Source of the DNA: an uncultured Pseudomonadota bacterium
Lineage (GTDB): Bacteria; Pseudomonadota; Gammaproteobacteria; Methylococcales; Methylomonadaceae
DNA: 64,000 bases
NCBI GenBank assembly: GCA_903889445.1
Contig: CAISXF010000005.1
Span: 62,001 to 126,000, forward strand
Direction of reading: 5' to 3'
Shown: in pieces, positions 1-64,000 of the stretch
How the letters are laid out: each line of letters begins with the position of its first letter
How positions within the stretch are numbered: position 1 is the first letter of the stretch
The notes under the pieces: model-generated
Seen by the model: only the letters and a program-made list of their open reading frames with translations
Told to the model about the DNA's origin: nothing
Database searches by the model: none
Made by a program: the position numbers and the translations under genes

Positions 1-2025
1 GATGACGAAATTCGCCGCACGATTCAAGTGTTACAACGTCGCACCAAAAATAATCCGGTGTTAATCGGTCAACCTGGCGTGGGTAAATCCGCGATTGTCG
101 AAGGTTTGGCGCAACGCATTGTCAACGGCGAAGTGCCAGAAGGCATGAAAGGCAAACAAGTTTTGTCACTCGATATGGCGGCGTTGATTGCCGGCGCAAA
201 ATTTCGTGGCGAATTTGAAGAGCGTTTGAAAGCCGTTTTGAATGATTTAGCGAAACAAGAAGGACAAGTGATTTTGTTCATCGACGAATTGCACACCATG
301 GTTGGCGCGGGAAAAGCTGAGGGCGCAATGGACGCGGGCAATATGCTCAAACCCGCATTGGCGCGGGGTGAATTGCATTGTGTCGGCGCGACCACGTTGG
401 ACGAATACCGCAAATACATCGAAAAAGACGCGGCGTTAGAGCGACGTTTTCAAAAAGTGCTGGTCGATGAACCGAGCGTGGAAGACACGATTGCAATTTT
501 GCGTGGCTTGAAAGAAAAATACGAAGTCCATCATGGCGTGGATATTACCGATCCCGCGATTGTCGCGGCAGCAACGTTGTCGTACCGTTATATTTCTGAT
601 CGCCAATTGCCCGACAAAGCGATTGATTTAATCGACGAAGCGGGCAGCCGAATTCGGATGGAAATCGATTCCAAACCCGAAGTGATGGACAAATTGTATC
701 GCCGGTTGATTCAACTAAAAATCGAACAAGTTGCGCTGAAAAAAGAAAAAGATGCCGCCTCAAAAAAACGTCTGCAAGTTTTAGAACAAGAAATTGGCGA
801 ACTCGAAAAAGAATATTCGGATTTAGAAGAGATTTGGAAAGCCGAAAAATCCGCGTTGCAAGGTTCAGCTGCGATTAAAGAAAAGTTGGAACAAGCGCGT
901 TTGGATTTAGAAACTGCGCGACGTAGCAATGATTTAGCGAAAATGTCTGAATTGCAATACGGCATTATTCCAGAATTTGAAAAACAAATTGCCGCGTCCG
1001 CAACGGTTGATATGTCGAAAATGACGTTGTTACGGAATAAAGTCACCGAAGACGAAATCGCCGAAGTCGTGTCGAAATGGACGGGGATTCCAGTTTCAAA
1101 AATGTTGGAAGGCGAACGCGAAAAATTGCTCGAAATGGAAACGCATTTGAAACAGCGCGTTATCGGACAAGAAGAAGCATTGAAAGCCGTGAGCAACGCC
1201 ATTCGTCGTTCACGCGCGGGACTTTCTGACCCGAATCGTCCGAATGGTTCGTTTTTATTTTTAGGGCCAACGGGTGTGGGTAAAACGGAATTGTGCAAAG
1301 CATTAGCCGAATTTATGTTCGATACGCCCGACGCAATGGTGCGAATCGATATGTCGGAATTCATGGAAAAACATTCGGTGGCGCGTTTAATCGGTGCGCC
1401 TCCAGGCTATGTCGGTTATGAAGAAGGCGGTTATTTAACGGAATTAGTGCGTCGCAAACCGTATTCGGTGATTTTGCTCGACGAAATTGAAAAAGCGCAT
1501 CCTGATGTGTTTAACATTTTGTTGCAAGTGTTGGACGACGGGCGTTTGACGGACGGTCAAGGTCGCACGGTGAACTTTAAAAATACCATTATCGTGATGA
1601 CTTCCAACATCGGCTCGGAAGTCATTCAAGCCTTGTCGGGCGAGGCAATGTATGACGTAATGAAATCGGCGGTGATGGATATTGTGGTCACGAAATTCCG
1701 CCCCGAATTTATCAATCGAATCGATGAAGCCGTGGTGTTTCATTCGTTGGGACGTGAGCAAGTTCGCGCGATTTCGACCATTCAAATTGATTATTTACGC
1801 GGACGTTTGCAAGAACGAGAAATTGGGTTTGAGATTTCTGACGCAGCGTTGGATTTATTGGGCGAGGCAGGATTTGATCCGATTTATGGTGCGAGACCCA
1901 TGAAACGCGCCATTCAACAACAGCTTGAAAATCCACTCGCGCAAATGATTTTGGCAGGACAATTTGTAGCAGGTGACGTGATAAAAGTCAGTGAAGATGC
2001 AGGCGAATTGCGTTTTTCACGCTAA
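1..2025 (+). CDS. clpB: ATP-dependent chaperone ClpB, 3' part (5' end outside window)
   Basis: Frame is open from base 1 ([40 protein letters not shown]); two Walker A motifs ([16 protein letters not shown]), the ClpB-type coiled-coil M domain and the C-terminal [17 protein letters not shown] motif. Confidence 0.97.
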
Positions 2026-2039
2026 GTTTTAAAAAACAA

Positions 2040-2078
2040 AAACGCCTTAAAACCACGAGGTTTTAAGGCGTTTTTTTT
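2040..2078. terminator. Rho-independent (probably bidirectional) terminator between clpB and the EAL/GGDEF gene
   Basis: Inverted repeat aacgccttaaaacc-acga-ggttttaaggcgtt followed by a T run, with A-rich sequence on the other side. Confidence 0.9.
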
Positions 2079-2088
2079 GTTCAAAAAT

Positions 2089-3951
2089 TTAACTGACCGC
2101 GTGTAATTTAATCACGGACGTTTTCGGGTGAAAATTATTTGCCTGAATCACTTCTATTTTTTTTGGACTTTGGCGTTGGTTGACAAAATAGCTGTTACCA
2201 TCAATTTTCTTTGCCATTTTTTTCGATGACGACGCTAAATCAGCAATATCAACGTGAGACTGGCAATGAGCGGTAGTTTTTGGCGACACCAATCCCACCG
2301 ATAAACTGGTTATTGGGAAAAAACATTTTTCGCCCTTGCGATTTTCAGCATGAATCCCACCGGCTTTCACATCAGTGGAAGTGTAATAAGTGGGTGCTAA
2401 TTTTTTAAAGACATCCAAAATCGCCTTGCAGCGTTCTAGCCAATCGTCACAAATAAAAATCACAATAAAATCATCACCGCCAATGTGTCCAACGCATCCT
2501 TTTTCTGGTGGCAAACATTGCGTCAAGGTCGTCGCTACGGCTTTAATAATGTCGTCACCCGCGCTGTAACTGTAAATATCATTAAATGGTTTAAAATTAT
2601 CCAAATCAAAATAGCCAAATGCAAACGGCGTTTTATTAGCAATCAATTGATTAACCATCTCATTGATTGGCACGCTGCCCGGTAATAAGGTCAGCGGATT
2701 CGCGTGTTTAGCGTTGTCAATTTGTTGCTGTGTAATTCTTTCTAACAACGACAAAATGGTCACCACGCCCATATATTTATTGTCGCGTGAAATAATAAAC
2801 GCCTGTTCATGGCGCATACTCGACGTAACTAGCTGACTCACCAATTCAATCGGCGTATCACAATCGACACTGAGCGGCATTTGATCAATAAACGTTTTAA
2901 TCGGTTTGCGACCGTACAATTCCATGCCGTAACGACTTGAAAATAATTTTGATAGAAAAATATCTCGAAAAATAATACCGGAAGCCACGTCATAATCGAC
3001 CAATGGCAGAATCGTTAACTCGTTTTGTTGTTGAAACAAATTCATCACGTCGCTAATCGGTGTTTCAGCTGAAATGGGCAGAATAAAACGCCCAATGCTT
3101 GCTACGGATGTTGAATTTAAATCGAGCAGTTTTTTCTCAGACAATTCATCCGACAAAAAAATCGCTTTATTTTCAGGCAATTCATCCGACAAAAAAATCG
3201 CTTTATTGATGGTGAATAAGGGCGACGCGGAAGGACGCGCTAAGTAATAACCTTGACCATGCGAAATGCCCAATTTTTCAATCAATTTAAATTCGGTTTC
3301 CGTCTCAATTCCTTCAGCAATCACATTGCAATTGAGCGAACGAGCAATGCCTTGAATCGAGCGCACGAAATTTAGTTTTACCGAATCATTTTGCAATTCT
3401 TGAATAAAATGCCTATCGATTTTGACGTATTCTGGCAACAATTCTGACCACAAACGCAGACTCGAATAGCCCGCGCCCAAATCATCAAACGCAATCTCAA
3501 AACCCATGCCGCGATAGTGCATCATGGCTTCACACATCAATTCATAATCATCCGATGGTTTATGTTCGGTTAATTCAATCACTACGTTATGCGGACTCAC
3601 ACCAAATTGATTTAAATAACGGAGCGTTTCGCCAGTTTTAAAATCAGGTTCCAATAAAACACGCGGGCTAACATTGAGAAATAATTTGGCATCTAAATTA
3701 CAATCAGCGAAATGCTTAATGCTCAATTCACGGCACACAAATTCTAATTGCGAACTTAAACCGTAGCGGTCAGCCACATCAAATAAATTCAGCGGACTAT
3801 GCAGTGGACTATTTGAAGGACCGCGAATCAGAGCTTCGTAACCAATAATTTTCTTTTGTGCAAAAGAAACAATCGGCTGAAAATATGGCGTGAGTTTTTT
3901 GTGTTCGAGGATGGTAATTAGTTCTTGTTGCAATGAGGACATGTAAAGCAC
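2089..3951 (-). CDS. EAL - CBS pair - GGDEF cyclic-di-GMP signalling protein
   Basis: EALIRGP, ELTEH, DDLGAGYSS, KIDRHFI, IAEGIET (EAL motifs); C-terminal GGDDF variant of GGDEF; CBS-like middle region. Confidence 0.9.
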   Translation of the reverse strand: MLYMSSLQQELITILEHKKLTPYFQPIVSFAQKKIIGYEALIRGPSNSPLHSPLNLFDVADRYGLSSQLEFVCRELSIKHFADCNLDAKLFLNVSPRVLLEPDFKTGETLRYLNQFGVSPHNVVIELTEHKPSDDYELMCEAMMHYRGMGFEIAFDDLGAGYSSLRLWSELLPEYVKIDRHFIQELQNDSVKLNFVRSIQGIARSLNCNVIAEGIETETEFKLIEKLGISHGQGYYLARPSASPLFTINKAIFLSDELPENKAIFLSDELSEKKLLDLNSTSVASIGRFILPISAETPISDVMNLFQQQNELTILPLVDYDVASGIIFRDIFLSKLFSSRYGMELYGRKPIKTFIDQMPLSVDCDTPIELVSQLVTSSMRHEQAFIISRDNKYMGVVTILSLLERITQQQIDNAKHANPLTLLPGSVPINEMVNQLIANKTPFAFGYFDLDNFKPFNDIYSYSAGDDIIKAVATTLTQCLPPEKGCVGHIGGDDFIVIFICDDWLERCKAILDVFKKLAPTYYTSTDVKAGGIHAENRKGEKCFFPITSLSVGLVSPKTTAHCQSHVDIADLASSSKKMAKKIDGNSYFVNQRQSPKKIEVIQANNFHPKTSVIKLHAVS

Positions 3952-3998
3952 CTATGCGAATAAATAAATTATTAGCATAGGTTATTTTTATGACGACG

Positions 3999-5054
3999 CT
4001 ATGACTTAGAAAAATGCCCCGCGCATAGTGTTCCGCAAGCCAAACACGCGCCACTATTATTCAAATTCCATTCCGATAATTCGTACCAATCACGCCCAAT
4101 CAACAACCCGCCACACGCATGACAATAAGTGCTATCAGCGATTTTGTGATGAACATTGCCAACGTAGGCGTAACGAACACCATTTTTTAACGCTATATCT
4201 CGCGCCAATAATAAAGACGCAAGCGGCGTGGGCGGCGTGTTCCGCATTTTCCAGTCGGGATGAAATGCGGTAAAGTGCATGGGTACATCTACGCCTAATT
4301 TTTCCACTACCCATTGCGTCATCGCGTCCAATTCGGCTTCGGAATCATTTTCGCCTGGAATAATCAGCGTGGTTAATTCCAACCACACCGATGTTTCGTG
4401 ATGAAGATATTCCAACGTATCCAAAATTTCGCCCAAATGTGCGCCAGTCAGTTCATGATAAAACCGTTCGCTAAAGGCTTTTAAATCGATATTCGCCGCA
4501 TCCATATATTGATAAAATTCGGCACGCGGTTTCGGACAAACATAACCCGCCGAAACGGCAACCGATTTGATGCCCAATTCTCGACACGCAATCGCCGTAT
4601 CAATCGCATATTCATGAAAAATAACGGGGTCGTTGTAAGTGTACGCCACACTTTTACAGCCCAGTTCTAACGCTTTTTGAGCAATCATTTCGGGTTCGGC
4701 TTTGCTCATTAACGTGTCCATTTCGCGTGATTTGCTAATATCCCAATTTTGGCAAAACTTGCACGCTAAATTACAGCCCGCTGTGCCAAATGAAAAAACC
4801 GCTGAACCTGGATAAAAATGGTTCAACGGTTTTTTTTCAATCGGGTCAATGGCAAAACCACTTGAACGCCCATAACTGGTTAAGACAATTTGCGCGTTTT
4901 GATTTTGCCTCACAAAACATAAGCCGCGTTGTCCTTCGTGCAATTTACAAAATCGCGGACACAAATCACATTGCACCCGTTTATCGTCGAGTAAATGCCA
5001 ATAATCGGTAGTGACCGTATCTGAACTTAATCGTGTTTTCATGAAATCCTCCAA
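3999..5054 (-). CDS. amrS: AmmeMemoRadiSam system radical SAM enzyme
   Basis: GCNLACKFCQNWDISK (CxxxCxxC cluster), KKPLNHFYPGS and a Cys-rich C-terminus; next to the AmrB and AmrA homologues. Confidence 0.9.
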   Translation of the reverse strand: MEDFMKTRLSSDTVTTDYWHLLDDKRVQCDLCPRFCKLHEGQRGLCFVRQNQNAQIVLTSYGRSSGFAIDPIEKKPLNHFYPGSAVFSFGTAGCNLACKFCQNWDISKSREMDTLMSKAEPEMIAQKALELGCKSVAYTYNDPVIFHEYAIDTAIACRELGIKSVAVSAGYVCPKPRAEFYQYMDAANIDLKAFSERFYHELTGAHLGEILDTLEYLHHETSVWLELTTLIIPGENDSEAELDAMTQWVVEKLGVDVPMHFTAFHPDWKMRNTPPTPLASLLLARDIALKNGVRYAYVGNVHHKIADSTYCHACGGLLIGRDWYELSEWNLNNSGACLACGTLCAGHFSKS

Positions 5055-5148
5055 AAGTTTCTAAGATAGATTCTAATTTTACGTTGCACTATTCATAGAT
5101 TACGGCATATTATCGAGACGCAAGAAAACTCATTTTCGGAGAGCAATC

Positions 5149-5934
5149 ATGGTTTTAATTCGTCAACCAGCCGTCGCTGGAACATTTTATCCTGCTAATC
5201 CAGAAGTATTGCGAAAGATGCTTAACGTTTTTTTGGACGCAGTTCAAAGTACCACTAAAGTTCCCAAAGCCATAATAGTTCCCCACGCAGGTTATATTTA
5301 TTCGGGTGAAATCGCCGCCAGTGCTTATGCACGTTTGAAAGCGGGAGCCGATAAAATTAAGCGCGTGGTTATTGTTGCCCCGTCGCATCGCTTGGCGTTT
5401 GACGGTTTAGCCGTTTCTCATGCCGATTTTTTCAACACGCCACTTGGCGATATTCCCCTCGATAAAATAGCTATTCAAAACTTAGTGGTGTTGCCGTTTG
5501 TCAATTACAGCGACGAAGCGCATCACGCTGAACACAGTTTGGAAGTGCAATTGCCATTTTTACAAACCGTATTACATGCTTTTAAGTTAATTCCGATTGT
5601 CGTTGGTAACGCGACGGCAGAGCAAGTTTCACAAGTGCTGGAATTATTTTATGACGATGATGAAGCCGTCATTGTGATTAGCTCAGATTTAAGTCATTAC
5701 CACGATTACGCGACGGCGCAGGAACTGGATTTGGAAACCAGCCGTAAAATCGAACAGTTAGATTATCAACATTTAGATTACGATTCGGCTTGTGGTCGAG
5801 TGGGTGTAAGCGGTTTATTAGCATTAGCGCAAAAGAAATCCCGTCAAATTGAAACGATTGATTTGAGAAATTCAGGCGACACGGCGGGCGATAAATCACG
5901 AGTTGTAGGGTATGGATCTTATGTCATTAACTAA
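5149..5934 (+). CDS. amrB: AmmeMemoRadiSam system protein B (MEMO1 family)
   Basis: RQPAVAGTFYPANP, VPHAGYIYSGEIAA, SSDLSHYHDY typical of the MEMO1 family. Confidence 0.92.
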   Translation: MVLIRQPAVAGTFYPANPEVLRKMLNVFLDAVQSTTKVPKAIIVPHAGYIYSGEIAASAYARLKAGADKIKRVVIVAPSHRLAFDGLAVSHADFFNTPLGDIPLDKIAIQNLVVLPFVNYSDEAHHAEHSLEVQLPFLQTVLHAFKLIPIVVGNATAEQVSQVLELFYDDDEAVIVISSDLSHYHDYATAQELDLETSRKIEQLDYQHLDYDSACGRVGVSGLLALAQKKSRQIETIDLRNSGDTAGDKSRVVGYGSYVIN

Positions 5935-6478
5935 CGAACAACAGAAATTACTGATAAAAATTGCGAGAGATTCAATCCAACATGGTTTGACACACGGTGT
6001 ACCGTTGCCTATAAATCTGGAAAATTATCCCGAAGAATTTCAAGAAATTCGAGCGACGTTTGTCACACTGGAAATTGGCAGACTGTTGCGCGGTTGCATT
6101 GGGATATTGGAAGCGGTGCAGCCTTTGATTGTGGATATTGCGAAAAATGCGTTTTTGGCGGCGTTTGATGACCCGCGTTTCCCCCCTATTTCCGCGACGG
6201 AATATACAAAACTAGAGATTCATATTTCTATTCTTTCGCCTTCCGAACCGATGAAGTTTGATTCGGAAGACGATTTAATTCGTCAATTACGTCCGCATAT
6301 TGACGGGTTGATTATGCAAGAAGACGACCGACGCGGCACATTTTTACCGTCTGTTTGGGATTCTTTGCCCGACCCGCGCCAGTTTTTAGAACACTTAAAA
6401 TTAAAAACTGGCTTGCCCAAAAATTATTGGTCGGACACATTGCAAATTTACCGTTATAACTGTGAATTGATTGGTTAA
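5912..6478 (+). CDS. amrA: AmmeMemoRadiSam system protein A (AMMECR1 family)
   Basis: LRGCIGILEAVQPL and DPRFPPISATEYTKLEIHISILSP signature; overlaps the end of amrB. Confidence 0.92.
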   Translation: MDLMSLTNEQQKLLIKIARDSIQHGLTHGVPLPINLENYPEEFQEIRATFVTLEIGRLLRGCIGILEAVQPLIVDIAKNAFLAAFDDPRFPPISATEYTKLEIHISILSPSEPMKFDSEDDLIRQLRPHIDGLIMQEDDRRGTFLPSVWDSLPDPRQFLEHLKLKTGLPKNYWSDTLQIYRYNCELIG

Positions 6479-9400
6479 TTTCCTGCCAATTTTTCCTCAG
6501 TTTCTAATACTAATTGCGTGGTTTTTAATACGGTATCGGGATTTAAGCTCATCGAATCAATCCCGATTTCCACCAAAAACTGCGCCATTTCAGGATAATC
6601 GGACGGAGCTTGTCCGCACAATCCACAATGTTTGCCGTTACGTTTTGAACCCGTGACGGCAAGACGAATCATCTCTTTCACGCCATTGTCACGCTCATCA
6701 AAATCTTCTGCGAGAATCGCCGAATCACGGTCAACGCCTAATGTGAGTTGGGTTAAATCATTCGAGCCAATCGAAAAACCGTCAAAATGTTCCGAAAACG
6801 CATCAATCGAAATCACGTTATTCGGAATCTCACACATGACGTAAATTTGCAGCCCATTTTCACCGCGTTTCAAACCCAATTCCGCCATGTAATCCAACAC
6901 TTTTTTAGCTTCTTGCACTCGCCGACAAAACGGAATCATCAAAATAACATTGGTCAAACCCATGTCGTCGCGCACTCGTTTCATCGCCGCACATTCCAAC
7001 GCAAACCCTTCCGCATACGCAGGATGCGTGTAACGTGACGCGCCACGAAAGCCAATCATCGGATTTTCTTCGTCGAATTCAAACCAACGCCCGCCCAATA
7101 ACGTCGCGTATTCATTGGTTTTAAAATCGGACATTCGCACCACAACGGGTTTCGGATAAAACGCCGCGCCAATTGTGCCAACGCCTTCCGCTAATTTGCT
7201 GATAAAAAATTCTTGCGGCGTAGCGTAATGGCGCGTTAATTTTGCCAATTGTTCACGCTCGTTTGCATCTTGCACGCGCTCCGAATGAATCAACGCCATC
7301 GGATGCGCTTTGATGTATTCGGTAATAATAAATTCCATCCGCATCAAACCCACGCCATCATTCGGCAAAAAGCTGGTTTTGAACGCCACTTCTGGATTGG
7401 CAATATTGAGCATGATTTTGGTTTTGGGATGTTTCAAGCCCGACAAATCGGTGGTTTGAATATCAAACGCTAATTCTCCCGCGTAAACTTTGCCGACATC
7501 GCCTTCCGCACAAGAAACCGTGACGTGCGTATTATTTTTAATGGTGGTCGTGGCATTTTCACAACCAACCACCGCTGGAACGCCCAATTCACGCGAGATA
7601 ATCGCGGCGTGACAGTTATTCACCAAAATTGGCGTGTAACGATTGGTGAACACGATGTAATTGTGATGGTCAGAAACGGTGAGGTTATAAACCGCTTGCG
7701 CGGGCAGTTCTGCTAGATGTTTCACCCGAATCTGCCGACAATCACTGTTCAGCAAATTGGTTAAACGCGCTTTTAAAAGCTCATCGGTCAAATTTTCAAC
7801 CGTGTGGTGCAGGTGTTGCTCATCGATAAGATAATTTTTGCGACTACGATTGTTAATATCAGAATTCAGCGGTTTTGAAAAAAGTTGTTTCGTATTGAAA
7901 AAACGTGTGCCAACGCGAATCCGCCCATCGTGACAGCGCACCCGTTTCGTATAGAGATTGAGTAAATTCAATTGCTCAACGATTTGAACGTTGTGGATAT
8001 TGCGATTCACGGTTACACAGGGAACGATGCCCAAACGCAAACACGCCACAATCACCGCTTCCAGCACTTCTTGTTTCGCAATGTAAATGCTGACGCGTCC
8101 TTTGTTAAACGAACCATCACCATCAATCATGCCCGCCAAAAATGAACACGCTAATTCCGCCTCACCTTTGAGCAACGTTTGCGTAATCGTCACAGTTTCG
8201 TCGTGTAATTCATACGCGATTTCTTTGGAAAAACAACGGTAGGCATTGGCACTGCCGATGACTTGTTGCCCCCGAATAAAGCCTTGTGATTCTTGTTTCA
8301 CAAAGGTTTTAAACACTTTGCCATAAACGCTGTGCAGCGCGTCATTCATGGCGGCAATGAATTGCTCTTTAACCGCCGTGGGTTTTTGAATAAATACGAT
8401 TTCACCATGCGTGCGAGTTCGACGAATGTGTCCGTCAGACATAATGCCGCCGAGTAAATAAGCAAGTTTCTTTTGCTTGTCGGTGCTGGTGGTGAGCGCG
8501 GGTAAGTATTGCGCGACTAAAGCACTCTCTTGATGCGCCAGTAAATCGTGTAATTCGGTATCGACTAACGCGCCACCGCGTACATTGAGCATTTTGTGAT
8601 CAGCCGTCACTTTTAAGGTGTTACCTTTCATGCGACCTGTTTGCGACACGTTGATTTCTAAGAGTGTGGCTGTTTTTTTCATCACATCGAGTACCGCTTT
8701 CCACTCAATTTTGAGCGTGTCGCGATTTAACGCCGGAACGTGTAAATCCTCATGACCACGTTGTTCAATTTGTTCAAATGTTAAAAATCCTTCGTTGGTT
8801 AATAATACCGTATCACCCGAAAAACAGGTTCTTCCACCGCGATTCGTCACAATCGCCGACGCGATTTTCATCACCGGTTCCCAATCGGGCGTAGTCATAT
8901 CGGCGACTAAAATATCACCCGCTTTAAAACTGCTGAGTTGTTCGGCATTTTCAATAATTCGGACGTTGCCGGTGGCAATTTTGCTGCCGACCGAATGCCC
9001 CGTGATAATTGGCACAGCGGTTTCTGTCAGCGTGTATTGTTCCAACATCATGCCGCGCAATTGCGAAACCACCGTTTCGGGTCGCGCTTGCACAATGTAC
9101 AACGTGCCGTCGAGACCGTCTTTCGCCCATTCCATATCCATCGGTTTCACATAACCAGCTTTCGCGCTGTAATGTTTTTCGATTTTTATCGCGTAATCGG
9201 CGAGCGTCAACACGTCCGCATCGCTGATACAAAAACGATTTCGTTCGTCGTTGGAAGTGACGATATTGTGCGTGGATTCCCGCGTGCTGCGGTCGCTGTA
9301 AATCATTTTGATTTTTTTTGCGCCCAAGGTTCGGCGTAAAACGGCGCGATGTCCTTGTTCAAACGTGGGTTTGTGAACGTAAAATTCGTCGGGATCGACC

Positions 9401-10101
9401 GCGCCTTGCACCACGTTTTCGCCTAATCCATAAGAACCGGTGATAAACACCACATCCGAAAAACCCGATTCGGTATCGAGCGAAAACATCACGCCGCTGG
9501 CAGATAAATCAGAGCGCACCATTTTCATAATGCCAATCGATAACGCGAGTTTGAAATGATCAAAACCTTGATCGACGCGGTAATGAATGGCGCGGTCGGT
9601 GAATAAACTGGCAAAGCAACGTTTGCACGATTCGAGCAACGCCGCCGCGCCACGAATGTTTAGATAAGTATCTTGTTGTCCCGCAAAACTGGCGGTGGGT
9701 AAATCTTCAGCAGTGGCGGAACTACGAACGGCAACGCTTAATTCGTCGCCATATTGCGCTTGTAATGTTTCGTAAGCGGCAAGAATTTGCTGTTCTAAAT
9801 CTTCGGGAATAGGCGCGGCGTAAACAATTTCGCGAGCTTTTCGAGCGCGTTTGGCAAGATCATTCACATCTTCAGGATTTAAATCGTCCAGCGCGTCGTG
9901 TAATGCCGTCCAACCGTTGGCGCAATCCAAAATATAACGATAGGCTTCCGCCGTCACTGCAAAACCGTTTGGAACTTGTACGCCTTGTGACCCTAATTCG
10001 CGGTACATTTCACCCAACGACGCATTTTTACCGCCAACGAGCGGCACGTCTTCAAGCGTTAACTCATTAAACCAACGAATGTAACTAGTTTGTTGTGTCA
10101 T
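6475..10101 (-). CDS. ppsA: Phosphoenolpyruvate synthase containing an in-frame intein
   Basis: N-terminus VRWFNELTLEDVPLVGGKNASLGEMYREL-type; active-site motif split as GGRT/CHAAIISRELGVPAVVG; C-terminal GSNDLTQLTLGVDRDS and CGLCGQAPSDYPE. 1208 aa minus a 404-aa insert leaves about 804 aa. Confidence 0.97.
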   Translation of the reverse strand: MTQQTSYIRWFNELTLEDVPLVGGKNASLGEMYRELGSQGVQVPNGFAVTAEAYRYILDCANGWTALHDALDDLNPEDVNDLAKRARKAREIVYAAPIPEDLEQQILAAYETLQAQYGDELSVAVRSSATAEDLPTASFAGQQDTYLNIRGAAALLESCKRCFASLFTDRAIHYRVDQGFDHFKLALSIGIMKMVRSDLSASGVMFSLDTESGFSDVVFITGSYGLGENVVQGAVDPDEFYVHKPTFEQGHRAVLRRTLGAKKIKMIYSDRSTRESTHNIVTSNDERNRFCISDADVLTLADYAIKIEKHYSAKAGYVKPMDMEWAKDGLDGTLYIVQARPETVVSQLRGMMLEQYTLTETAVPIITGHSVGSKIATGNVRIIENAEQLSSFKAGDILVADMTTPDWEPVMKIASAIVTNRGGRTCFSGDTVLLTNEGFLTFEQIEQRGHEDLHVPALNRDTLKIEWKAVLDVMKKTATLLEINVSQTGRMKGNTLKVTADHKMLNVRGGALVDTELHDLLAHQESALVAQYLPALTTSTDKQKKLAYLLGGIMSDGHIRRTRTHGEIVFIQKPTAVKEQFIAAMNDALHSVYGKVFKTFVKQESQGFIRGQQVIGSANAYRCFSKEIAYELHDETVTITQTLLKGEAELACSFLAGMIDGDGSFNKGRVSIYIAKQEVLEAVIVACLRLGIVPCVTVNRNIHNVQIVEQLNLLNLYTKRVRCHDGRIRVGTRFFNTKQLFSKPLNSDINNRSRKNYLIDEQHLHHTVENLTDELLKARLTNLLNSDCRQIRVKHLAELPAQAVYNLTVSDHHNYIVFTNRYTPILVNNCHAAIISRELGVPAVVGCENATTTIKNNTHVTVSCAEGDVGKVYAGELAFDIQTTDLSGLKHPKTKIMLNIANPEVAFKTSFLPNDGVGLMRMEFIITEYIKAHPMALIHSERVQDANEREQLAKLTRHYATPQEFFISKLAEGVGTIGAAFYPKPVVVRMSDFKTNEYATLLGGRWFEFDEENPMIGFRGASRYTHPAYAEGFALECAAMKRVRDDMGLTNVILMIPFCRRVQEAKKVLDYMAELGLKRGENGLQIYVMCEIPNNVISIDAFSEHFDGFSIGSNDLTQLTLGVDRDSAILAEDFDERDNGVKEMIRLAVTGSKRNGKHCGLCGQAPSDYPEMAQFLVEIGIDSMSLNPDTVLKTTQLVLETEEKLAGN
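7615..8826 (-). mobile_element. PpsA intein (404 aa) with LAGLIDADG-type homing endonuclease domain
   Basis: Starts with Cys (CFSGDTVLLTNEG, block A), TADH (block B), two dodecapeptides (YLLGGIMSDGHI, FLAGMIDGDGSF), block F VYNLTVSDHHNYIV, ends VNN followed by +1 Cys of CHAAII. Confidence 0.95.
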
Positions 10102-11645
10102 GGTGTTTCTCCTTGGAATAAAAATAAATACTGAGATATGTTTTCCGCGCCACTTTCTACGGACACAGCCTGTTTTTGTTCAGACGAAGTCAAAGGTTGC
10201 GCGGTTTGTAATTGTTGTTGCAACACGGTTAATGTCGCTTCAGACGCATCATTACCCAGTTGCTGCCGTTGAATAACACGGCGACTTAATTCCTCCTCTG
10301 CTTCCTGAAAATCCAAAATAAAAAACTTCACCAGCTTTTTTGTCGCTAGATTTTGAAACAAATCTCGCTGTTCGCATTTTAGAAACGTCGCATCGATGAA
10401 CACCGAAAAACCTGCGTCAAGAATCGTGGCGGCAAAATTAGCCAGTTGTTGATAGATTTGTTGTGACTTTTCCGCGCTATAACTATCCTGATTTTTCAAT
10501 GTTGAAAACAACCGTTGCCGTTCCACATCCGAACGTAAATGAATCGTGCTAAAATTTTCAGCGATTTTCCGACTCAATGTCGATTTTCCCGAACCTGAAT
10601 AACCGTGCGTAATCAGCAACACCGGCGGTGGCGGGGTGGTGAACTCTTCCGCCAAATTCGCATAATGTTCTGCTTCCTGATAATCGTGCAGATTTTGATG
10701 TTGTTGCCAACGTAATAACGCAATTTTGGCGCGAACCGACGCGCGATAAACCAAATAATACCGCAACAAACTCAAACCGGAATAATCGCCCATTTTGCTC
10801 AAATAGCGATTTAAAAATCGAGTCGCAAACGGCTTCAAATTTCGTTGTTGCAAATCCATTACCACAAACGCAATTTCATTCATCACATCAATCCAACGTA
10901 ACGCGGGATTAAATTCGATGCCATCAAACGGCGTGACGTGATTCTCAAACAACGTAATATTGCCCAAATGCAAATCACCATGACATTCGCGAATAAAACC
11001 CTGTGATTTGCGTTGCTGCATAACCGAGGTATTTTTTAATAATTCCTGATTGCCCCAATTTTCTAGTCGCGCCAATTGTGATAAAAATTTTTCGTTTTCG
11101 ATAATCGGACAAATCTCTGCAAAATTGCCTGAAAACCAACGGTGAATTTCTGCCACTGTGCCGTAGCTGCTGCCAGAAATATCAATGTTCGCGTCACGAT
11201 GAAAATCCGCAGTCAAATCGGCGAGTTGGTCAATCAGTGGCGCGTCTAAACGCCCGTGATTTGCCATTTCACTCAAAAGTTGATGCGCGGGAAATTGCCG
11301 CATTTGCACCGCATATTCAATGATTTCGCCGCCGCCATTGATTTTCGCATTTTCAATCGCTCCAGTTATCGGTACAACTTGCACATAAAGTTCCGGTGCA
11401 AAACGACGATTTAACCGCCATTCTTCCTCGCAGTAAAAACGCCGTTTCTCTAGCGTCGAAAAATCTAAAAAATCAAACTGCACCGCTTTTTTGATTTTAT
11501 AAACAAATTTTCCAGTTAAAAATACAAATGAAATGTGCGTTTCAATCAGTTCAATTGTCGCCACAGAATGCGGGTAAGCGGTAGGTTTTAGCAACGATTG
11601 AATTAAATTCACGGAAATATCCCCCCTTTTGACGAAAGTTAACAC
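10098..11645 (-). CDS. Bifunctional aminoglycoside phosphotransferase-like / P-loop kinase-like ATP-binding protein
   Basis: Kinase-like HGDLHLGNITLFENHVTPFDGIEFN in the N-terminal half; P-loop THGYSGSGKST in the C-terminal half. Overlaps the ppsA start by ATGA. Confidence 0.8.
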   Translation of the reverse strand: MLTFVKRGDISVNLIQSLLKPTAYPHSVATIELIETHISFVFLTGKFVYKIKKAVQFDFLDFSTLEKRRFYCEEEWRLNRRFAPELYVQVVPITGAIENAKINGGGEIIEYAVQMRQFPAHQLLSEMANHGRLDAPLIDQLADLTADFHRDANIDISGSSYGTVAEIHRWFSGNFAEICPIIENEKFLSQLARLENWGNQELLKNTSVMQQRKSQGFIRECHGDLHLGNITLFENHVTPFDGIEFNPALRWIDVMNEIAFVVMDLQQRNLKPFATRFLNRYLSKMGDYSGLSLLRYYLVYRASVRAKIALLRWQQHQNLHDYQEAEHYANLAEEFTTPPPPVLLITHGYSGSGKSTLSRKIAENFSTIHLRSDVERQRLFSTLKNQDSYSAEKSQQIYQQLANFAATILDAGFSVFIDATFLKCEQRDLFQNLATKKLVKFFILDFQEAEEELSRRVIQRQQLGNDASEATLTVLQQQLQTAQPLTSSEQKQAVSVESGAENISQYLFLFQGETP

Positions 11646-11729
11646 ATTATTTTTACATTAGCTTTACTTATTTCAAGGCTTCACTTATGCTCAAACTTCC
11701 TTGAATTTTAAATTACAAAGGTGAGCGCA

Positions 11730-12071
11730 ATGAATCCAAATGCAAAAAGATTACAGTCTTTAAAAAAAGTCGCGGAAATCGTGTATTTATGCCAGATATT
11801 AAGTTTCTTCCTTGCTGGATTGCCATTATTGATTGGTGTTTTGCTTAATTTTTTAAATAAAGATGAGGTTGCCGGAACGTGGTTAGCGTCACATTTTGAG
11901 TGGCAAATTAAAACTGCTTGGTTGGCATTAGCTGGTTTTGCGTTAGCGGGATTAACGTTTGCACAGGGCTTCGGCATTTTAATTTTAGTCCCTACAGTTG
12001 CTTTGATGACTTATCGAATTGTCGTCGGCTGGAATAATTTAAACGCCGATAAAGCCGTCAAGGAAGATTAA
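11730..12071 (+). CDS. Small membrane protein, DUF4870-like
   Basis: Hydrophobic segments; GTWLASHFEWQIKTAW and YRIVVGWNNLN pattern. An alternative GTG start lies at 11721. Confidence 0.6.
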   Translation: MNPNAKRLQSLKKVAEIVYLCQILSFFLAGLPLLIGVLLNFLNKDEVAGTWLASHFEWQIKTAWLALAGFALAGLTFAQGFGILILVPTVALMTYRIVVGWNNLNADKAVKED

Positions 12072-12080
12072 TACTAAACT

Positions 12081-12108
12081 TTCGGAGCGAATTTTAATCC
12101 GCTCCGAA
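12081..12108. terminator. Candidate bidirectional terminator hairpin
   Basis: 9-bp inverted repeat ttcggagcg...cgctccgaa between convergent genes; weak T tract. Confidence 0.4.
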
Positions 12109-12123
12109 TCGCATTTATTCATA

Positions 12124-13137
12124 TCATCGTAATACGCCTGTTGCACCCGAATAATTATCTAAAATTTGCACATAATTCGCGCGTTCGTACGCACTCGGAT
12201 CAATAGCGTTTTGTTGGCTGACACTGCCTTTCAGCTGCTCAATCGATTTATATTCATGTTCGATTAACCAGTATTCCAATTCGCTCAGAATTTCTGTCAA
12301 ACGCCCTACTCCTTCTTTCAACAAAACGCTGCAAAGTTGCACCACATCTGCGCCCGCCAATAAAGCTTTCACTATATCGGGCGTTTCATGAAAACCGCCC
12401 GTCACGCCAATCGAAAGTGTTGTCCGACCGTACAATAACGCCGTCCAACGTATGCGTAATAAGGCTTCCGACGCGGTCGATAATTCCAATTTCGGTACAA
12501 CTTGCAACGTATCTAAATCAATATCGGGCTGATAAAAGCGATTGAAAATGGTGATTCCATTCGCGCCAGCGGCTTCCAAACGTTTGGCAAAATGAATCGG
12601 TGAACTGAATTGCGACGAAATTTTCATCGCGATGGGAATGCTGACGTGGGCTTTCAATTCGCGCAAAATGTCCAAATAACGATTTTCGACAACCTCGCTA
12701 CTTTCTTCTCCATTCGCCGCGAGATGATAGATATTCAACTCTAACGCATCCGCGCCTACTTGTTCTAATTGCTGACCGTAATCCACCCAACCGTTTAACG
12801 ACGTGCCATTCAAGCTGGCAATCACAGGAATCGATAACGCCGATTTAAGTTTTTGCAGATGCGTCAGATATTTTTCTTGATAGGTTTGAATGTTATTCGA
12901 CACGGGATGAAACGAATCCGCTTCACCGTGTCCAATCGCTTGCTGATAAAAAAAGCGTTCCATTTGCTGCGCTTCCGATTCGATTTTTTCTTCAAATAGC
13001 GAATACACCACCAACGCCGACGCGCCGGCATCTTCCAAACGCCTCGCACTGTCCACATCTTTACTCAACGGCGACGCGGAAGGCACTAACGGATTTGCCA
13101 ATTTCAAACCAAGACAATTTGTCGTTAAATCAATCAT
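12124..13137 (-). CDS. Dihydroorotate dehydrogenase-like protein
   Basis: MIDLTTNCLGLKLANPLVPSASPLSKD, GITIFNRFYQPDIDLD, SIGVTGGFHETPDIVKALLAGADVVQLCS; overlaps the nifJ end. Confidence 0.85.
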   Translation of the reverse strand: MIDLTTNCLGLKLANPLVPSASPLSKDVDSARRLEDAGASALVVYSLFEEKIESEAQQMERFFYQQAIGHGEADSFHPVSNNIQTYQEKYLTHLQKLKSALSIPVIASLNGTSLNGWVDYGQQLEQVGADALELNIYHLAANGEESSEVVENRYLDILRELKAHVSIPIAMKISSQFSSPIHFAKRLEAAGANGITIFNRFYQPDIDLDTLQVVPKLELSTASEALLRIRWTALLYGRTTLSIGVTGGFHETPDIVKALLAGADVVQLCSVLLKEGVGRLTEILSELEYWLIEHEYKSIEQLKGSVSQQNAIDPSAYERANYVQILDNYSGATGVLR

Positions 13138-16100
13138 TGCCGTTCTCCTGTTTGAGTTGAATTTTCAGGGCTGAAACGCTCGTGGTGTCGCGCCATTCCA
13201 AATCCGCTAATTGTTTGTAGAAATGGTAGCGATTTTTCACATCTTGCTGCGCTTGAGCTAGAAAACGTTCCGCCTCTTCGGGATGCGTTTGCCACAACAT
13301 ACTAAATCGAGTTTCAGTTTGCACAAAATCGCGGTACGGAATTGACGGTTCAGCGGAATCCAAGTGCATCGGATTTTTGCCTTGTTTAATTTTGCGCGGG
13401 TCAAACCGAAATAAATTCCAATGCCCACTTTTTACCGCTAAATTTTGTTGGCGATGATTGTTCGACAAATCCACACCGTGCGCGATACAAGGCGCGTAAG
13501 CAATAATAATCGACGGACCATCGTGCGCTTCGGCCTCTAAAAACGCATTGAGCGTTTGCGTATCTTTGCCTGCATAAGCGACGTGCGCGACATACACATT
13601 GCCGTAATCCATCGCTAATAATGCCAAATCTTTTTTAGCGGTTGCTTTGCCACCAGCAGAAAATTTTGCTACCGCGCCTAATGGCGTTGATTTTGACGTT
13701 TGTCCGCCTGTGTTTGAATAAACCTCGGTATCCAAAACCAAAATGTTGACGTTGCGACCGCTTGCTAAAACGTGATCCAAACCGCCGTAACCAATGTCGT
13801 ACGCCCAGCCGTCACCGCCAATAATCCACACGCTTTTTTTGCATAAACTGTCGGCGATTTGCGCCAATGTTTGCGCGGCTGGATTGGTCAAAGTGGGTAA
13901 TTGTTGTTTGAGTTTTTCGACGCGCTCGCGCTGTTCATAAATGCCCGCTTCGTCGGATTGGTCAGCGTTCAAAATGGCATCCGTCAATTCGCCGCCCAAC
14001 TCTTCACGCAATGAAGCCAATAATTCTTTGGCGTATTCGTGTTGTTTGTCGAGGGCAACGCGCATGCCTAAACCGAATTCGGCGTTGTCTTCAAATAACG
14101 AATTGCTCCACGCGACACCGCGTCCTTCGGCGTTTTTTGTCCACGGCGTGGTGGGTAAATTGCCACCATAAATCGACGAACACCCCGTCGCATTGGCTAC
14201 CACCATTCGGTCGCCAAATAATTGTGACGCGAGTTTGATGTAAGGTGTTTCGCCGCATCCAACGCACGCGCCTGAAAATTCAAACAACGGCTGCAAAACC
14301 ATCGCGCCTTTTATCGTGTTTGTTTTCAACAAACGGCGGTCATATTCAGGAATCGACAAAAAGAAATCCCAATTTTCGCGTTCTGTTTCGCGCAACGGTG
14401 GCTGCGGCTGCATATTTAACGCCTTGCGGCTGGCGTTGGATTTATCGCGAATCGGGCAAATATCGACGCACAAATTACAACCAGTGCAATCTTCGGGCGC
14501 GACTTGATAACTCATTGCCAAACCGTCGGGGAAATCTTTGCCCAACATTGGCGCGTGTTTGAAGGTTTCGGGCGAATTTTCTAAAAGGTCGGTTGAATAA
14601 ATTTTGCTGCGAATGACGGAATGCGGGCAAACCATGACGCATTTGCCGCATTGCGTACACAAATCGGTTTCCCAAACGGGAATTTCAAGAGCTAAATTAC
14701 GTTTTTCATACGCCGCCGTGCCTGTTGGAAACGTGCCATCAATCGGCATCGCACTAACGGGTAACGAATCGCCGCGACCCGCAATAATTTCAACCGTCAC
14801 TCTTTTCACAAAATCGGGCGCAGAATCGGGAATAATAGATTTAATCTCAAACGGAGTACAAACCTTGGTTTGTAAAGGAACGGAGTGCAAATTCGCGAGA
14901 GTTTCATCAATCGCATTCATGTTCAGTTCGACCATGCGCGACCCTTTTTTGCCGTACGTTTTTTCAACGGCGTGTTTAATCGCGGCAATCGCTTCGTTTT
15001 CTGGTAACACGCCCGAAATCGCAAAAAAACAGGTTTGCATAATCGTGTTAATTCGCCTTCCCATACCCGTTTTCTCAGCGACGGCGTAACCATCAATCAC
15101 ATAAAAACGAATGTTTTTATCGAGCATTTGTTGCTGTATTTTATCGGACAACGAAGCCCAAACGTGTTCGACTGGTTCGGGTGAATTCAGCAAAAAAACC
15201 GCGTCTTTTGCGGCATTGGCGAGCATATCGTAACGTTCTAAAAACATGGTTTGGTGACAGCCAATAAAATTCGCGTCGTTTTCAGCAATCAAATAAGTCG
15301 AACGAATCGGTTTTGCACCAAAGCGTAAATGTGAAACGGTAATCGCGCCTGACTTTTTCGAGTCATAAACGAAATAACCTTGCGCGTTTAAATCGGTTTC
15401 TTCGCCGATAATTTTGATGGTATTTTTATTTGCACCGACCGTGCCGTCGCTGCCCAGCCCGTAAAACATCGCTTGAAAAGTTTCTGCTAGCGCGTCGGTT
15501 CGATAATTTGCATCCCAATTCAAACTGGTGTGCGTGACATCGTCGTGAATGCCGATGGTGAAATTATTTTTAGGTTGCGGCTGTTTCAATTCATCGAAAA
15601 TCGCTTTAATCATTCCCGATGTAAATTCTTTGGATGATAAACCGTAACGCCCGCCGACCACTTTGGGCAATTCTGAAAACTTCGACGCGCCACTAATATA
15701 ATTTTGAGCAATCGCCGCCAGCACGTCTTTATAAAGTGGTTCGCCATCTGCGCCCGCTTCTTTGGTACGGTCTAAAACGGCAATTTTTCGACACGTTTTC
15801 GGCAAGGCGGCAAGCAAACTTTCGGCATCAAACGGACGATATAAACGCACTTTCAATAATCCTACCGATTCGCCTTGTCGGTCGAGATAATCCACTGTTT
15901 CTGTGACGGCTTCTGCGCCCGAACCCATGATAATAATCACCCGCTCGGCATTTTCTGCACCGACATATTCAAACAAACGATAAGCGCGACCCGTCAGCGC
16001 GGCAAATTTGTCCATCGCATTTTGCACAATCGCAGGCAGCGCGGCGTAATGCGAATTGACCGATTCACGTCCTTGAAAATACACATCTGGATTTTGTGCG

Positions 16101-16756
16101 GTGCCACGCATGACAGGTTTATCAGGCGTTAACGCACGATTTCGATGCGCGATAATCCACGCTTCGTCAATCATGGCGCGAAAAACGTTGTCATCAAATG
16201 TGTGAATTTTGGCGACCTCGTGCGAGGTGCGGAAACCATCGAAAAAATGCAACATGGGAATGCGACTTTCCAGCGCGGCGGCGTGAGCAATCAACGCAAA
16301 ATCCAAAACTTCTTGCGGCGAATTGGAACACAACATAGCAAATCCGGTCATTCGCGCCGCCATCACGTCGCTGTGATCGCCAAAAATCGACAATCCCTGA
16401 TACGCCAACGAACGCGCGGCAATATGAAAAACGGTCGGCGTTAATTCACCGGCGATTTTGTACATATTCGGCAGCATCAATAACAAACCTTGAGACGCGG
16501 TGAATGTCGTAGCAAGAGAACCTGCTTGCAACGCGCCATGAATGGCTCCCGCCGCGCCCGCTTCACTTTGCATTTCAATTACTTGCGGAACGGTTCCCCA
16601 CAAATTGGTTTGACCTTGTGACGACCATTCGTCTGACCATTCACCCATTGGCGTGGCAGGCGTGATAGGATAAATAGCGATGACTTCGCTGAGTTTGTGC
16701 GCGACCGTCGCGGCGGCTTGATTGCCATCGATGGTAAGAGTGTGCTGATTTCGCAT
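13130..16756 (-). CDS. nifJ: Pyruvate:ferredoxin (flavodoxin) oxidoreductase
   Basis: YPITPATPMGEWSDEW, two 4Fe-4S ferredoxin motifs (CTQCGKCVMVCPH; CTGCNLCVDICP), TPP-binding GGDGWAYDIGYGG; start placed at MRNQHTLTIDGN. Confidence 0.95.
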   Translation of the reverse strand: MRNQHTLTIDGNQAAATVAHKLSEVIAIYPITPATPMGEWSDEWSSQGQTNLWGTVPQVIEMQSEAGAAGAIHGALQAGSLATTFTASQGLLLMLPNMYKIAGELTPTVFHIAARSLAYQGLSIFGDHSDVMAARMTGFAMLCSNSPQEVLDFALIAHAAALESRIPMLHFFDGFRTSHEVAKIHTFDDNVFRAMIDEAWIIAHRNRALTPDKPVMRGTAQNPDVYFQGRESVNSHYAALPAIVQNAMDKFAALTGRAYRLFEYVGAENAERVIIIMGSGAEAVTETVDYLDRQGESVGLLKVRLYRPFDAESLLAALPKTCRKIAVLDRTKEAGADGEPLYKDVLAAIAQNYISGASKFSELPKVVGGRYGLSSKEFTSGMIKAIFDELKQPQPKNNFTIGIHDDVTHTSLNWDANYRTDALAETFQAMFYGLGSDGTVGANKNTIKIIGEETDLNAQGYFVYDSKKSGAITVSHLRFGAKPIRSTYLIAENDANFIGCHQTMFLERYDMLANAAKDAVFLLNSPEPVEHVWASLSDKIQQQMLDKNIRFYVIDGYAVAEKTGMGRRINTIMQTCFFAISGVLPENEAIAAIKHAVEKTYGKKGSRMVELNMNAIDETLANLHSVPLQTKVCTPFEIKSIIPDSAPDFVKRVTVEIIAGRGDSLPVSAMPIDGTFPTGTAAYEKRNLALEIPVWETDLCTQCGKCVMVCPHSVIRSKIYSTDLLENSPETFKHAPMLGKDFPDGLAMSYQVAPEDCTGCNLCVDICPIRDKSNASRKALNMQPQPPLRETERENWDFFLSIPEYDRRLLKTNTIKGAMVLQPLFEFSGACVGCGETPYIKLASQLFGDRMVVANATGCSSIYGGNLPTTPWTKNAEGRGVAWSNSLFEDNAEFGLGMRVALDKQHEYAKELLASLREELGGELTDAILNADQSDEAGIYEQRERVEKLKQQLPTLTNPAAQTLAQIADSLCKKSVWIIGGDGWAYDIGYGGLDHVLASGRNVNILVLDTEVYSNTGGQTSKSTPLGAVAKFSAGGKATAKKDLALLAMDYGNVYVAHVAYAGKDTQTLNAFLEAEAHDGPSIIIAYAPCIAHGVDLSNNHRQQNLAVKSGHWNLFRFDPRKIKQGKNPMHLDSAEPSIPYRDFVQTETRFSMLWQTHPEEAERFLAQAQQDVKNRYHFYKQLADLEWRDTTSVSALKIQLKQENGND

Positions 16757-16866
16757 TGGACAATCCTCATAATTAAGTAAAAAGAAGTATGACATTTTGC
16801 TTTGCATCTTGAGTCTTGAGTTTACAACGGCAACGAAAAATATGTTAAATTTTTTAGGAGAAATTT

Positions 16867-18072
16867 ATGAATAAATCAATAACAGGCTGCATTTTCGTCA
16901 TATTGTTCATGATGAGTTCTGTTTTTAATGTTGGCAGAGCGAATTCGGATGTCATTCAATCGAATCCAGCAACAGAAACGATTGATATAGAAGCGTTTGT
17001 ACGCTCGAATTGTCCGCATTGTGCAGCAGCGGAAAAATTTTTAAATATGTTACAACAGGAACAACCGAATTTGCGAATGGTTATTCACGATGTCACTCAA
17101 GATTCAGCGGCGTTGAAACGGTTGAAATCTCTCGCACAATCGCAAGAAATTCGCGCAATTCGCGTTCCGGCAATTCAAATAAACGGGCAATTGATTATTG
17201 GTTATTCCGACGAAACGACGACGGGGAAATTGATTCGCAATATTTTGGCATCGCCGCAAAAATCGACACCTCAAAATGAGGCGGGAAGTTGTGAAATTGA
17301 AACGGCTTTATCGTGCGAAGCACCACAGGCAAACATTCCTGAAACGTTTGAATTGAATTTTTTGGGACAGAAAATAACGCTTACCGAAATCGGTTTGCCG
17401 CTGTTCACAGTGACGATGGGATTGCTCGATGGCTTTAATCCGTGTTCGATGTGGGTGTTGATTTTGATGATTTCGTTGCTTGCGCCAATGCGTAATCGCT
17501 GGCGAATGTTGGCGATTGCGGGAACGTTTGTGGCGGTTGAAGGCATTGCTTATTTTGCGTTTATGGCGGCGTGGCTAAATCTTTTTTTGTGGATTGGTTT
17601 ATCACGAATTTCTGAAATTGCGATTGCGCTGATTGCGTTGGTTGCCGGCGCGATTAACCTCAAAGATTTTTGGCGTTTTGGTTGGGGCGTATCGTTGTCG
17701 ATTCCGAATGCGGCAAAAACAGGCATTTATGCTCGACTTCGCACTATTCTCACGGCTCAAAATATGACGGGGGCGATTATCGGCACGGTGATTTTAGCGA
17801 TTTTGGTTCAGATGGTTGAGTTCATGTGTACGTCAGGCTTTCCGGCACTTTATACGCGAATTTTGACGCTGCAACATTTGAACGACGCGGGTTATTACGG
17901 CTATTTGTTGTTGTACAACGTGGCGTATATGTTTGATGATTTTGTGATTTTAGGAATCGGCGTGATTACGTTGAGTCAGCGTCGTTTACAAGAAAAAGAA
18001 GGGCGGTGGCTTAAATTGATGAGTGGTTTAGTAATGGTTTTCTTGGGTGGATATTTATTGATTGCTCATTAA
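16867..18072 (+). CDS. Glutaredoxin-like domain fused to a CcdA/DsbD-type membrane domain
   Basis: NCPHCAAAEKFL thiol motif after a signal-like N-terminus; membrane domain with GLLDGFNPCSMWVLILMISLL. Confidence 0.75.
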   Translation: MNKSITGCIFVILFMMSSVFNVGRANSDVIQSNPATETIDIEAFVRSNCPHCAAAEKFLNMLQQEQPNLRMVIHDVTQDSAALKRLKSLAQSQEIRAIRVPAIQINGQLIIGYSDETTTGKLIRNILASPQKSTPQNEAGSCEIETALSCEAPQANIPETFELNFLGQKITLTEIGLPLFTVTMGLLDGFNPCSMWVLILMISLLAPMRNRWRMLAIAGTFVAVEGIAYFAFMAAWLNLFLWIGLSRISEIAIALIALVAGAINLKDFWRFGWGVSLSIPNAAKTGIYARLRTILTAQNMTGAIIGTVILAILVQMVEFMCTSGFPALYTRILTLQHLNDAGYYGYLLLYNVAYMFDDFVILGIGVITLSQRRLQEKEGRWLKLMSGLVMVFLGGYLLIAH

Positions 18073-18151
18073 TAAACATGGGCAAATATTTGAATGTTGA
18101 ATTATGGAGGATTTATTGCGAGGGTTTTTATATGTAGATTTAAGAAGTTAA

Positions 18152-18243
18152 TGGCGGAGAGTGAGGGGTTCGAACCCTCGATGGGATTTAAAGCCCATAC
18201 TCCCTTAGCAGGGGAACGCCTTCAGCCGCTCGGCCAACTCTCC
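18152..18243 (-). tRNA. tRNA-Ser(GCT)
   Basis: Minus strand ggagagttggccgagcggctgaaggc...ccctgctaaggg...ggttcgaacccctcactctccgcca: acceptor stem, GCT anticodon, long variable arm, T loop and encoded CCA. Confidence 0.95.
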
Positions 18244-18256
18244 GGAACTTGTATAA

Positions 18257-18448
18257 CTAATCTTCTACTTTAGATAAATCAGATTGCTCTTTTTTAATCT
18301 TATCGTATATTTCTTCTCTGTGTACAGACACCTCTTGCGGGGCATTTACACCAATGCGAACTTGATTGCCTTTTACGCCTAAAACAGTGACTGTAACTTC
18401 ATCACCAATCATTAGCGTTTCTCCTACTCTACGAGTCAAGATAAGCAT
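18257..18448 (-). CDS. csrA: Carbon storage regulator CsrA
   Basis: [48 protein letters not shown]. Confidence 0.98.
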
Positions 18449-18556
18449 AACTAACTCCTTTTAATAATTTGAACTCTTCGCTGTGCGATACAGCGAAGAA
18501 CAATCAAGAATTAAAATTATAACAAATTTTGAAAAATAATAAAGCTCAAATCACAT

Positions 18557-19774
18557 TTATGCATATTCTAAACCAAATGCATTATGCAAAGCACGAACGG
18601 CCAACTCTAAATACTTTTCATCAACCACGACCGAAATTTTAATTTCTGACGTTGCAATCATCCGAATGTTAATACCTTCGTCGGCTAACGTTTTAAACAT
18701 CATGCTAGCAATTCCAGCGTGTGAACGCATTCCAACGCCAACAATCGACACTTTCACAATATCGTTATCGCCCGTCACATGACGCGCTCCCAAGTCGGTG
18801 CAAATCGTTTCTAAAATCGTTTTTGCCCGTTGAAAATCGTTACGATGAACCGTAAAAGTAAAATCCGTTGTCGCATCGTCGGCGATATTTTGGACAATCA
18901 TATCGACTTCGATGTTCGCATCGGCAATCGGCCCTAAAATTTTATAAGCAATTCCAGGCAAATCTGGCACGCCCGTAATGGTTAATTTCGCTTCGTCACG
19001 ATTAAAAGCAATACCTGAAATTAACGCACTTTCCATTTGTGATTCCTCATAAGTAATTAGCGTGCCGTTACCTTCTTCAAACGAAGACAACACGCGCAAT
19101 GCAACATTGTATTTTCCCGCAAATTCGACCGAACGAATCTGCAGAATTTTTGAACCCAAACTCGCCATTTCGAGCATTTCTTCAAACGTAATTCGGTCTA
19201 AACGACGCGCTTTCGGTTCAACGCGCGGGTCTGTCGTATAAACGCCATCCACGTCGGTATAAATATGACATTCGTCCGCCTTCAACGCCGCCGCTAATGC
19301 CACAGCGGTTGTATCTGAACCACCACGACCCAGCGTCGTGATATTGCCGTCTTCGTCAACGCCTTGAAAACCTGCGACAACAACCACTTTTCCTTCGGCT
19401 AAATCAGAACGAATTTTTGCGTCGTCGATTTCTTTGATTCGCGCCTTGGTAAAACTGCTGTCCGTTAAAATCCGAACTTGCGTTCCCGTGTACGAACACG
19501 CGGGGCAACCAATTTCATTTAAACGCATACTCAACAACGCCACGGTGATTTGTTCGCCCGTCGAAACCATCGCATCGAGTTCGCGTTCATTCGGTTCATC
19601 TTGCATTTCTTTCGCTAAACCGATTAAACGATTGGTTTCGCCGCTCATTGCCGAAAGCACCACGACTAAATCGTCGCCTGTCTCGCGGACTTTTTTAACA
19701 CGTTCGGCGACGGCTTTGATGCGTTCGATTGAACCCACCGACGTGCCACCGAATTTATAAACATAAAGTGCCAT
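18557..19774 (-). CDS. lysC: Aspartate kinase
   Basis: VYKFGGTSVGSIERIKAVAERV, GRGGSDTTAVALAAAL, two ACT domains. Confidence 0.97.
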   Translation of the reverse strand: MALYVYKFGGTSVGSIERIKAVAERVKKVRETGDDLVVVLSAMSGETNRLIGLAKEMQDEPNERELDAMVSTGEQITVALLSMRLNEIGCPACSYTGTQVRILTDSSFTKARIKEIDDAKIRSDLAEGKVVVVAGFQGVDEDGNITTLGRGGSDTTAVALAAALKADECHIYTDVDGVYTTDPRVEPKARRLDRITFEEMLEMASLGSKILQIRSVEFAGKYNVALRVLSSFEEGNGTLITYEESQMESALISGIAFNRDEAKLTITGVPDLPGIAYKILGPIADANIEVDMIVQNIADDATTDFTFTVHRNDFQRAKTILETICTDLGARHVTGDNDIVKVSIVGVGMRSHAGIASMMFKTLADEGINIRMIATSEIKISVVVDEKYLELAVRALHNAFGLEYA

Positions 19775-19805
19775 TTCTTTTGAACTCTCTAATCTAAAAT
19801 GTTTT

Positions 19806-20147
19806 CTACACTACTTTTTTGACAAATTCTGATTTCAATTGCATCGCGCCAATGCCTTCGATGCGGCAATCAATATCGTGGTCGCCATCGACCAAACGAA
19901 TGATTTTAACTTTTGTGCCGACTTTGACAACGTTTGACGAACCTTTGATTTTTAAATCTTTAATCACGGTAATCATGTCGCCATCGTTTAAAACGTTGCC
20001 GTTTGCATCGGTGACAACTTTCACGTCGTCCGTTTCAGCGGCGGCGTTTTTGTCCCATTCATGCCCACATTCTGGACAAATAAACATTTCACCGTCTTCG
20101 TAAGTGAATTCTGAACTGCATTTTGGACATTTTGGTAAGTTGCTCAT
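19806..20147 (-). CDS. PhnA/YjdM family zinc-ribbon protein
   Basis: [25 protein letters not shown] and [32 protein letters not shown]. Confidence 0.9.
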
Positions 20148-20166
20148 GGTTTTTCCTTAGTTGTAG

Positions 20167-20364
20167 TTAATAAAATTTTTTGTGTTTTGGGCTGCATCGA
20201 TTAAAAAGCAAATTCTTGATGAATTGCAGCATCACTTTGTCAGTCAGAATCGATTCAATCTCTTTATTGGCTGCCGCATCAAACAAATTCATCGCCATTT
20301 GCGCGAATGGCTCACGAATTAACAGCACATCTAAAACGACGTTGGTATCGAGTAAAACTTTCAA
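20167..20364 (-). pseudogene. Truncated PIN-domain toxin (65 aa)
   Basis: MKVLLDTNVVLDVLLIREPFAQMAMNLFDAAANKEIE matches a PIN N-terminus, but the ORF ends before the remaining acidic active-site region. Confidence 0.6.
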
Positions 20365-20609
20365 AGGTATTTATCCTCGAGGTGTTTTTTATAATCCCGT
20401 TCATCAAGATTAGAACCCGCCAACACACCGATAAATGACTGCGTAATCGGTGAATGCCCTTTTTTTGCCGTGATGATTTTCTCCAGCGTGTTTGTTTCTT
20501 TTTGTTTCAACAACATTTTTTTAATCGCTTCCTGCACAAATGTCACAACGTTGCCTTGTTGTAAAAGTTGTTCGCCCAATTCGTCGGGTAATTCAATCGC
20601 TAATTGCAT
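20361..20609 (-). CDS. Putative antitoxin partner of the PIN fragment
   Basis: MQLAIELPDELGEQLLQQGNVVTFVQEAIKKMLL; stop overlaps the PIN ORF start (ATGA). Confidence 0.5.
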   Translation of the reverse strand: MQLAIELPDELGEQLLQQGNVVTFVQEAIKKMLLKQKETNTLEKIITAKKGHSPITQSFIGVLAGSNLDERDYKKHLEDKYL

Positions 20610-20720
20610 TTCATCATCTCCAAGTTGCTCAATTATCAATCCACATTCAGATATTTTTCAGTTGTCCCACATCTTCAAAAGCAGAAATCAATCTTTCGTG
20701 GATAATTTCATAATGTCTCC

Positions 20721-22223
20721 TTATCGAACGCTATAGATGGTATCAAAAATTTCGTTGAGCATCTGTAAGTCCGATTCTATAATTTTCCTTTCAGTTGCTA
20801 ATTTATACAAATCATCTACCAAATCAGCAGTTTTGCAAATCACCTCATTGCTCGGAATTAAAATAGGAATTTTTTTTATATAATTTGACGAGTTATTTGT
20901 ACTACTGTTTATTGTTCGAATGATGCTATTGCATACTTTAGAATTAAAAAATCCTAAAAAAAACATTAGAAGATGTTCCTGTCCTTGTCTTGGAAAAACT
21001 CCAACTATAGATTGATCAAACAACCTACGGTTTAACAATGAACCTGTTATCGAAGTAGATGAAACCATCGGAATAGCAATTCCCTGCTTAAAATAAAAGT
21101 TAGAGTTTTGGAATCGAGCTTTCTTGTCTATTTTATAATTAGCTACGGTTTTTTCATTCCAATCCATAAACCATTCGGATGGTTTATAAAAACGTTTATT
21201 CCCGCCTTTTACAATTGGAATCCAGCATTTGTCATCTCTAATTCCATTAAGCGGTGATGGATTCATTTCTTGGTCACCAGAACAAATCATCTGCGAATCT
21301 ATTTCTTGATATTTTTTTAATCCGTAAGTCACTAATTCAGTTCGTCTCAAATTTAGAGCATCATTGCCAGAATAAAACCCCGTTACGACATTACAAAAAT
21401 ACTCAATAGTCGGTAAATTTTGTTCAAATAAATTTGAAATCCACAATTCTGTTGAAAAGAAAAATGATTTAGAAGGATTTTTTTGTAATCTATTGTAGTT
21501 AAGTTGGGCAATTTCAAATTTATTTTTCTGTTGTGTTAGTAAGCAACTAAAATCTTCAGAAGAGTTAAAACCTTTGTATATGGGGAATCTCCAGTTATTT
21601 TCAGGAGCTTCTTTTTTTATGGAAATAATAGATAGCCCAGCATACCCAAAATTTATACCAGGGAAGAATTTTGATGGAAATAATGCAATGGAATCGATTT
21701 TGTAATTGAGTAATTTTTTTCTCAAACCCTGGTGCATATGGAGATTTAAAAAAGTATCGGGAATAATAAAAACCAAACGCCCATTCGGTTTAAGTAATTC
21801 TATTGCTCTAATTAGAAAAACCCCATAAGTTTCCTTTGCGTAAATTCCTGGGTATGCGACCTTTAATTGCATCTTTTTTTCTGAGGTTTGATAAGCACCA
21901 TATGGTGGATTAGCTATAATTCTGTCGTAGCTAACCGCCGAATTTAGTAGTGAAAAATCTGCGTGTTGAATACTAATGTTGGTTCTATTGGAATACTTCT
22001 TTTTAAGATTGCTAATACTCTCGTGATTTATGTCGATGGCAGTGATGTATACGTTACATTGTTGCCGAATAATTTCATCTATAAAAGCTCCGTTACCTGC
22101 ACAAGGTTCCAGTATAGTCATTCCATCTTTGCAATCCAGCATTGCAATCATATAAGCTGTTATATGATTGCAATTTGTATAAAAAGCCTGGAACTCATCT
22201 CTTTTTTTAGCTACGGCTACCAT
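20721..22223 (-). CDS. N6-adenine DNA methyltransferase with C-terminal specificity-like region (Type II R-M style)
   Basis: SAM motif TILEPCAGNGAFIDEI, catalytic IIANPPYG, C-terminal region resembling a target-recognition domain. Confidence 0.85.
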   Translation of the reverse strand: MVAVAKKRDEFQAFYTNCNHITAYMIAMLDCKDGMTILEPCAGNGAFIDEIIRQQCNVYITAIDINHESISNLKKKYSNRTNISIQHADFSLLNSAVSYDRIIANPPYGAYQTSEKKMQLKVAYPGIYAKETYGVFLIRAIELLKPNGRLVFIIPDTFLNLHMHQGLRKKLLNYKIDSIALFPSKFFPGINFGYAGLSIISIKKEAPENNWRFPIYKGFNSSEDFSCLLTQQKNKFEIAQLNYNRLQKNPSKSFFFSTELWISNLFEQNLPTIEYFCNVVTGFYSGNDALNLRRTELVTYGLKKYQEIDSQMICSGDQEMNPSPLNGIRDDKCWIPIVKGGNKRFYKPSEWFMDWNEKTVANYKIDKKARFQNSNFYFKQGIAIPMVSSTSITGSLLNRRLFDQSIVGVFPRQGQEHLLMFFLGFFNSKVCNSIIRTINSSTNNSSNYIKKIPILIPSNEVICKTADLVDDLYKLATERKIIESDLQMLNEIFDTIYSVR

Positions 22224-23149
22224 GTTAGATACTTCATCAAATCATTTTTATCAAAATGTTCAATGGTCTCTTGAGAAAAATCAGTTTCCCAAGAAATATT
22301 ACTTTCAATCCAATTTGCTAAATCAAAACCGCTGTACTCTTTGATTTTTGAGTAGGTATAAGCTCCACAATAAACATTCCAAATGCCAGAGTTCTTCAAA
22401 GTTTGCAGATAATGATTGTTGTCATCTTCATTAGCTCTTACAAACAACATACATTCGTTATTCTCCCCAATAATATTTTTGTATATTGAAGCCACTAAAA
22501 GCAGGCGATTTGTATTGCCTTTTTCATTTGATTGAAAACCACTTTTAAAATCTACGTTAAAATTTTTATCAGCGATTCTAAAATGTAAATCGAGTTCTAG
22601 CTTTATTTCGCCAGACGTAACTAGACTCCAAACTTTATCGTAATAAGATATGAGCTGAGTCTTTTGTTCGGCATTTAGACTTAAATTATAAATATACTGC
22701 CGAATTTCTTCTTGTAATTGCTCTTTTACCTCTAAAAACAAAGGAGGTTCATAAAGTTCAACATCTGTTCTTACAGGGTAATCAAAACATAATTTACAGA
22801 AAGGTTCCCAAAGTTCACCAATTCTGCGTGCAAAAGCCATGTATTCATATGACCAAACCATATTTCTAAATTCAATCATGATGACATAAGAGCAATAAGT
22901 GACGATTAGTATATTTTTCAATACCTCATCTTTGCTCCAACTTTGAGATAATGCCCTTTGAAAAACTATCATTTTGAGATTTGTTGAGGTTAGAGTGATA
23001 GCTTTATTTATTGCTGCTCCCCGCTCTTTGAAATCTTTTTCACCATGAATTCTAACAATTTCACCATGTGATTCAGACGCTCTACTTCTTAGATAGCGTA
23101 AAATTTCAGCCTTTTGCGTGTACAGATTTCTAGTTACAATCATATCCAT
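22217..23149 (-). CDS. Putative restriction endonuclease partner of the adjacent methyltransferase
   Basis: Overlaps the methyltransferase start; acidic/Lys segment LDLHFRIADKNFNVDFKSGFQSNEKGN resembles a PD-(D/E)XK core. No family assigned. Confidence 0.5.
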   Translation of the reverse strand: MDMIVTRNLYTQKAEILRYLRSRASESHGEIVRIHGEKDFKERGAAINKAITLTSTNLKMIVFQRALSQSWSKDEVLKNILIVTYCSYVIMIEFRNMVWSYEYMAFARRIGELWEPFCKLCFDYPVRTDVELYEPPLFLEVKEQLQEEIRQYIYNLSLNAEQKTQLISYYDKVWSLVTSGEIKLELDLHFRIADKNFNVDFKSGFQSNEKGNTNRLLLVASIYKNIIGENNECMLFVRANEDDNNHYLQTLKNSGIWNVYCGAYTYSKIKEYSGFDLANWIESNISWETDFSQETIEHFDKNDLMKYLTW

Positions 23150-23150
23150 T

Positions 23151-25763
23151 TTATCTATCCAACAACCCACGAACCAATTCACTAACCTCACCCAAAGCCC
23201 CCGCCAACGCAGCAGGATTATTCCCGCCAGCTTGCGCTAAATCAGGTTTGCCACCGCCTTTACCACCGATTTTTGCGGCAACGAAATTCGCTAATTCGCC
23301 TGCTTTGACTTTTGCGGTTTGGTCTTTTGAAACGCCTGCCACAACGCTAATTTTTTCGCCTTCAACCGATGCCAAAACAACAACCGCGTTATGTAATTTG
23401 TTTTTCAACTGCTCGACGATTTCACGCAAGATTTTCGCATCGACATTTTCAACCGTGGTTGCCAACACTTTCACGCCGTTGATTTCAACCGCTTTCGCCA
23501 TCAATTCATCGCCCGTCGCACTCGCCAATTTTGAATTCAAACGCTCTAATTGTTTTTCCAAACCACGAGCGCGTTCAACGAGTTGTTCCACTTTTTCGAC
23601 CGCTTTATCAGGTGTGCCTTTGACCAAATCGGCGATTTGCACCAACGCGCTTTCACGTTGCGCGAACCACGCTAAACAGTTTGCACCTGTGACCGCCTCA
23701 ATGCGTCGCACGCCAGCTGCCACGCCGTTTTCGCTGATAATTTTGAAACAACCAATATCGCCAGCCCGCGCAACGTGTGTGCCGCCGCATAATTCGGTGG
23801 AGAATTCGCCGATTTTTAACACGCGCACTTCTGCGCCGTATTTTTCACCAAATAACGCCATCGCGCCTGCTTTGACCGCATCATCTTTCGCCATCACTTG
23901 TGCTGAAACGGCATTATTCAGACGGATTTGTTCATTCACCAAACGTTCAACGGTCGAAATTTCGTCAGCGGTCAATGGTTCAAAATGCGAAAAGTCGAAA
24001 CGTAACCGTTCTGTATTCACGAGCGACCCTTTTTGCGCGACGTGTTCGCCCAACGTTTGACGCAACGCGGCGTGTAATAAATGGGTCGCAGAATGGTTTA
24101 ATTCGGTAGCTTTACGTTTCGCCATATCAACAGCGGCAACCACATTTTGCCCGACTTTTAACGCGCCACAACGGAGTTTACCTTGATGCAAAAATAAACT
24201 GCCCGCTTGTTTTTGGGTGTCGGCAACGTCAAAGGTCGCGCCATCCGCGCTAATGGTTCCGCAATCGCCAATTTGACCGCCAGATTCTGCATAAAAAGGC
24301 GTTTGATCTAAAACAACTAAACCTTCTTCGCCAGCGTTCAATTGTTCAACTGCTTCGCCGCCTTTGAATAACGCTACGATTTGCGCGGCATCGTGCAGAT
24401 TTTCATAACCCGTAAAATTAGTTTGCGAATCGAGTTCGATATTTTTATGTGATTCTGTGCCGAAATTGCTCGCTGAACGCGCTCTATCACGTTGCGCTTC
24501 CATTGCTTTTTCAAAGCCGTCGTAATCGACGGTTAAATTATGTTCACGCGCAAAGTCCGCTGTTAAATCAACGGGGAAACCGTAAGTATCGTAAAGTTGG
24601 AAAGCCGTTTCGCCTTCAATCACAGAGCCTTCCATTTTCGCCACACACGCTTCCAAAATTTTCATGCCTTGACCGAGCGTTTCAGCAAAACGTTTTTCTT
24701 CACGTTCTAAAATGGTTTCAACTTGAGCTTGCGCGGCGCGTAATTCGGGGAATGCGTCGCCCATTTCTTGAGCGAGTGGCGCGACCAATTTGTAAAAGAA
24801 AATATCGCTCACGCCCAACCGATAACCGTGACGAATCGCGCGACGAATAATACGGCGCAACACATAACCGCGCCCTTCATTTGACGGCATCACGCCATCG
24901 ACAATCATAAACGCACACGAGCGAATGTGATCCGCAATCACCCGCAACGAACTGTTGGTTAAGTCCGTCATGTTCGCCAAAGTCGCGGCGGCTTTGAGCA
25001 GATTTTGGAATAAATCAATGTCGTAATTATTGTGAACGTGTTGCATCACTGCCGAAATTCGCTCTAACCCCATGCCCGTATCCACTGACGGTTTGGGCAA
25101 TGGTGTCAACGTGCCATCGGCGGCGCGGTCGTATTGCATAAATACTAAATTCCAAATTTCGATATAACGATCGCCGTCTTCGTCAGGCGTGCCTGGAGGA
25201 CTGCCGAAAATGTCATCGCCGTGGTCATAAAAAATTTCGCTGCAAGGCCCGCAAGGTCCCGTGTCGCCCATCGACCAAAAATTATCTTTCGCGCCGATGC
25301 GTGATAATCGGTCAGGCGATACGCCGATTTCGTTAATCCAAATGTTGGCGGCTTCGTCGTCTTCGTCAAACACCGTGACCCACAATTTTTCTTTGGGGAT
25401 TTCCAGCACATTCACCAAAAATTCCCAGGCAAAATGAATCGCTTCTTTTTTGAAATAATCGCCAAAACTAAAATTGCCGAGCATTTCAAAAAACGTATGA
25501 TGCCGCGCCGTGTAACCGACATTTTCTAAATCGTTATGTTTGCCGCCCGCGCGAACACAGCGTTGAGATGTCACAGCGCGGGTAAATTCGCGTTGTTCAC
25601 GCCCTAAAAACATATCTTTAAATTGCACCATTCCCGCATTCACAAAAAGCAAAGTTGGATCATTGCTCGGAATTAACGAACTGGAAGCCTCAACAGAATG
25701 CCCGTGTTGTTTAAAAAATTCTAAAAAAGCAGAGCGTACTTCTGCGCTAGTCATAGTTTTCAT
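23151..25763 (-). CDS. alaS: Alanyl-tRNA synthetase
   Basis: [65 protein letters not shown]. Confidence 0.98.
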
Positions 25764-25787
25764 AATGATTTTTGTGTGTATTTGTGA

Positions 25788-26264
25788 TTAAAAGTTTTTA
25801 GGAGTGAATAAAACGTACAATTTGGCGAATTGGCTAATTTGTGAACTCGAAAAACCGCGTTGTAATAAAAATCGACTGCGTTTTGACCATTCGTGACAGG
25901 TGATTGGCATAATTTCGCCGTATTTTTTGCTGTAAACGTGCGTCAATAAATCCAACCAATCGTCTGCGACGGTCAACATCGCGTCATTTAAAGCGTTAAC
26001 AGCAACATCTATGCCCTTTTGGCTCAATTCGTAGCGAATGGCAACCGCGCCGAATCCTTTTTGTAATCGATACCGCGCGTAACATTCGGCAAAACGGTCG
26101 TCACTTTGCCAATTTTGTTTTGCTAATTCGTCGATAACAGGTTGAATATCGGCACGATCAAATCCTTTTTGCATCAATTTGGTGAGTAATTCTTTTTGTG
26201 AATGCTCACGACGAGTCAATAGCCGTAAACACTGGTTTTTGATGTCATGAGCAAGGGTATTCAC
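25788..26264 (-). CDS. recX: Regulatory protein RecX
   Basis: CLRLLTRREHSQKELLTKLMQKGF and QKGFGAVAIRYELSQKGI; directly downstream of recA. Confidence 0.9.
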   Translation of the reverse strand: MNTLAHDIKNQCLRLLTRREHSQKELLTKLMQKGFDRADIQPVIDELAKQNWQSDDRFAECYARYRLQKGFGAVAIRYELSQKGIDVAVNALNDAMLTVADDWLDLLTHVYSKKYGEIMPITCHEWSKRSRFLLQRGFSSSQISQFAKLYVLFTPKNF

Positions 26265-26272
26265 AGCAGATT

Positions 26273-27328
26273 TTAAAGCGGTTCGTCCGTGTCTAATTCG
26301 TCGTCAGTCGGTTCAAATTCTTTGACGGCAAGCAACGGTTTTTTAAAGGCTTCATCGCGGATTTTCATTTCGAGTTCTTTGGCTTTCACGGGATTTTCTT
26401 TAAAGAAACTTTTAGCACTGTCTTTGCCTTGTCCGATTTTCTCGGAGCCGTAGCTGTACCACGAACCCGCTTTTTGCACGAAACCGTAATTCACGCCCAA
26501 ATCGACTAATTCACACGCAAATGAAATGCCTTCGCCGTATAAAATTTCAAATTCCGCTTGCTTGAACGGTGGCGCGACTTTGTTTTTCACGACTTTCACG
26601 CGGGTTTCGTTGCCGATAATATCATCGCCTTTTTTCACCGCGCCAATGCGGCGAATATCCAAACGTACCGACGCATAAAATTTCAACGCATTCCCGCCGG
26701 TCGTCGTTTCGGGCGATCCGAACATGACTCCGATTTTCATCCGAATTTGATTGATGAAAATCACCATCGTATTGGAACGTTTGATGTTCGCAGTTAATTT
26801 ACGCAACGCTTGCGACATCAAACGGGCTTGCAAACCCATGTGCGAATCGCCCATGTCACCTTCGATTTCAGCTTTCGGTGTTAACGCGGCAACCGAATCA
26901 ATCACCACAATATCTAACGCGCCCGAACGTACTAACGAATCGGTAATTTCTAAGGCTTGCTCGCCGGTGTCGGGTTGTGAAACGTATAAATTCGCAATAT
27001 CAACGCCTAATTTTCCCGCATAGTTAATATCTAGCGCGTGTTCGGCATCAATAAACGCCGCAGTGCCACCTAATTTTTGGACTTCGGCAATGACTTGTAA
27101 CGTCAACGTGGTTTTGCCCGACGATTCTGGTCCATAAATTTCAATGATTCGCCCGCGTGGCAAACCGCCACAACCCAAAGCAATGTCTAAACTCAACGAA
27201 CCAGTCGAAACGACTTCAATATCTTTTGAAATATCCACATCGCCCATTTTCATGACGGAACCTTTGCCATGTTGTTTTTCGATTTGCATCAGCGCGGCGG
27301 CTAAGGCTTTTTTCTTATTTTCGTCCAT
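26273..27328 (-). CDS. recA: Recombinase RecA
   Basis: [63 protein letters not shown]; start placed at [13 protein letters not shown]. Confidence 0.98.
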
Positions 27329-27421
27329 TGGAATCCCGTTTATTTGTTGAAAAGGAGTGTGATTTACAGCCTTCATTATCACACAGGGCGTGTGATTCTT
27401 ACACGTTTGATTTTGGCAAAA

Positions 27422-28003
27422 TTACTTTTTATCTGCCGATAAAGCTACGCCTAAACCTTCGGCAATCGCTGTTCCGGTGTTAACTTTCACATATTCGATA
27501 ACCACCGGAATAAAGCGTTGCATGGTTTCGGGTTTCATGCCGAGTTGTTGAAAAAGTGACACGGCGGTTAACGCGCTACTGATTGAACTGTCGCCAGACA
27601 AACCCGCTAATTTCCCCGCCAATCCACTTAAACCTGAACCGTCTTTTTGAAGCGCGGGAACGGCAGACAGTAATTTTTGCACGTCGGGAAGTTGTTGCGC
27701 CAACGTCGCAAAGACTTCCGGATTCATGCGCGTTTGGGCGATTTGTAACAACGCTCCCGCACCACCCATCGCTTGCGTGGGTGTCACGCCAACTTGTTGC
27801 ACTAATAAATTCGTCAATTCATCTGCGTGTAAATTTTTCGCTTTGGCGAGTAATTTTTCGGCATTCAACGTGTCGCCGCCATTTTGTAAAGCCTGATTCG
27901 TTTCTGCATTGACGGATTTCAACACGTCGCCCCAATTTTCAGCGTGAACCAGTGGCGCGACGGCAAATAATAAAAATACAGCGGTGGTTTTTAACGATTT
28001 CAT
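27422..28003 (-). CDS. Secreted DUF2780-like protein
   Basis: Signal peptide; LTNLLVQQVGVTPTQAMGGAGALLQIAQ. Confidence 0.6.
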   Translation of the reverse strand: MKSLKTTAVFLLFAVAPLVHAENWGDVLKSVNAETNQALQNGGDTLNAEKLLAKAKNLHADELTNLLVQQVGVTPTQAMGGAGALLQIAQTRMNPEVFATLAQQLPDVQKLLSAVPALQKDGSGLSGLAGKLAGLSGDSSISSALTAVSLFQQLGMKPETMQRFIPVVIEYVKVNTGTAIAEGLGVALSADKK

Positions 28004-28017
28004 AATGGAGCCTTGAG

Positions 28018-29025
28018 TTAAATGTGAGGAGAATACTGGGTGGATTGCATTTCGATGAGGCGCGACCGCGTGCGCTCAAAATCGTATTTATTTTTACCTT
28101 GGCGATAAAGGTCGTCAATCGCCACTTCCGCGCTGCAAATCAACGTTACTTTATAGTCGTACAGCACGTCAATCAAGGTGATAAATCGTCGCGCTTCATT
28201 ATTTTTTTCGGGTGTAAATTGTGGGATGTGCGTTAAAATCAGTGAATCGTATTGCGCTGCCAAGGTTAAATAATCGCGTGCGCCTTTGGGTTCACCGCAC
28301 AATTCAGCAAACGAAAATACCATTTTCGCGCTGCATTGTGAAATAGCGTTTTCTGTTTGTGAATTTAACGGAAAAAAATAACGGGTTGTCGAATCAGCAG
28401 ATTGCGTTAAACGATAATCGAGTTCGCCACACAATTCGATTAACGTCGTTTTGGCGTGCAATAAATCAATGAACGGCAACAATGAAGCGCGTTGCAAGCC
28501 GTTCGGATACAGTTTATCCGGATGATAATTTGATGTAATCACCACAATAACTGCGTGCGAAAACAGCCCGTCAAACAAACGACTGAGCAACATTACGTCG
28601 GCAATATCGTTAATAAAAAATTCATCCAAACACAGTAATTGCGTGGTTTCACGCACTTTTTTTGCCAACAAAGTCAGCGCGTGTTGATTGGGATTTTGAT
28701 GAATAAACTGATGCACTTCCTGCATGAAAACGTGAAAATGCACGCGCCGTTTTTTCGGTAATTCGCACGCTTCGTAAAACCACGCCATTAACATCGATTT
28801 GCCACGTCCGACATCGCCAAATAAATACAATCCTTGAATCGTTTTCGCCACCGTTTTTCGTTGCCAAAATTTGACCTGCGCGGAGTTCTCATCGTCAGCG
28901 TGCAGTTCATCGAGCAGCGTTTGTAAGGCTTGTAAGGCTTTCCACTGCGCGGCATCAAAATCAATAATATGATTGGCGACGTATTGTTCGTAGCGTTGCC
29001 AAAGTGGTGGTGGTTTGTGGGTCAA
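28018..29025 (-). CDS. zapE: Cell division protein ZapE (AFG1-like ATPase)
   Basis: GLYLFGDVGRGKSMLMAWFYE, RRVHFHVFMQEVH, LLCLDEFFINDIADVMLLSRL. Confidence 0.9.
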   Translation of the reverse strand: MTHKPPPLWQRYEQYVANHIIDFDAAQWKALQALQTLLDELHADDENSAQVKFWQRKTVAKTIQGLYLFGDVGRGKSMLMAWFYEACELPKKRRVHFHVFMQEVHQFIHQNPNQHALTLLAKKVRETTQLLCLDEFFINDIADVMLLSRLFDGLFSHAVIVVITSNYHPDKLYPNGLQRASLLPFIDLLHAKTTLIELCGELDYRLTQSADSTTRYFFPLNSQTENAISQCSAKMVFSFAELCGEPKGARDYLTLAAQYDSLILTHIPQFTPEKNNEARRFITLIDVLYDYKVTLICSAEVAIDDLYRQGKNKYDFERTRSRLIEMQSTQYSPHI

Positions 29026-29027
29026 TG

Positions 29028-31931
29028 CTACGTCCTGCTTGGTGTGCGTTTTTTCGTTTTTTTAGCCTTTTCAACCTCCACCAACGGCGCAACCAACTCC
29101 TGATATTTCTCAAACAAAAACGCCACTCGTGCCGCGTCGTCTTTTTTGCCTGTGAAGTTGTAAGCAGCATCAACGGCGGCATCTAATTTTTTATGCGCCT
29201 TCAATAATTCTTCGGGCATATTGTTTGCCGCGTACATCGTCGCAAGCGAACATTTTTGCCCCGCCACTTCACAACGCTTTTCTTCAATGATTCGCGCATC
29301 TAAAACCGCCTGCGCCGCGTCTTCAATTTTCTTTTTTGCCGCTGGTTTCACGTCAACAGGAAACGGGAAATTGTTATAAACAATCGTGTTTGAATAACGA
29401 TAACGACTTTCTAAACGTCCACAAACCGCACGCATCCAAGCGTTATGAAAGGTTGAACTCAACAAACCAAAATCATACAAACTAGCATTTGGAATCATAA
29501 AAACAAGATTACTTGCGATAACATCGGCTGAAAAATAACCAATCGGTACAAATTTTCGTAGTTCAGATGAAACGCTAGGAATTAACAAATAGGGCTGGTC
29601 TGTTTGGCGGATTTCGCCGAATAAATACGGCGTTTCGGCTAGTTTTTGCGTAGCTTCGCGGGTACTTTCGGAGCGCATTTTTCTAATGGCTTCTATGCGT
29701 TTTTTAATTTCAGGTGATTTGGTGCGGTCAGTTCCCGTGCTATTTTTTAGCCACAAGCAAAAACGCGGCAAGTTGTTAAGAAATTCCTCCGCGCCTAAAA
29801 ATGGGCGAATGTATTGCGCGGCAATCGGGTCATTTTTGCGTATGTCGTCGGCTTCTTCCTGCGACAACAACAAATGTCCGCCGTCTGTTGGTTGGCTTCC
29901 TTTCGTCATTTCTGGCGTGTTTTCGCTTAACGGTTTGCGACGTTTATCAATCAAAACCGTCGGCGCATCGACTAAATACGGATTGATTTGAGCGGCTTTT
30001 ATTTCGGTGGGTTCGCCTTTGATGTCGTCGCCATAATCAAATAATCGGTAACTGGTCGGCTCTTGCAAACCAAAACCCATAATCACGCAATGCACCGCTG
30101 CCACGCCGCGCCCTTCGTTATTCCAGCGAAATGTGCGGTGTGCAAAATGTAGTTTCACTTTTAATTTCAAAAGTTCTGTCCATAAAATCGCCACTTGTTC
30201 GCCTTGCGTGAGGCTGTTTGTTGAAACGAAAGCGACGGTAATTTTCGGGTTTTCTTGAATGTATCGCGCCGCTTTGACGTGCCACGCGGCAACTAAATCT
30301 AAAACGCCTGCGCCGTTCATGCCTTGAAAAACTGCGGTTAAATCGTCTTTTTGCGCTTTGGTTTGATAGCTGTAACCAACAAACGGCGGATTTCCCATGA
30401 TGAAACTACAATCTTTTGGCTTGATGACGCTTTGCCAGTCAAGTTGTAGCGCGTTGGCGTGAACGATGTTGGCTTTTTTAACGAGCGGAATGCGGTTGAA
30501 ATAATTACCGAAGGCTTTGCCGACTTCTAAATTCATTTGATGGTCAACGAGCCACATCGCAACGGTGGCAATGTGTGTCGCGCTGTCGTCGATGTCGATG
30601 CCGTGAAATTGATGCACGTCGCATTTAATCAGGGTTTTGATATTGAGTTCGGTTTTTTTCAACTTGAGTGATTTCGCGTGAATGACTTTAATCACGTCGA
30701 GTTCAAGCAAGCGCAATTCACGGTACGCGATAATTAAAAAATTGCCACACCCGCAGGCGGGATCGAAAAAGTTTAACGAGGCTAATTTTTGATGAAAGGT
30801 TGCCAATTTTGCTGCTTTTTCACCGACGATTTTAGTGTTTTTGCATTCGTTAAATTCCGTGCGTAAATCATCCATAAAAAGCGGATTGATGGTTTTTAAA
30901 ATGTTTTCTTCGCTGGTGTAATGTGCGCCGAATTCGCGGCGTTTTTTAGTTTTGGCATTGGTGGCTTCGTCGTCAAAGTGCATCACGGCTTGAAACAACG
31001 AACCAAAAATCGCGGGGCTGATGTCGCTCCAATCTAATTTTGCACATTTGATGAGTTGTTGGTGTGAGGCTTCATCAAATTGGCAGAACTCTAAATTACC
31101 CTCAAATAATTCGCCGTTAATGTAAGAAAAAAGAGCGAGATGTTCGGGCAGATTTGTTAAGCGTTTTTTACCGATGTAATTGGAATGCTTGGCTAAATAC
31201 GCATCATCCGGCGTGTTTAACGTATCAAACAATGCGGTTAATGCACCGTGTAAATCCGAACCATCGACTTTCGTGTAATTGTGCAGGTAATTTAAGAATG
31301 AACCATTTTCGCCAAACAAACCTGTGTTGTCGGCAAATAAACAAAACAACAAGCGCACCAAATACGTTTCTAAATCTTTACCGCCATAACCTCTGATTTT
31401 AATGGCATCGTGCAAGTTTGCCATTTGTTCAGCAGCATCTTTGCTGATTTTTTCTTGGCGTTCGATAACGAGTTTTTCATAACCCGTTAAAAACAAAAAA
31501 TGTTCAATCTGTTGCGGCAAATCGGCGAGTTTTATTTCAATACGCGGTTCGCTCGTTGCTCGGTTATACAAATGCAAATGGTTAAAATCGCTGACTAAAA
31601 TATAATCGGGAGCGGCTTTTTCTTTGAGCAAATCGACGTAATTAACGGCTTGTTGATAGGCTTTGTTTAATTGCTCATTGGCGAGTTTTTCTGTTCCACT
31701 CGCGGTTTTCATTTCGATAAGCAATTTCCCGACAAGCAAACCGTCAATAAAGCGCGTGCTTTTGCCGTCTTTAACAGGATATTGCCATTCAATTCGACGT
31801 GAACTGATGCCAAAAATTGCACAAAATCCGCGCATGAAATCTTGATCGTTCGATTTTTCAGACGTGGTATTTTCAAAACGCTTGGCAAACTGGGTGGCGC
31901 GTTTGCGGAGGGTGTCGATGTTGATGGTCAT
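29028..31931 (-). CDS. MmeI-like (Type IIL) fused restriction endonuclease / DNA methyltransferase
   Basis: N-terminal nuclease-like RFIDGLLVGKLLIEMK, SAM motif FFDPACGCGNFLIIAYRELRLLE, catalytic FIMGNPPFVGYS, C-terminal specificity region; 967 aa. Confidence 0.85.
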   Translation of the reverse strand: MTINIDTLRKRATQFAKRFENTTSEKSNDQDFMRGFCAIFGISSRRIEWQYPVKDGKSTRFIDGLLVGKLLIEMKTASGTEKLANEQLNKAYQQAVNYVDLLKEKAAPDYILVSDFNHLHLYNRATSEPRIEIKLADLPQQIEHFLFLTGYEKLVIERQEKISKDAAEQMANLHDAIKIRGYGGKDLETYLVRLLFCLFADNTGLFGENGSFLNYLHNYTKVDGSDLHGALTALFDTLNTPDDAYLAKHSNYIGKKRLTNLPEHLALFSYINGELFEGNLEFCQFDEASHQQLIKCAKLDWSDISPAIFGSLFQAVMHFDDEATNAKTKKRREFGAHYTSEENILKTINPLFMDDLRTEFNECKNTKIVGEKAAKLATFHQKLASLNFFDPACGCGNFLIIAYRELRLLELDVIKVIHAKSLKLKKTELNIKTLIKCDVHQFHGIDIDDSATHIATVAMWLVDHQMNLEVGKAFGNYFNRIPLVKKANIVHANALQLDWQSVIKPKDCSFIMGNPPFVGYSYQTKAQKDDLTAVFQGMNGAGVLDLVAAWHVKAARYIQENPKITVAFVSTNSLTQGEQVAILWTELLKLKVKLHFAHRTFRWNNEGRGVAAVHCVIMGFGLQEPTSYRLFDYGDDIKGEPTEIKAAQINPYLVDAPTVLIDKRRKPLSENTPEMTKGSQPTDGGHLLLSQEEADDIRKNDPIAAQYIRPFLGAEEFLNNLPRFCLWLKNSTGTDRTKSPEIKKRIEAIRKMRSESTREATQKLAETPYLFGEIRQTDQPYLLIPSVSSELRKFVPIGYFSADVIASNLVFMIPNASLYDFGLLSSTFHNAWMRAVCGRLESRYRYSNTIVYNNFPFPVDVKPAAKKKIEDAAQAVLDARIIEEKRCEVAGQKCSLATMYAANNMPEELLKAHKKLDAAVDAAYNFTGKKDDAARVAFLFEKYQELVAPLVEVEKAKKTKKRTPSRT

Positions 31932-32428
31932 AATGGCGGGCTAACGTCGGCGGGTAATGTTTCAATCACATTGGTTTCAACTTCTTTTGTGCCGTCACGT
32001 CGATAAGTTGTTTTGGTGTAAAACTCTTTGCGACGTTCGCGGATTTCTCGCCATTTTCCACGTGCGAAATAATCAGGGTTTAATTCGTACAAGCCAACGT
32101 CATCGTGACGCAATAGATTTACTTTGCACAATTTCATAATTGCAGTGTTGATTGCACTGACTGTGCAATCTGCCTGTTTGGCAATTTTGTTTTTTATGCC
32201 TAACGGCAACGACACATAGCCGTCGTAACCCGAGTAAGAAGATATGTAAAGTAAGATGGAACGTTGTCCATTGCTCAAATCATGCAAACCGCCTAAATCA
32301 TCAATATAGAGTTTAACGTATGCAGGTTCAGCAGCTATTATTCCTATATCTGTTTGTACTATATTGTCGTATAAAACTTCACCCGTTTGTTTATCGATGT
32401 GAGTTGTTCTCTTTTCTATCGTTGCCAT
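31928..32428 (-). CDS. RepL-like winged-helix plasmid replication/maintenance-type protein
   Basis: MATIEKRTTHIDKQTGEVL N-terminus and a helical HTH-like core; stop overlaps the MmeI-like start (ATGA at 31928-31931). In-frame upstream ATG at 32461. Confidence 0.5.
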   Translation of the reverse strand: MATIEKRTTHIDKQTGEVLYDNIVQTDIGIIAAEPAYVKLYIDDLGGLHDLSNGQRSILLYISSYSGYDGYVSLPLGIKNKIAKQADCTVSAINTAIMKLCKVNLLRHDDVGLYELNPDYFARGKWREIRERRKEFYTKTTYRRDGTKEVETNVIETLPADVSPPL

Positions 32429-32547
32429 TCTTCTTATTTTAGTCATTTTAATCCATTTCATTATTCAAAATTAAGCAACGAATTTATCATATATTTTCAA
32501 ACGTTGCTCGTTTTTGTTTTTTTAAAACGTTGTTTTTGATTCTCCAA

Positions 32548-32607
32548 CGCATTCTGTGTTGTTTAGACACATCCTGTGTTGTCTAAGCGCATTCTGTGTT
32601 GTCGAGT
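32548..32607. repeat. Three tandem 20-bp iteron-like repeats
   Basis: cgcattctgtgttgtttaga / cacatcctgtgttgtctaag / cgcattctgtgttgtcgagt; shared core CATYCTGTGTTGT at exact 20-bp spacing. Confidence 0.85.
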
Positions 32608-32677
32608 AAAACGCCACAGCCTTACTGTCGCATGGGTTACGGCTTTTTTTTGCCTCTTTTATTATCTAATGTCCTTT

Positions 32678-32713
32678 TCTTTTGATTTTTCTTTTGATTT
32701 TTCTTTTGCTCTT
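32678..32713. repeat. T-rich 12-bp tandem repeat, about 3 copies
   Basis: tcttttgatttt x2 plus a diverged third copy. Confidence 0.7.
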
Positions 32714-32885
32714 TTCTTAGATTTTGGATTCAGAATAACGAATGTTTGTCATCGCTCCTTTTGACGAGAATAAGCACCCGCTATCGCGGGGAATCCCACT
32801 TTTTCGCAAAGAGCGCGAAAAACTGCGATTTCCATTGGCGGCGTGTTGTGAGAATTGCGTGTGAATTGTTAAAATTTTCGGCATA

Positions 32886-32914
32886 AAAAAACCGCCGATA
32901 ATCAGGCGGTTTCA
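32886..32914 (-). terminator. Terminator at the 3' end of the decayed MmeI-like gene
   Basis: aaaccgcc-gataatca-ggcggttt; the minus-strand transcript ends in a T run. Confidence 0.75.
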
Positions 32915-32928
32915 TTTTAATCGAAACC

Positions 32929-35285
32929 TTAAAACTTAATCTTTAACGGTGCGTTTTTGCACAATTTTCTTGGTATTCTCAACTTCCACCAACGGCGCAA
33001 CCAATTCCTGATATTTTCTAAACAAAAAGCCACGCGCGACGCATCGTCTTTTTTGTTTCTGCCATAAGCGTAAGCGGCATCAACCGCCTTATCCAATTCG
33101 TTGTGTGCGTTCACTAATTTTTCAGGCGTTTTTGCGCTGTACATCGTAGCCAATGAACATTTTTCGCTGTCCGATTCACAACGTTTTTCAATCAAAATTC
33201 GCGCCTCTAAAACCGCTTGCGCTGCGTCTTCAATTCGCTTTTTTGCCGCTGGTTTTACGCCAACAGGAAACGGGAAATTGTTATAAACAATTCCAGCGGA
33301 ATAGTTGTAATCGCTTTTCAAACGCCACCAACAGAACGCATCCAAGCGTTATGAAATGTTGAAGTTAGTAAGCCAAAATCATAAATCGTGGCGTTTGGAA
33401 TCATGAATGCAGAATCTTTACAAATAACACTCGGTTCAACATAACCCATCGGTATAAAACGACGTGTTTCAGATGAAACTTTTGGAATTAACAAATAAGG
33501 CGGGTCAGTTTGTCGAATTTCACCGAATAAATACGGCGTTTCAGCCAATTTTTGTGTCGGTTCGTGGGTGCTTTCGGAGCGAACTTTTTTAACCGCTTCG
33601 ATGCGCTTTTTAATTTCAGCAGATTTTTTCCGTTCAGTTTCCGTGCAGTTTCCGTGCTGTCTTTTCACAAACAAAAACGTTGGATGTTTCTTCTGAACCT
33701 AATATCTGGCGAATGTATTTCGCCGCAGTCGGGTCATTTTGGCCGGGTCATTTTGGCGAATTTCATCCGCTTCTTTTTGAGACAGTAACAAATGTCCGCC
33801 ATCGTTTGGCATATTTCCTTTCGTTATTTCTGGCGCATTTGAACTTAATGGTTTGCGACGTTTATCAATCAAAAACCGTCGGCGCATCGACTAAATATGG
33901 ATTGATTTGTGCCGCTTTTTTTCGGTAGGTTCGCCTTTGATGTTGTCGCCATAATCAAAAAGTTGGTAACTGGTAGGGGCGAAAAATTTTTTGCCCCTAC
34001 TCACTTCCACCGTTTCACAAAAAAAACCATAATCACGCAATGCACCGCCGCGACATTACCTGCCTCGTTATTCTAGCGAAATGTGCGATGTGCAAAATTT
34101 GGTCAACGTCACAAATTGGGTCGCGGTGTTGGCGCGTGAGCAATTCGAGTTACTGCAACGTTTCTGCTTCTAATAATCGAATTTCACGATACGCGATAAC
34201 TAAAAAGTTGCCGCATCCGCACGCTGGGTCGAAAAATTCTGTGTGCCGCAATTTGGCGTGAAAGGCGTTGAGCTTTGTCTTGTTGCCGTGCGCTTTTTTC
34301 AATTCACTTTTGAGCGCGTCTAAAAACAGCGGTGAAATCACTTTTAAAATGTTTTCTTCGCTGGTGTAATGTGCGCCGAATTCGCGCCGTTTCTTCGGTT
34401 TACCGTGCGTGTCTTCGTCGTCAAAGTTGCATCACGGCTTGAAATAACGTGCCGAAAATAGCGGGGCTGATTTCGCTCCAATCAATGCGACAACATTCAA
34501 TCAAGGCGAGTCGCGCATCGCTGCTAAAACAATGATCCGCTAATCATCCCTTGAATAACGCGTCATTAACGTAAGGCAAAACTTGAAATTCGGGATACAA
34601 ATTTTTCGGGCGGGAATCGAACGGCATATCGAGAACGCCAAAACATTTGTTGAGCGCACAATCTAAATCATGACCATCGGTGCGGGTTTGGCTGATAATT
34701 TCAGAAAATAAATCCGGTTTGCTGAATAATCGGGTATCGTCACCAAATAAACAAAAAAGAATGCGGACTAATAAACGCTCTAAATCTTCACCTGCGTAGC
34801 CGGTCGCTTTGATGGCTTCGTGTAATGTGGCGAGTTTTTCAGCGGCGGCTATATTTAAACTAAAATCCGCCAGTTTAAAATCAGCAAGTGGTGTATCTGG
34901 CGTGTTTGATTCTTGGTCGTAAAGTTTTAATCGTTGAAAATCACTCACCAACACATAACGCGGCAAAGCATCGGGGCGTTTTTTAAGTTTTTCAACGTAA
35001 CCTTTCGCTTGTTCGTAAGCCTTTTCGAGGCTTTTGCCTTTGGACTTCATTTCGACCAATAGCAATCCTGGAAAAAGTCCGTCAATCCGATTGATGCCGC
35101 CGTTGTCACTTGTCACTATTCTTTTGGACGCGCTCTTCAAATAAAAGGGCGCGATGATAACTAATGCCATAAACTTCGCACAAACCGCGCATGAAGTTTT
35201 GAGCCTGTCCCATTTCATAATTGGCATCCAAAAACAGTTTTGAAAACTCGTCTGCGCTGGCGCGTAAAGCATCGATGTTTATCAT
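32929..35285 (-). pseudogene. Decayed second MmeI-like R-M gene
   Basis: Homologous segments spread over ORFs 32929-33345, 33318-33674, 33699-33887, 34150-34341, 34544-35272; original start MINIDALRASADEFSK at 35285 parallels MTINIDTLRKRATQFAK of the intact gene. Frameshifts and an internal deletion removing the NPPF region. Confidence 0.9.
33973..34000. repeat. 28-bp near-perfect palindrome within the pseudogene
   Basis: gtaggggcgaaaaa/ttttttgcccctac, one mismatched pair; no counterpart in the intact paralogue. Confidence 0.6.
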
Positions 35286-36019
35286 TTCAACGCCCCTTTA
35301 TGACCTTGCGACAATCGCAAAATGCCGCGCAAAATATCGACTTCTTTGCTGCGTAATTCGGCGCGGTTGTACATTCGACGCAATCGGCGCATCAATGATT
35401 CTTCTTTTTCGGGGTGCATAAAACCAATGTCGCTCAAGGCTTCGGCAAGATGGTTATAAAATAATTCCATTTGGTGATTGGTCGCCAATTCTTGTTCGTT
35501 TTCATCGCCGACCGATTTACGCGCCACGTCGCCATGTTGTGCGGCAATAAATAATTCATAACACACGACTTGCACCGCCGCCGCGATATTCAGTGAACTG
35601 TAATTTTCGTTGCACGGAATGTGCAATAAATAGCGGCACAAATCCAATTCTTCGTTTTTCAAACCCGAATTTTCACGCCCAAAGACAATGGCAATTTTTT
35701 CGTGGGCGGATTCGGCAATCACTTTTTCAGCGCATTCACGCGGCGTAACTTCTGACAAGCTAATGGTGCGACTGCGTGCGCTTGCGCCAATCACCAAGGT
35801 GCAATCGGCAATCGCGTCTTGCAACGTTTCAAAAAGTTGCGCTTTCGCTAAAATATCGTCTGCGCCCGCTGCTCGCGCTGTGGCATCGGCATGAGGAAAA
35901 AACTTGGGCGAAACCAAACACAAATTCGTCATGGTCATGTTTTTCATTGCCCGCGCTACCGCCCCGATATTTCCAGGATGCGAGGTTTCAACTAATACAA
36001 TTTTAATGTGAGAGAGCAA
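35282..36019 (-). CDS. trmJ: tRNA (Cm32/Um32) methyltransferase TrmJ (SpoU family)
   Basis: IVLVETSHPGNIGAVARAMKNM, IVFGRENSGLKNEELDLC, IPCNENYSSLNIAAAVQVVCYEL. Confidence 0.92.
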   Translation of the reverse strand: MLSHIKIVLVETSHPGNIGAVARAMKNMTMTNLCLVSPKFFPHADATARAAGADDILAKAQLFETLQDAIADCTLVIGASARSRTISLSEVTPRECAEKVIAESAHEKIAIVFGRENSGLKNEELDLCRYLLHIPCNENYSSLNIAAAVQVVCYELFIAAQHGDVARKSVGDENEQELATNHQMELFYNHLAEALSDIGFMHPEKEESLMRRLRRMYNRAELRSKEVDILRGILRLSQGHKGALK

Positions 36020-36113
36020 AGCAAATGTCCATTTGGTTAAAAAAGCACTAAGTTTAGCAAAAGATTTGTTATTCTATGATTTTATAATCCGCTCATTTAA
36101 AAACGTAAATCCT

Positions 36114-36911
36114 ATGCAACAACCCATGCTTAATATCGCTGTTCGTGCAGCGCGTAGTGCCGGTGACATTATTCTTCGTTCTGTCGATAAAGCCGCTCAT
36201 TTAGAAGTCGAACGCAAAGGCAAAAACGATTTTGCCACTGAAGTTGACCGCCTCGCCGAACGTGAAATTATTTCCATCCTCAAAGCCGCTTATCCTGAAC
36301 ACAGCATTCTCGCTGAAGAAAGCGGCGAACACGATGGCAATGAATATCAGTGGATTATCGACCCGCTCGACGGCACGACGAATTTTATTCATGGTTTCCC
36401 GCAATACGCCGTTTCCATTGCGTTGAAAGTGAAAGGACGTTTAGAAGTCGGCGTGGTTTATGATCCGTTGCGCGACGAATTATTCACCGCAAAACGGGGC
36501 GGTGGCGCGATGTTGAACAATCGTCGCATTCGCACAACCGCTTCAACAACTATGACAGGCGCGTTAATCGGCACGGGTTTTCCGTTCAAAGAACCGCAAC
36601 ATTTGGATGCGTATTTGGAAATGTTCCGCGCTGTGACCATTGATTCGGCTGGCATTCGTCGGGCGGGTTCAGCAGCATTGGATTTGGCGTATTTAGCAGC
36701 TGGTCGTTTGGATGGTTTTTGGGAAATTGGTTTGAAAGAATGGGACATGGCGGCAGGAATTTTGTTGGTCAAAGAAGCCGGCGGCGTGGCGACCGATTTT
36801 TCATTTAACGATGGTTATTTAGAATCGGGAAACGTCATTGCTGCCAGTCCCAGAATGCACCAGTTGTTGTATCAATTGATTGAACCGCACGTCACCGACG
36901 CATTGAAATAA
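36114..36911 (+). CDS. suhB: Inositol-1-monophosphatase family protein
   Basis: ILAEESGEHDGNEYQWIIDPLDGTTNFIHGFP and EWDMAAGILLVKEAGG. Confidence 0.93.
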   Translation: MQQPMLNIAVRAARSAGDIILRSVDKAAHLEVERKGKNDFATEVDRLAEREIISILKAAYPEHSILAEESGEHDGNEYQWIIDPLDGTTNFIHGFPQYAVSIALKVKGRLEVGVVYDPLRDELFTAKRGGGAMLNNRRIRTTASTTMTGALIGTGFPFKEPQHLDAYLEMFRAVTIDSAGIRRAGSAALDLAYLAAGRLDGFWEIGLKEWDMAAGILLVKEAGGVATDFSFNDGYLESGNVIAASPRMHQLLYQLIEPHVTDALK

Positions 36912-36915
36912 TCGC

Positions 36916-38016
36916 ATGATTCGCACCGCTTACGCCGTTATCAACATCAACGCGCTGGCTCATAACGTGCAGCAAGTGCGTTTGGCTGCGCCGAATTCTA
37001 AAATTATGGCGGTCATTAAAGCCAATGCTTACGGACACGGTTTATTGCGAATCGCACACGCTTTGAATGGTTTGGTGGATGGTTTTGCGGTGGCGCGAGT
37101 TCAAGAAGGCGTGCGCTTGCGGAAAGCCGGTTTGCAGCAACGGATTGTGGTTTTAGAAGGTTTTACCGAACACGACGAATTGCAAGATTTGCTGGATTTT
37201 AACTTGGAAGCCTCGCTGCATTCACCGCATCAATTGGCAATTTTAAAAAATACGCCTGACGCAAAACAGTTGGGCGTTTGGGTGAAATTCGATACCGGCA
37301 TGAATCGTTTAGGTTTCAAAGCGCACGAAATCACAAACGTTTATGAACAATTAACGGCGTGTAACGTGGTGAAAAAACCGCTCAATTTCATGACGCATTT
37401 TGCCAATGCTGACGATAAAAACGACCCGAAAACGGCGCAACAAATCGCGTTATTCCGTCAATGGACGGCGAATTACGACGGCGAAAAAAGTATGGCGAAT
37501 TCGGCGGGGATTTTAGCGTGGCGCGATTCGCTCACGGATTGGGTTCGCGCGGGCGTGATGTTGTTTGGCATTTCGCCTTTTGCCGATTCGACCGGCGAAC
37601 AATTGGGTTTGCAACCGTTGATGAGTTTGCATTCACGGTTGATTGCGGTGCGTGACGTGGCGGCAGGTGAAACGGTGGGTTATGGCGACACTTGGACAAG
37701 TCCACGCGCCACAAAATTAGGCGTGGTCGCGATTGGTTACGGTGACGGTTATCCGCGTTACGCGCAAAATGGCACGCCGGTTTTAGTCAACGGTGAACGA
37801 GTGCCGCTGGTTGGGCGCGTTTCAATGGACATGATTACCGTTGATTTGGGCTTGAATTCCACCGCCAAAGCCAGTGATTCCGTGACGTTGTGGGGCGAAA
37901 ATTTACCGATTGAAGAAATCGCCCTTTGTTCAAATACCATTCCCTACACACTTGTTTGCGGTGTTACGCCGCGCGTCGAAATTGTCGAATCTAAGCGTTC
38001 TGAGTCGTTTTTCTAA
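36916..38016 (+). CDS. alr: Alanine racemase
   Basis: AVIKANAYGHGLLRIA PLP motif, VKFDTGMNRLGF, GRVSMDMITVDL. Confidence 0.95.
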   Translation: MIRTAYAVININALAHNVQQVRLAAPNSKIMAVIKANAYGHGLLRIAHALNGLVDGFAVARVQEGVRLRKAGLQQRIVVLEGFTEHDELQDLLDFNLEASLHSPHQLAILKNTPDAKQLGVWVKFDTGMNRLGFKAHEITNVYEQLTACNVVKKPLNFMTHFANADDKNDPKTAQQIALFRQWTANYDGEKSMANSAGILAWRDSLTDWVRAGVMLFGISPFADSTGEQLGLQPLMSLHSRLIAVRDVAAGETVGYGDTWTSPRATKLGVVAIGYGDGYPRYAQNGTPVLVNGERVPLVGRVSMDMITVDLGLNSTAKASDSVTLWGENLPIEEIALCSNTIPYTLVCGVTPRVEIVESKRSESFF

Positions 38017-38092
38017 TTTTTCAGGATGACACAACCTGTCGTCGGTGTGGTTTATACTGCAATCGAATTTTTCATTTTAATATGGAGGGATT

Positions 38093-38392
38093 ATGAGTTT
38101 TGTTAAATCATTGGCTTACGTTGCTGCTGGAGTTGGTGCTGTTGTTCTTGCACCAGTTACTGGTGGCAGTTCCTTAGCTGTTCTAATTGGTACAATGGGA
38201 ACGACAACTGCTTTAGGTGCCGCTCTTGGAATTTCACTTGGGGCAACTGCGGCGGCAGTAGATATGGGAGTTACCAAAAAACTTAATGAAAAAGAACAGG
38301 CTCGACTTCGTAAAAGTAACGAACGAAAAAGTATTCAAACCGAAATGACTAACTTGGAATATTCACTCAATTTCGACTTCAAGCACGATTAG
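38093..38392 (+). CDS. Small Gly/Ala-rich hydrophobic protein, unknown function
   Basis: 99 aa ORF preceded by a tggaggga RBS; Gly-rich hydrophobic half then a charged tail. Confidence 0.7.
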   Translation: MSFVKSLAYVAAGVGAVVLAPVTGGSSLAVLIGTMGTTTALGAALGISLGATAAAVDMGVTKKLNEKEQARLRKSNERKSIQTEMTNLEYSLNFDFKHD

Positions 38393-38403
38393 GAAAAATT
38401 AAA

Positions 38404-39435
38404 ATGAGCATTATCGTAGACATCCCCGAAGCATTTTCAACTGCTTACAAATTAGGAAAAGTGGTTAGATATGGCACGGTGTTGAAAGATGTCAACACAG
38501 GAAAAATTGTGGCGCATTTAGCTGAATCAAAAAATCTAATTGATTTGATTTCAAAAATACCTGCGAATCCAGCACAAATGGTAACGGGATTAGTCAACGC
38601 CGCTTCGAGTGTTGCGACAAACTATCAGCTATACAATCAGAGCATTCAACTTGCCGAACAAGGAAAGCAACTCAGTCAATTAGCCGAACAAGTTACAAGT
38701 TTGGCTGGTCTCACAAAATTTGCTGTTGGGCTAAGTGGCGTTGGTGCAATTGCAAGTGTGGCAACTTTCGCGCTTTGTGCCACTAAATTCAAAGCAATCG
38801 ATAACCGTTTGAATAATATCGAAACGAAAGTTGATGCCGTTTTTGATAGATTAGAACGCCAAGAAAGAAATACTGAAAAACGAGAAGTTAGGGCTTATTT
38901 GTGCGAAATAAAAAGCAGTTTTGATTACTTAATTCCAACAGCAAGCCGCTCTAAGGTTGAAGAAATTCAACGCGATTTAAGCCGTGGTTTTTCAGGTATT
39001 AACATTTATCTCAAAGAGAAAATCCAAACCGCACCAAAACAGATTGATATTGACGATGTGATTTTTTTGTACAACACCTTAACGATTACAGCGATGGGTG
39101 AATTTAGAGGTTTTGTGATTCTCAACGATGTTCAAGGTGCAAAACACATTTTGCATAAAAGAAAAACGGATTTGAATGATTTAAAAAAATCGTTGGCGCA
39201 CATTTCACAAGTCGTTAAAGCTGATGACAATAAATTGAGCAACGAGCAGCTTAAAGAGAAAAAAGACCAGTTTGAACTTTTGGTTAATAACGTAATGGCG
39301 TGTTATGCGGATTTTGATAGCCAAGGGTTAATTGTTTCGGAATATTTCGATAAAAAGAAAATTCAGTTAAAGCATTATTACGAAGATATGGAAGACGATG
39401 ACACAAAAAATGGAATTATCGTTATGCCTCACTAA
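38404..39435 (+). CDS. Uncharacterised protein with hydrophobic segment and coiled coil
   Basis: 343 aa ORF 11 bp after the previous gene; FAVGLSGVGAIASVATFALCATKF then NRLNNIETKVDAVFDRLERQE. Confidence 0.75.
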   Translation: MSIIVDIPEAFSTAYKLGKVVRYGTVLKDVNTGKIVAHLAESKNLIDLISKIPANPAQMVTGLVNAASSVATNYQLYNQSIQLAEQGKQLSQLAEQVTSLAGLTKFAVGLSGVGAIASVATFALCATKFKAIDNRLNNIETKVDAVFDRLERQERNTEKREVRAYLCEIKSSFDYLIPTASRSKVEEIQRDLSRGFSGINIYLKEKIQTAPKQIDIDDVIFLYNTLTITAMGEFRGFVILNDVQGAKHILHKRKTDLNDLKKSLAHISQVVKADDNKLSNEQLKEKKDQFELLVNNVMACYADFDSQGLIVSEYFDKKKIQLKHYYEDMEDDDTKNGIIVMPH

Positions 39436-39458
39436 TTTTTGATAGACGGTTATTTTTT

Positions 39459-39963
39459 ATGGATGATTTAAATACAGCAGAGTATTTACTGGTTTTTTTT
39501 GCATTTTTGCTTCATCAATTAGTTTCATTATTGAAAGTTTGGTTATCAACGCCTTTAGGACTAATAACTTTTTTGTTGTTTTGTTTTGTTGTTTACCCAT
39601 TTTGTAAATGGGTATTTGCAAAAAATTCCATTTGTTGTTTACCCATTTTGTAAATGGGTATTTGCAAAAAATTCCAACAGCCAACCAACTAGACCCGTCA
39701 GACGTAGCTGGTGTTTCTTTGGTAGAAATCAACCACCAACATCAAACAATAGTGTCCCGCCAACCACTAACCGTGCAAGTATCGCTAGACGTAATTTTCG
39801 ACGTTTATTTGGAATAGGCAGAAATACTACTGTCGCAAGTAGAAATTTGTCTAGCAAGCAACAAAAACAAATAGAAGAACTTGAAACCGCACACAGAGAA
39901 GGATTTTTATCCGATACTGATTTTCAAAGAAGAGTTGCTGAAATAAATAATTCACATATTTAA
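39459..39963 (+). pseudogene. Membrane protein with C-terminal SHOCT-like segment, split by a 46-bp tandem duplication
   Basis: ORF 39459-39653 and ORF 39586-39963 join into a single 153-codon frame (505-46=459 nt) when one repeat copy is removed. Confidence 0.8.
39585..39676. repeat. Exact 46-bp direct tandem duplication
   Basis: tttgttgtttacccattttgtaaatgggtatttgcaaaaaattcca at 39585-39630 and again at 39631-39676; each unit contains the palindrome tacccattt-tgt-aaatgggta. Confidence 0.97.
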
Positions 39964-39973
39964 TTAAAAGCCC

Positions 39974-40243
39974 ATGAAACACACACTTTTCACCATTCTA
40001 ATAATTTTCACCTTATCCGCGCAAGCCGCCGACAAACGCATTTATTCGACGGACGCAATTGGCAACCGCCAATACGATAAACCGTCTTACACCATTACGG
40101 ATAATGGGCGAATCTACGAAACCGATTCAATCGGCAACAAACGCTACGATAAACAAAGCTACAAAATTGAAGGCAATAAAATTTTGCCCACAGATTCGAT
40201 TGGCAATCGGCAATATGACAAACCGCAATTTGAGATGAAGTGA
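39974..40243 (+). CDS. Small secreted repeat protein
   Basis: Signal peptide MKHTLFTILIIFTLSAQAA then three repeats TDAIGNRQYDKPSY / TDSIGNKRYDKQSY / TDSIGNRQYDKPQF. Confidence 0.75.
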   Translation: MKHTLFTILIIFTLSAQAADKRIYSTDAIGNRQYDKPSYTITDNGRIYETDSIGNKRYDKQSYKIEGNKILPTDSIGNRQYDKPQFEMK

Positions 40244-40252
40244 ATTTTGACT

Positions 40253-40284
40253 AAAAAAGAGACGCAACACGCGCCTCTTTTCTT
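40253..40284. terminator. Rho-independent terminator after the accessory block
   Basis: aaaaaagagacgcaacacgcgcctcttttctt inverted repeat with A/T flanks. Confidence 0.65.
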
Positions 40285-40450
40285 AACACTTTTCTAGTTT
40301 CACCTTTGCCGATTGTGAGCAAATCCTAAGTCAACAAAATCAAACCTGCAAATGTCATCAAACCAAAGAACCAATGCCCAAGCCATCGAACTTTGAAAGG
40401 AAGTGATTTCAATTACGGAGATATATCGAATTTCTTATGCTTGAGACCCG

Positions 40451-41539
40451 TTAAAGCCGGTAATTTCTCAATGCCGCTTTCAGGTTTTCGGGATTTTGAA
40501 AGGCTTTCAATTCGCTTTTCACTTCTTGAATAGTGAGTTGTATATTTCTAATGTCACTCGCCAATCCTTTAAATATCTGTTGCGGCGGCAAATTTGAACG
40601 CGGCGACATATTCAACTGCGCTCTAAATGGATATTCAATTTCAGTAATTTCTTGCGTCAATTCGTTGAGCTGTTCTTGCAAGATTTTATTGAAATGCTTG
40701 AGGCGATCTTCGGCAATGGTATTGAGCTGCGTTTGATTGATTTGTTCAATTTCCAATTGTAACGCCAATAATTGCAGCAAATCTTTTTTGGCATACGCTG
40801 CATTCACCCGTTGCATGATTTCAGTTTTGCGTTCACGTTCGGCGGCATCGGGTTCACGATCGGGATGCAATACGCCGACTAATTTACGGAAAACTTCTTG
40901 AATCGATTTGCTGGCGTTTTTTTCTTCTTCTTTTTGAAGTGCTTCTTTTTCCAACATTTTCGCCGATTTTTTTCGCTTATTTTGTCGTTCTTCGTGATGG
41001 CGTTGGCGTTCCAAATCTGCCTGCATTTTCTGCTCAAACGCTTCGCGCATTTTTTCGGGCGAACTTAAATCGGCATCGTCATCGAATTCCATACCAAACA
41101 TTTCTTCCATCATCGATTTCATTGCGTCATCAATCGAAGCGTCGGCATTTTTATCTTCGGTGTCAAAATCGGTGTCATTATGCCGATTGTAAATTTCTTT
41201 TAATTCGTCAAAACCTTCATAAATCAGCGTGATGGCGATGTCACTAATGAGATTTTGAAGTTTCGCTTTGTCGGTTTTTTTAAAGGCTTTATCGTGATAC
41301 GCTTCATCCAATAAATACACTAATTGAACTCGGCAATCGTTATAATCATTCGTAAGCGGTCGATATTCTGACATAAAACGCTGTTGATAAGCGGAACGAG
41401 ATTCTTGCCATTCTTGTAATAATTTTTTTTTCACCTCAATTTTATTCATTAAATCGTTAAATTTCTTCTGCGCTTTTGACAGCGTCGCTTTTTCAACTTC
41501 ATTATGAATACGCACGATTTTTTGGTTCGATGTGGGCAT
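40451..41539 (-). CDS. J-domain-like protein with non-N-terminal HPD motif
   Basis: Long charged coiled-coil, central IQEVFRKLVGVLHPDREPDAAERERKTEIMQRVNAAYAKKD. Confidence 0.6.
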   Translation of the reverse strand: MPTSNQKIVRIHNEVEKATLSKAQKKFNDLMNKIEVKKKLLQEWQESRSAYQQRFMSEYRPLTNDYNDCRVQLVYLLDEAYHDKAFKKTDKAKLQNLISDIAITLIYEGFDELKEIYNRHNDTDFDTEDKNADASIDDAMKSMMEEMFGMEFDDDADLSSPEKMREAFEQKMQADLERQRHHEERQNKRKKSAKMLEKEALQKEEEKNASKSIQEVFRKLVGVLHPDREPDAAERERKTEIMQRVNAAYAKKDLLQLLALQLEIEQINQTQLNTIAEDRLKHFNKILQEQLNELTQEITEIEYPFRAQLNMSPRSNLPPQQIFKGLASDIRNIQLTIQEVKSELKAFQNPENLKAALRNYRL

Positions 41540-41540
41540 T

Positions 41541-41987
41541 TTAAGATTCTCCTGAAAATTTAAAATCAACAATTTGTCCGTGTTCATCGAAAAACACAGT
41601 GACGTTTTGTTGTTCTCGACTTTGCACTAATTTTTCTTTTTCGACCTGATAGAATGTCGCCATTTCATCATCCGTGACCTTTTTTTTCGCGGCGGGCAAA
41701 ATACGCTGTCGGCGCAATTTCCGCAGCAAAATCCACGCAATCCACACCACGCCTAAAATAATCAGCGTGCCGAGGTAAATTTCCAGTAATTCCAACAGAC
41801 TTTTATAGCCGCCAAACCAGCGCATTTCGTTAATTACGTCGTAATCGCCGCGTAACCAATTGATAACTGTGACAATTGGATAAAGTAAATAGCCCCACAT
41901 AATCCAACAAATCACAGAAACGGCGAAACTACTCAACCGTTTCGACACACTTTGCAATTGTGGAACGTTGATAATGTATTGTTTCAT
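41541..41987 (-). CDS. pgaD: PgaD-like poly-beta-1,6-GlcNAc biosynthesis protein
   Basis: Two membrane segments, position immediately after pgaC and size (148 aa). Confidence 0.7.
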   Translation of the reverse strand: MKQYIINVPQLQSVSKRLSSFAVSVICWIMWGYLLYPIVTVINWLRGDYDVINEMRWFGGYKSLLELLEIYLGTLIILGVVWIAWILLRKLRRQRILPAAKKKVTDDEMATFYQVEKEKLVQSREQQNVTVFFDEHGQIVDFKFSGES

Positions 41988-43297
41988 TTTTCGCGCAATC
42001 CTCTATCGACAGTGACCCAAACGGCGCGTTGTCCGCGTTTTTTTCTAATCGCCCGAAACGTGCCGACAATGGTCGTGCCGACATTCATCAACCAATACAC
42101 AATCGGATACCACACCATCCAATAATAATAACGACCCACACCGCCCGTTTGTGATTCGTAGCGTGAATCAATCGCTAAACTCACGCCGAATTGCAACAAA
42201 CACGTCACGCTCAACAACATACTTGTCCAACTCGGACTCAAATCATGCAGCGATTCATTCGCCGTCAAAGTCAAAAATTCCAGTGGCACAAACAGCAAAT
42301 GCAGCAAAATCAAAAAAGCCCACGTCACGCTAATCAAACATTCACCGTAAAGCAGCCACATTCCGCGCGATGACCAACGAAATAAATCTCGAAAATAGCG
42401 CAATAAAACTTCGCTTCCACCTTGCGACCACCGCACGCGCTGTTTCCACAAACCGTTCAACGTTTCTGGCATCAACACCCAGCACAACGCATTCGGTTCA
42501 AAACGAATTGTCCAACCTGCAAGCTGTAATTTCCAACTGATGTCGATGTCTTCGGTAATCATGTCGTTGCTCCAATAACCGACGTTGTGCAACGCTGATT
42601 TACGAAACGCGGCAATCACGCCCGACACCGTGAACACTTTTCCGTAAGAACGTTGCGCCCGTTTAATCATGCCGACAATCGCTGAAAATTCGCCGACTTG
42701 AATGCGTCCGAGCAAGGTTGAACGGTTGCGAATGCGTGGATTTCCCGTCACCGCGCCAACGTTAGGATTTTCGATAAAATGCCGCACCATCCAACCGACC
42801 GCGTCGGGCGACAACAACGCATCGCCGTCGATACACACCAAAATTTCGCTTTTCGCCAACAACGCCGCCGTTCGCAAACCCATTGCTTTACCTTGATTGG
42901 TTGCCAAATTCACCACGCGCAAATTGTCGTAGTGCGTGGCGAGTTCTTGCAGGATTTCCAGCGTATTGTCTTTGCTGCCGTCGTTAATGGCGATGATTTC
43001 AAAATTGGGATAATGTTGTTTTTGTAAAATCCCAATCGTTTCGCGGACATTTTCACCTTCGTTATAACAAGGCACTAAAATCGAAACGTGTGGCAAATTA
43101 TCAGTGATTGTAAAAGCCGATTTTGGTTGATGCCATTCATAACGCAAACAGAAAATAATTGCGCCAAACATCCAGATGTAAGCCATGAATAGCGGGTAAT
43201 AATAAATAAATTCTTCCATCGATTTATCGATGGGCGACCACCACGCCATAAAATTTTGCCAAAGTGGAATCAATTCAAACGGTACTAAAAAACTCAT
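41984..43297 (-). CDS. pgaC: Poly-beta-1,6-N-acetyl-D-glucosamine synthase (GT2)
   Basis: VSILVPCYNEGENVRETI, CIDGDALLSPDAV, TEDIDISWKLQ, QRVRWSQGG. Confidence 0.9.
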   Translation of the reverse strand: MSFLVPFELIPLWQNFMAWWSPIDKSMEEFIYYYPLFMAYIWMFGAIIFCLRYEWHQPKSAFTITDNLPHVSILVPCYNEGENVRETIGILQKQHYPNFEIIAINDGSKDNTLEILQELATHYDNLRVVNLATNQGKAMGLRTAALLAKSEILVCIDGDALLSPDAVGWMVRHFIENPNVGAVTGNPRIRNRSTLLGRIQVGEFSAIVGMIKRAQRSYGKVFTVSGVIAAFRKSALHNVGYWSNDMITEDIDISWKLQLAGWTIRFEPNALCWVLMPETLNGLWKQRVRWSQGGSEVLLRYFRDLFRWSSRGMWLLYGECLISVTWAFLILLHLLFVPLEFLTLTANESLHDLSPSWTSMLLSVTCLLQFGVSLAIDSRYESQTGGVGRYYYWMVWYPIVYWLMNVGTTIVGTFRAIRKKRGQRAVWVTVDRGLREK

Positions 43298-43596
43298 TTA
43301 TTTGCGTGTGAAAACTTCGTCTATTTTGATCGAAGCAGGTAAGCGTGCCAGCGTTAACCGACCTAATTCACACATTCCTTTCGTTTGCTTACTTAATTTG
43401 ATTTGATGCAGATTTTTGGCAAATTTTACCACAAAAAACCACCCCTCATGTTTCCGAAAATTGCTCAGATTTTCTCTTTTGCTCACATTGAGTAGGCTAC
43501 ATAATTAAATATCTAAATTTGAAAACATGCTTGTTAATGTGGGTTACAGTAAAAAGAATTTTGATTGGACATTGTGGAATGCTAGCAGAGTTTGAA

Positions 43597-43622
43597 AGGC
43601 GCGAATAAATTCACGCCTATTT
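43597..43622. terminator. Candidate terminator downstream of the fds operon
   Basis: Imperfect inverted repeat aggcgcgaa-taaa-ttcacgcct. Confidence 0.35.
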
Positions 43623-43632
43623 TTGAAAAACT

Positions 43633-43854
43633 TTAAACCGTAATTTGAGAAACTGCTGTTTTTGCTAACGGTGATAAACCTTCACCATCATGATTTTTTA
43701 AATGGTCAATAATCGCCTGACGCATTCTTGACTCCCACGAACGCGAAATGTGATTTTTCACCCCTTCCACCGCAATGGTTTTATCAGGGTCAGCATCAAA
43801 AAACGCGCTAATATCGTTTGCCATTTTGACTAATCGTTCAATCTTCATACTCAT
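43633..43854 (-). CDS. fdsD: Formate dehydrogenase delta subunit
   Basis: MKIERLVKMANDISAFFDADPDK...GVKNHISRSWESRMRQAIIDHL. Confidence 0.85.
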   Translation of the reverse strand: MSMKIERLVKMANDISAFFDADPDKTIAVEGVKNHISRSWESRMRQAIIDHLKNHDGEGLSPLAKTAVSQITV

Positions 43855-44691
43855 TTATTCCGTAAATCGTTGTGAATGACTGTAAATCACGCAAGAATTA
43901 TCCCGCGCAAAACCTATTAACGTTAAACCCGATGCTTGAGCTAATCGAATGGCTAACGCTGTCGGAGCTGAAATCGCCACCAAAATTGTCACGCCAACCG
44001 CCGTCGCTTTTTGCACCATTTCATAACTCGCGCGACTGGTCGTAATCATAAAACCTGCGCCAAAATCCGTGTTACGTTTCAACAACGCGCCAATCAATTT
44101 ATCCAACGCATTGTGTCGCCCAACATCTTCGCGTAACTCAATAATTCCCTTTTCGGGCGAAACCCAAGCCACGGCATGAATTGCGCCGGTCAATTGGTTC
44201 AACTTTTGATGTTCCGATAAATTACGCAACGCCGTTGTGAGTTGCGCGGCAGATATTTTCAACTCGCCAGAAACCGAGCGTGTTGGTTTAATCGCTTGTT
44301 TTAATGTCGTCGCGCCACACAACCCACAGCCTGTGCGACCCGTTAAATTACGTCCTTTGTCGGCTAAACCTTGCAAACGTACCTCTGGAATTTTTAGCTG
44401 AACTTCGATACCGTTCGAGCGTTGATACATTTTCGCCGATTCCAATTCTGCCGCATTCGCAATAATGCCTTCGGTCAAACTAAAACCCAATGCAAAATCT
44501 TCTAAATTCGTTGGCGTTGCTAGCATAACGACGTGTGAAACGCCGTTATACATCAACACAACAGGCACTTCTTCGGCGACAAAATCATCAACTGTTGAAA
44601 TCTCGCCATTTTTAAAACGGATTACTGGAACAGACTGATAACTTGACCAGCCCAATTCCAGCACCGAGGCTAAAAATTCGTCGTTAGGCAT
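43855..44691 (-). CDS. fdhD: Formate dehydrogenase accessory sulfurtransferase FdhD
   Basis: GRTGCGLCGATTLKQAI, LREDVGRHNALDKLIGA, ITTSRASYEMVQKA. Confidence 0.95.
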   Translation of the reverse strand: MPNDEFLASVLELGWSSYQSVPVIRFKNGEISTVDDFVAEEVPVVLMYNGVSHVVMLATPTNLEDFALGFSLTEGIIANAAELESAKMYQRSNGIEVQLKIPEVRLQGLADKGRNLTGRTGCGLCGATTLKQAIKPTRSVSGELKISAAQLTTALRNLSEHQKLNQLTGAIHAVAWVSPEKGIIELREDVGRHNALDKLIGALLKRNTDFGAGFMITTSRASYEMVQKATAVGVTILVAISAPTALAIRLAQASGLTLIGFARDNSCVIYSHSQRFTE

Positions 44692-47530
44692 GAGCCGCTT
44701 GCGCTAACAAATCGAGTTGATTTTCAGTGAAAGCGCGATAACCTTGCTGCCATTCTGAACTTTGCGTGACTTTGGTGACTTGAACCGCTGTGACTTTATA
44801 TTCTGGGCAGTTTGTCGCCCAATCGGAATTATCAGTCGTTATCACATTCGCGCCCGATTCAGGAAAATGGAACGTAGTATAAACGACACCAGGTTGCACG
44901 CGCTCTGAAACCAAAGCGTGTAAAACCGTTTCGCCCACACGACTTTTAATGCCGACCCAATCGCCATCGTGAATGCCACGATCTTCCGCATCGTGCGGAT
45001 GAATTTCTAAAATATCTTCCGAATGCCACACATTATTTTCGGTACGGCGCGTTTGTGCGCCCACGTTGTAATGCGCCAAAATTCGACCTGTTGTCAAAAT
45101 CAAGGGGAACTTGCCATTCACACGTTCTTGCGTCGCAACAAATTCGGTCAACATAAACAAGCCTTTGCCGTTATCACGCAAAAATTCTTCCGTGTGCATA
45201 ATCGGCGTACCCGTTGACGCTTCGTCATAACAAGGCCATTGAATGCTGCCTAATTCGTCAATTTTTGCATAACTCACACCCACAAAAGTTGGCATGAGAC
45301 TGGCAATTTCAGCCATGATTTCAGACGGATGACTGTAATTCATCGGATAGCCGAGCGCGTTCGACAACATTTGCGTGACTTCCCAATCGGCATAACCCGC
45401 AAGTGGACGCATGGTTTTACGAACAGGTGAAATACGGCGTTCAGCGTTGGTAAATGTGCCATCTTTTTCTAAAAACGATGCACCTGGCAAGAAAACGTGT
45501 GCGAATTTCGCCGTTTCGTTCAAGAAAATATCTTGCACAATCACACATTCCATTGCCCGCAAAGCCGCGTGAACGTGCGTAATATCGGGGTCAGATTGAG
45601 CAATATCCTCGCCTTCGCAATACAAGCCCATAAATGTGCCATCCATTGCCGCATCAAACATATTTGGAATTCGCAAACCAGGATTGATGCTTAATTTTGC
45701 ACCCCATGTTTTTTCAAATAAATCATGTGTTTTAGGGTCAGAAACGTGGCGATAACCCGGTAATTCATGCGGGAACGAACCCATATCGCACGAGCCTTGC
45801 ACGTTATTTTGTCCGCGTAATGGATTCACACCCACGCCGTCACGTCCTAAATTGCCTGTCGCCATCGCTAAATTTGCAATGCCGATAACCATTGTCGAAC
45901 CTTGACTGTGTTCCGTGACACCTAAACCGTAATAAATCGCGCCATTTTTTGCCGTGGCATACAAACGCGCCGCCGCTCTCATTTCTGCCGCTGGAACACC
46001 TGTAATCGATTCAGTCGCTTCAGGTGAATGACGTTCATCGGCAATAAACGTGCGCCATTTATTAAACGAGGCAATTTCACAACGCGCATTGACAAAATCT
46101 TCATCGACTAAACCTTCACTTACAATAACGTGTGCCAACGCATTGATTAACGCTACGTTGGTACTTGGACGTAATTTCAAATGATAATCAGCTTGAACGT
46201 GTGGCGTTTTGACTAAATCAATTTCGCGCGGATCAACGACAATTAAATTCGCACCTTGACGCAAACGTTTTTTCATTTGCGAACCAAACACAGGATGTCC
46301 GTCAGTTGGATTTGCGCCAATGACTAAAATTACGTCCGCTTTCATCACCGAATCAAAATCTTGTGTTCCCGATGATTCGCCAAACGTTTGTTTTAAACCG
46401 TAACCTGTTGGTGAATGGCAAACTCGCGCACAAGTATCCACGTTGTTATTGCCAAAACCTGCACGAATCAATTTTTGAACTAAATAGGCTTCTTCGTTGG
46501 TGCAACGTGATGACGTTAAGCCGCCGACGGAATCTTTGCCATATTTCGCTTGAATGCGCTTCATTTCTGATGCTGCGTAAGCAATCGCTTCTTCCCATGA
46601 AACTTCTTTCCAAGCATCTTGAATACTGGCACGAATCATGGGTTTTGTGATGCGGTCTTTGTGCGTCGCGTAACCAAAGGCAAAACGTCCTTTTACGCAT
46701 GAATGTCCGTGATTGGCTTGACCATTTTTGTCAGGCACCATACGAATGACTTGCTCGCCTTTCATTTCAGCACGGAATGAACAGCCCACGCCGCAATATG
46801 CACACGTTGTGATAATGGCGTGTTCAGGTTGACCATTTTCGATAACGTTATTTTCCATTAACGTTGCAGTCGGACAGGCTTGAACACACGCGCCACATGA
46901 AACACATTCAGAACTTAAAAAATCTTCGTTTTGTCCAGGTGAAACTTTGGAATCAAAACCGCGTCCGTCGATGGTTAACGCGAATGTGCCTTGCGTTTCT
47001 TCACACGCGCGAACGCAACGTGAACAGACAATACATTTACTTGGGTCAAAGGTGAAATACGGGTTTGACGTGTCTTTTTCAGCATTTAAATGTGTTTCGA
47101 CAGGGTTATAACGCACTTCGCGCAAACCGACCGCGCCCGCCATATCTTGCAATTCACAATCGCCATTTGCTGAACACGTTAAACAATCTAATGGGTGATC
47201 AGAAATATACAATTCCATGACACCGCGACGCACTTCGGCGAGTTTTTGATTTTGGGTGACGGCTTTCATGCCTTCAAAAACAGGCGTTGTACACGAAGCA
47301 GGCAAACCGCGACCGCCTTCAATTTGCACCACACACAAACGACATGAACCAAATGGTTCGATGCTGTCAGTCGCGCAGAGTTTTGGAATATCAATCCCAA
47401 TGCTTGCCGCCGCACGCATTACCGACGTTCCCGCAGGAACGGTGACTTTAAAACCGTCAATTTCTAAATTGACCATTTCGGTCGCCGAACTCGCCGGCGT
47501 GCCGAAATCTTTTTCTTTATTTATGCTCAT
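44684..47530 (-). CDS. fdsA: NAD-dependent formate dehydrogenase alpha subunit
   Basis: N-terminal 2Fe-2S/4Fe-4S domains, TTCAYCGVGCSFRAEMKG, molybdopterin oxidoreductase domain ending in GANVITTDNSDWATNCPEYKVTAV. Confidence 0.95.
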   Translation of the reverse strand: MSINKEKDFGTPASSATEMVNLEIDGFKVTVPAGTSVMRAAASIGIDIPKLCATDSIEPFGSCRLCVVQIEGGRGLPASCTTPVFEGMKAVTQNQKLAEVRRGVMELYISDHPLDCLTCSANGDCELQDMAGAVGLREVRYNPVETHLNAEKDTSNPYFTFDPSKCIVCSRCVRACEETQGTFALTIDGRGFDSKVSPGQNEDFLSSECVSCGACVQACPTATLMENNVIENGQPEHAIITTCAYCGVGCSFRAEMKGEQVIRMVPDKNGQANHGHSCVKGRFAFGYATHKDRITKPMIRASIQDAWKEVSWEEAIAYAASEMKRIQAKYGKDSVGGLTSSRCTNEEAYLVQKLIRAGFGNNNVDTCARVCHSPTGYGLKQTFGESSGTQDFDSVMKADVILVIGANPTDGHPVFGSQMKKRLRQGANLIVVDPREIDLVKTPHVQADYHLKLRPSTNVALINALAHVIVSEGLVDEDFVNARCEIASFNKWRTFIADERHSPEATESITGVPAAEMRAAARLYATAKNGAIYYGLGVTEHSQGSTMVIGIANLAMATGNLGRDGVGVNPLRGQNNVQGSCDMGSFPHELPGYRHVSDPKTHDLFEKTWGAKLSINPGLRIPNMFDAAMDGTFMGLYCEGEDIAQSDPDITHVHAALRAMECVIVQDIFLNETAKFAHVFLPGASFLEKDGTFTNAERRISPVRKTMRPLAGYADWEVTQMLSNALGYPMNYSHPSEIMAEIASLMPTFVGVSYAKIDELGSIQWPCYDEASTGTPIMHTEEFLRDNGKGLFMLTEFVATQERVNGKFPLILTTGRILAHYNVGAQTRRTENNVWHSEDILEIHPHDAEDRGIHDGDWVGIKSRVGETVLHALVSERVQPGVVYTTFHFPESGANVITTDNSDWATNCPEYKVTAVQVTKVTQSSEWQQGYRAFTENQLDLLAQAAHA

Positions 47531-47551
47531 TGTTTTATTCTCGTTATTATT

Positions 47552-49105
47552 TTAAGCGGCATTATGTTCGACGCGGACACCAAAATCTTCAGGGAAATGA
47601 TTGAGCGCACTCAACACAGGATATGGAGTCATGCCGCCTAACGCGCATAATGAACTGTTCAACATCGTGTCACACAACGAACGTAACAACGGAATGTTTT
47701 TGTCTAAATCGCGTTTATTGACGATTTCGTCCATCACTTCATAACCGCGCGTTGAACCGATTCGGCATGGCGTACATTTTCCACACGATTCAACCGCGCA
47801 GAATTCCATGCTGTATTTTGCCATTTCTGCCATATCGACCGTGTCATCAAATGCCACAATTCCGCCGTGACCGACAACCGCCCAAAGTGCCGCAAACGCT
47901 TCATAATCCAAAGGTGTGTCGAATTGTGATTCGGGCAAATATGCGCCCAAAGGCCCGCCAACTTGAACCGAACGAATCGGTTTTCCTGTCGCAGAACCAC
48001 CGCCAAAATCATAAAGTAATTCGCGCAACGTCACGCCAAACGCTAATTCAACCAAACCTGGATGTTTTAAATTTCCCGCCAATTGCAACGGCAACGTGCC
48101 GCGTGAACGTCCCATGCCGAAGTCGCGGTAAAAATCGCCGCCTTTGTCTAAAATGATTGGCACAGAAGCCAATGAAATCACGTTATTCACAACGGTGGGT
48201 TTGCCGAATAATCCGCTGATTGCTGGCAATGGTGGTTTGAAACGCACCAAACCGCGTTTGCCTTCTAAACTTTCCATCAATGAAGTTTCTTCGCCACAAA
48301 CGTACGCGCCCGCGCCTTGGCGAACTTCCAAATGGAACGCGCGTCCGCTGCCTTGAACGTCGTCGCCCAAATAACCCGCCGCGTAAGCATTGGCAATCGC
48401 CGTGTTTAAAATTTCAAAAGCGTGCGGATATTCGATGCGTAAATAAATATAACCTTGCGTTGCGCTAACCGCCAAACCCGCAATCGTCATGCCTTCGATT
48501 AACACAAACGGGTCGCCTTCCATAATCATACGGTCAGAAAATGTGCCTGAATCGCCTTCGTCCGCATTGCAAATAATGTATTTTTGATCAGCTTGCGTAT
48601 TTAAAACGGTGTTCCATTTAATGCCTGTTGGAAATGCCGCGCCGCCACGTCCACGCAAACCTGAATCGGAAACGTGTTTGACGATGTCAGCTTGCGAAAT
48701 TTCTAACGCATTTTTTAAACCACGATAACCGTCATGCGCCATGTAATCTTCTAAACTAACGGGATCGGTAATGCCAACGCGAGCAAATGTTAAACGTTGT
48801 TGGTTTTTGAAATACGGAATTTCTTCGGTTAAACCTAAAGATAATGCGTGTGAACCATCGTTTAAAAAATCGGCATCAAATAAACTCGAAACGTCGCTGG
48901 TTTTCACTGCGCCGTAAGCAATTCGACCGTTATCGGTTGCGACTTCAACCATCGGTTCAAGCCAATACATGCCGCGCGAACCATTCCGAACAATGTTGAT
49001 TTCAACGCCACGTTTTTCAGCTTCTTGCGCGATGGCATTGGCGACACGATCTGCGCCAACTGAGACCGCGCTTGAATCGCAAGGCACATAAACTGTGATA
49101 CTCAT
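47552..49105 (-). CDS. fdsB: Formate dehydrogenase beta subunit (NuoF-like)
   Basis: SGLRGRGGAAFPTGIKW, ICNADEGDSGTFSDRMIMEGDPF, ESCGKCTPCRIGSTRG. Confidence 0.95.
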   Translation of the reverse strand: MSITVYVPCDSSAVSVGADRVANAIAQEAEKRGVEINIVRNGSRGMYWLEPMVEVATDNGRIAYGAVKTSDVSSLFDADFLNDGSHALSLGLTEEIPYFKNQQRLTFARVGITDPVSLEDYMAHDGYRGLKNALEISQADIVKHVSDSGLRGRGGAAFPTGIKWNTVLNTQADQKYIICNADEGDSGTFSDRMIMEGDPFVLIEGMTIAGLAVSATQGYIYLRIEYPHAFEILNTAIANAYAAGYLGDDVQGSGRAFHLEVRQGAGAYVCGEETSLMESLEGKRGLVRFKPPLPAISGLFGKPTVVNNVISLASVPIILDKGGDFYRDFGMGRSRGTLPLQLAGNLKHPGLVELAFGVTLRELLYDFGGGSATGKPIRSVQVGGPLGAYLPESQFDTPLDYEAFAALWAVVGHGGIVAFDDTVDMAEMAKYSMEFCAVESCGKCTPCRIGSTRGYEVMDEIVNKRDLDKNIPLLRSLCDTMLNSSLCALGGMTPYPVLSALNHFPEDFGVRVEHNAA

Positions 49106-49575
49106 GCCGATTTCTCCTTCAAAAGTTCGTCAAAATCAGCCGTTGAAACTTTGCCATAAACATCTTTGCCAATTTGAATCGCGGGCGAACACGCGCAATT
49201 GCCTAAACAATAAATCGGTTCAAGTGAAAATTGTCCGTCTGCGGTGGTTTCGTGGTAATCAATGCCGAGTTTGGTTTTAACGTGATTTTCTAATTCTTTT
49301 CCGCCAAGTGATAAACACGATTCGGCACGGCAAACTTGAATCGTATGTTTGCCTGGCGCGGTATCACGAAAATAATGATAAAAACTAATCACGCCATGCA
49401 CTTCCGCGCGGGACAAATTTAATTCTTTGGCAATGGTTGGAACGGTTTCGGGTGGCACATAACCTAACGCATTCTGCACCGCGTGCAAAATCGGAAGTAA
49501 CGCGCCTTTTTTATCTTTGAGATCGGCGACAATCGTCTGCACGGTCTGCATCATAGTTGGTTCTGTCATGTTCAC
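49102..49575 (-). CDS. fdsG: Formate dehydrogenase gamma subunit (NuoE-like)
   Basis: LSRAEVHGVISFYHYFRDTAPGKHTIQVCRAESCLSLGG, PIYCLGNCACSPAIQIG. Confidence 0.95.
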   Translation of the reverse strand: MNMTEPTMMQTVQTIVADLKDKKGALLPILHAVQNALGYVPPETVPTIAKELNLSRAEVHGVISFYHYFRDTAPGKHTIQVCRAESCLSLGGKELENHVKTKLGIDYHETTADGQFSLEPIYCLGNCACSPAIQIGKDVYGKVSTADFDELLKEKSA

Positions 49576-49710
49576 TCGCTCTTAGAATTCTGTTCAAAAA
49601 CATTCATAAAAATCGGCGATAGAATAGCACAGTTGTAACACTATAAAAATACTACGATTGAGGGGGAATTGTGTGTTGTGTAGCGGATTTTAGGCGGGAT
49701 TTTGAAAAAG

Positions 49711-49746
49711 TTCTAAGCGATAAAAACGAGTTTTGACCGCTTAGAA
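49711..49746 (-). terminator. Terminator downstream of creA
   Basis: 9-bp stem ttctaagcg...cgcttagaa; minus strand continues cttttt. Confidence 0.6.
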
Positions 49747-49757
49747 TTTGAGAGGCG

Positions 49758-50225
49758 TTAATTCCACTTCATGATTGGCACCGTTGAAATCGAATTTTTC
49801 GGCGAGCCGTCAATCAATTTGTCGCTGTAAACCAAGTAAATCAGCACGTTTCGTTTTTTGTCCAAGAAACGCACCACTTGCAGCGTTTTGAAAATTAACG
49901 AGCGGTTTTCTTTAAAAACCACGTCACCATTTTTCAAATTTCCTAATTTGCTGACATCAATCGCGCCAATTTGACGGCACGCAATTGACGCTTCAGACGG
50001 ATCTTCAGCCAAACCCACCGCGCCTTTTAAACCGCCTGTTTTTGCTTTTGAAACGTGACACGTTACGCCTGCGACTTCGGGATCATCAAAGGCTTCAATC
50101 ACAATTTTACTGTTCGGACTGAGTAAATTAAACGTAGTTGACACTTCGCCAATTTCTTCCGCTACGACCGAAAAGGCAAATGTTGCCAACAAACCCGCCG
50201 CAAGCACTTTTGCCATTATTTTCAT
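49758..50225 (-). CDS. creA: CreA family protein
   Basis: [65 protein letters not shown]. Confidence 0.92.
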
Positions 50226-50821
50226 AACAACAAACTAATTGGTTGGAACAAATCTTCAATCGTGCGACCGGTGGCGTTTTCACCAATCGCGTGCATTTTC
50301 CATTCGCCATTGTGACGATACAATTTTGCCATAATTTGTGCGGTGTGTGCGCCTTGTGAAGTCAATGTGTAACGCGCAATTTCGTTCTGATTACCACCGT
50401 CTAACAAACGGCAATACGCATTTTCAACTTCATCAAACGTTTGTCCGCTGAATGAATTAACCGTAAAAACCAACGCTGTGACGTTTTCAGGTACGCGGCT
50501 CAAGTCCACGATAATTTGTTCGTCATCGCCGTCGCCTTTACCGGTGCGATTATCACCTGTGTGAACAATGCTACCGTCTTTGCTTTTAAGTCGCCCGAAG
50601 TAAATTGCGTCCACTTCTTTATTACCCGCAAACATAATGCAGGACGCATCTAAATCAATCGAACCACCGCCAGAACCGCCGAATAATCCACCCAATAACC
50701 CGCTTTTTTTCTCGCCGGTTTGTTTTGCGTCCCACCCCAACCCCATGACCACTTTCGTGAGCGTTGCACCGGATTCTTTGGAGAGGGAAATTTTTTGCCC
50801 TTTTTCGAGGTTAATCGCCAT
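50222..50821 (-). CDS. TerD family protein
   Basis: [57 protein letters not shown]. Confidence 0.92.
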
Positions 50822-50829
50822 TTTCAGTC

Positions 50830-51405
50830 CTAAACACTTACGCCAAAAGAAGTCGCTAACGGAGCCAATCCGCCTGCAAAACCTTGTCCAACTGCACGGA
50901 ATTTCCAATCTGTACCATTGCGATACAATTCACCGAAAATCATAGCGGTTTCAGTTGAAGCGTCTTCACTCAAATCATAACGCGCTAATTCCACGCCGCC
51001 GTCTTCGTTAATCACGCGAATGTAAGCATTTCGCACTTGACCAAAATTTTGGTGGCGCGTTTCGCCTTCATCAATCGTGACGCAAAAAACGACACGGTTG
51101 ATGTCCACTGGCACTCTGGATAATTCGATTTTAATGGTTTCGTCATCGCCCGCACCGGCACCCGTTCTATCATCACCTGCATGTTGAACGGCACCATCGG
51201 CAACTATTTTTTCGCCATAAAAGCAAAAATCTTTGTCGCTACGAACTTTATCGTCCGCTTTGAGTAAAAAAGCACTGGCATCTAAATCGAATGCCACGCC
51301 GTCAGTGGCGCGTTCTGCCCAACCCAAACCGACAACGATTTTGTTTAAATTCGGGACTTCTTTACTTAAATTAACATTGCCGCCTTTGCTTAATGAAACT
51401 GCCAT
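50830..51405 (-). CDS. TerD family protein (TerD/TerE-like)
   Basis: [53 protein letters not shown]. Confidence 0.93.
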
Positions 51406-51508
51406 TTTGTACACTCCAAGATTGTTGTTATGAATGAAAAACGCGGTTGCGCCATTGTTATTATGTGGATGATAAGACTAAAAACAAGTGAATTTTAGAT
51501 TTTCCAAT

Positions 51509-53206
51509 CTATTTGCTCGCTAAAACATATTCACCTTGCCAATCAGCAGCAGGTGGATTGATTTGATAATTTTTACAACGTTTAAGCAACAGGGCGGTCG
51601 AATAATCTAACGGGGTTTGTTTCAGTAGTTTTTCGAGCAAAATGATTGACTCTGAAAACTGCCGCGCTTGGTAAAAATGAAATGCTTTTTCATACATTTC
51701 AATTTGGCGCATTTTCTTTTCACCCACATAACCTTTGGAACCTACTAATTCATAAAGTTTAATCGGTGTCGCCTTCCCACTTAAAACAGCACAATCCACC
51801 AAGCGTGTGACAATATCCTCTTTGGCTTCTTGATAGGTAGTTTCGCTAATCAAAATCGACGTATTATAAAACTTGTTCACTGATTCTATACGACTGGCTA
51901 AATTCACACTGTCACCAATTACGGTATAATTCATGCGAGTTTCAGAGCCGATATTGCCTACAATCACATCACCGGTATGAATACCAATTCGGGTAAAAAA
52001 AGCGAAATCTAACCCTTCTGATTTCCATTTTTGACTGAGTAACTGAATTTGTCGCTGACATTCCAATGCCGCCAAACAGCTTTTAATGGCTTGATTTTCA
52101 ACATATTGGGGTGCGCCCCAAAAAGCCATCACCGCATCACCAATGTATTTATCCACGGTTGCCTGATTTTTTAACAAACTGGCATTCATAACCGTCAAAT
52201 ACTCACCTAAAAAGCCAACCAATTCTTCAGGTTCTAATTTATCCGAAATCGCGGTGAAATTTGCTATATCCGAAAAAAATATCGTCAAATTCTTTTTCTC
52301 ACCGCCTAAATTGGCATCCGCGCCCATATTGATCAACTCACGAACTAAATCCGCTGGTACATATTTTTTAAACGACCGTAAACCGCGCTTCATATTTGCA
52401 AGCTGTAATGCCATGCTGTTGATTTCATGAACATTCGACGATATGTCTATTTCACCATCAAGTTCAAACTTGCCGACCTTTTCCATTTCAAGGGTTAATT
52501 CCGCCAAAGGTCGGCGAATTCTATTCGCAATTAGAAATCCAAAGGGGAGCATAGAAAGCATAGTCGTGAGCGACACCAAAATCATTGTGATTTTGGATTC
52601 CAGCTCATGATCAAAAATATTTTGCGCCGACACATCAATGCCGACAATCCCATCAAGTTTGCCGGACGAAGTGAAAATTGGCGCGTAAGCGGATAACCAA
52701 ACGCCTTGAGGATTTTTATGAATTTCGGGTTCGGTGTAAACGACCTTATTTTCATTTTCAATGGTCGCATTAAATGTGCTTAAAAGCGTTTCCGAAAGCG
52801 AATCGCGTGGATAAATATCACCTGTAACGTTTTGGCTTTTTTTCGAACCATCGATGATGAGAACAATATCGCCGTTATCCATTTTTCTCAGCGTGTACGC
52901 ATTGGCAATCCCTGTACCGTAATGACGCATAGACTGTAAATCATGTTTTAACTTAACAAGTGAAGCGTTGTTTACATCAACGTGGGGAGTCACTTCACTA
53001 TGCAAATCGCCATCAATTTGACTTGCCGTAATACGAGCAATATCGGTCAGTCTAAGGCGCAATTGCTCTCGAAGAAAACCGCTCATTTCGTACGATGTGA
53101 CTACTGTGGAAATCATAGACCCCAGCAACGATAATCCACAGAATGCAGAAACTAACGTAAATTTCAGCGTATATTTTTTAGGGGTTTTATTATTATGTTT
53201 AGGCAT
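51509..53206 (-). CDS. Membrane-bound class III adenylate/guanylate cyclase with extracytoplasmic sensor and HAMP-like region
   Basis: LTIFFSDIANFTAISDKLEPEELVGFLGEYL, DKYIGDAVMAFWGAP, GIHTGDVIVGNIGSETRMNYTVIGDSVNLASRIE. Confidence 0.9.
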   Translation of the reverse strand: MPKHNNKTPKKYTLKFTLVSAFCGLSLLGSMISTVVTSYEMSGFLREQLRLRLTDIARITASQIDGDLHSEVTPHVDVNNASLVKLKHDLQSMRHYGTGIANAYTLRKMDNGDIVLIIDGSKKSQNVTGDIYPRDSLSETLLSTFNATIENENKVVYTEPEIHKNPQGVWLSAYAPIFTSSGKLDGIVGIDVSAQNIFDHELESKITMILVSLTTMLSMLPFGFLIANRIRRPLAELTLEMEKVGKFELDGEIDISSNVHEINSMALQLANMKRGLRSFKKYVPADLVRELINMGADANLGGEKKNLTIFFSDIANFTAISDKLEPEELVGFLGEYLTVMNASLLKNQATVDKYIGDAVMAFWGAPQYVENQAIKSCLAALECQRQIQLLSQKWKSEGLDFAFFTRIGIHTGDVIVGNIGSETRMNYTVIGDSVNLASRIESVNKFYNTSILISETTYQEAKEDIVTRLVDCAVLSGKATPIKLYELVGSKGYVGEKKMRQIEMYEKAFHFYQARQFSESIILLEKLLKQTPLDYSTALLLKRCKNYQINPPAADWQGEYVLASK

Positions 53207-53507
53207 ATTATTAAGTTTTGCTAATTTTGAAAAATAATTTTAAATCAGATAGACCGCTCTAATCATCCAGTCTTTTGTAGAAAGTGTAAAGAACGCAACG
53301 CAAGGCATTGTAACATTGTTAAATTTTTTAGCGTTACCCAGACAATTTTTTGCATGGTGTCAACGTAGTTTAGCGGTGGAATTTCTGCTAAACTTCCGCT
53401 CGAATTTACCGAAAAATAAACATAAATGAAGGAAAAATGGAGCGTGGTTTATCACTAAAACCGCGCTTTTTTTCGCTGTATTGATTGAGCCATCACCAAG
53501 AGAAGCC

Positions 53508-55778
53508 ATGTCTGAAAGTTATTTACTTGAGCGCGATCCCATTTTTGATGCGCTAAAAATTCCGCCAAATTCGATTCACTCTGAACAATCTGTTTTAGGG
53601 TCATTGATTATTGAAAATGGCGCGTGGGACACGGTTGCCGATAAACTGTCGGAGGTCGATTTTTATCTGCGTTCGCATAAACTTATTTTTCGCATAATTG
53701 CCCAATTAGCGGAACAACAAATTCCGTTTGATATTATTACGCTGTCGGAATCGTTGAAATCGTTGGGACAATTAGACGCAATTGGGGGGTTAGCGTATTT
53801 GATTGTGTTATCGAAAGACACGCCTTGCGCCACGAATGTCGAGGCTTACGCCAATATCGTGCGTGATAAATCGGTGTTGCGGCAATTGATTAGCGCGGGA
53901 ACAACGATTGCAAATTCGGTTTATCAAGTTGAAGGACGCACCACGCAAGATTTACTCGAAACGGCAGAACAGCTGGTTTTTAAAATTGCCGAACAAACCC
54001 AAAAATCCAACGAAGGCGGTTTTATTGGGATTCGGGCGTTGGCGAAAAAAACCATTGAAAAAATTGAATTACTCGCCGAACTCGATGGTTCGATTACGGG
54101 CGCATCAACTGGTTTTGATGATTTGGACGCGCTGACTTCGGGTTTGCAACCGTCGGATTTGGTAATTATTGCGGGTAGACCGTCGATGGGGAAATGTTTT
54201 GGCAAAGGTACGAAGATTTTGCTCTATTCGGGTGAAGTCAAAAATGTCGAAAACATTGAAGTCGGTGATTGTTTAATGGGCGATGATTCTACGCCGCGAC
54301 ACGTTTTATCGTTAGCGCATGGACGTGAAAGGATGTATTGGATTCGCCAAAATAAAGCCATCGATTATCGTGTCAATGAATCACATATTTTATCTTTGAA
54401 ACGAAGTCGCAGCGAAGGCAAGCACCAAAATGGTGATGTGTTAAATTTACCGTTGATGGAGTATTTAAATGCTTCTGAAAAATTCAAATCGAATTATAAA
54501 GGCTACAAAGTCGCCGTCGATTTTGCAGAACAGACGTTGCCACTGAATCCGTATTTTTTGGGTTTGTGGTTGGGCGATGCGAATAACGAAATCGATGTTA
54601 ACGTTTTAGAATTGCTCAATTTAATCGGCAATAAACACATTCCCGAAGCGTTTATTATCAATTCCCGCGCAAACCGTTTGGAATTGTTAGCGGGTTTAAT
54701 GGACAGCGACGGGCATTACGATGCCGCCTGCGGTGGTTACGAAATCACGCAAAACAGTTTTGCGTTAGCCACACAAATTAAATTCTTGTGCGATAGTTTG
54801 GGTTATCGAACTTCGTTGATTGAAAAACAGGCGACAATTGCCGAACTTAATTACGAAAATCCGGTTTATCGGGTGCGTTTTTTTGGCAATGTTGACAAAA
54901 TCCCCGTAAAAATTGAACGCAAAAAAGCCAAGCTGTGGACGTGCAATCGCTCGTGGAATCAAACTGGAATTAGTGTTGAAATTGACGGCGAAGATGAGTA
55001 TTTCGGCTTTGAAATTGACGGAAATAAATTATTTCTGCTTGACGATATGACCGTCGTTCACAACACCACCGTTGCCATGAATATCGCCGAAAACTTCGCC
55101 ATTAAAAATCAAAAACCCGTGGCTATTTTTAGTATGGAAATGCCTGGTGATGCGATTGTGATGCGAATGATGTCGTCGCTCGGCGGCATCGAACAACAAG
55201 CTGTGCGTTCGGGTAAATTGGACGACAATGATTGGCCGCGATTAACGATGGCGTTGACGATGCTGAATAGTACCAAACTATTTATTGACGACAGTGCCGC
55301 GCTTACGCCGAGTGAAATTCGTGCTAGAGCGCGTCGTTTGGCGCGTGAACACGGTCAATTGGGTTTGATTGTGGTGGATTATTTGCAGTTGATGAATTCA
55401 CCTACCAGCGGCGAAAGTCGCGTTCAACAAATTTCTGATATTTCGCGCGGTTTAAAGGCGTTGGCGAAAGAATTAAATGTACCCGTTATTGCGTTGTCGC
55501 AGTTGAATCGTAATTTAGAACAACGCCCTAATAAACGTCCGGTGATGTCGGATTTACGCGATTCAGGCGCAATTGAACAAGACGCGGATTTGATTTTATT
55601 TATTTACCGTGACGAAGTTTACAATGAAAATAGTCCTGACAAAGGCACAGCAGAATTGATTATTGGCAAACAACGAAATGGGCCACTCGGAATGGTTCGT
55701 TTAATGTTCCAAGGGAATTATTCACGCTTTCAAAATTGCGCGAATCCTACCCATTACAATTCTTACAGCAACGAATAA
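53508..55778 (+). CDS. dnaB: Replicative DNA helicase DnaB containing an in-frame intein
   Basis: IPPNSIHSEQSVLGSLI; Walker A split as GRPSMGK / TTVAMNIAENFA; IVVDYLQLM, LSQLNRNLEQRPNKRPVMSDLRDSGAIEQDAD. Confidence 0.97.
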   Translation: MSESYLLERDPIFDALKIPPNSIHSEQSVLGSLIIENGAWDTVADKLSEVDFYLRSHKLIFRIIAQLAEQQIPFDIITLSESLKSLGQLDAIGGLAYLIVLSKDTPCATNVEAYANIVRDKSVLRQLISAGTTIANSVYQVEGRTTQDLLETAEQLVFKIAEQTQKSNEGGFIGIRALAKKTIEKIELLAELDGSITGASTGFDDLDALTSGLQPSDLVIIAGRPSMGKCFGKGTKILLYSGEVKNVENIEVGDCLMGDDSTPRHVLSLAHGRERMYWIRQNKAIDYRVNESHILSLKRSRSEGKHQNGDVLNLPLMEYLNASEKFKSNYKGYKVAVDFAEQTLPLNPYFLGLWLGDANNEIDVNVLELLNLIGNKHIPEAFIINSRANRLELLAGLMDSDGHYDAACGGYEITQNSFALATQIKFLCDSLGYRTSLIEKQATIAELNYENPVYRVRFFGNVDKIPVKIERKKAKLWTCNRSWNQTGISVEIDGEDEYFGFEIDGNKLFLLDDMTVVHNTTVAMNIAENFAIKNQKPVAIFSMEMPGDAIVMRMMSSLGGIEQQAVRSGKLDDNDWPRLTMALTMLNSTKLFIDDSAALTPSEIRARARRLAREHGQLGLIVVDYLQLMNSPTSGESRVQQISDISRGLKALAKELNVPVIALSQLNRNLEQRPNKRPVMSDLRDSGAIEQDADLILFIYRDEVYNENSPDKGTAELIIGKQRNGPLGMVRLMFQGNYSRFQNCANPTHYNSYSNE
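54195..55064 (+). mobile_element. DnaB intein (290 aa) with apparently shortened LAGLIDADG endonuclease
   Basis: Starts CFGKGTKILLYSGEVKNVENIEVGDCLMG, NESH (block B), FLGLWLGDAN and LLAGLMDSDGHY dodecapeptides, ends MTVVHN with +1 Thr. Confidence 0.95.
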
Positions 55779-55810
55779 TTTCCTTAATTTCTAACAACCG
55801 AGTTAAAAAA

Positions 55811-56899
55811 ATGACATTACCTCTTTACGATTATGCGATATTAAACGACGAAGAATGTGACACACGCATCGAGGCAGCGAAAGCGACATTGGGCGACCGT
55901 TGTGTAATTTTATGTCATCATTATCAGCGCAACGAAGTCTTTAAACACGCCGATTTTTCAGGCGATTCCTTAAAATTATCGAAAGATGCCGCCGAATCAA
56001 CCGCCGAATATATCGTGTTTTGTGGCGTGCATTTTATGGCGGAAGTCGCTGATATTTTGTCGCGTCCGAATCAAATTGCGATTTTGCCCGATTTATCCGC
56101 TGGTTGTTCAATGGCGGACATGGCGAATTTGATGAAAGTTAATCAATGTTGGTCTGAACTCGCGCAAGTTTTGGACGTGGAAAACGAAGTCACACCAGTT
56201 ACTTACATCAATTCAGCGGCAGATTTAAAAGCCTTTTGCGGCGAACACGGCGGGATTGTTTGCACATCGTCAAACGCAGAAAAGATTTTGAATTGGAGTT
56301 TTGAACGACGCGAAAAAGTGCTATTTTTCCCAGACCAACATTTGGGACGTAACACCGCACACCGCATGGGCATGAGTTTAGGCGACATGGTTGTGTGGGA
56401 TTTCACCCAACCGATGGGTGGTTTGACCATCGAAGAAATTAAAAACGCCAAACTGATTTTGTGGAATGGTTTTTGTTCGGTGCATCAAATGTTTAAGCCC
56501 GAACATATCGACAATTTTCTTGCGCTGTATCCAGAAACGAAAATTATCGCGCATCCCGAAGCGTCTTTTGAAGTTTGTCAAAAAGCGGATTATGTTGGCT
56601 CGACCGAATTTATTTTGAAAACCATCCGCGCTGCTGAAAATGGCAGTCGCTGGCTCGTGGCGACGGAATTAAATTTGGTTAATCGTTTAAACGAAGAGTG
56701 CCAAGGACAGGGTAAAAATGTGCATTTCATGTCACCGATGTTGTGCATGTGTTCGACGATGTTTAGAACCGATCCGCAGCATTTAGCGTGGGTGTTAGAA
56801 AATTTGGTTGCCGGTCACGTTGTGAATCAAATTTCAGTTCCCGCGAGAGATGTGCTGTTAGCGAAAGAAGCCTTAAATGCCATGTTGACGGTGGTTTAA
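55811..56899 (+). CDS. nadA: Quinolinate synthase NadA
   Basis: VILCHHYQRNEVFKHADFSGDSLKLSKDAAE, VFCGVHFMAEVADILSRPNQIAILPDLSAGCSMADM, HPEASFEVCQKADYVGSTEF. Confidence 0.95.
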   Translation: MTLPLYDYAILNDEECDTRIEAAKATLGDRCVILCHHYQRNEVFKHADFSGDSLKLSKDAAESTAEYIVFCGVHFMAEVADILSRPNQIAILPDLSAGCSMADMANLMKVNQCWSELAQVLDVENEVTPVTYINSAADLKAFCGEHGGIVCTSSNAEKILNWSFERREKVLFFPDQHLGRNTAHRMGMSLGDMVVWDFTQPMGGLTIEEIKNAKLILWNGFCSVHQMFKPEHIDNFLALYPETKIIAHPEASFEVCQKADYVGSTEFILKTIRAAENGSRWLVATELNLVNRLNEECQGQGKNVHFMSPMLCMCSTMFRTDPQHLAWVLENLVAGHVVNQISVPARDVLLAKEALNAMLTVV

Positions 56900-56920
56900 G
56901 TTCAATAAACAACCACCTGC

Positions 56921-57568
56921 TCAAGCTGGTGGTTCGCATAAAAGAGGCAAAATCGTTTCAAAAACAGCATTGAAACTTTCTTTTGTGAGGCGTTTTGTAT
57001 TCACGTTATAACGGCTAGTGTGGTACGAATTGACTAAAAAATGTCCGTTTGGTAGTTCGTGTTTGACGTTATGGGCAAATTTCGCGCTGGATAATTTCAA
57101 GTCGTAGGTTTTTAAAACCGCTTGATGCGCGATTAGACCGAGCGTCAAAATCACTGCGTTATCGGGCAACGTTTGTAATTCTGCCGCGAGAAATGAATTG
57201 CAAACATTGATTTCGTCACCCGTCGGTTTGTTTTGTGGCGGTAAACATTTTACGGCGTTGGTAATGCGGGCATTTTTCAACATCAAACCATCGTTTAACG
57301 ATTCCGAAGTCGGACGATTACTAAACCCAAATTCATGCAACGCTTCATATAGAAAAAGCCCCGCATAATCGCCTGTAAAAGGTCGTCCCGTGGCATTTGC
57401 ACCGTGCATTCCTGGGGCTAATCCGACAATCAATAATTTTGCATTTTTATCGCCAAATGGCGCGACAGGCTTGCAATGATACGTCGGATTTTTTTCTTTT
57501 ACATCGCACAAAAATGCCGCCAGACGCGGACATTTTTGGCAATTCACATCAAAATAATCTGCGTGCAT
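56921..57568 (-). CDS. Uracil-DNA glycosylase, family 5 (UDGb)-like
   Basis: CQKCPRLAAF, LLIVGLAPGMHGANATGRPFTGDYAG, ITNAVKCLPPQNKPTGDEI, NSYHTSRYN. Confidence 0.85.
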   Translation of the reverse strand: MHADYFDVNCQKCPRLAAFLCDVKEKNPTYHCKPVAPFGDKNAKLLIVGLAPGMHGANATGRPFTGDYAGLFLYEALHEFGFSNRPTSESLNDGLMLKNARITNAVKCLPPQNKPTGDEINVCNSFLAAELQTLPDNAVILTLGLIAHQAVLKTYDLKLSSAKFAHNVKHELPNGHFLVNSYHTSRYNVNTKRLTKESFNAVFETILPLLCEPPA

Positions 57569-59275
57569 TTAGTACACGTCACGAACGTAACGTTTATCTT
57601 TTTTCAGTTGATTAACGTAGTCGATGGCTTGTTGTTCAGATTTATTTCCGTGCGTGGCAATGACATCGTGCAAGGCTTTATCAACATCTTTCGCCATGCG
57701 ATACGCATCGCCACAAACGAAGAAATAACCGCCTTGTTCAAGCCACGCGAATAATTCTGCGCCGTGTTCGCGCATTTTGTCTTGAACGTAGATTTTTTCT
57801 TCTTGGTCACGCGAAAAGGCTAAATCCAAACGATTTAACAAACCGCTGTTGCCCATTTTCTCCAATTCATCGCGGTAAATAAAATCAGTTGCCGCGTTGC
57901 GATCACCGAAAAATAACCAGTTTTTACCTTTCGCGCCACGAGTTTGGCGTTCTTGTAAAAATGCACGGAATGGCGCGATTCCCGTTCCAGGGCCAACCAT
58001 TATTATTGGCAAATCATTGTTGTCTGGCACACGGAAAACTTTGTTTGGCGTGAAGAAACAACGAATTTCTGTCGTTTCGTCGGTCAAATCAGCCAAAAAT
58101 GTTGAACAAACGCCTTTGTGTGGACGTTCAAACGAATCGTAACGCACGCTCGCCACAGTCAAATGCACGGTTTCAGGATTGGCTTTGCCGCTCGATGAAA
58201 TGGAATAAGCGCGATGTTGTAACGGTTTTAATAACGCCATAAATTCTGCCGCTGAAAATTCAGCGGTTGGATTTTGTAACAACAAATCTAAAGTGTCACG
58301 TCCCCACAAATAATCGCTTAACGTTTCTTTATCGTTTGCCAAAAGTAACCCGTTTAATTCTTGATTACCAGAGCGCATGGCGATTTCTTGCAACAATTCT
58401 TTGCTTGGTGATTTGATTTCAAGCTGTGTGCGTAGCTTGTCTTCATATTCTGAGCCGAAACAGTTAATGGCTTTTAAAATACTTTCAACCAATTCGGGGC
58501 AATTTGTTGGTACAACGCAAAGTGCATCGCCTGCTTCATAACTCAAGCCCGAACCCGCGATTGAAATTTCATAATGACGGGTTTCTTTTGACGAATTTTC
58601 AGCCGTCAATAAACGATTCACCAACAATTTCGCGGGGAATGGATTTTTGCGGTTGAATTGCGACTTTTCGTCGTCGTCTTCAGAAACGATTGCGATAATT
58701 GCGTCGCTACCTGCTAACGCAGGAATCACTGAGTGCATCCATTCTTCGGCAGGTTCTTCAAATTCCACGTCGCAATCAACGCGCGTTTGCAAACGGGTTG
58801 CGCCGAGTTCTGCTAAACGGTTGTCCCAATCAATTCCTGCTTGGCAGAATAAATCGTAACTGGTGTCGCCTAACGCTAAAACCGCAAATTGCAAGTTTTC
58901 TAATTTCGCCATCGAATCCGCTTGAACCGCAGACCACAACATTTGTGCGTTGTCTGGCATTTCGCCTTCGCCGTAAGTGCTGGTGACGATGAGCAAGGTT
59001 TCCATTTTTGCCAGCGCGTCGGCATCGATTTCGTCCATGCTTTTGATGACAGGATTTAAACCGTGTGCTTTGGCGACTTTTACGGCATCACGCGCAACCG
59101 ATTCGGCTGTGCCAGTTTGTGAACCGTACAAAATATGGATGGTGCAAGCCGTTTGTGCGTTGCCGCTATTTTGCACAAGTTGCGAATGCAAGCCAGCGAA
59201 AAATCCGCCGAGCCATGCACGTTGATTGTCGCTGTAAGGTGCGTCGTTTGGAAGTTGGTGTGTTTTCATATTCAT
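57569..59275 (-). CDS. cysJ: Assimilatory sulfite reductase flavoprotein subunit
   Basis: Flavodoxin domain ILYGSQTGTAESVA, RAYSISSSGK, MVGPGTGIAPFRAFLQER, DAYRMAKDVDKALHDVI, C-terminal KDKRYVRDVY. Confidence 0.93.
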   Translation of the reverse strand: MNMKTHQLPNDAPYSDNQRAWLGGFFAGLHSQLVQNSGNAQTACTIHILYGSQTGTAESVARDAVKVAKAHGLNPVIKSMDEIDADALAKMETLLIVTSTYGEGEMPDNAQMLWSAVQADSMAKLENLQFAVLALGDTSYDLFCQAGIDWDNRLAELGATRLQTRVDCDVEFEEPAEEWMHSVIPALAGSDAIIAIVSEDDDEKSQFNRKNPFPAKLLVNRLLTAENSSKETRHYEISIAGSGLSYEAGDALCVVPTNCPELVESILKAINCFGSEYEDKLRTQLEIKSPSKELLQEIAMRSGNQELNGLLLANDKETLSDYLWGRDTLDLLLQNPTAEFSAAEFMALLKPLQHRAYSISSSGKANPETVHLTVASVRYDSFERPHKGVCSTFLADLTDETTEIRCFFTPNKVFRVPDNNDLPIIMVGPGTGIAPFRAFLQERQTRGAKGKNWLFFGDRNAATDFIYRDELEKMGNSGLLNRLDLAFSRDQEEKIYVQDKMREHGAELFAWLEQGGYFFVCGDAYRMAKDVDKALHDVIATHGNKSEQQAIDYVNQLKKDKRYVRDVY

Positions 59276-59290
59276 TGGATATTTAAATTA

Positions 59291-60349
59291 TTATTCAGTT
59301 TCTACAAGTCCCAATTCTTCAGCAAAATCGGGCAATTCCGAATAATGCAAAAGAAAAACACCCGTAGCATTAGCCAATTTTTTAGCCGAAGCCGTGAATG
59401 TCGAATTAGTTACCACAGCGGCAACGTGCGCTTGCTCAAAAGCCTTTCCTGCAATGATTTCTTGAACCGCACTATTTCCAACTGGTTGCGAGTATTTTTT
59501 AACCTGAAAAACAGCTTTCACATTTTCGTAAGTCGCAATAACGTCAATGCCTTGGTCGCCGCTTGCTTGTGTGACGCGAGCTGTCCAACCACTTTGATTC
59601 AAAAGGTCGGCGCATTGATGTTCAAAATCTATCGGACTAACGTCATCTAAATTTTTAACTTTCGACGGCGTTTTGTCTTCATAATCAAAAATTAAATCTA
59701 CAACAATTTTCCAAACTAAATCTTCTTTGTTATAAGGAATATCAATTTTTGTTTTGATAGTTTTATCAAAAAAATAATTAAGTTCTTTTATAAAAGCTGA
59801 CACATCTTCGTTGCCATAATCATCAACACGAACAAGCTGCTTTTTCTTTAATAACAACTTATCTAAATATGGTTTAACCAGAGGTGGTATTTTTGCTGAA
59901 ATCTTTTCAGTAAGAACAGCATCATCTTTCTTTGCTTGTTCATGGGCAACAATACGGGCTTCAGCCGTAGCATCCCCTGAATCAACTCTAGCTTTTTCTT
60001 TAGCTAAATCAGCAGCGACTATAATCTCCCAACGCTTATCCTTGTTTTCTGCTCCACTCAAGCGTGCAAGTTCAGCATCTAGCTCTTTTTCAATAAGAAA
60101 AATTTTAGCTTTAAGCTCGGTTTGAATTAGGGAAATTTCATTATGGGCAGCAATACGGGCTTTAGCTGTAGTATCCCCTGAATCAACTCTAGCTTTTTCT
60201 TTAGCTAAATCAGCAGCGATTAAAAGCTCCCCTCGCTTACTCTTATTTTCTGCTCCACTAAAGCGTGCAAGTTCAGCATCTAGCTCTTTTTCAATAAGAA
60301 GAATTTTAGCTTTAAGCTCGGTTTGAATTCGGGAAATTTCATTGCTCAT
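59291..60349 (-). CDS. Mrr-like restriction endonuclease domain protein with duplicated coiled-coil N-terminus
   Basis: C-terminal DFEHQCADLLNQSGWTARVTQASGDQGIDVIATYENVKAVFQVKKYSQPVG; N-terminal 67-aa segment present twice. Confidence 0.85.
   Translation of the reverse strand: MSNEISRIQTELKAKILLIEKELDAELARFSGAENKSKRGELLIAADLAKEKARVDSGDTTAKARIAAHNEISLIQTELKAKIFLIEKELDAELARLSGAENKDKRWEIIVAADLAKEKARVDSGDATAEARIVAHEQAKKDDAVLTEKISAKIPPLVKPYLDKLLLKKKQLVRVDDYGNEDVSAFIKELNYFFDKTIKTKIDIPYNKEDLVWKIVVDLIFDYEDKTPSKVKNLDDVSPIDFEHQCADLLNQSGWTARVTQASGDQGIDVIATYENVKAVFQVKKYSQPVGNSAVQEIIAGKAFEQAHVAAVVTNSTFTASAKKLANATGVFLLHYSELPDFAEELGLVETE
59936..60337 (-). repeat. 201-bp (67-aa) intragenic tandem duplication
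   Basis: ISRIQTELKAKILLIEKELDAELARFSGAENK... and ISLIQTELKAKIFLIEKELDAELARLSGAENK...; nucleotide landmarks spaced exactly 201 bp. Confidence 0.95.
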
Positions 60350-63300
60350 AATGCACTCAACCCATCTTGTGCCAATTCCAGCCCAACCAAACTCGCCAAA
60401 TGTTTCTCAACAGGCGTAATGTCAGCCAGCGCGGCACGATTAACATGACTTTGCTCAATAATCCAAACCGTCGAACCCATCGAGTTAATACTTTGCACCG
60501 AACGATTCGTTAACGCCGTTTTGTAATCATTCAACCGTTTATCCGCCAGCAACGCCGCAATTTCGTCAGCGTTATAACTGCTGTAGGCTTCACGAGTGGT
60601 TTTGACCAACGCATCTTGTAATTTGCGCGGACGTTCCAGAATCAATTTTTTCGCCGCTTTTTCGATGTGAGCCGACGTGCGTTGTGATTCTGGCGCAGTT
60701 TTGAGCATTTCAGTTGCGACCACTTGCGCTTTATCAAACACCGCAAAACTGTTAATCAAATCGAATGCTAACGCGCTGTCAATTTCGCCAAACGCTGGAA
60801 TCGCGCCATTAAACAAGGGTTGCGCGGATTGATAGGTTTTTTTAACTTGTGCGATTTGCGTTTGCGCCAATTCAACCGCCAATTCTTCAATCATTTCTTT
60901 GGCATCCATCGACGCTTTTAAATAACTGGCAGTTTGCGTTTTGTACAACCACAACGGCGTTGCAAATTTGAAATGTTGACGTTCATTCGCCCAATTCGCC
61001 AACAGATTTCGCGCTTTGCTTGAATTCGCATATTCGGCGTGTTGTTCGAGCATGTGCAACACGATTTTTTCGTGTGCATCGTCTTCGGTTAAATCGTGTA
61101 ATTCCACAGACGTTTTGTCGTACAACGCGGCAAGTTTATTTTCTGGGTCATATTGGTAAGCGTTACCGCCTGACATACCGTTGCAGAAACCTTTACCAAA
61201 TCCGCCGATATTTAACACCACGCCATTGGTCATGTATTCGCAACCAAAATCGCCAACACCTTCGACAACCGCCATCGCGCCTGAATTTCGCACTGCAAAA
61301 CGGTCGCCCGCTTCGCCGTTGATAAACGATTTTCCACCTGTCGCGCCAAACAAGGCGAAGTTGCCGATTAAGACATTATTGCCTTGCGTTTTGATGCCGC
61401 CGCCTGGTGATTCAACGACTAACACGCCGCCGCTCATTGACTTGCCCACGCCGTCGTTCGCCGTGCCTAAATGATGTAAAAGCATTCCGTCATTTAAAAA
61501 TGCGCCATAACTTTGACCAGCCGAACCATTTGTATCAATTTCAATCGTCTCAGGTGCTAAATAACGCCGACCATTTTCCGCCGTATAAATAAATAGCGCG
61601 TCGCCTTTGAATTCATAATTCAAAATGCGTTCAATATCAATCGCAATCTGACCGCCAACGGTTTTGTCGTTGTTGTTAAGTTTGAAATTGTCGCCGTCAA
61701 TAATCAATTGTTCCGTTTTACCATCTTCAAAAAATGATTTCACGCGCTGCAAAAGCTCGTCGTCAATTTTAAAATTCGCTTCCAAATAAATCGGTTTTTC
61801 GATTTTAACTTCTTCAACTTGACGCAACATTTTGGTTAAATTCAATTGCCCAATCATGCAAGAATGGTCGATTAAATGGAGCAAATCAGTTTTGCCGCGA
61901 ATATCACGCAAATTTTTATAACCAAGCGAGGCGAGTAATTCCCGAACTTCGTGCGCGACGTTCATAAAATACTGCGCCAAAACACGCGGATCGCCTTTGA
62001 ATTCTTCGTGCGAAGTCGTCAAACCTGCGGGACATTTGATGTTGCAATTTTTTGCCATCACGCAACGCAACATCATCAACGCCGTCGTGCCGAATTCAAA
62101 TGAATCTGCACCCAAAATCGCTGATTTCACCACGTCCAAACCGCTTTGATGTGCGCCAGAACCACGCAAAATTACTTTGTCGCGCAAACCATTTAACGAC
62201 AACGCTTGATGCACTTCGGCGATGCCAATTTCAGGCGAACGTCCCGCGTGTTTCAAACTTGTAACCGCTGCTGCGCCCGTTCCGCCCGTGTTTCCTGCGA
62301 CGTTGATAACATCTGCGCCCGCTTTCGCCACGCCAACTGCAATTGTGCCAATGCCTTCTGACGAAACCAATTTTACGCCCACTTTCACGCGAGCCGCTTT
62401 GGCATCGTGAATCAATTGCCCTAAATCTTCAATCGAATAAGTGTCGTGATGCGGCGGCGGGCTGACGAGTTCGACTTTCGGTGTGCCGCCACGCAATGCC
62501 GCGATTTCTACCGACACTTTCATGGCGGGCAATTGTCCGCCTTCACCAGGTTTTGCACCTTGGGCGATTTTAATTTCGATTTCTTCAATCGTGGGGTCGG
62601 CTAAATAACCCGTCCAAACGCCAAAACGTCCTGACGCAAATTGTTTAATTTTGCTGGAACGAATGCTATTGAAACGGCTGGAATGTTCGCCGCCTTCGCC
62701 CGAATTACTGGATGCGCCGACGATATTTGTGCCTTGTGCAACGGCTTCGTGCGCCTCGGCTAATAATGCGCCGTGACTCATTGCGCCTGATGCTAACGTT
62801 TTCGTAATTTCATGCGCGGGCTGAACGTCAGCTAATGGAATCGACAATCTTGCCGTTTCAATCGTGTTCAAATAATCAAACAACAAACTGCCCGCTGGCA
62901 CATTCGCGACCATCAAAGAATCCGCCGCCACATTCAACGTGCAAGACACTAAATGAAAATCTTGCACAAAACGTTTTTGAAAATGCGTTGTTAAGTTTTG
63001 CAAACGCACTTGCGTGTTATTTTCCGTGAAAGTGATTTTGAACACGTTGTCAGAATTGACCACTGACAAACCACGAATTAAATAATTGACGTTGCCGCGC
63101 AGATTTTGATTGCCCAAAATTTTGTCGAAATCGTCAACGCTTTCAGCCCGCAAAACATCCGCAGGAAAATCCATAATGTCGCGCAATGCCGCTGGTCGCG
63201 CATCGCGTTCTTCGTAGAGATTTTTCGCAAAACTACGATACGCTGGCGTGATTCCCGCATTATCAATTTGTTCGGGCGAACGTTTTTCATAACCCAAATC

Positions 63301-64000
63301 TAAATAGGCTAAATCGCTGGCTTCGGGCGATTTTTCAACGTACAAAATCGCTTCGTCAGTCATGTGAATATATTCACGCACCGCCGTGTTGCCGTAAGAA
63401 TGCCCCGCGCCATCTTGACGCTCTTTGAATAAACCTAAAAAGGGGATGTCTTTTTCAGTTTCGACGGTCAATGATTTGTGATGCCATTCAGTCGCGCTCG
63501 CGGCAATATCGCTGTAACGCACACCACCGACAGACGAATGAATGTTCGGAAAATACGGGCTGAGTTTTGGTTCGTCGGTGTCTAAATAATTCGACTCGAA
63601 AAATTCGCCACCAATATAGCTTTCAGCGGTACACAAACCGAATTTGCCCATCGTTTTCATGAGCGATTTTTCGGTGCCTTTCGAGAATTTATCGAGAGCT
63701 TTTTGTTGATCTGCGCCTGAATAAAGCGCAATCGCACGATTGTGAACGCTCAACGAACAAATCGCCGATGCGCCAAATCCTAAAATCGTCGCGACATCGT
63801 GCGGGCTGGCGGCTTGTCCTGTTTCTGAAATCAACGACGAATTAAAGCGCAAACCTTGTTGAACCAAACGTTGATTTGCCGCCGCAATCGTCAATAATGC
63901 TGGAATTGCGGCTTGCGTTTTGCTAATCGCCACGTCACTCAAAATAATGATGCCGATATTATTTCGCGCCGCTTGTTCAACTTGGTCACAAACTTCATTG
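60346..64000 (-). CDS. gltB: Glutamate synthase large subunit (5' end outside window)
   Basis: ASSNSGEGGEHSSRFNSIRSSKIKQFASGRFGVWTGYL, KIAQGAKPGEGGQLPAMKVS, C-terminal GXGXG-repeat domain; frame open to the window edge. Confidence 0.96.
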   Translation of the reverse strand, partial: NEVCDQVEQAARNNIGIIILSDVAISKTQAAIPALLTIAAANQRLVQQGLRFNSSLISETGQAASPHDVATILGFGASAICSLSVHNRAIALYSGADQQKALDKFSKGTEKSLMKTMGKFGLCTAESYIGGEFFESNYLDTDEPKLSPYFPNIHSSVGGVRYSDIAASATEWHHKSLTVETEKDIPFLGLFKERQDGAGHSYGNTAVREYIHMTDEAILYVEKSPEASDLAYLDLGYEKRSPEQIDNAGITPAYRSFAKNLYEERDARPAALRDIMDFPADVLRAESVDDFDKILGNQNLRGNVNYLIRGLSVVNSDNVFKITFTENNTQVRLQNLTTHFQKRFVQDFHLVSCTLNVAADSLMVANVPAGSLLFDYLNTIETARLSIPLADVQPAHEITKTLASGAMSHGALLAEAHEAVAQGTNIVGASSNSGEGGEHSSRFNSIRSSKIKQFASGRFGVWTGYLADPTIEEIEIKIAQGAKPGEGGQLPAMKVSVEIAALRGGTPKVELVSPPPHHDTYSIEDLGQLIHDAKAARVKVGVKLVSSEGIGTIAVGVAKAGADVINVAGNTGGTGAAAVTSLKHAGRSPEIGIAEVHQALSLNGLRDKVILRGSGAHQSGLDVVKSAILGADSFEFGTTALMMLRCVMAKNCNIKCPAGLTTSHEEFKGDPRVLAQYFMNVAHEVRELLASLGYKNLRDIRGKTDLLHLIDHSCMIGQLNLTKMLRQVEEVKIEKPIYLEANFKIDDELLQRVKSFFEDGKTEQLIIDGDNFKLNNNDKTVGGQIAIDIERILNYEFKGDALFIYTAENGRRYLAPETIEIDTNGSAGQSYGAFLNDGMLLHHLGTANDGVGKSMSGGVLVVESPGGGIKTQGNNVLIGNFALFGATGGKSFINGEAGDRFAVRNSGAMAVVEGVGDFGCEYMTNGVVLNIGGFGKGFCNGMSGGNAYQYDPENKLAALYDKTSVELHDLTEDDAHEKIVLHMLEQHAEYANSSKARNLLANWANERQHFKFATPLWLYKTQTASYLKASMDAKEMIEELAVELAQTQIAQVKKTYQSAQPLFNGAIPAFGEIDSALAFDLINSFAVFDKAQVVATEMLKTAPESQRTSAHIEKAAKKLILERPRKLQDALVKTTREAYSSYNADEIAALLADKRLNDYKTALTNRSVQSINSMGSTVWIIEQSHVNRAALADITPVEKHLASLVGLELAQDGLSAL

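Follow-up and report, generated by a model that had tools for sequence, protein, structure and literature searches.

An exact 46-bp tandem duplication splits a small SHOCT-like membrane-protein gene in a variable-cargo block of a Methylomonadaceae bacterium

Two identical 46-bp copies lie head to tail inside what looks like one small gene of an uncultured Methylomonadaceae bacterium. We asked whether this duplication inactivated the gene, whether it works as a reversible switch, or whether it is an error of the assembly. The locus was analyzed in a window of 64,000 nucleotides, to which all positions refer unless another locus is named, and compared with 18 genomes of the genus. A sequence-only reading had proposed that the duplication splits one gene, that its loss would restore the frame, and that the event is very recent and potentially reversible. 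The explanation that we consider probable is that a spontaneous exact duplication inactivated, by frameshift, the third gene of an operon with variable cargo.

The duplication and the broken reading frame

An exact repeat of 2 x 46 bp has a chance expectation of about 1e-22 in 64 kb. The interval carrying it (39459-39963) measures 505 bp, and subtracting one unit leaves 459 bp, i.e., 153 codons including the stop, as the sequence-only reading had calculated. As 46 mod 3 equals 1, a change in copy number shifts the frame, which is what the sequence criterion for phase-variable loci asks for. The N-terminal reading frame, ORF1, runs out of frame past copy 1 and ends within copy 2, at its 23rd base, later than the position directly behind the first repeat that had been proposed, while the continuation was correctly assigned to another frame, open from within copy 1 (Table 1).

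Table 1. Positions of the features discussed in the text, in window coordinates.
Feature	Position	Strand	Remark
Inverted repeat (G)ATGACA-N5-TGTCGT(C), candidate WYL-family operator	38026..38043	+	ATGACACAACCTGTCGTC, just after alr
Cargo gene 1, 99 aa, hydrophobic, glycine-rich	38093..38392	+	
Cargo gene 2, 343 aa, one hydrophobic segment	38404..39435	+	about 90% DNA identity to G004
N-terminal half of the broken gene, 64-aa hydrophobic ORF1	39459..39653	+	stop inside copy 2
Duplication copy 1	39585..39630	+	46-bp unit
C-terminal half of the broken gene	39586..39963	+	+1 frame, open from within copy 1
Palindrome TACCCATTT-TGT-AAATGGGTA, 9-bp stem, 3-nt loop	39594-39614	.	in copy 1
Duplication copy 2	39631..39676	+	100% identity to copy 1
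Same palindrome, second occurrence	39640-39660	.	in copy 2
Gene 4, 89 aa, probable signal peptide, "YDKPSY"-type repeats	39974..40243	+	

Since both frames are open (64 codons for ORF1 and up to 125 for the downstream frame), the two-copy form could be read as two genes, ORF1 encoding a membrane protein and an internal start giving a separate SHOCT-like protein. However, the C-terminal frame contains no ATG or GTG start; its in-frame candidates are only TTG codons, at 39586, 39589, 39616, and 39847, none of the four being preceded by a recognizable ribosome-binding site, and relatives use one continuous frame. Two separate genes therefore appear highly improbable. We also considered two ways in which the downstream half might still be translated. 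Reinitiation at the stop of ORF1 was rejected, as the ATG past the TAA shares the frame of ORF1 and is soon followed by a stop; a ribosome slipping by -1 on the A AAA AAT of copy 1 would enter the wrong frame, the C-terminal frame being +1 (or -2), and this route was rejected as well. The start of ORF1 lies 24 bp past the upstream stop, with the same spacing in the congeneric genome G004. Because a good start is lacking in the C-terminal half, we infer that cells with two copies would make only a 64-aa membrane fragment, and that the gene in this state is probably off.

Regarding the origin of the duplication, the ends of the unit share 0 nt of microhomology, which rules out a microhomology-mediated tandem duplication, and simple slippage does not account for the event. 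Each copy contains a palindrome, not mentioned in the sequence-only reading, which was rejected as a dispersed repeat family since the genome holds just the two occurrences, both in the copies. As single-stranded DNA, the repeat region folds better than its shuffled versions (z -4.4), while a single unit gives a z of -1.9. A hairpin-assisted replication error may be guessed at as the source of the duplication. A structured RNA was rejected: the match to the Rfam family JA04 is below threshold (27.5 bits versus 81, E 0.33), and we judge it to be a chance match in A+T-rich hairpin sequence. In 605 kb of the same genome, scanned as sampled stretches including the window, this is the only perfect tandem duplication whose period exceeds 16 bp. 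Elsewhere in the window, an imperfect tandem duplication of 2 x 201 bp with 92% matches is found at 59942-60343.

Continuous relatives and the encoded protein

We then looked for the same protein in the genus and found it encoded in 2 of the 18 genomes. In G011, it is one uninterrupted frame of 200 aa, in which the region homologous to the repeat unit occurs once; in G002, it is listed as one uninterrupted ORF of 196 aa, with a contig start nearby, and the homologous region is again single. The alternative foreseen by the sequence-only reading, that relatives all carry two copies, is thus not what these genomes hold. A search of genome contigs for further relatives returned only the G011 locus (uncultured proteobacterium bin Kiruna_bin-05821), and none were found in viral contigs, phages, or plasmids. 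The continuous single-copy frame of the two congeners indicates that the two-copy form is the derived one and that the gene is broken here.

The C-terminal half (39586-39963) shows 68% protein identity to the continuous relative in G011, and it was found to be 82% and 75% identical to G011 and G002, respectively. Its dN/dS is 0.34 when compared with one relative and 0.33 with the other, much like the 0.28 between the relatives themselves. This half therefore still looks coding and carries no sign of long decay, suggesting that the duplication is probably young, and the recent origin claimed earlier from the identity of the copies is plausible. The N-terminal 126 bp (39459-39584) have no DNA match in the G011 and G002 relatives, so that the former single frame is deduced from position, hydrophobicity, and frame arithmetic, the latter fitting by chance alone in 1 case out of 3.

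The encoded protein has several hydrophobic segments, an arginine-rich linker, and a C-terminal SHOCT-like helical hairpin. Its C-terminal stretch, KQ.KxIxELExAHxEGFLSDxDF, is common to other membrane proteins of the genus, and an alignment of five proteins shows invariant E, G, F, L, and D in it. For the broken gene as for its relatives, the best Pfam match at the right place is SHOCT (PF09851), with scores of 11.5-17.2 bits (13.1, 17.2, and 15.0 among them), below the Pfam gathering cut-off of 27. The layout of that domain is nonetheless found, namely a position within 50 residues of the C-terminus, a conserved glycine and glutamate, and two helices. An AlphaFold2 model of the G011 protein, built from two sequences and poor overall, places helices at residues 165-179 and 185-197, with a pLDDT of 76-87 in this block, and thus predicts a C-terminal helical hairpin with fair confidence. 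The description of the gene as membrane/SHOCT-like by the sequence-only reading thus holds for the C-terminus in a qualified way: the protein is SHOCT-like and not a SHOCT member.

Assembly error or reversible switch

The draft genome comprises 121 contigs, is about 95% complete, and is probably a metagenome bin. Exact duplications as long as an assembly overlap are a known type of error, and in such a draft the duplication could be an unmerged overlap or come from a mixture of strains. However, the contig ends of this assembly overlap by 60-138 bp, and in one pair by exactly 141 bp, not by 46 bp. This pattern, which comes from few contig ends, suggests an assembler k of about 141. Single k-mers of that length would hold the whole array of 92 bp together with unique sequence on either side, and any k above 92 cannot create the internal junction unless reads hold it; the join between copies should therefore come from reads, which makes an unmerged 46-bp overlap unlikely. 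An artifact of this kind would also be at odds with the 605-kb scan, in which no further perfect duplication turned up, whether 46 bp long or with any other period over 16 bp. Overall, we find it quite unlikely that the duplication was produced by the assembly.

The sequence-only reading had also suggested a reversible on/off switch by slippage or recombination. In such a switch, the population would alternate between one copy (on) and two copies (off), which would give bet-hedging for a costly membrane effector. Several features agree with phase variation: the copies are perfect, adjacent, and in coding sequence, their length is not divisible by 3, the two halves of the gene are otherwise intact, and the palindrome of each copy together with the strong predicted hairpins could favor slippage. 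Reversible intragenic duplications that cause phase variation of the pneumococcal capsule have moreover been reported (cited in PMC4243769). On the other side, there is one observation in one genome, and the repeat is absent from the other genomes that carry the gene. In classical switches, many short units are maintained; the array here has just two copies, so that a reverted cell would have no special tendency to duplicate again, and no end-point microhomology is present to make the forward step recurrent. The single-copy state in other species is divergence and not switching, and no related genome shows a variable copy number. Reversible switching is not supported by any of these data, and we regard it as unlikely. 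A disabling mutation is a simpler reading of the duplication than an evolved switch.

In the explanation that we favor, a spontaneous 46-bp tandem duplication (+46 = +1 mod 3) would have arisen in the gene of a small SHOCT-like membrane protein. Duplication, broken frame, and continuous single-copy relatives are observed, and from them we infer the loss of the protein and the recent origin of the event. As in any perfect tandem repeat, one of the units may be dropped, so that revertants are to be expected in principle: slippage during replication, or recombination, would at low frequency remove exactly one copy and with it the frameshift. The mutation is of an ordinary type, as intragenic duplications that break and can restore frames are already documented. 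Its importance is mild and comes from its place, since the gene hit is the third one in a cargo-swapping operon behind a conserved WYL-type box.

The operon-like block and known systems

The broken gene is the third of four same-strand genes in an operon-like block that begins with the inverted repeat of Table 1. The 343-aa product of cargo gene 2 has a very weak PADLOC match to JukB (E 0.002), which neither Pfam nor NCBIfam confirmed, and its structure model is useless (pLDDT 36). Gene 4 is the conserved 3' partner of variable cargo in the genus, and the number of its "YDKPSY" repeats varies, giving proteins of 89 to about 145 aa. Depending on the genome, the cargo consists of TerD proteins (G015), glycine-rich SHOCT-like proteins, or toxin-antitoxin-like pairs, and in most cases the 89-aa gene comes next. 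G010 has a pair of type II enzymes, a methylase and a restriction enzyme, 5' of that gene, and the sequence immediately 5' of the pair yielded no box. The cargo of the window gave no firm match. Downstream of the block, 40287-40409 is a 3'-end remnant 88% identical to positions 2604-2727 of locus L024, where the gene in question adjoins the block in G011; we take this gene to be norB-like from our own reading of its frame in L024, and the match suggests that the block moved by recombination. The block (38018-40243) is possibly an undescribed mobile or defense cassette of this genus, and the variable operon behind the box is more interesting than the duplication itself.

The box lies in a conserved stretch of about 45 bp (38018-38062), found 5' of the cargo in most of the congeneric blocks. 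Its pattern, ATGACA-N5-TGTCRT, occurs at 31 places in 11 of the 18 genomes, and the reversed pattern used as a control matched nowhere in the 18. In G004 and G014, the box precedes the gene of an HTH-WYL-WCX regulator and appears again before the cargo; the regulator gene is open in these two genomes, as well as in G002 and G007. By its sequence, the box is a candidate operator of the WYL family. Four boxes are left in the window genome, where a WYL fragment with stops (G000:C36:1636-1863, locus L161) is located away from the block, beside a conserved box. An intact close WYL homologue was not found in this genome, although the assembly, being about 95% complete, may have missed an intact regulator.

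With only a fragment of the WYL regulator left, the cargo may be derepressed, which perhaps favored the disabling of the gene. In this attractive but speculative story, mutation would have disabled a costly cargo gene after its derepression; regulator loss and a broken cargo gene, taken together, would be a testable case of the disarming of a costly system. A more elaborate version, in which the duplication serves as an on/off switch of a membrane effector in a WYL-controlled, cargo-swapping defense operon and replaces the lost transcriptional control by genetic bet-hedging, seems to us very unlikely.

Three known systems can be compared with the locus. SHOCT has been described as a helical hairpin (Eberhardt and colleagues, 2013, PMC3581485); the likeness lies in a C-terminal region of about 30 residues with the conserved glycine and glutamate and a predicted pair of helices, the difference in scores under the Pfam cut-off for the broken gene and its relatives.

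For the pneumococcal capsule, PMC4243769 attributes to Waite and colleagues (2001, 2003) spontaneous duplications in capsule genes (the type 3 locus; cap8E, tts), reported as high-frequency, reversible phase variation. The likeness is that a duplication within an ORF inactivates it. The capsule duplications were reported to be frequent and reversible, in contrast with the single static allele seen here, in an uncultured bacterium and in a gene without assigned function, and the 0 nt of end-point microhomology at our locus is a further difference.

Finally, the WYL-box block resembles phage-defense islands with WYL regulators of the BrxR and CapW type (PMC9122601, PMC9122588). The inverted repeats bound by BrxR have a 5-bp spacer and lie ahead of its own gene, and further repeats form a second set deeper in the island (PMC9122601). 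In the congeners, the likeness consists of an HTH-WYL-WCX regulator and of repeats with a 5-bp spacer that precede both the regulator gene and the downstream operon, a resemblance in sequence pattern only. The repeat sequence is a different one, the cargo is mostly not a known defense system, and the window genome shows only a fragment of the regulator.
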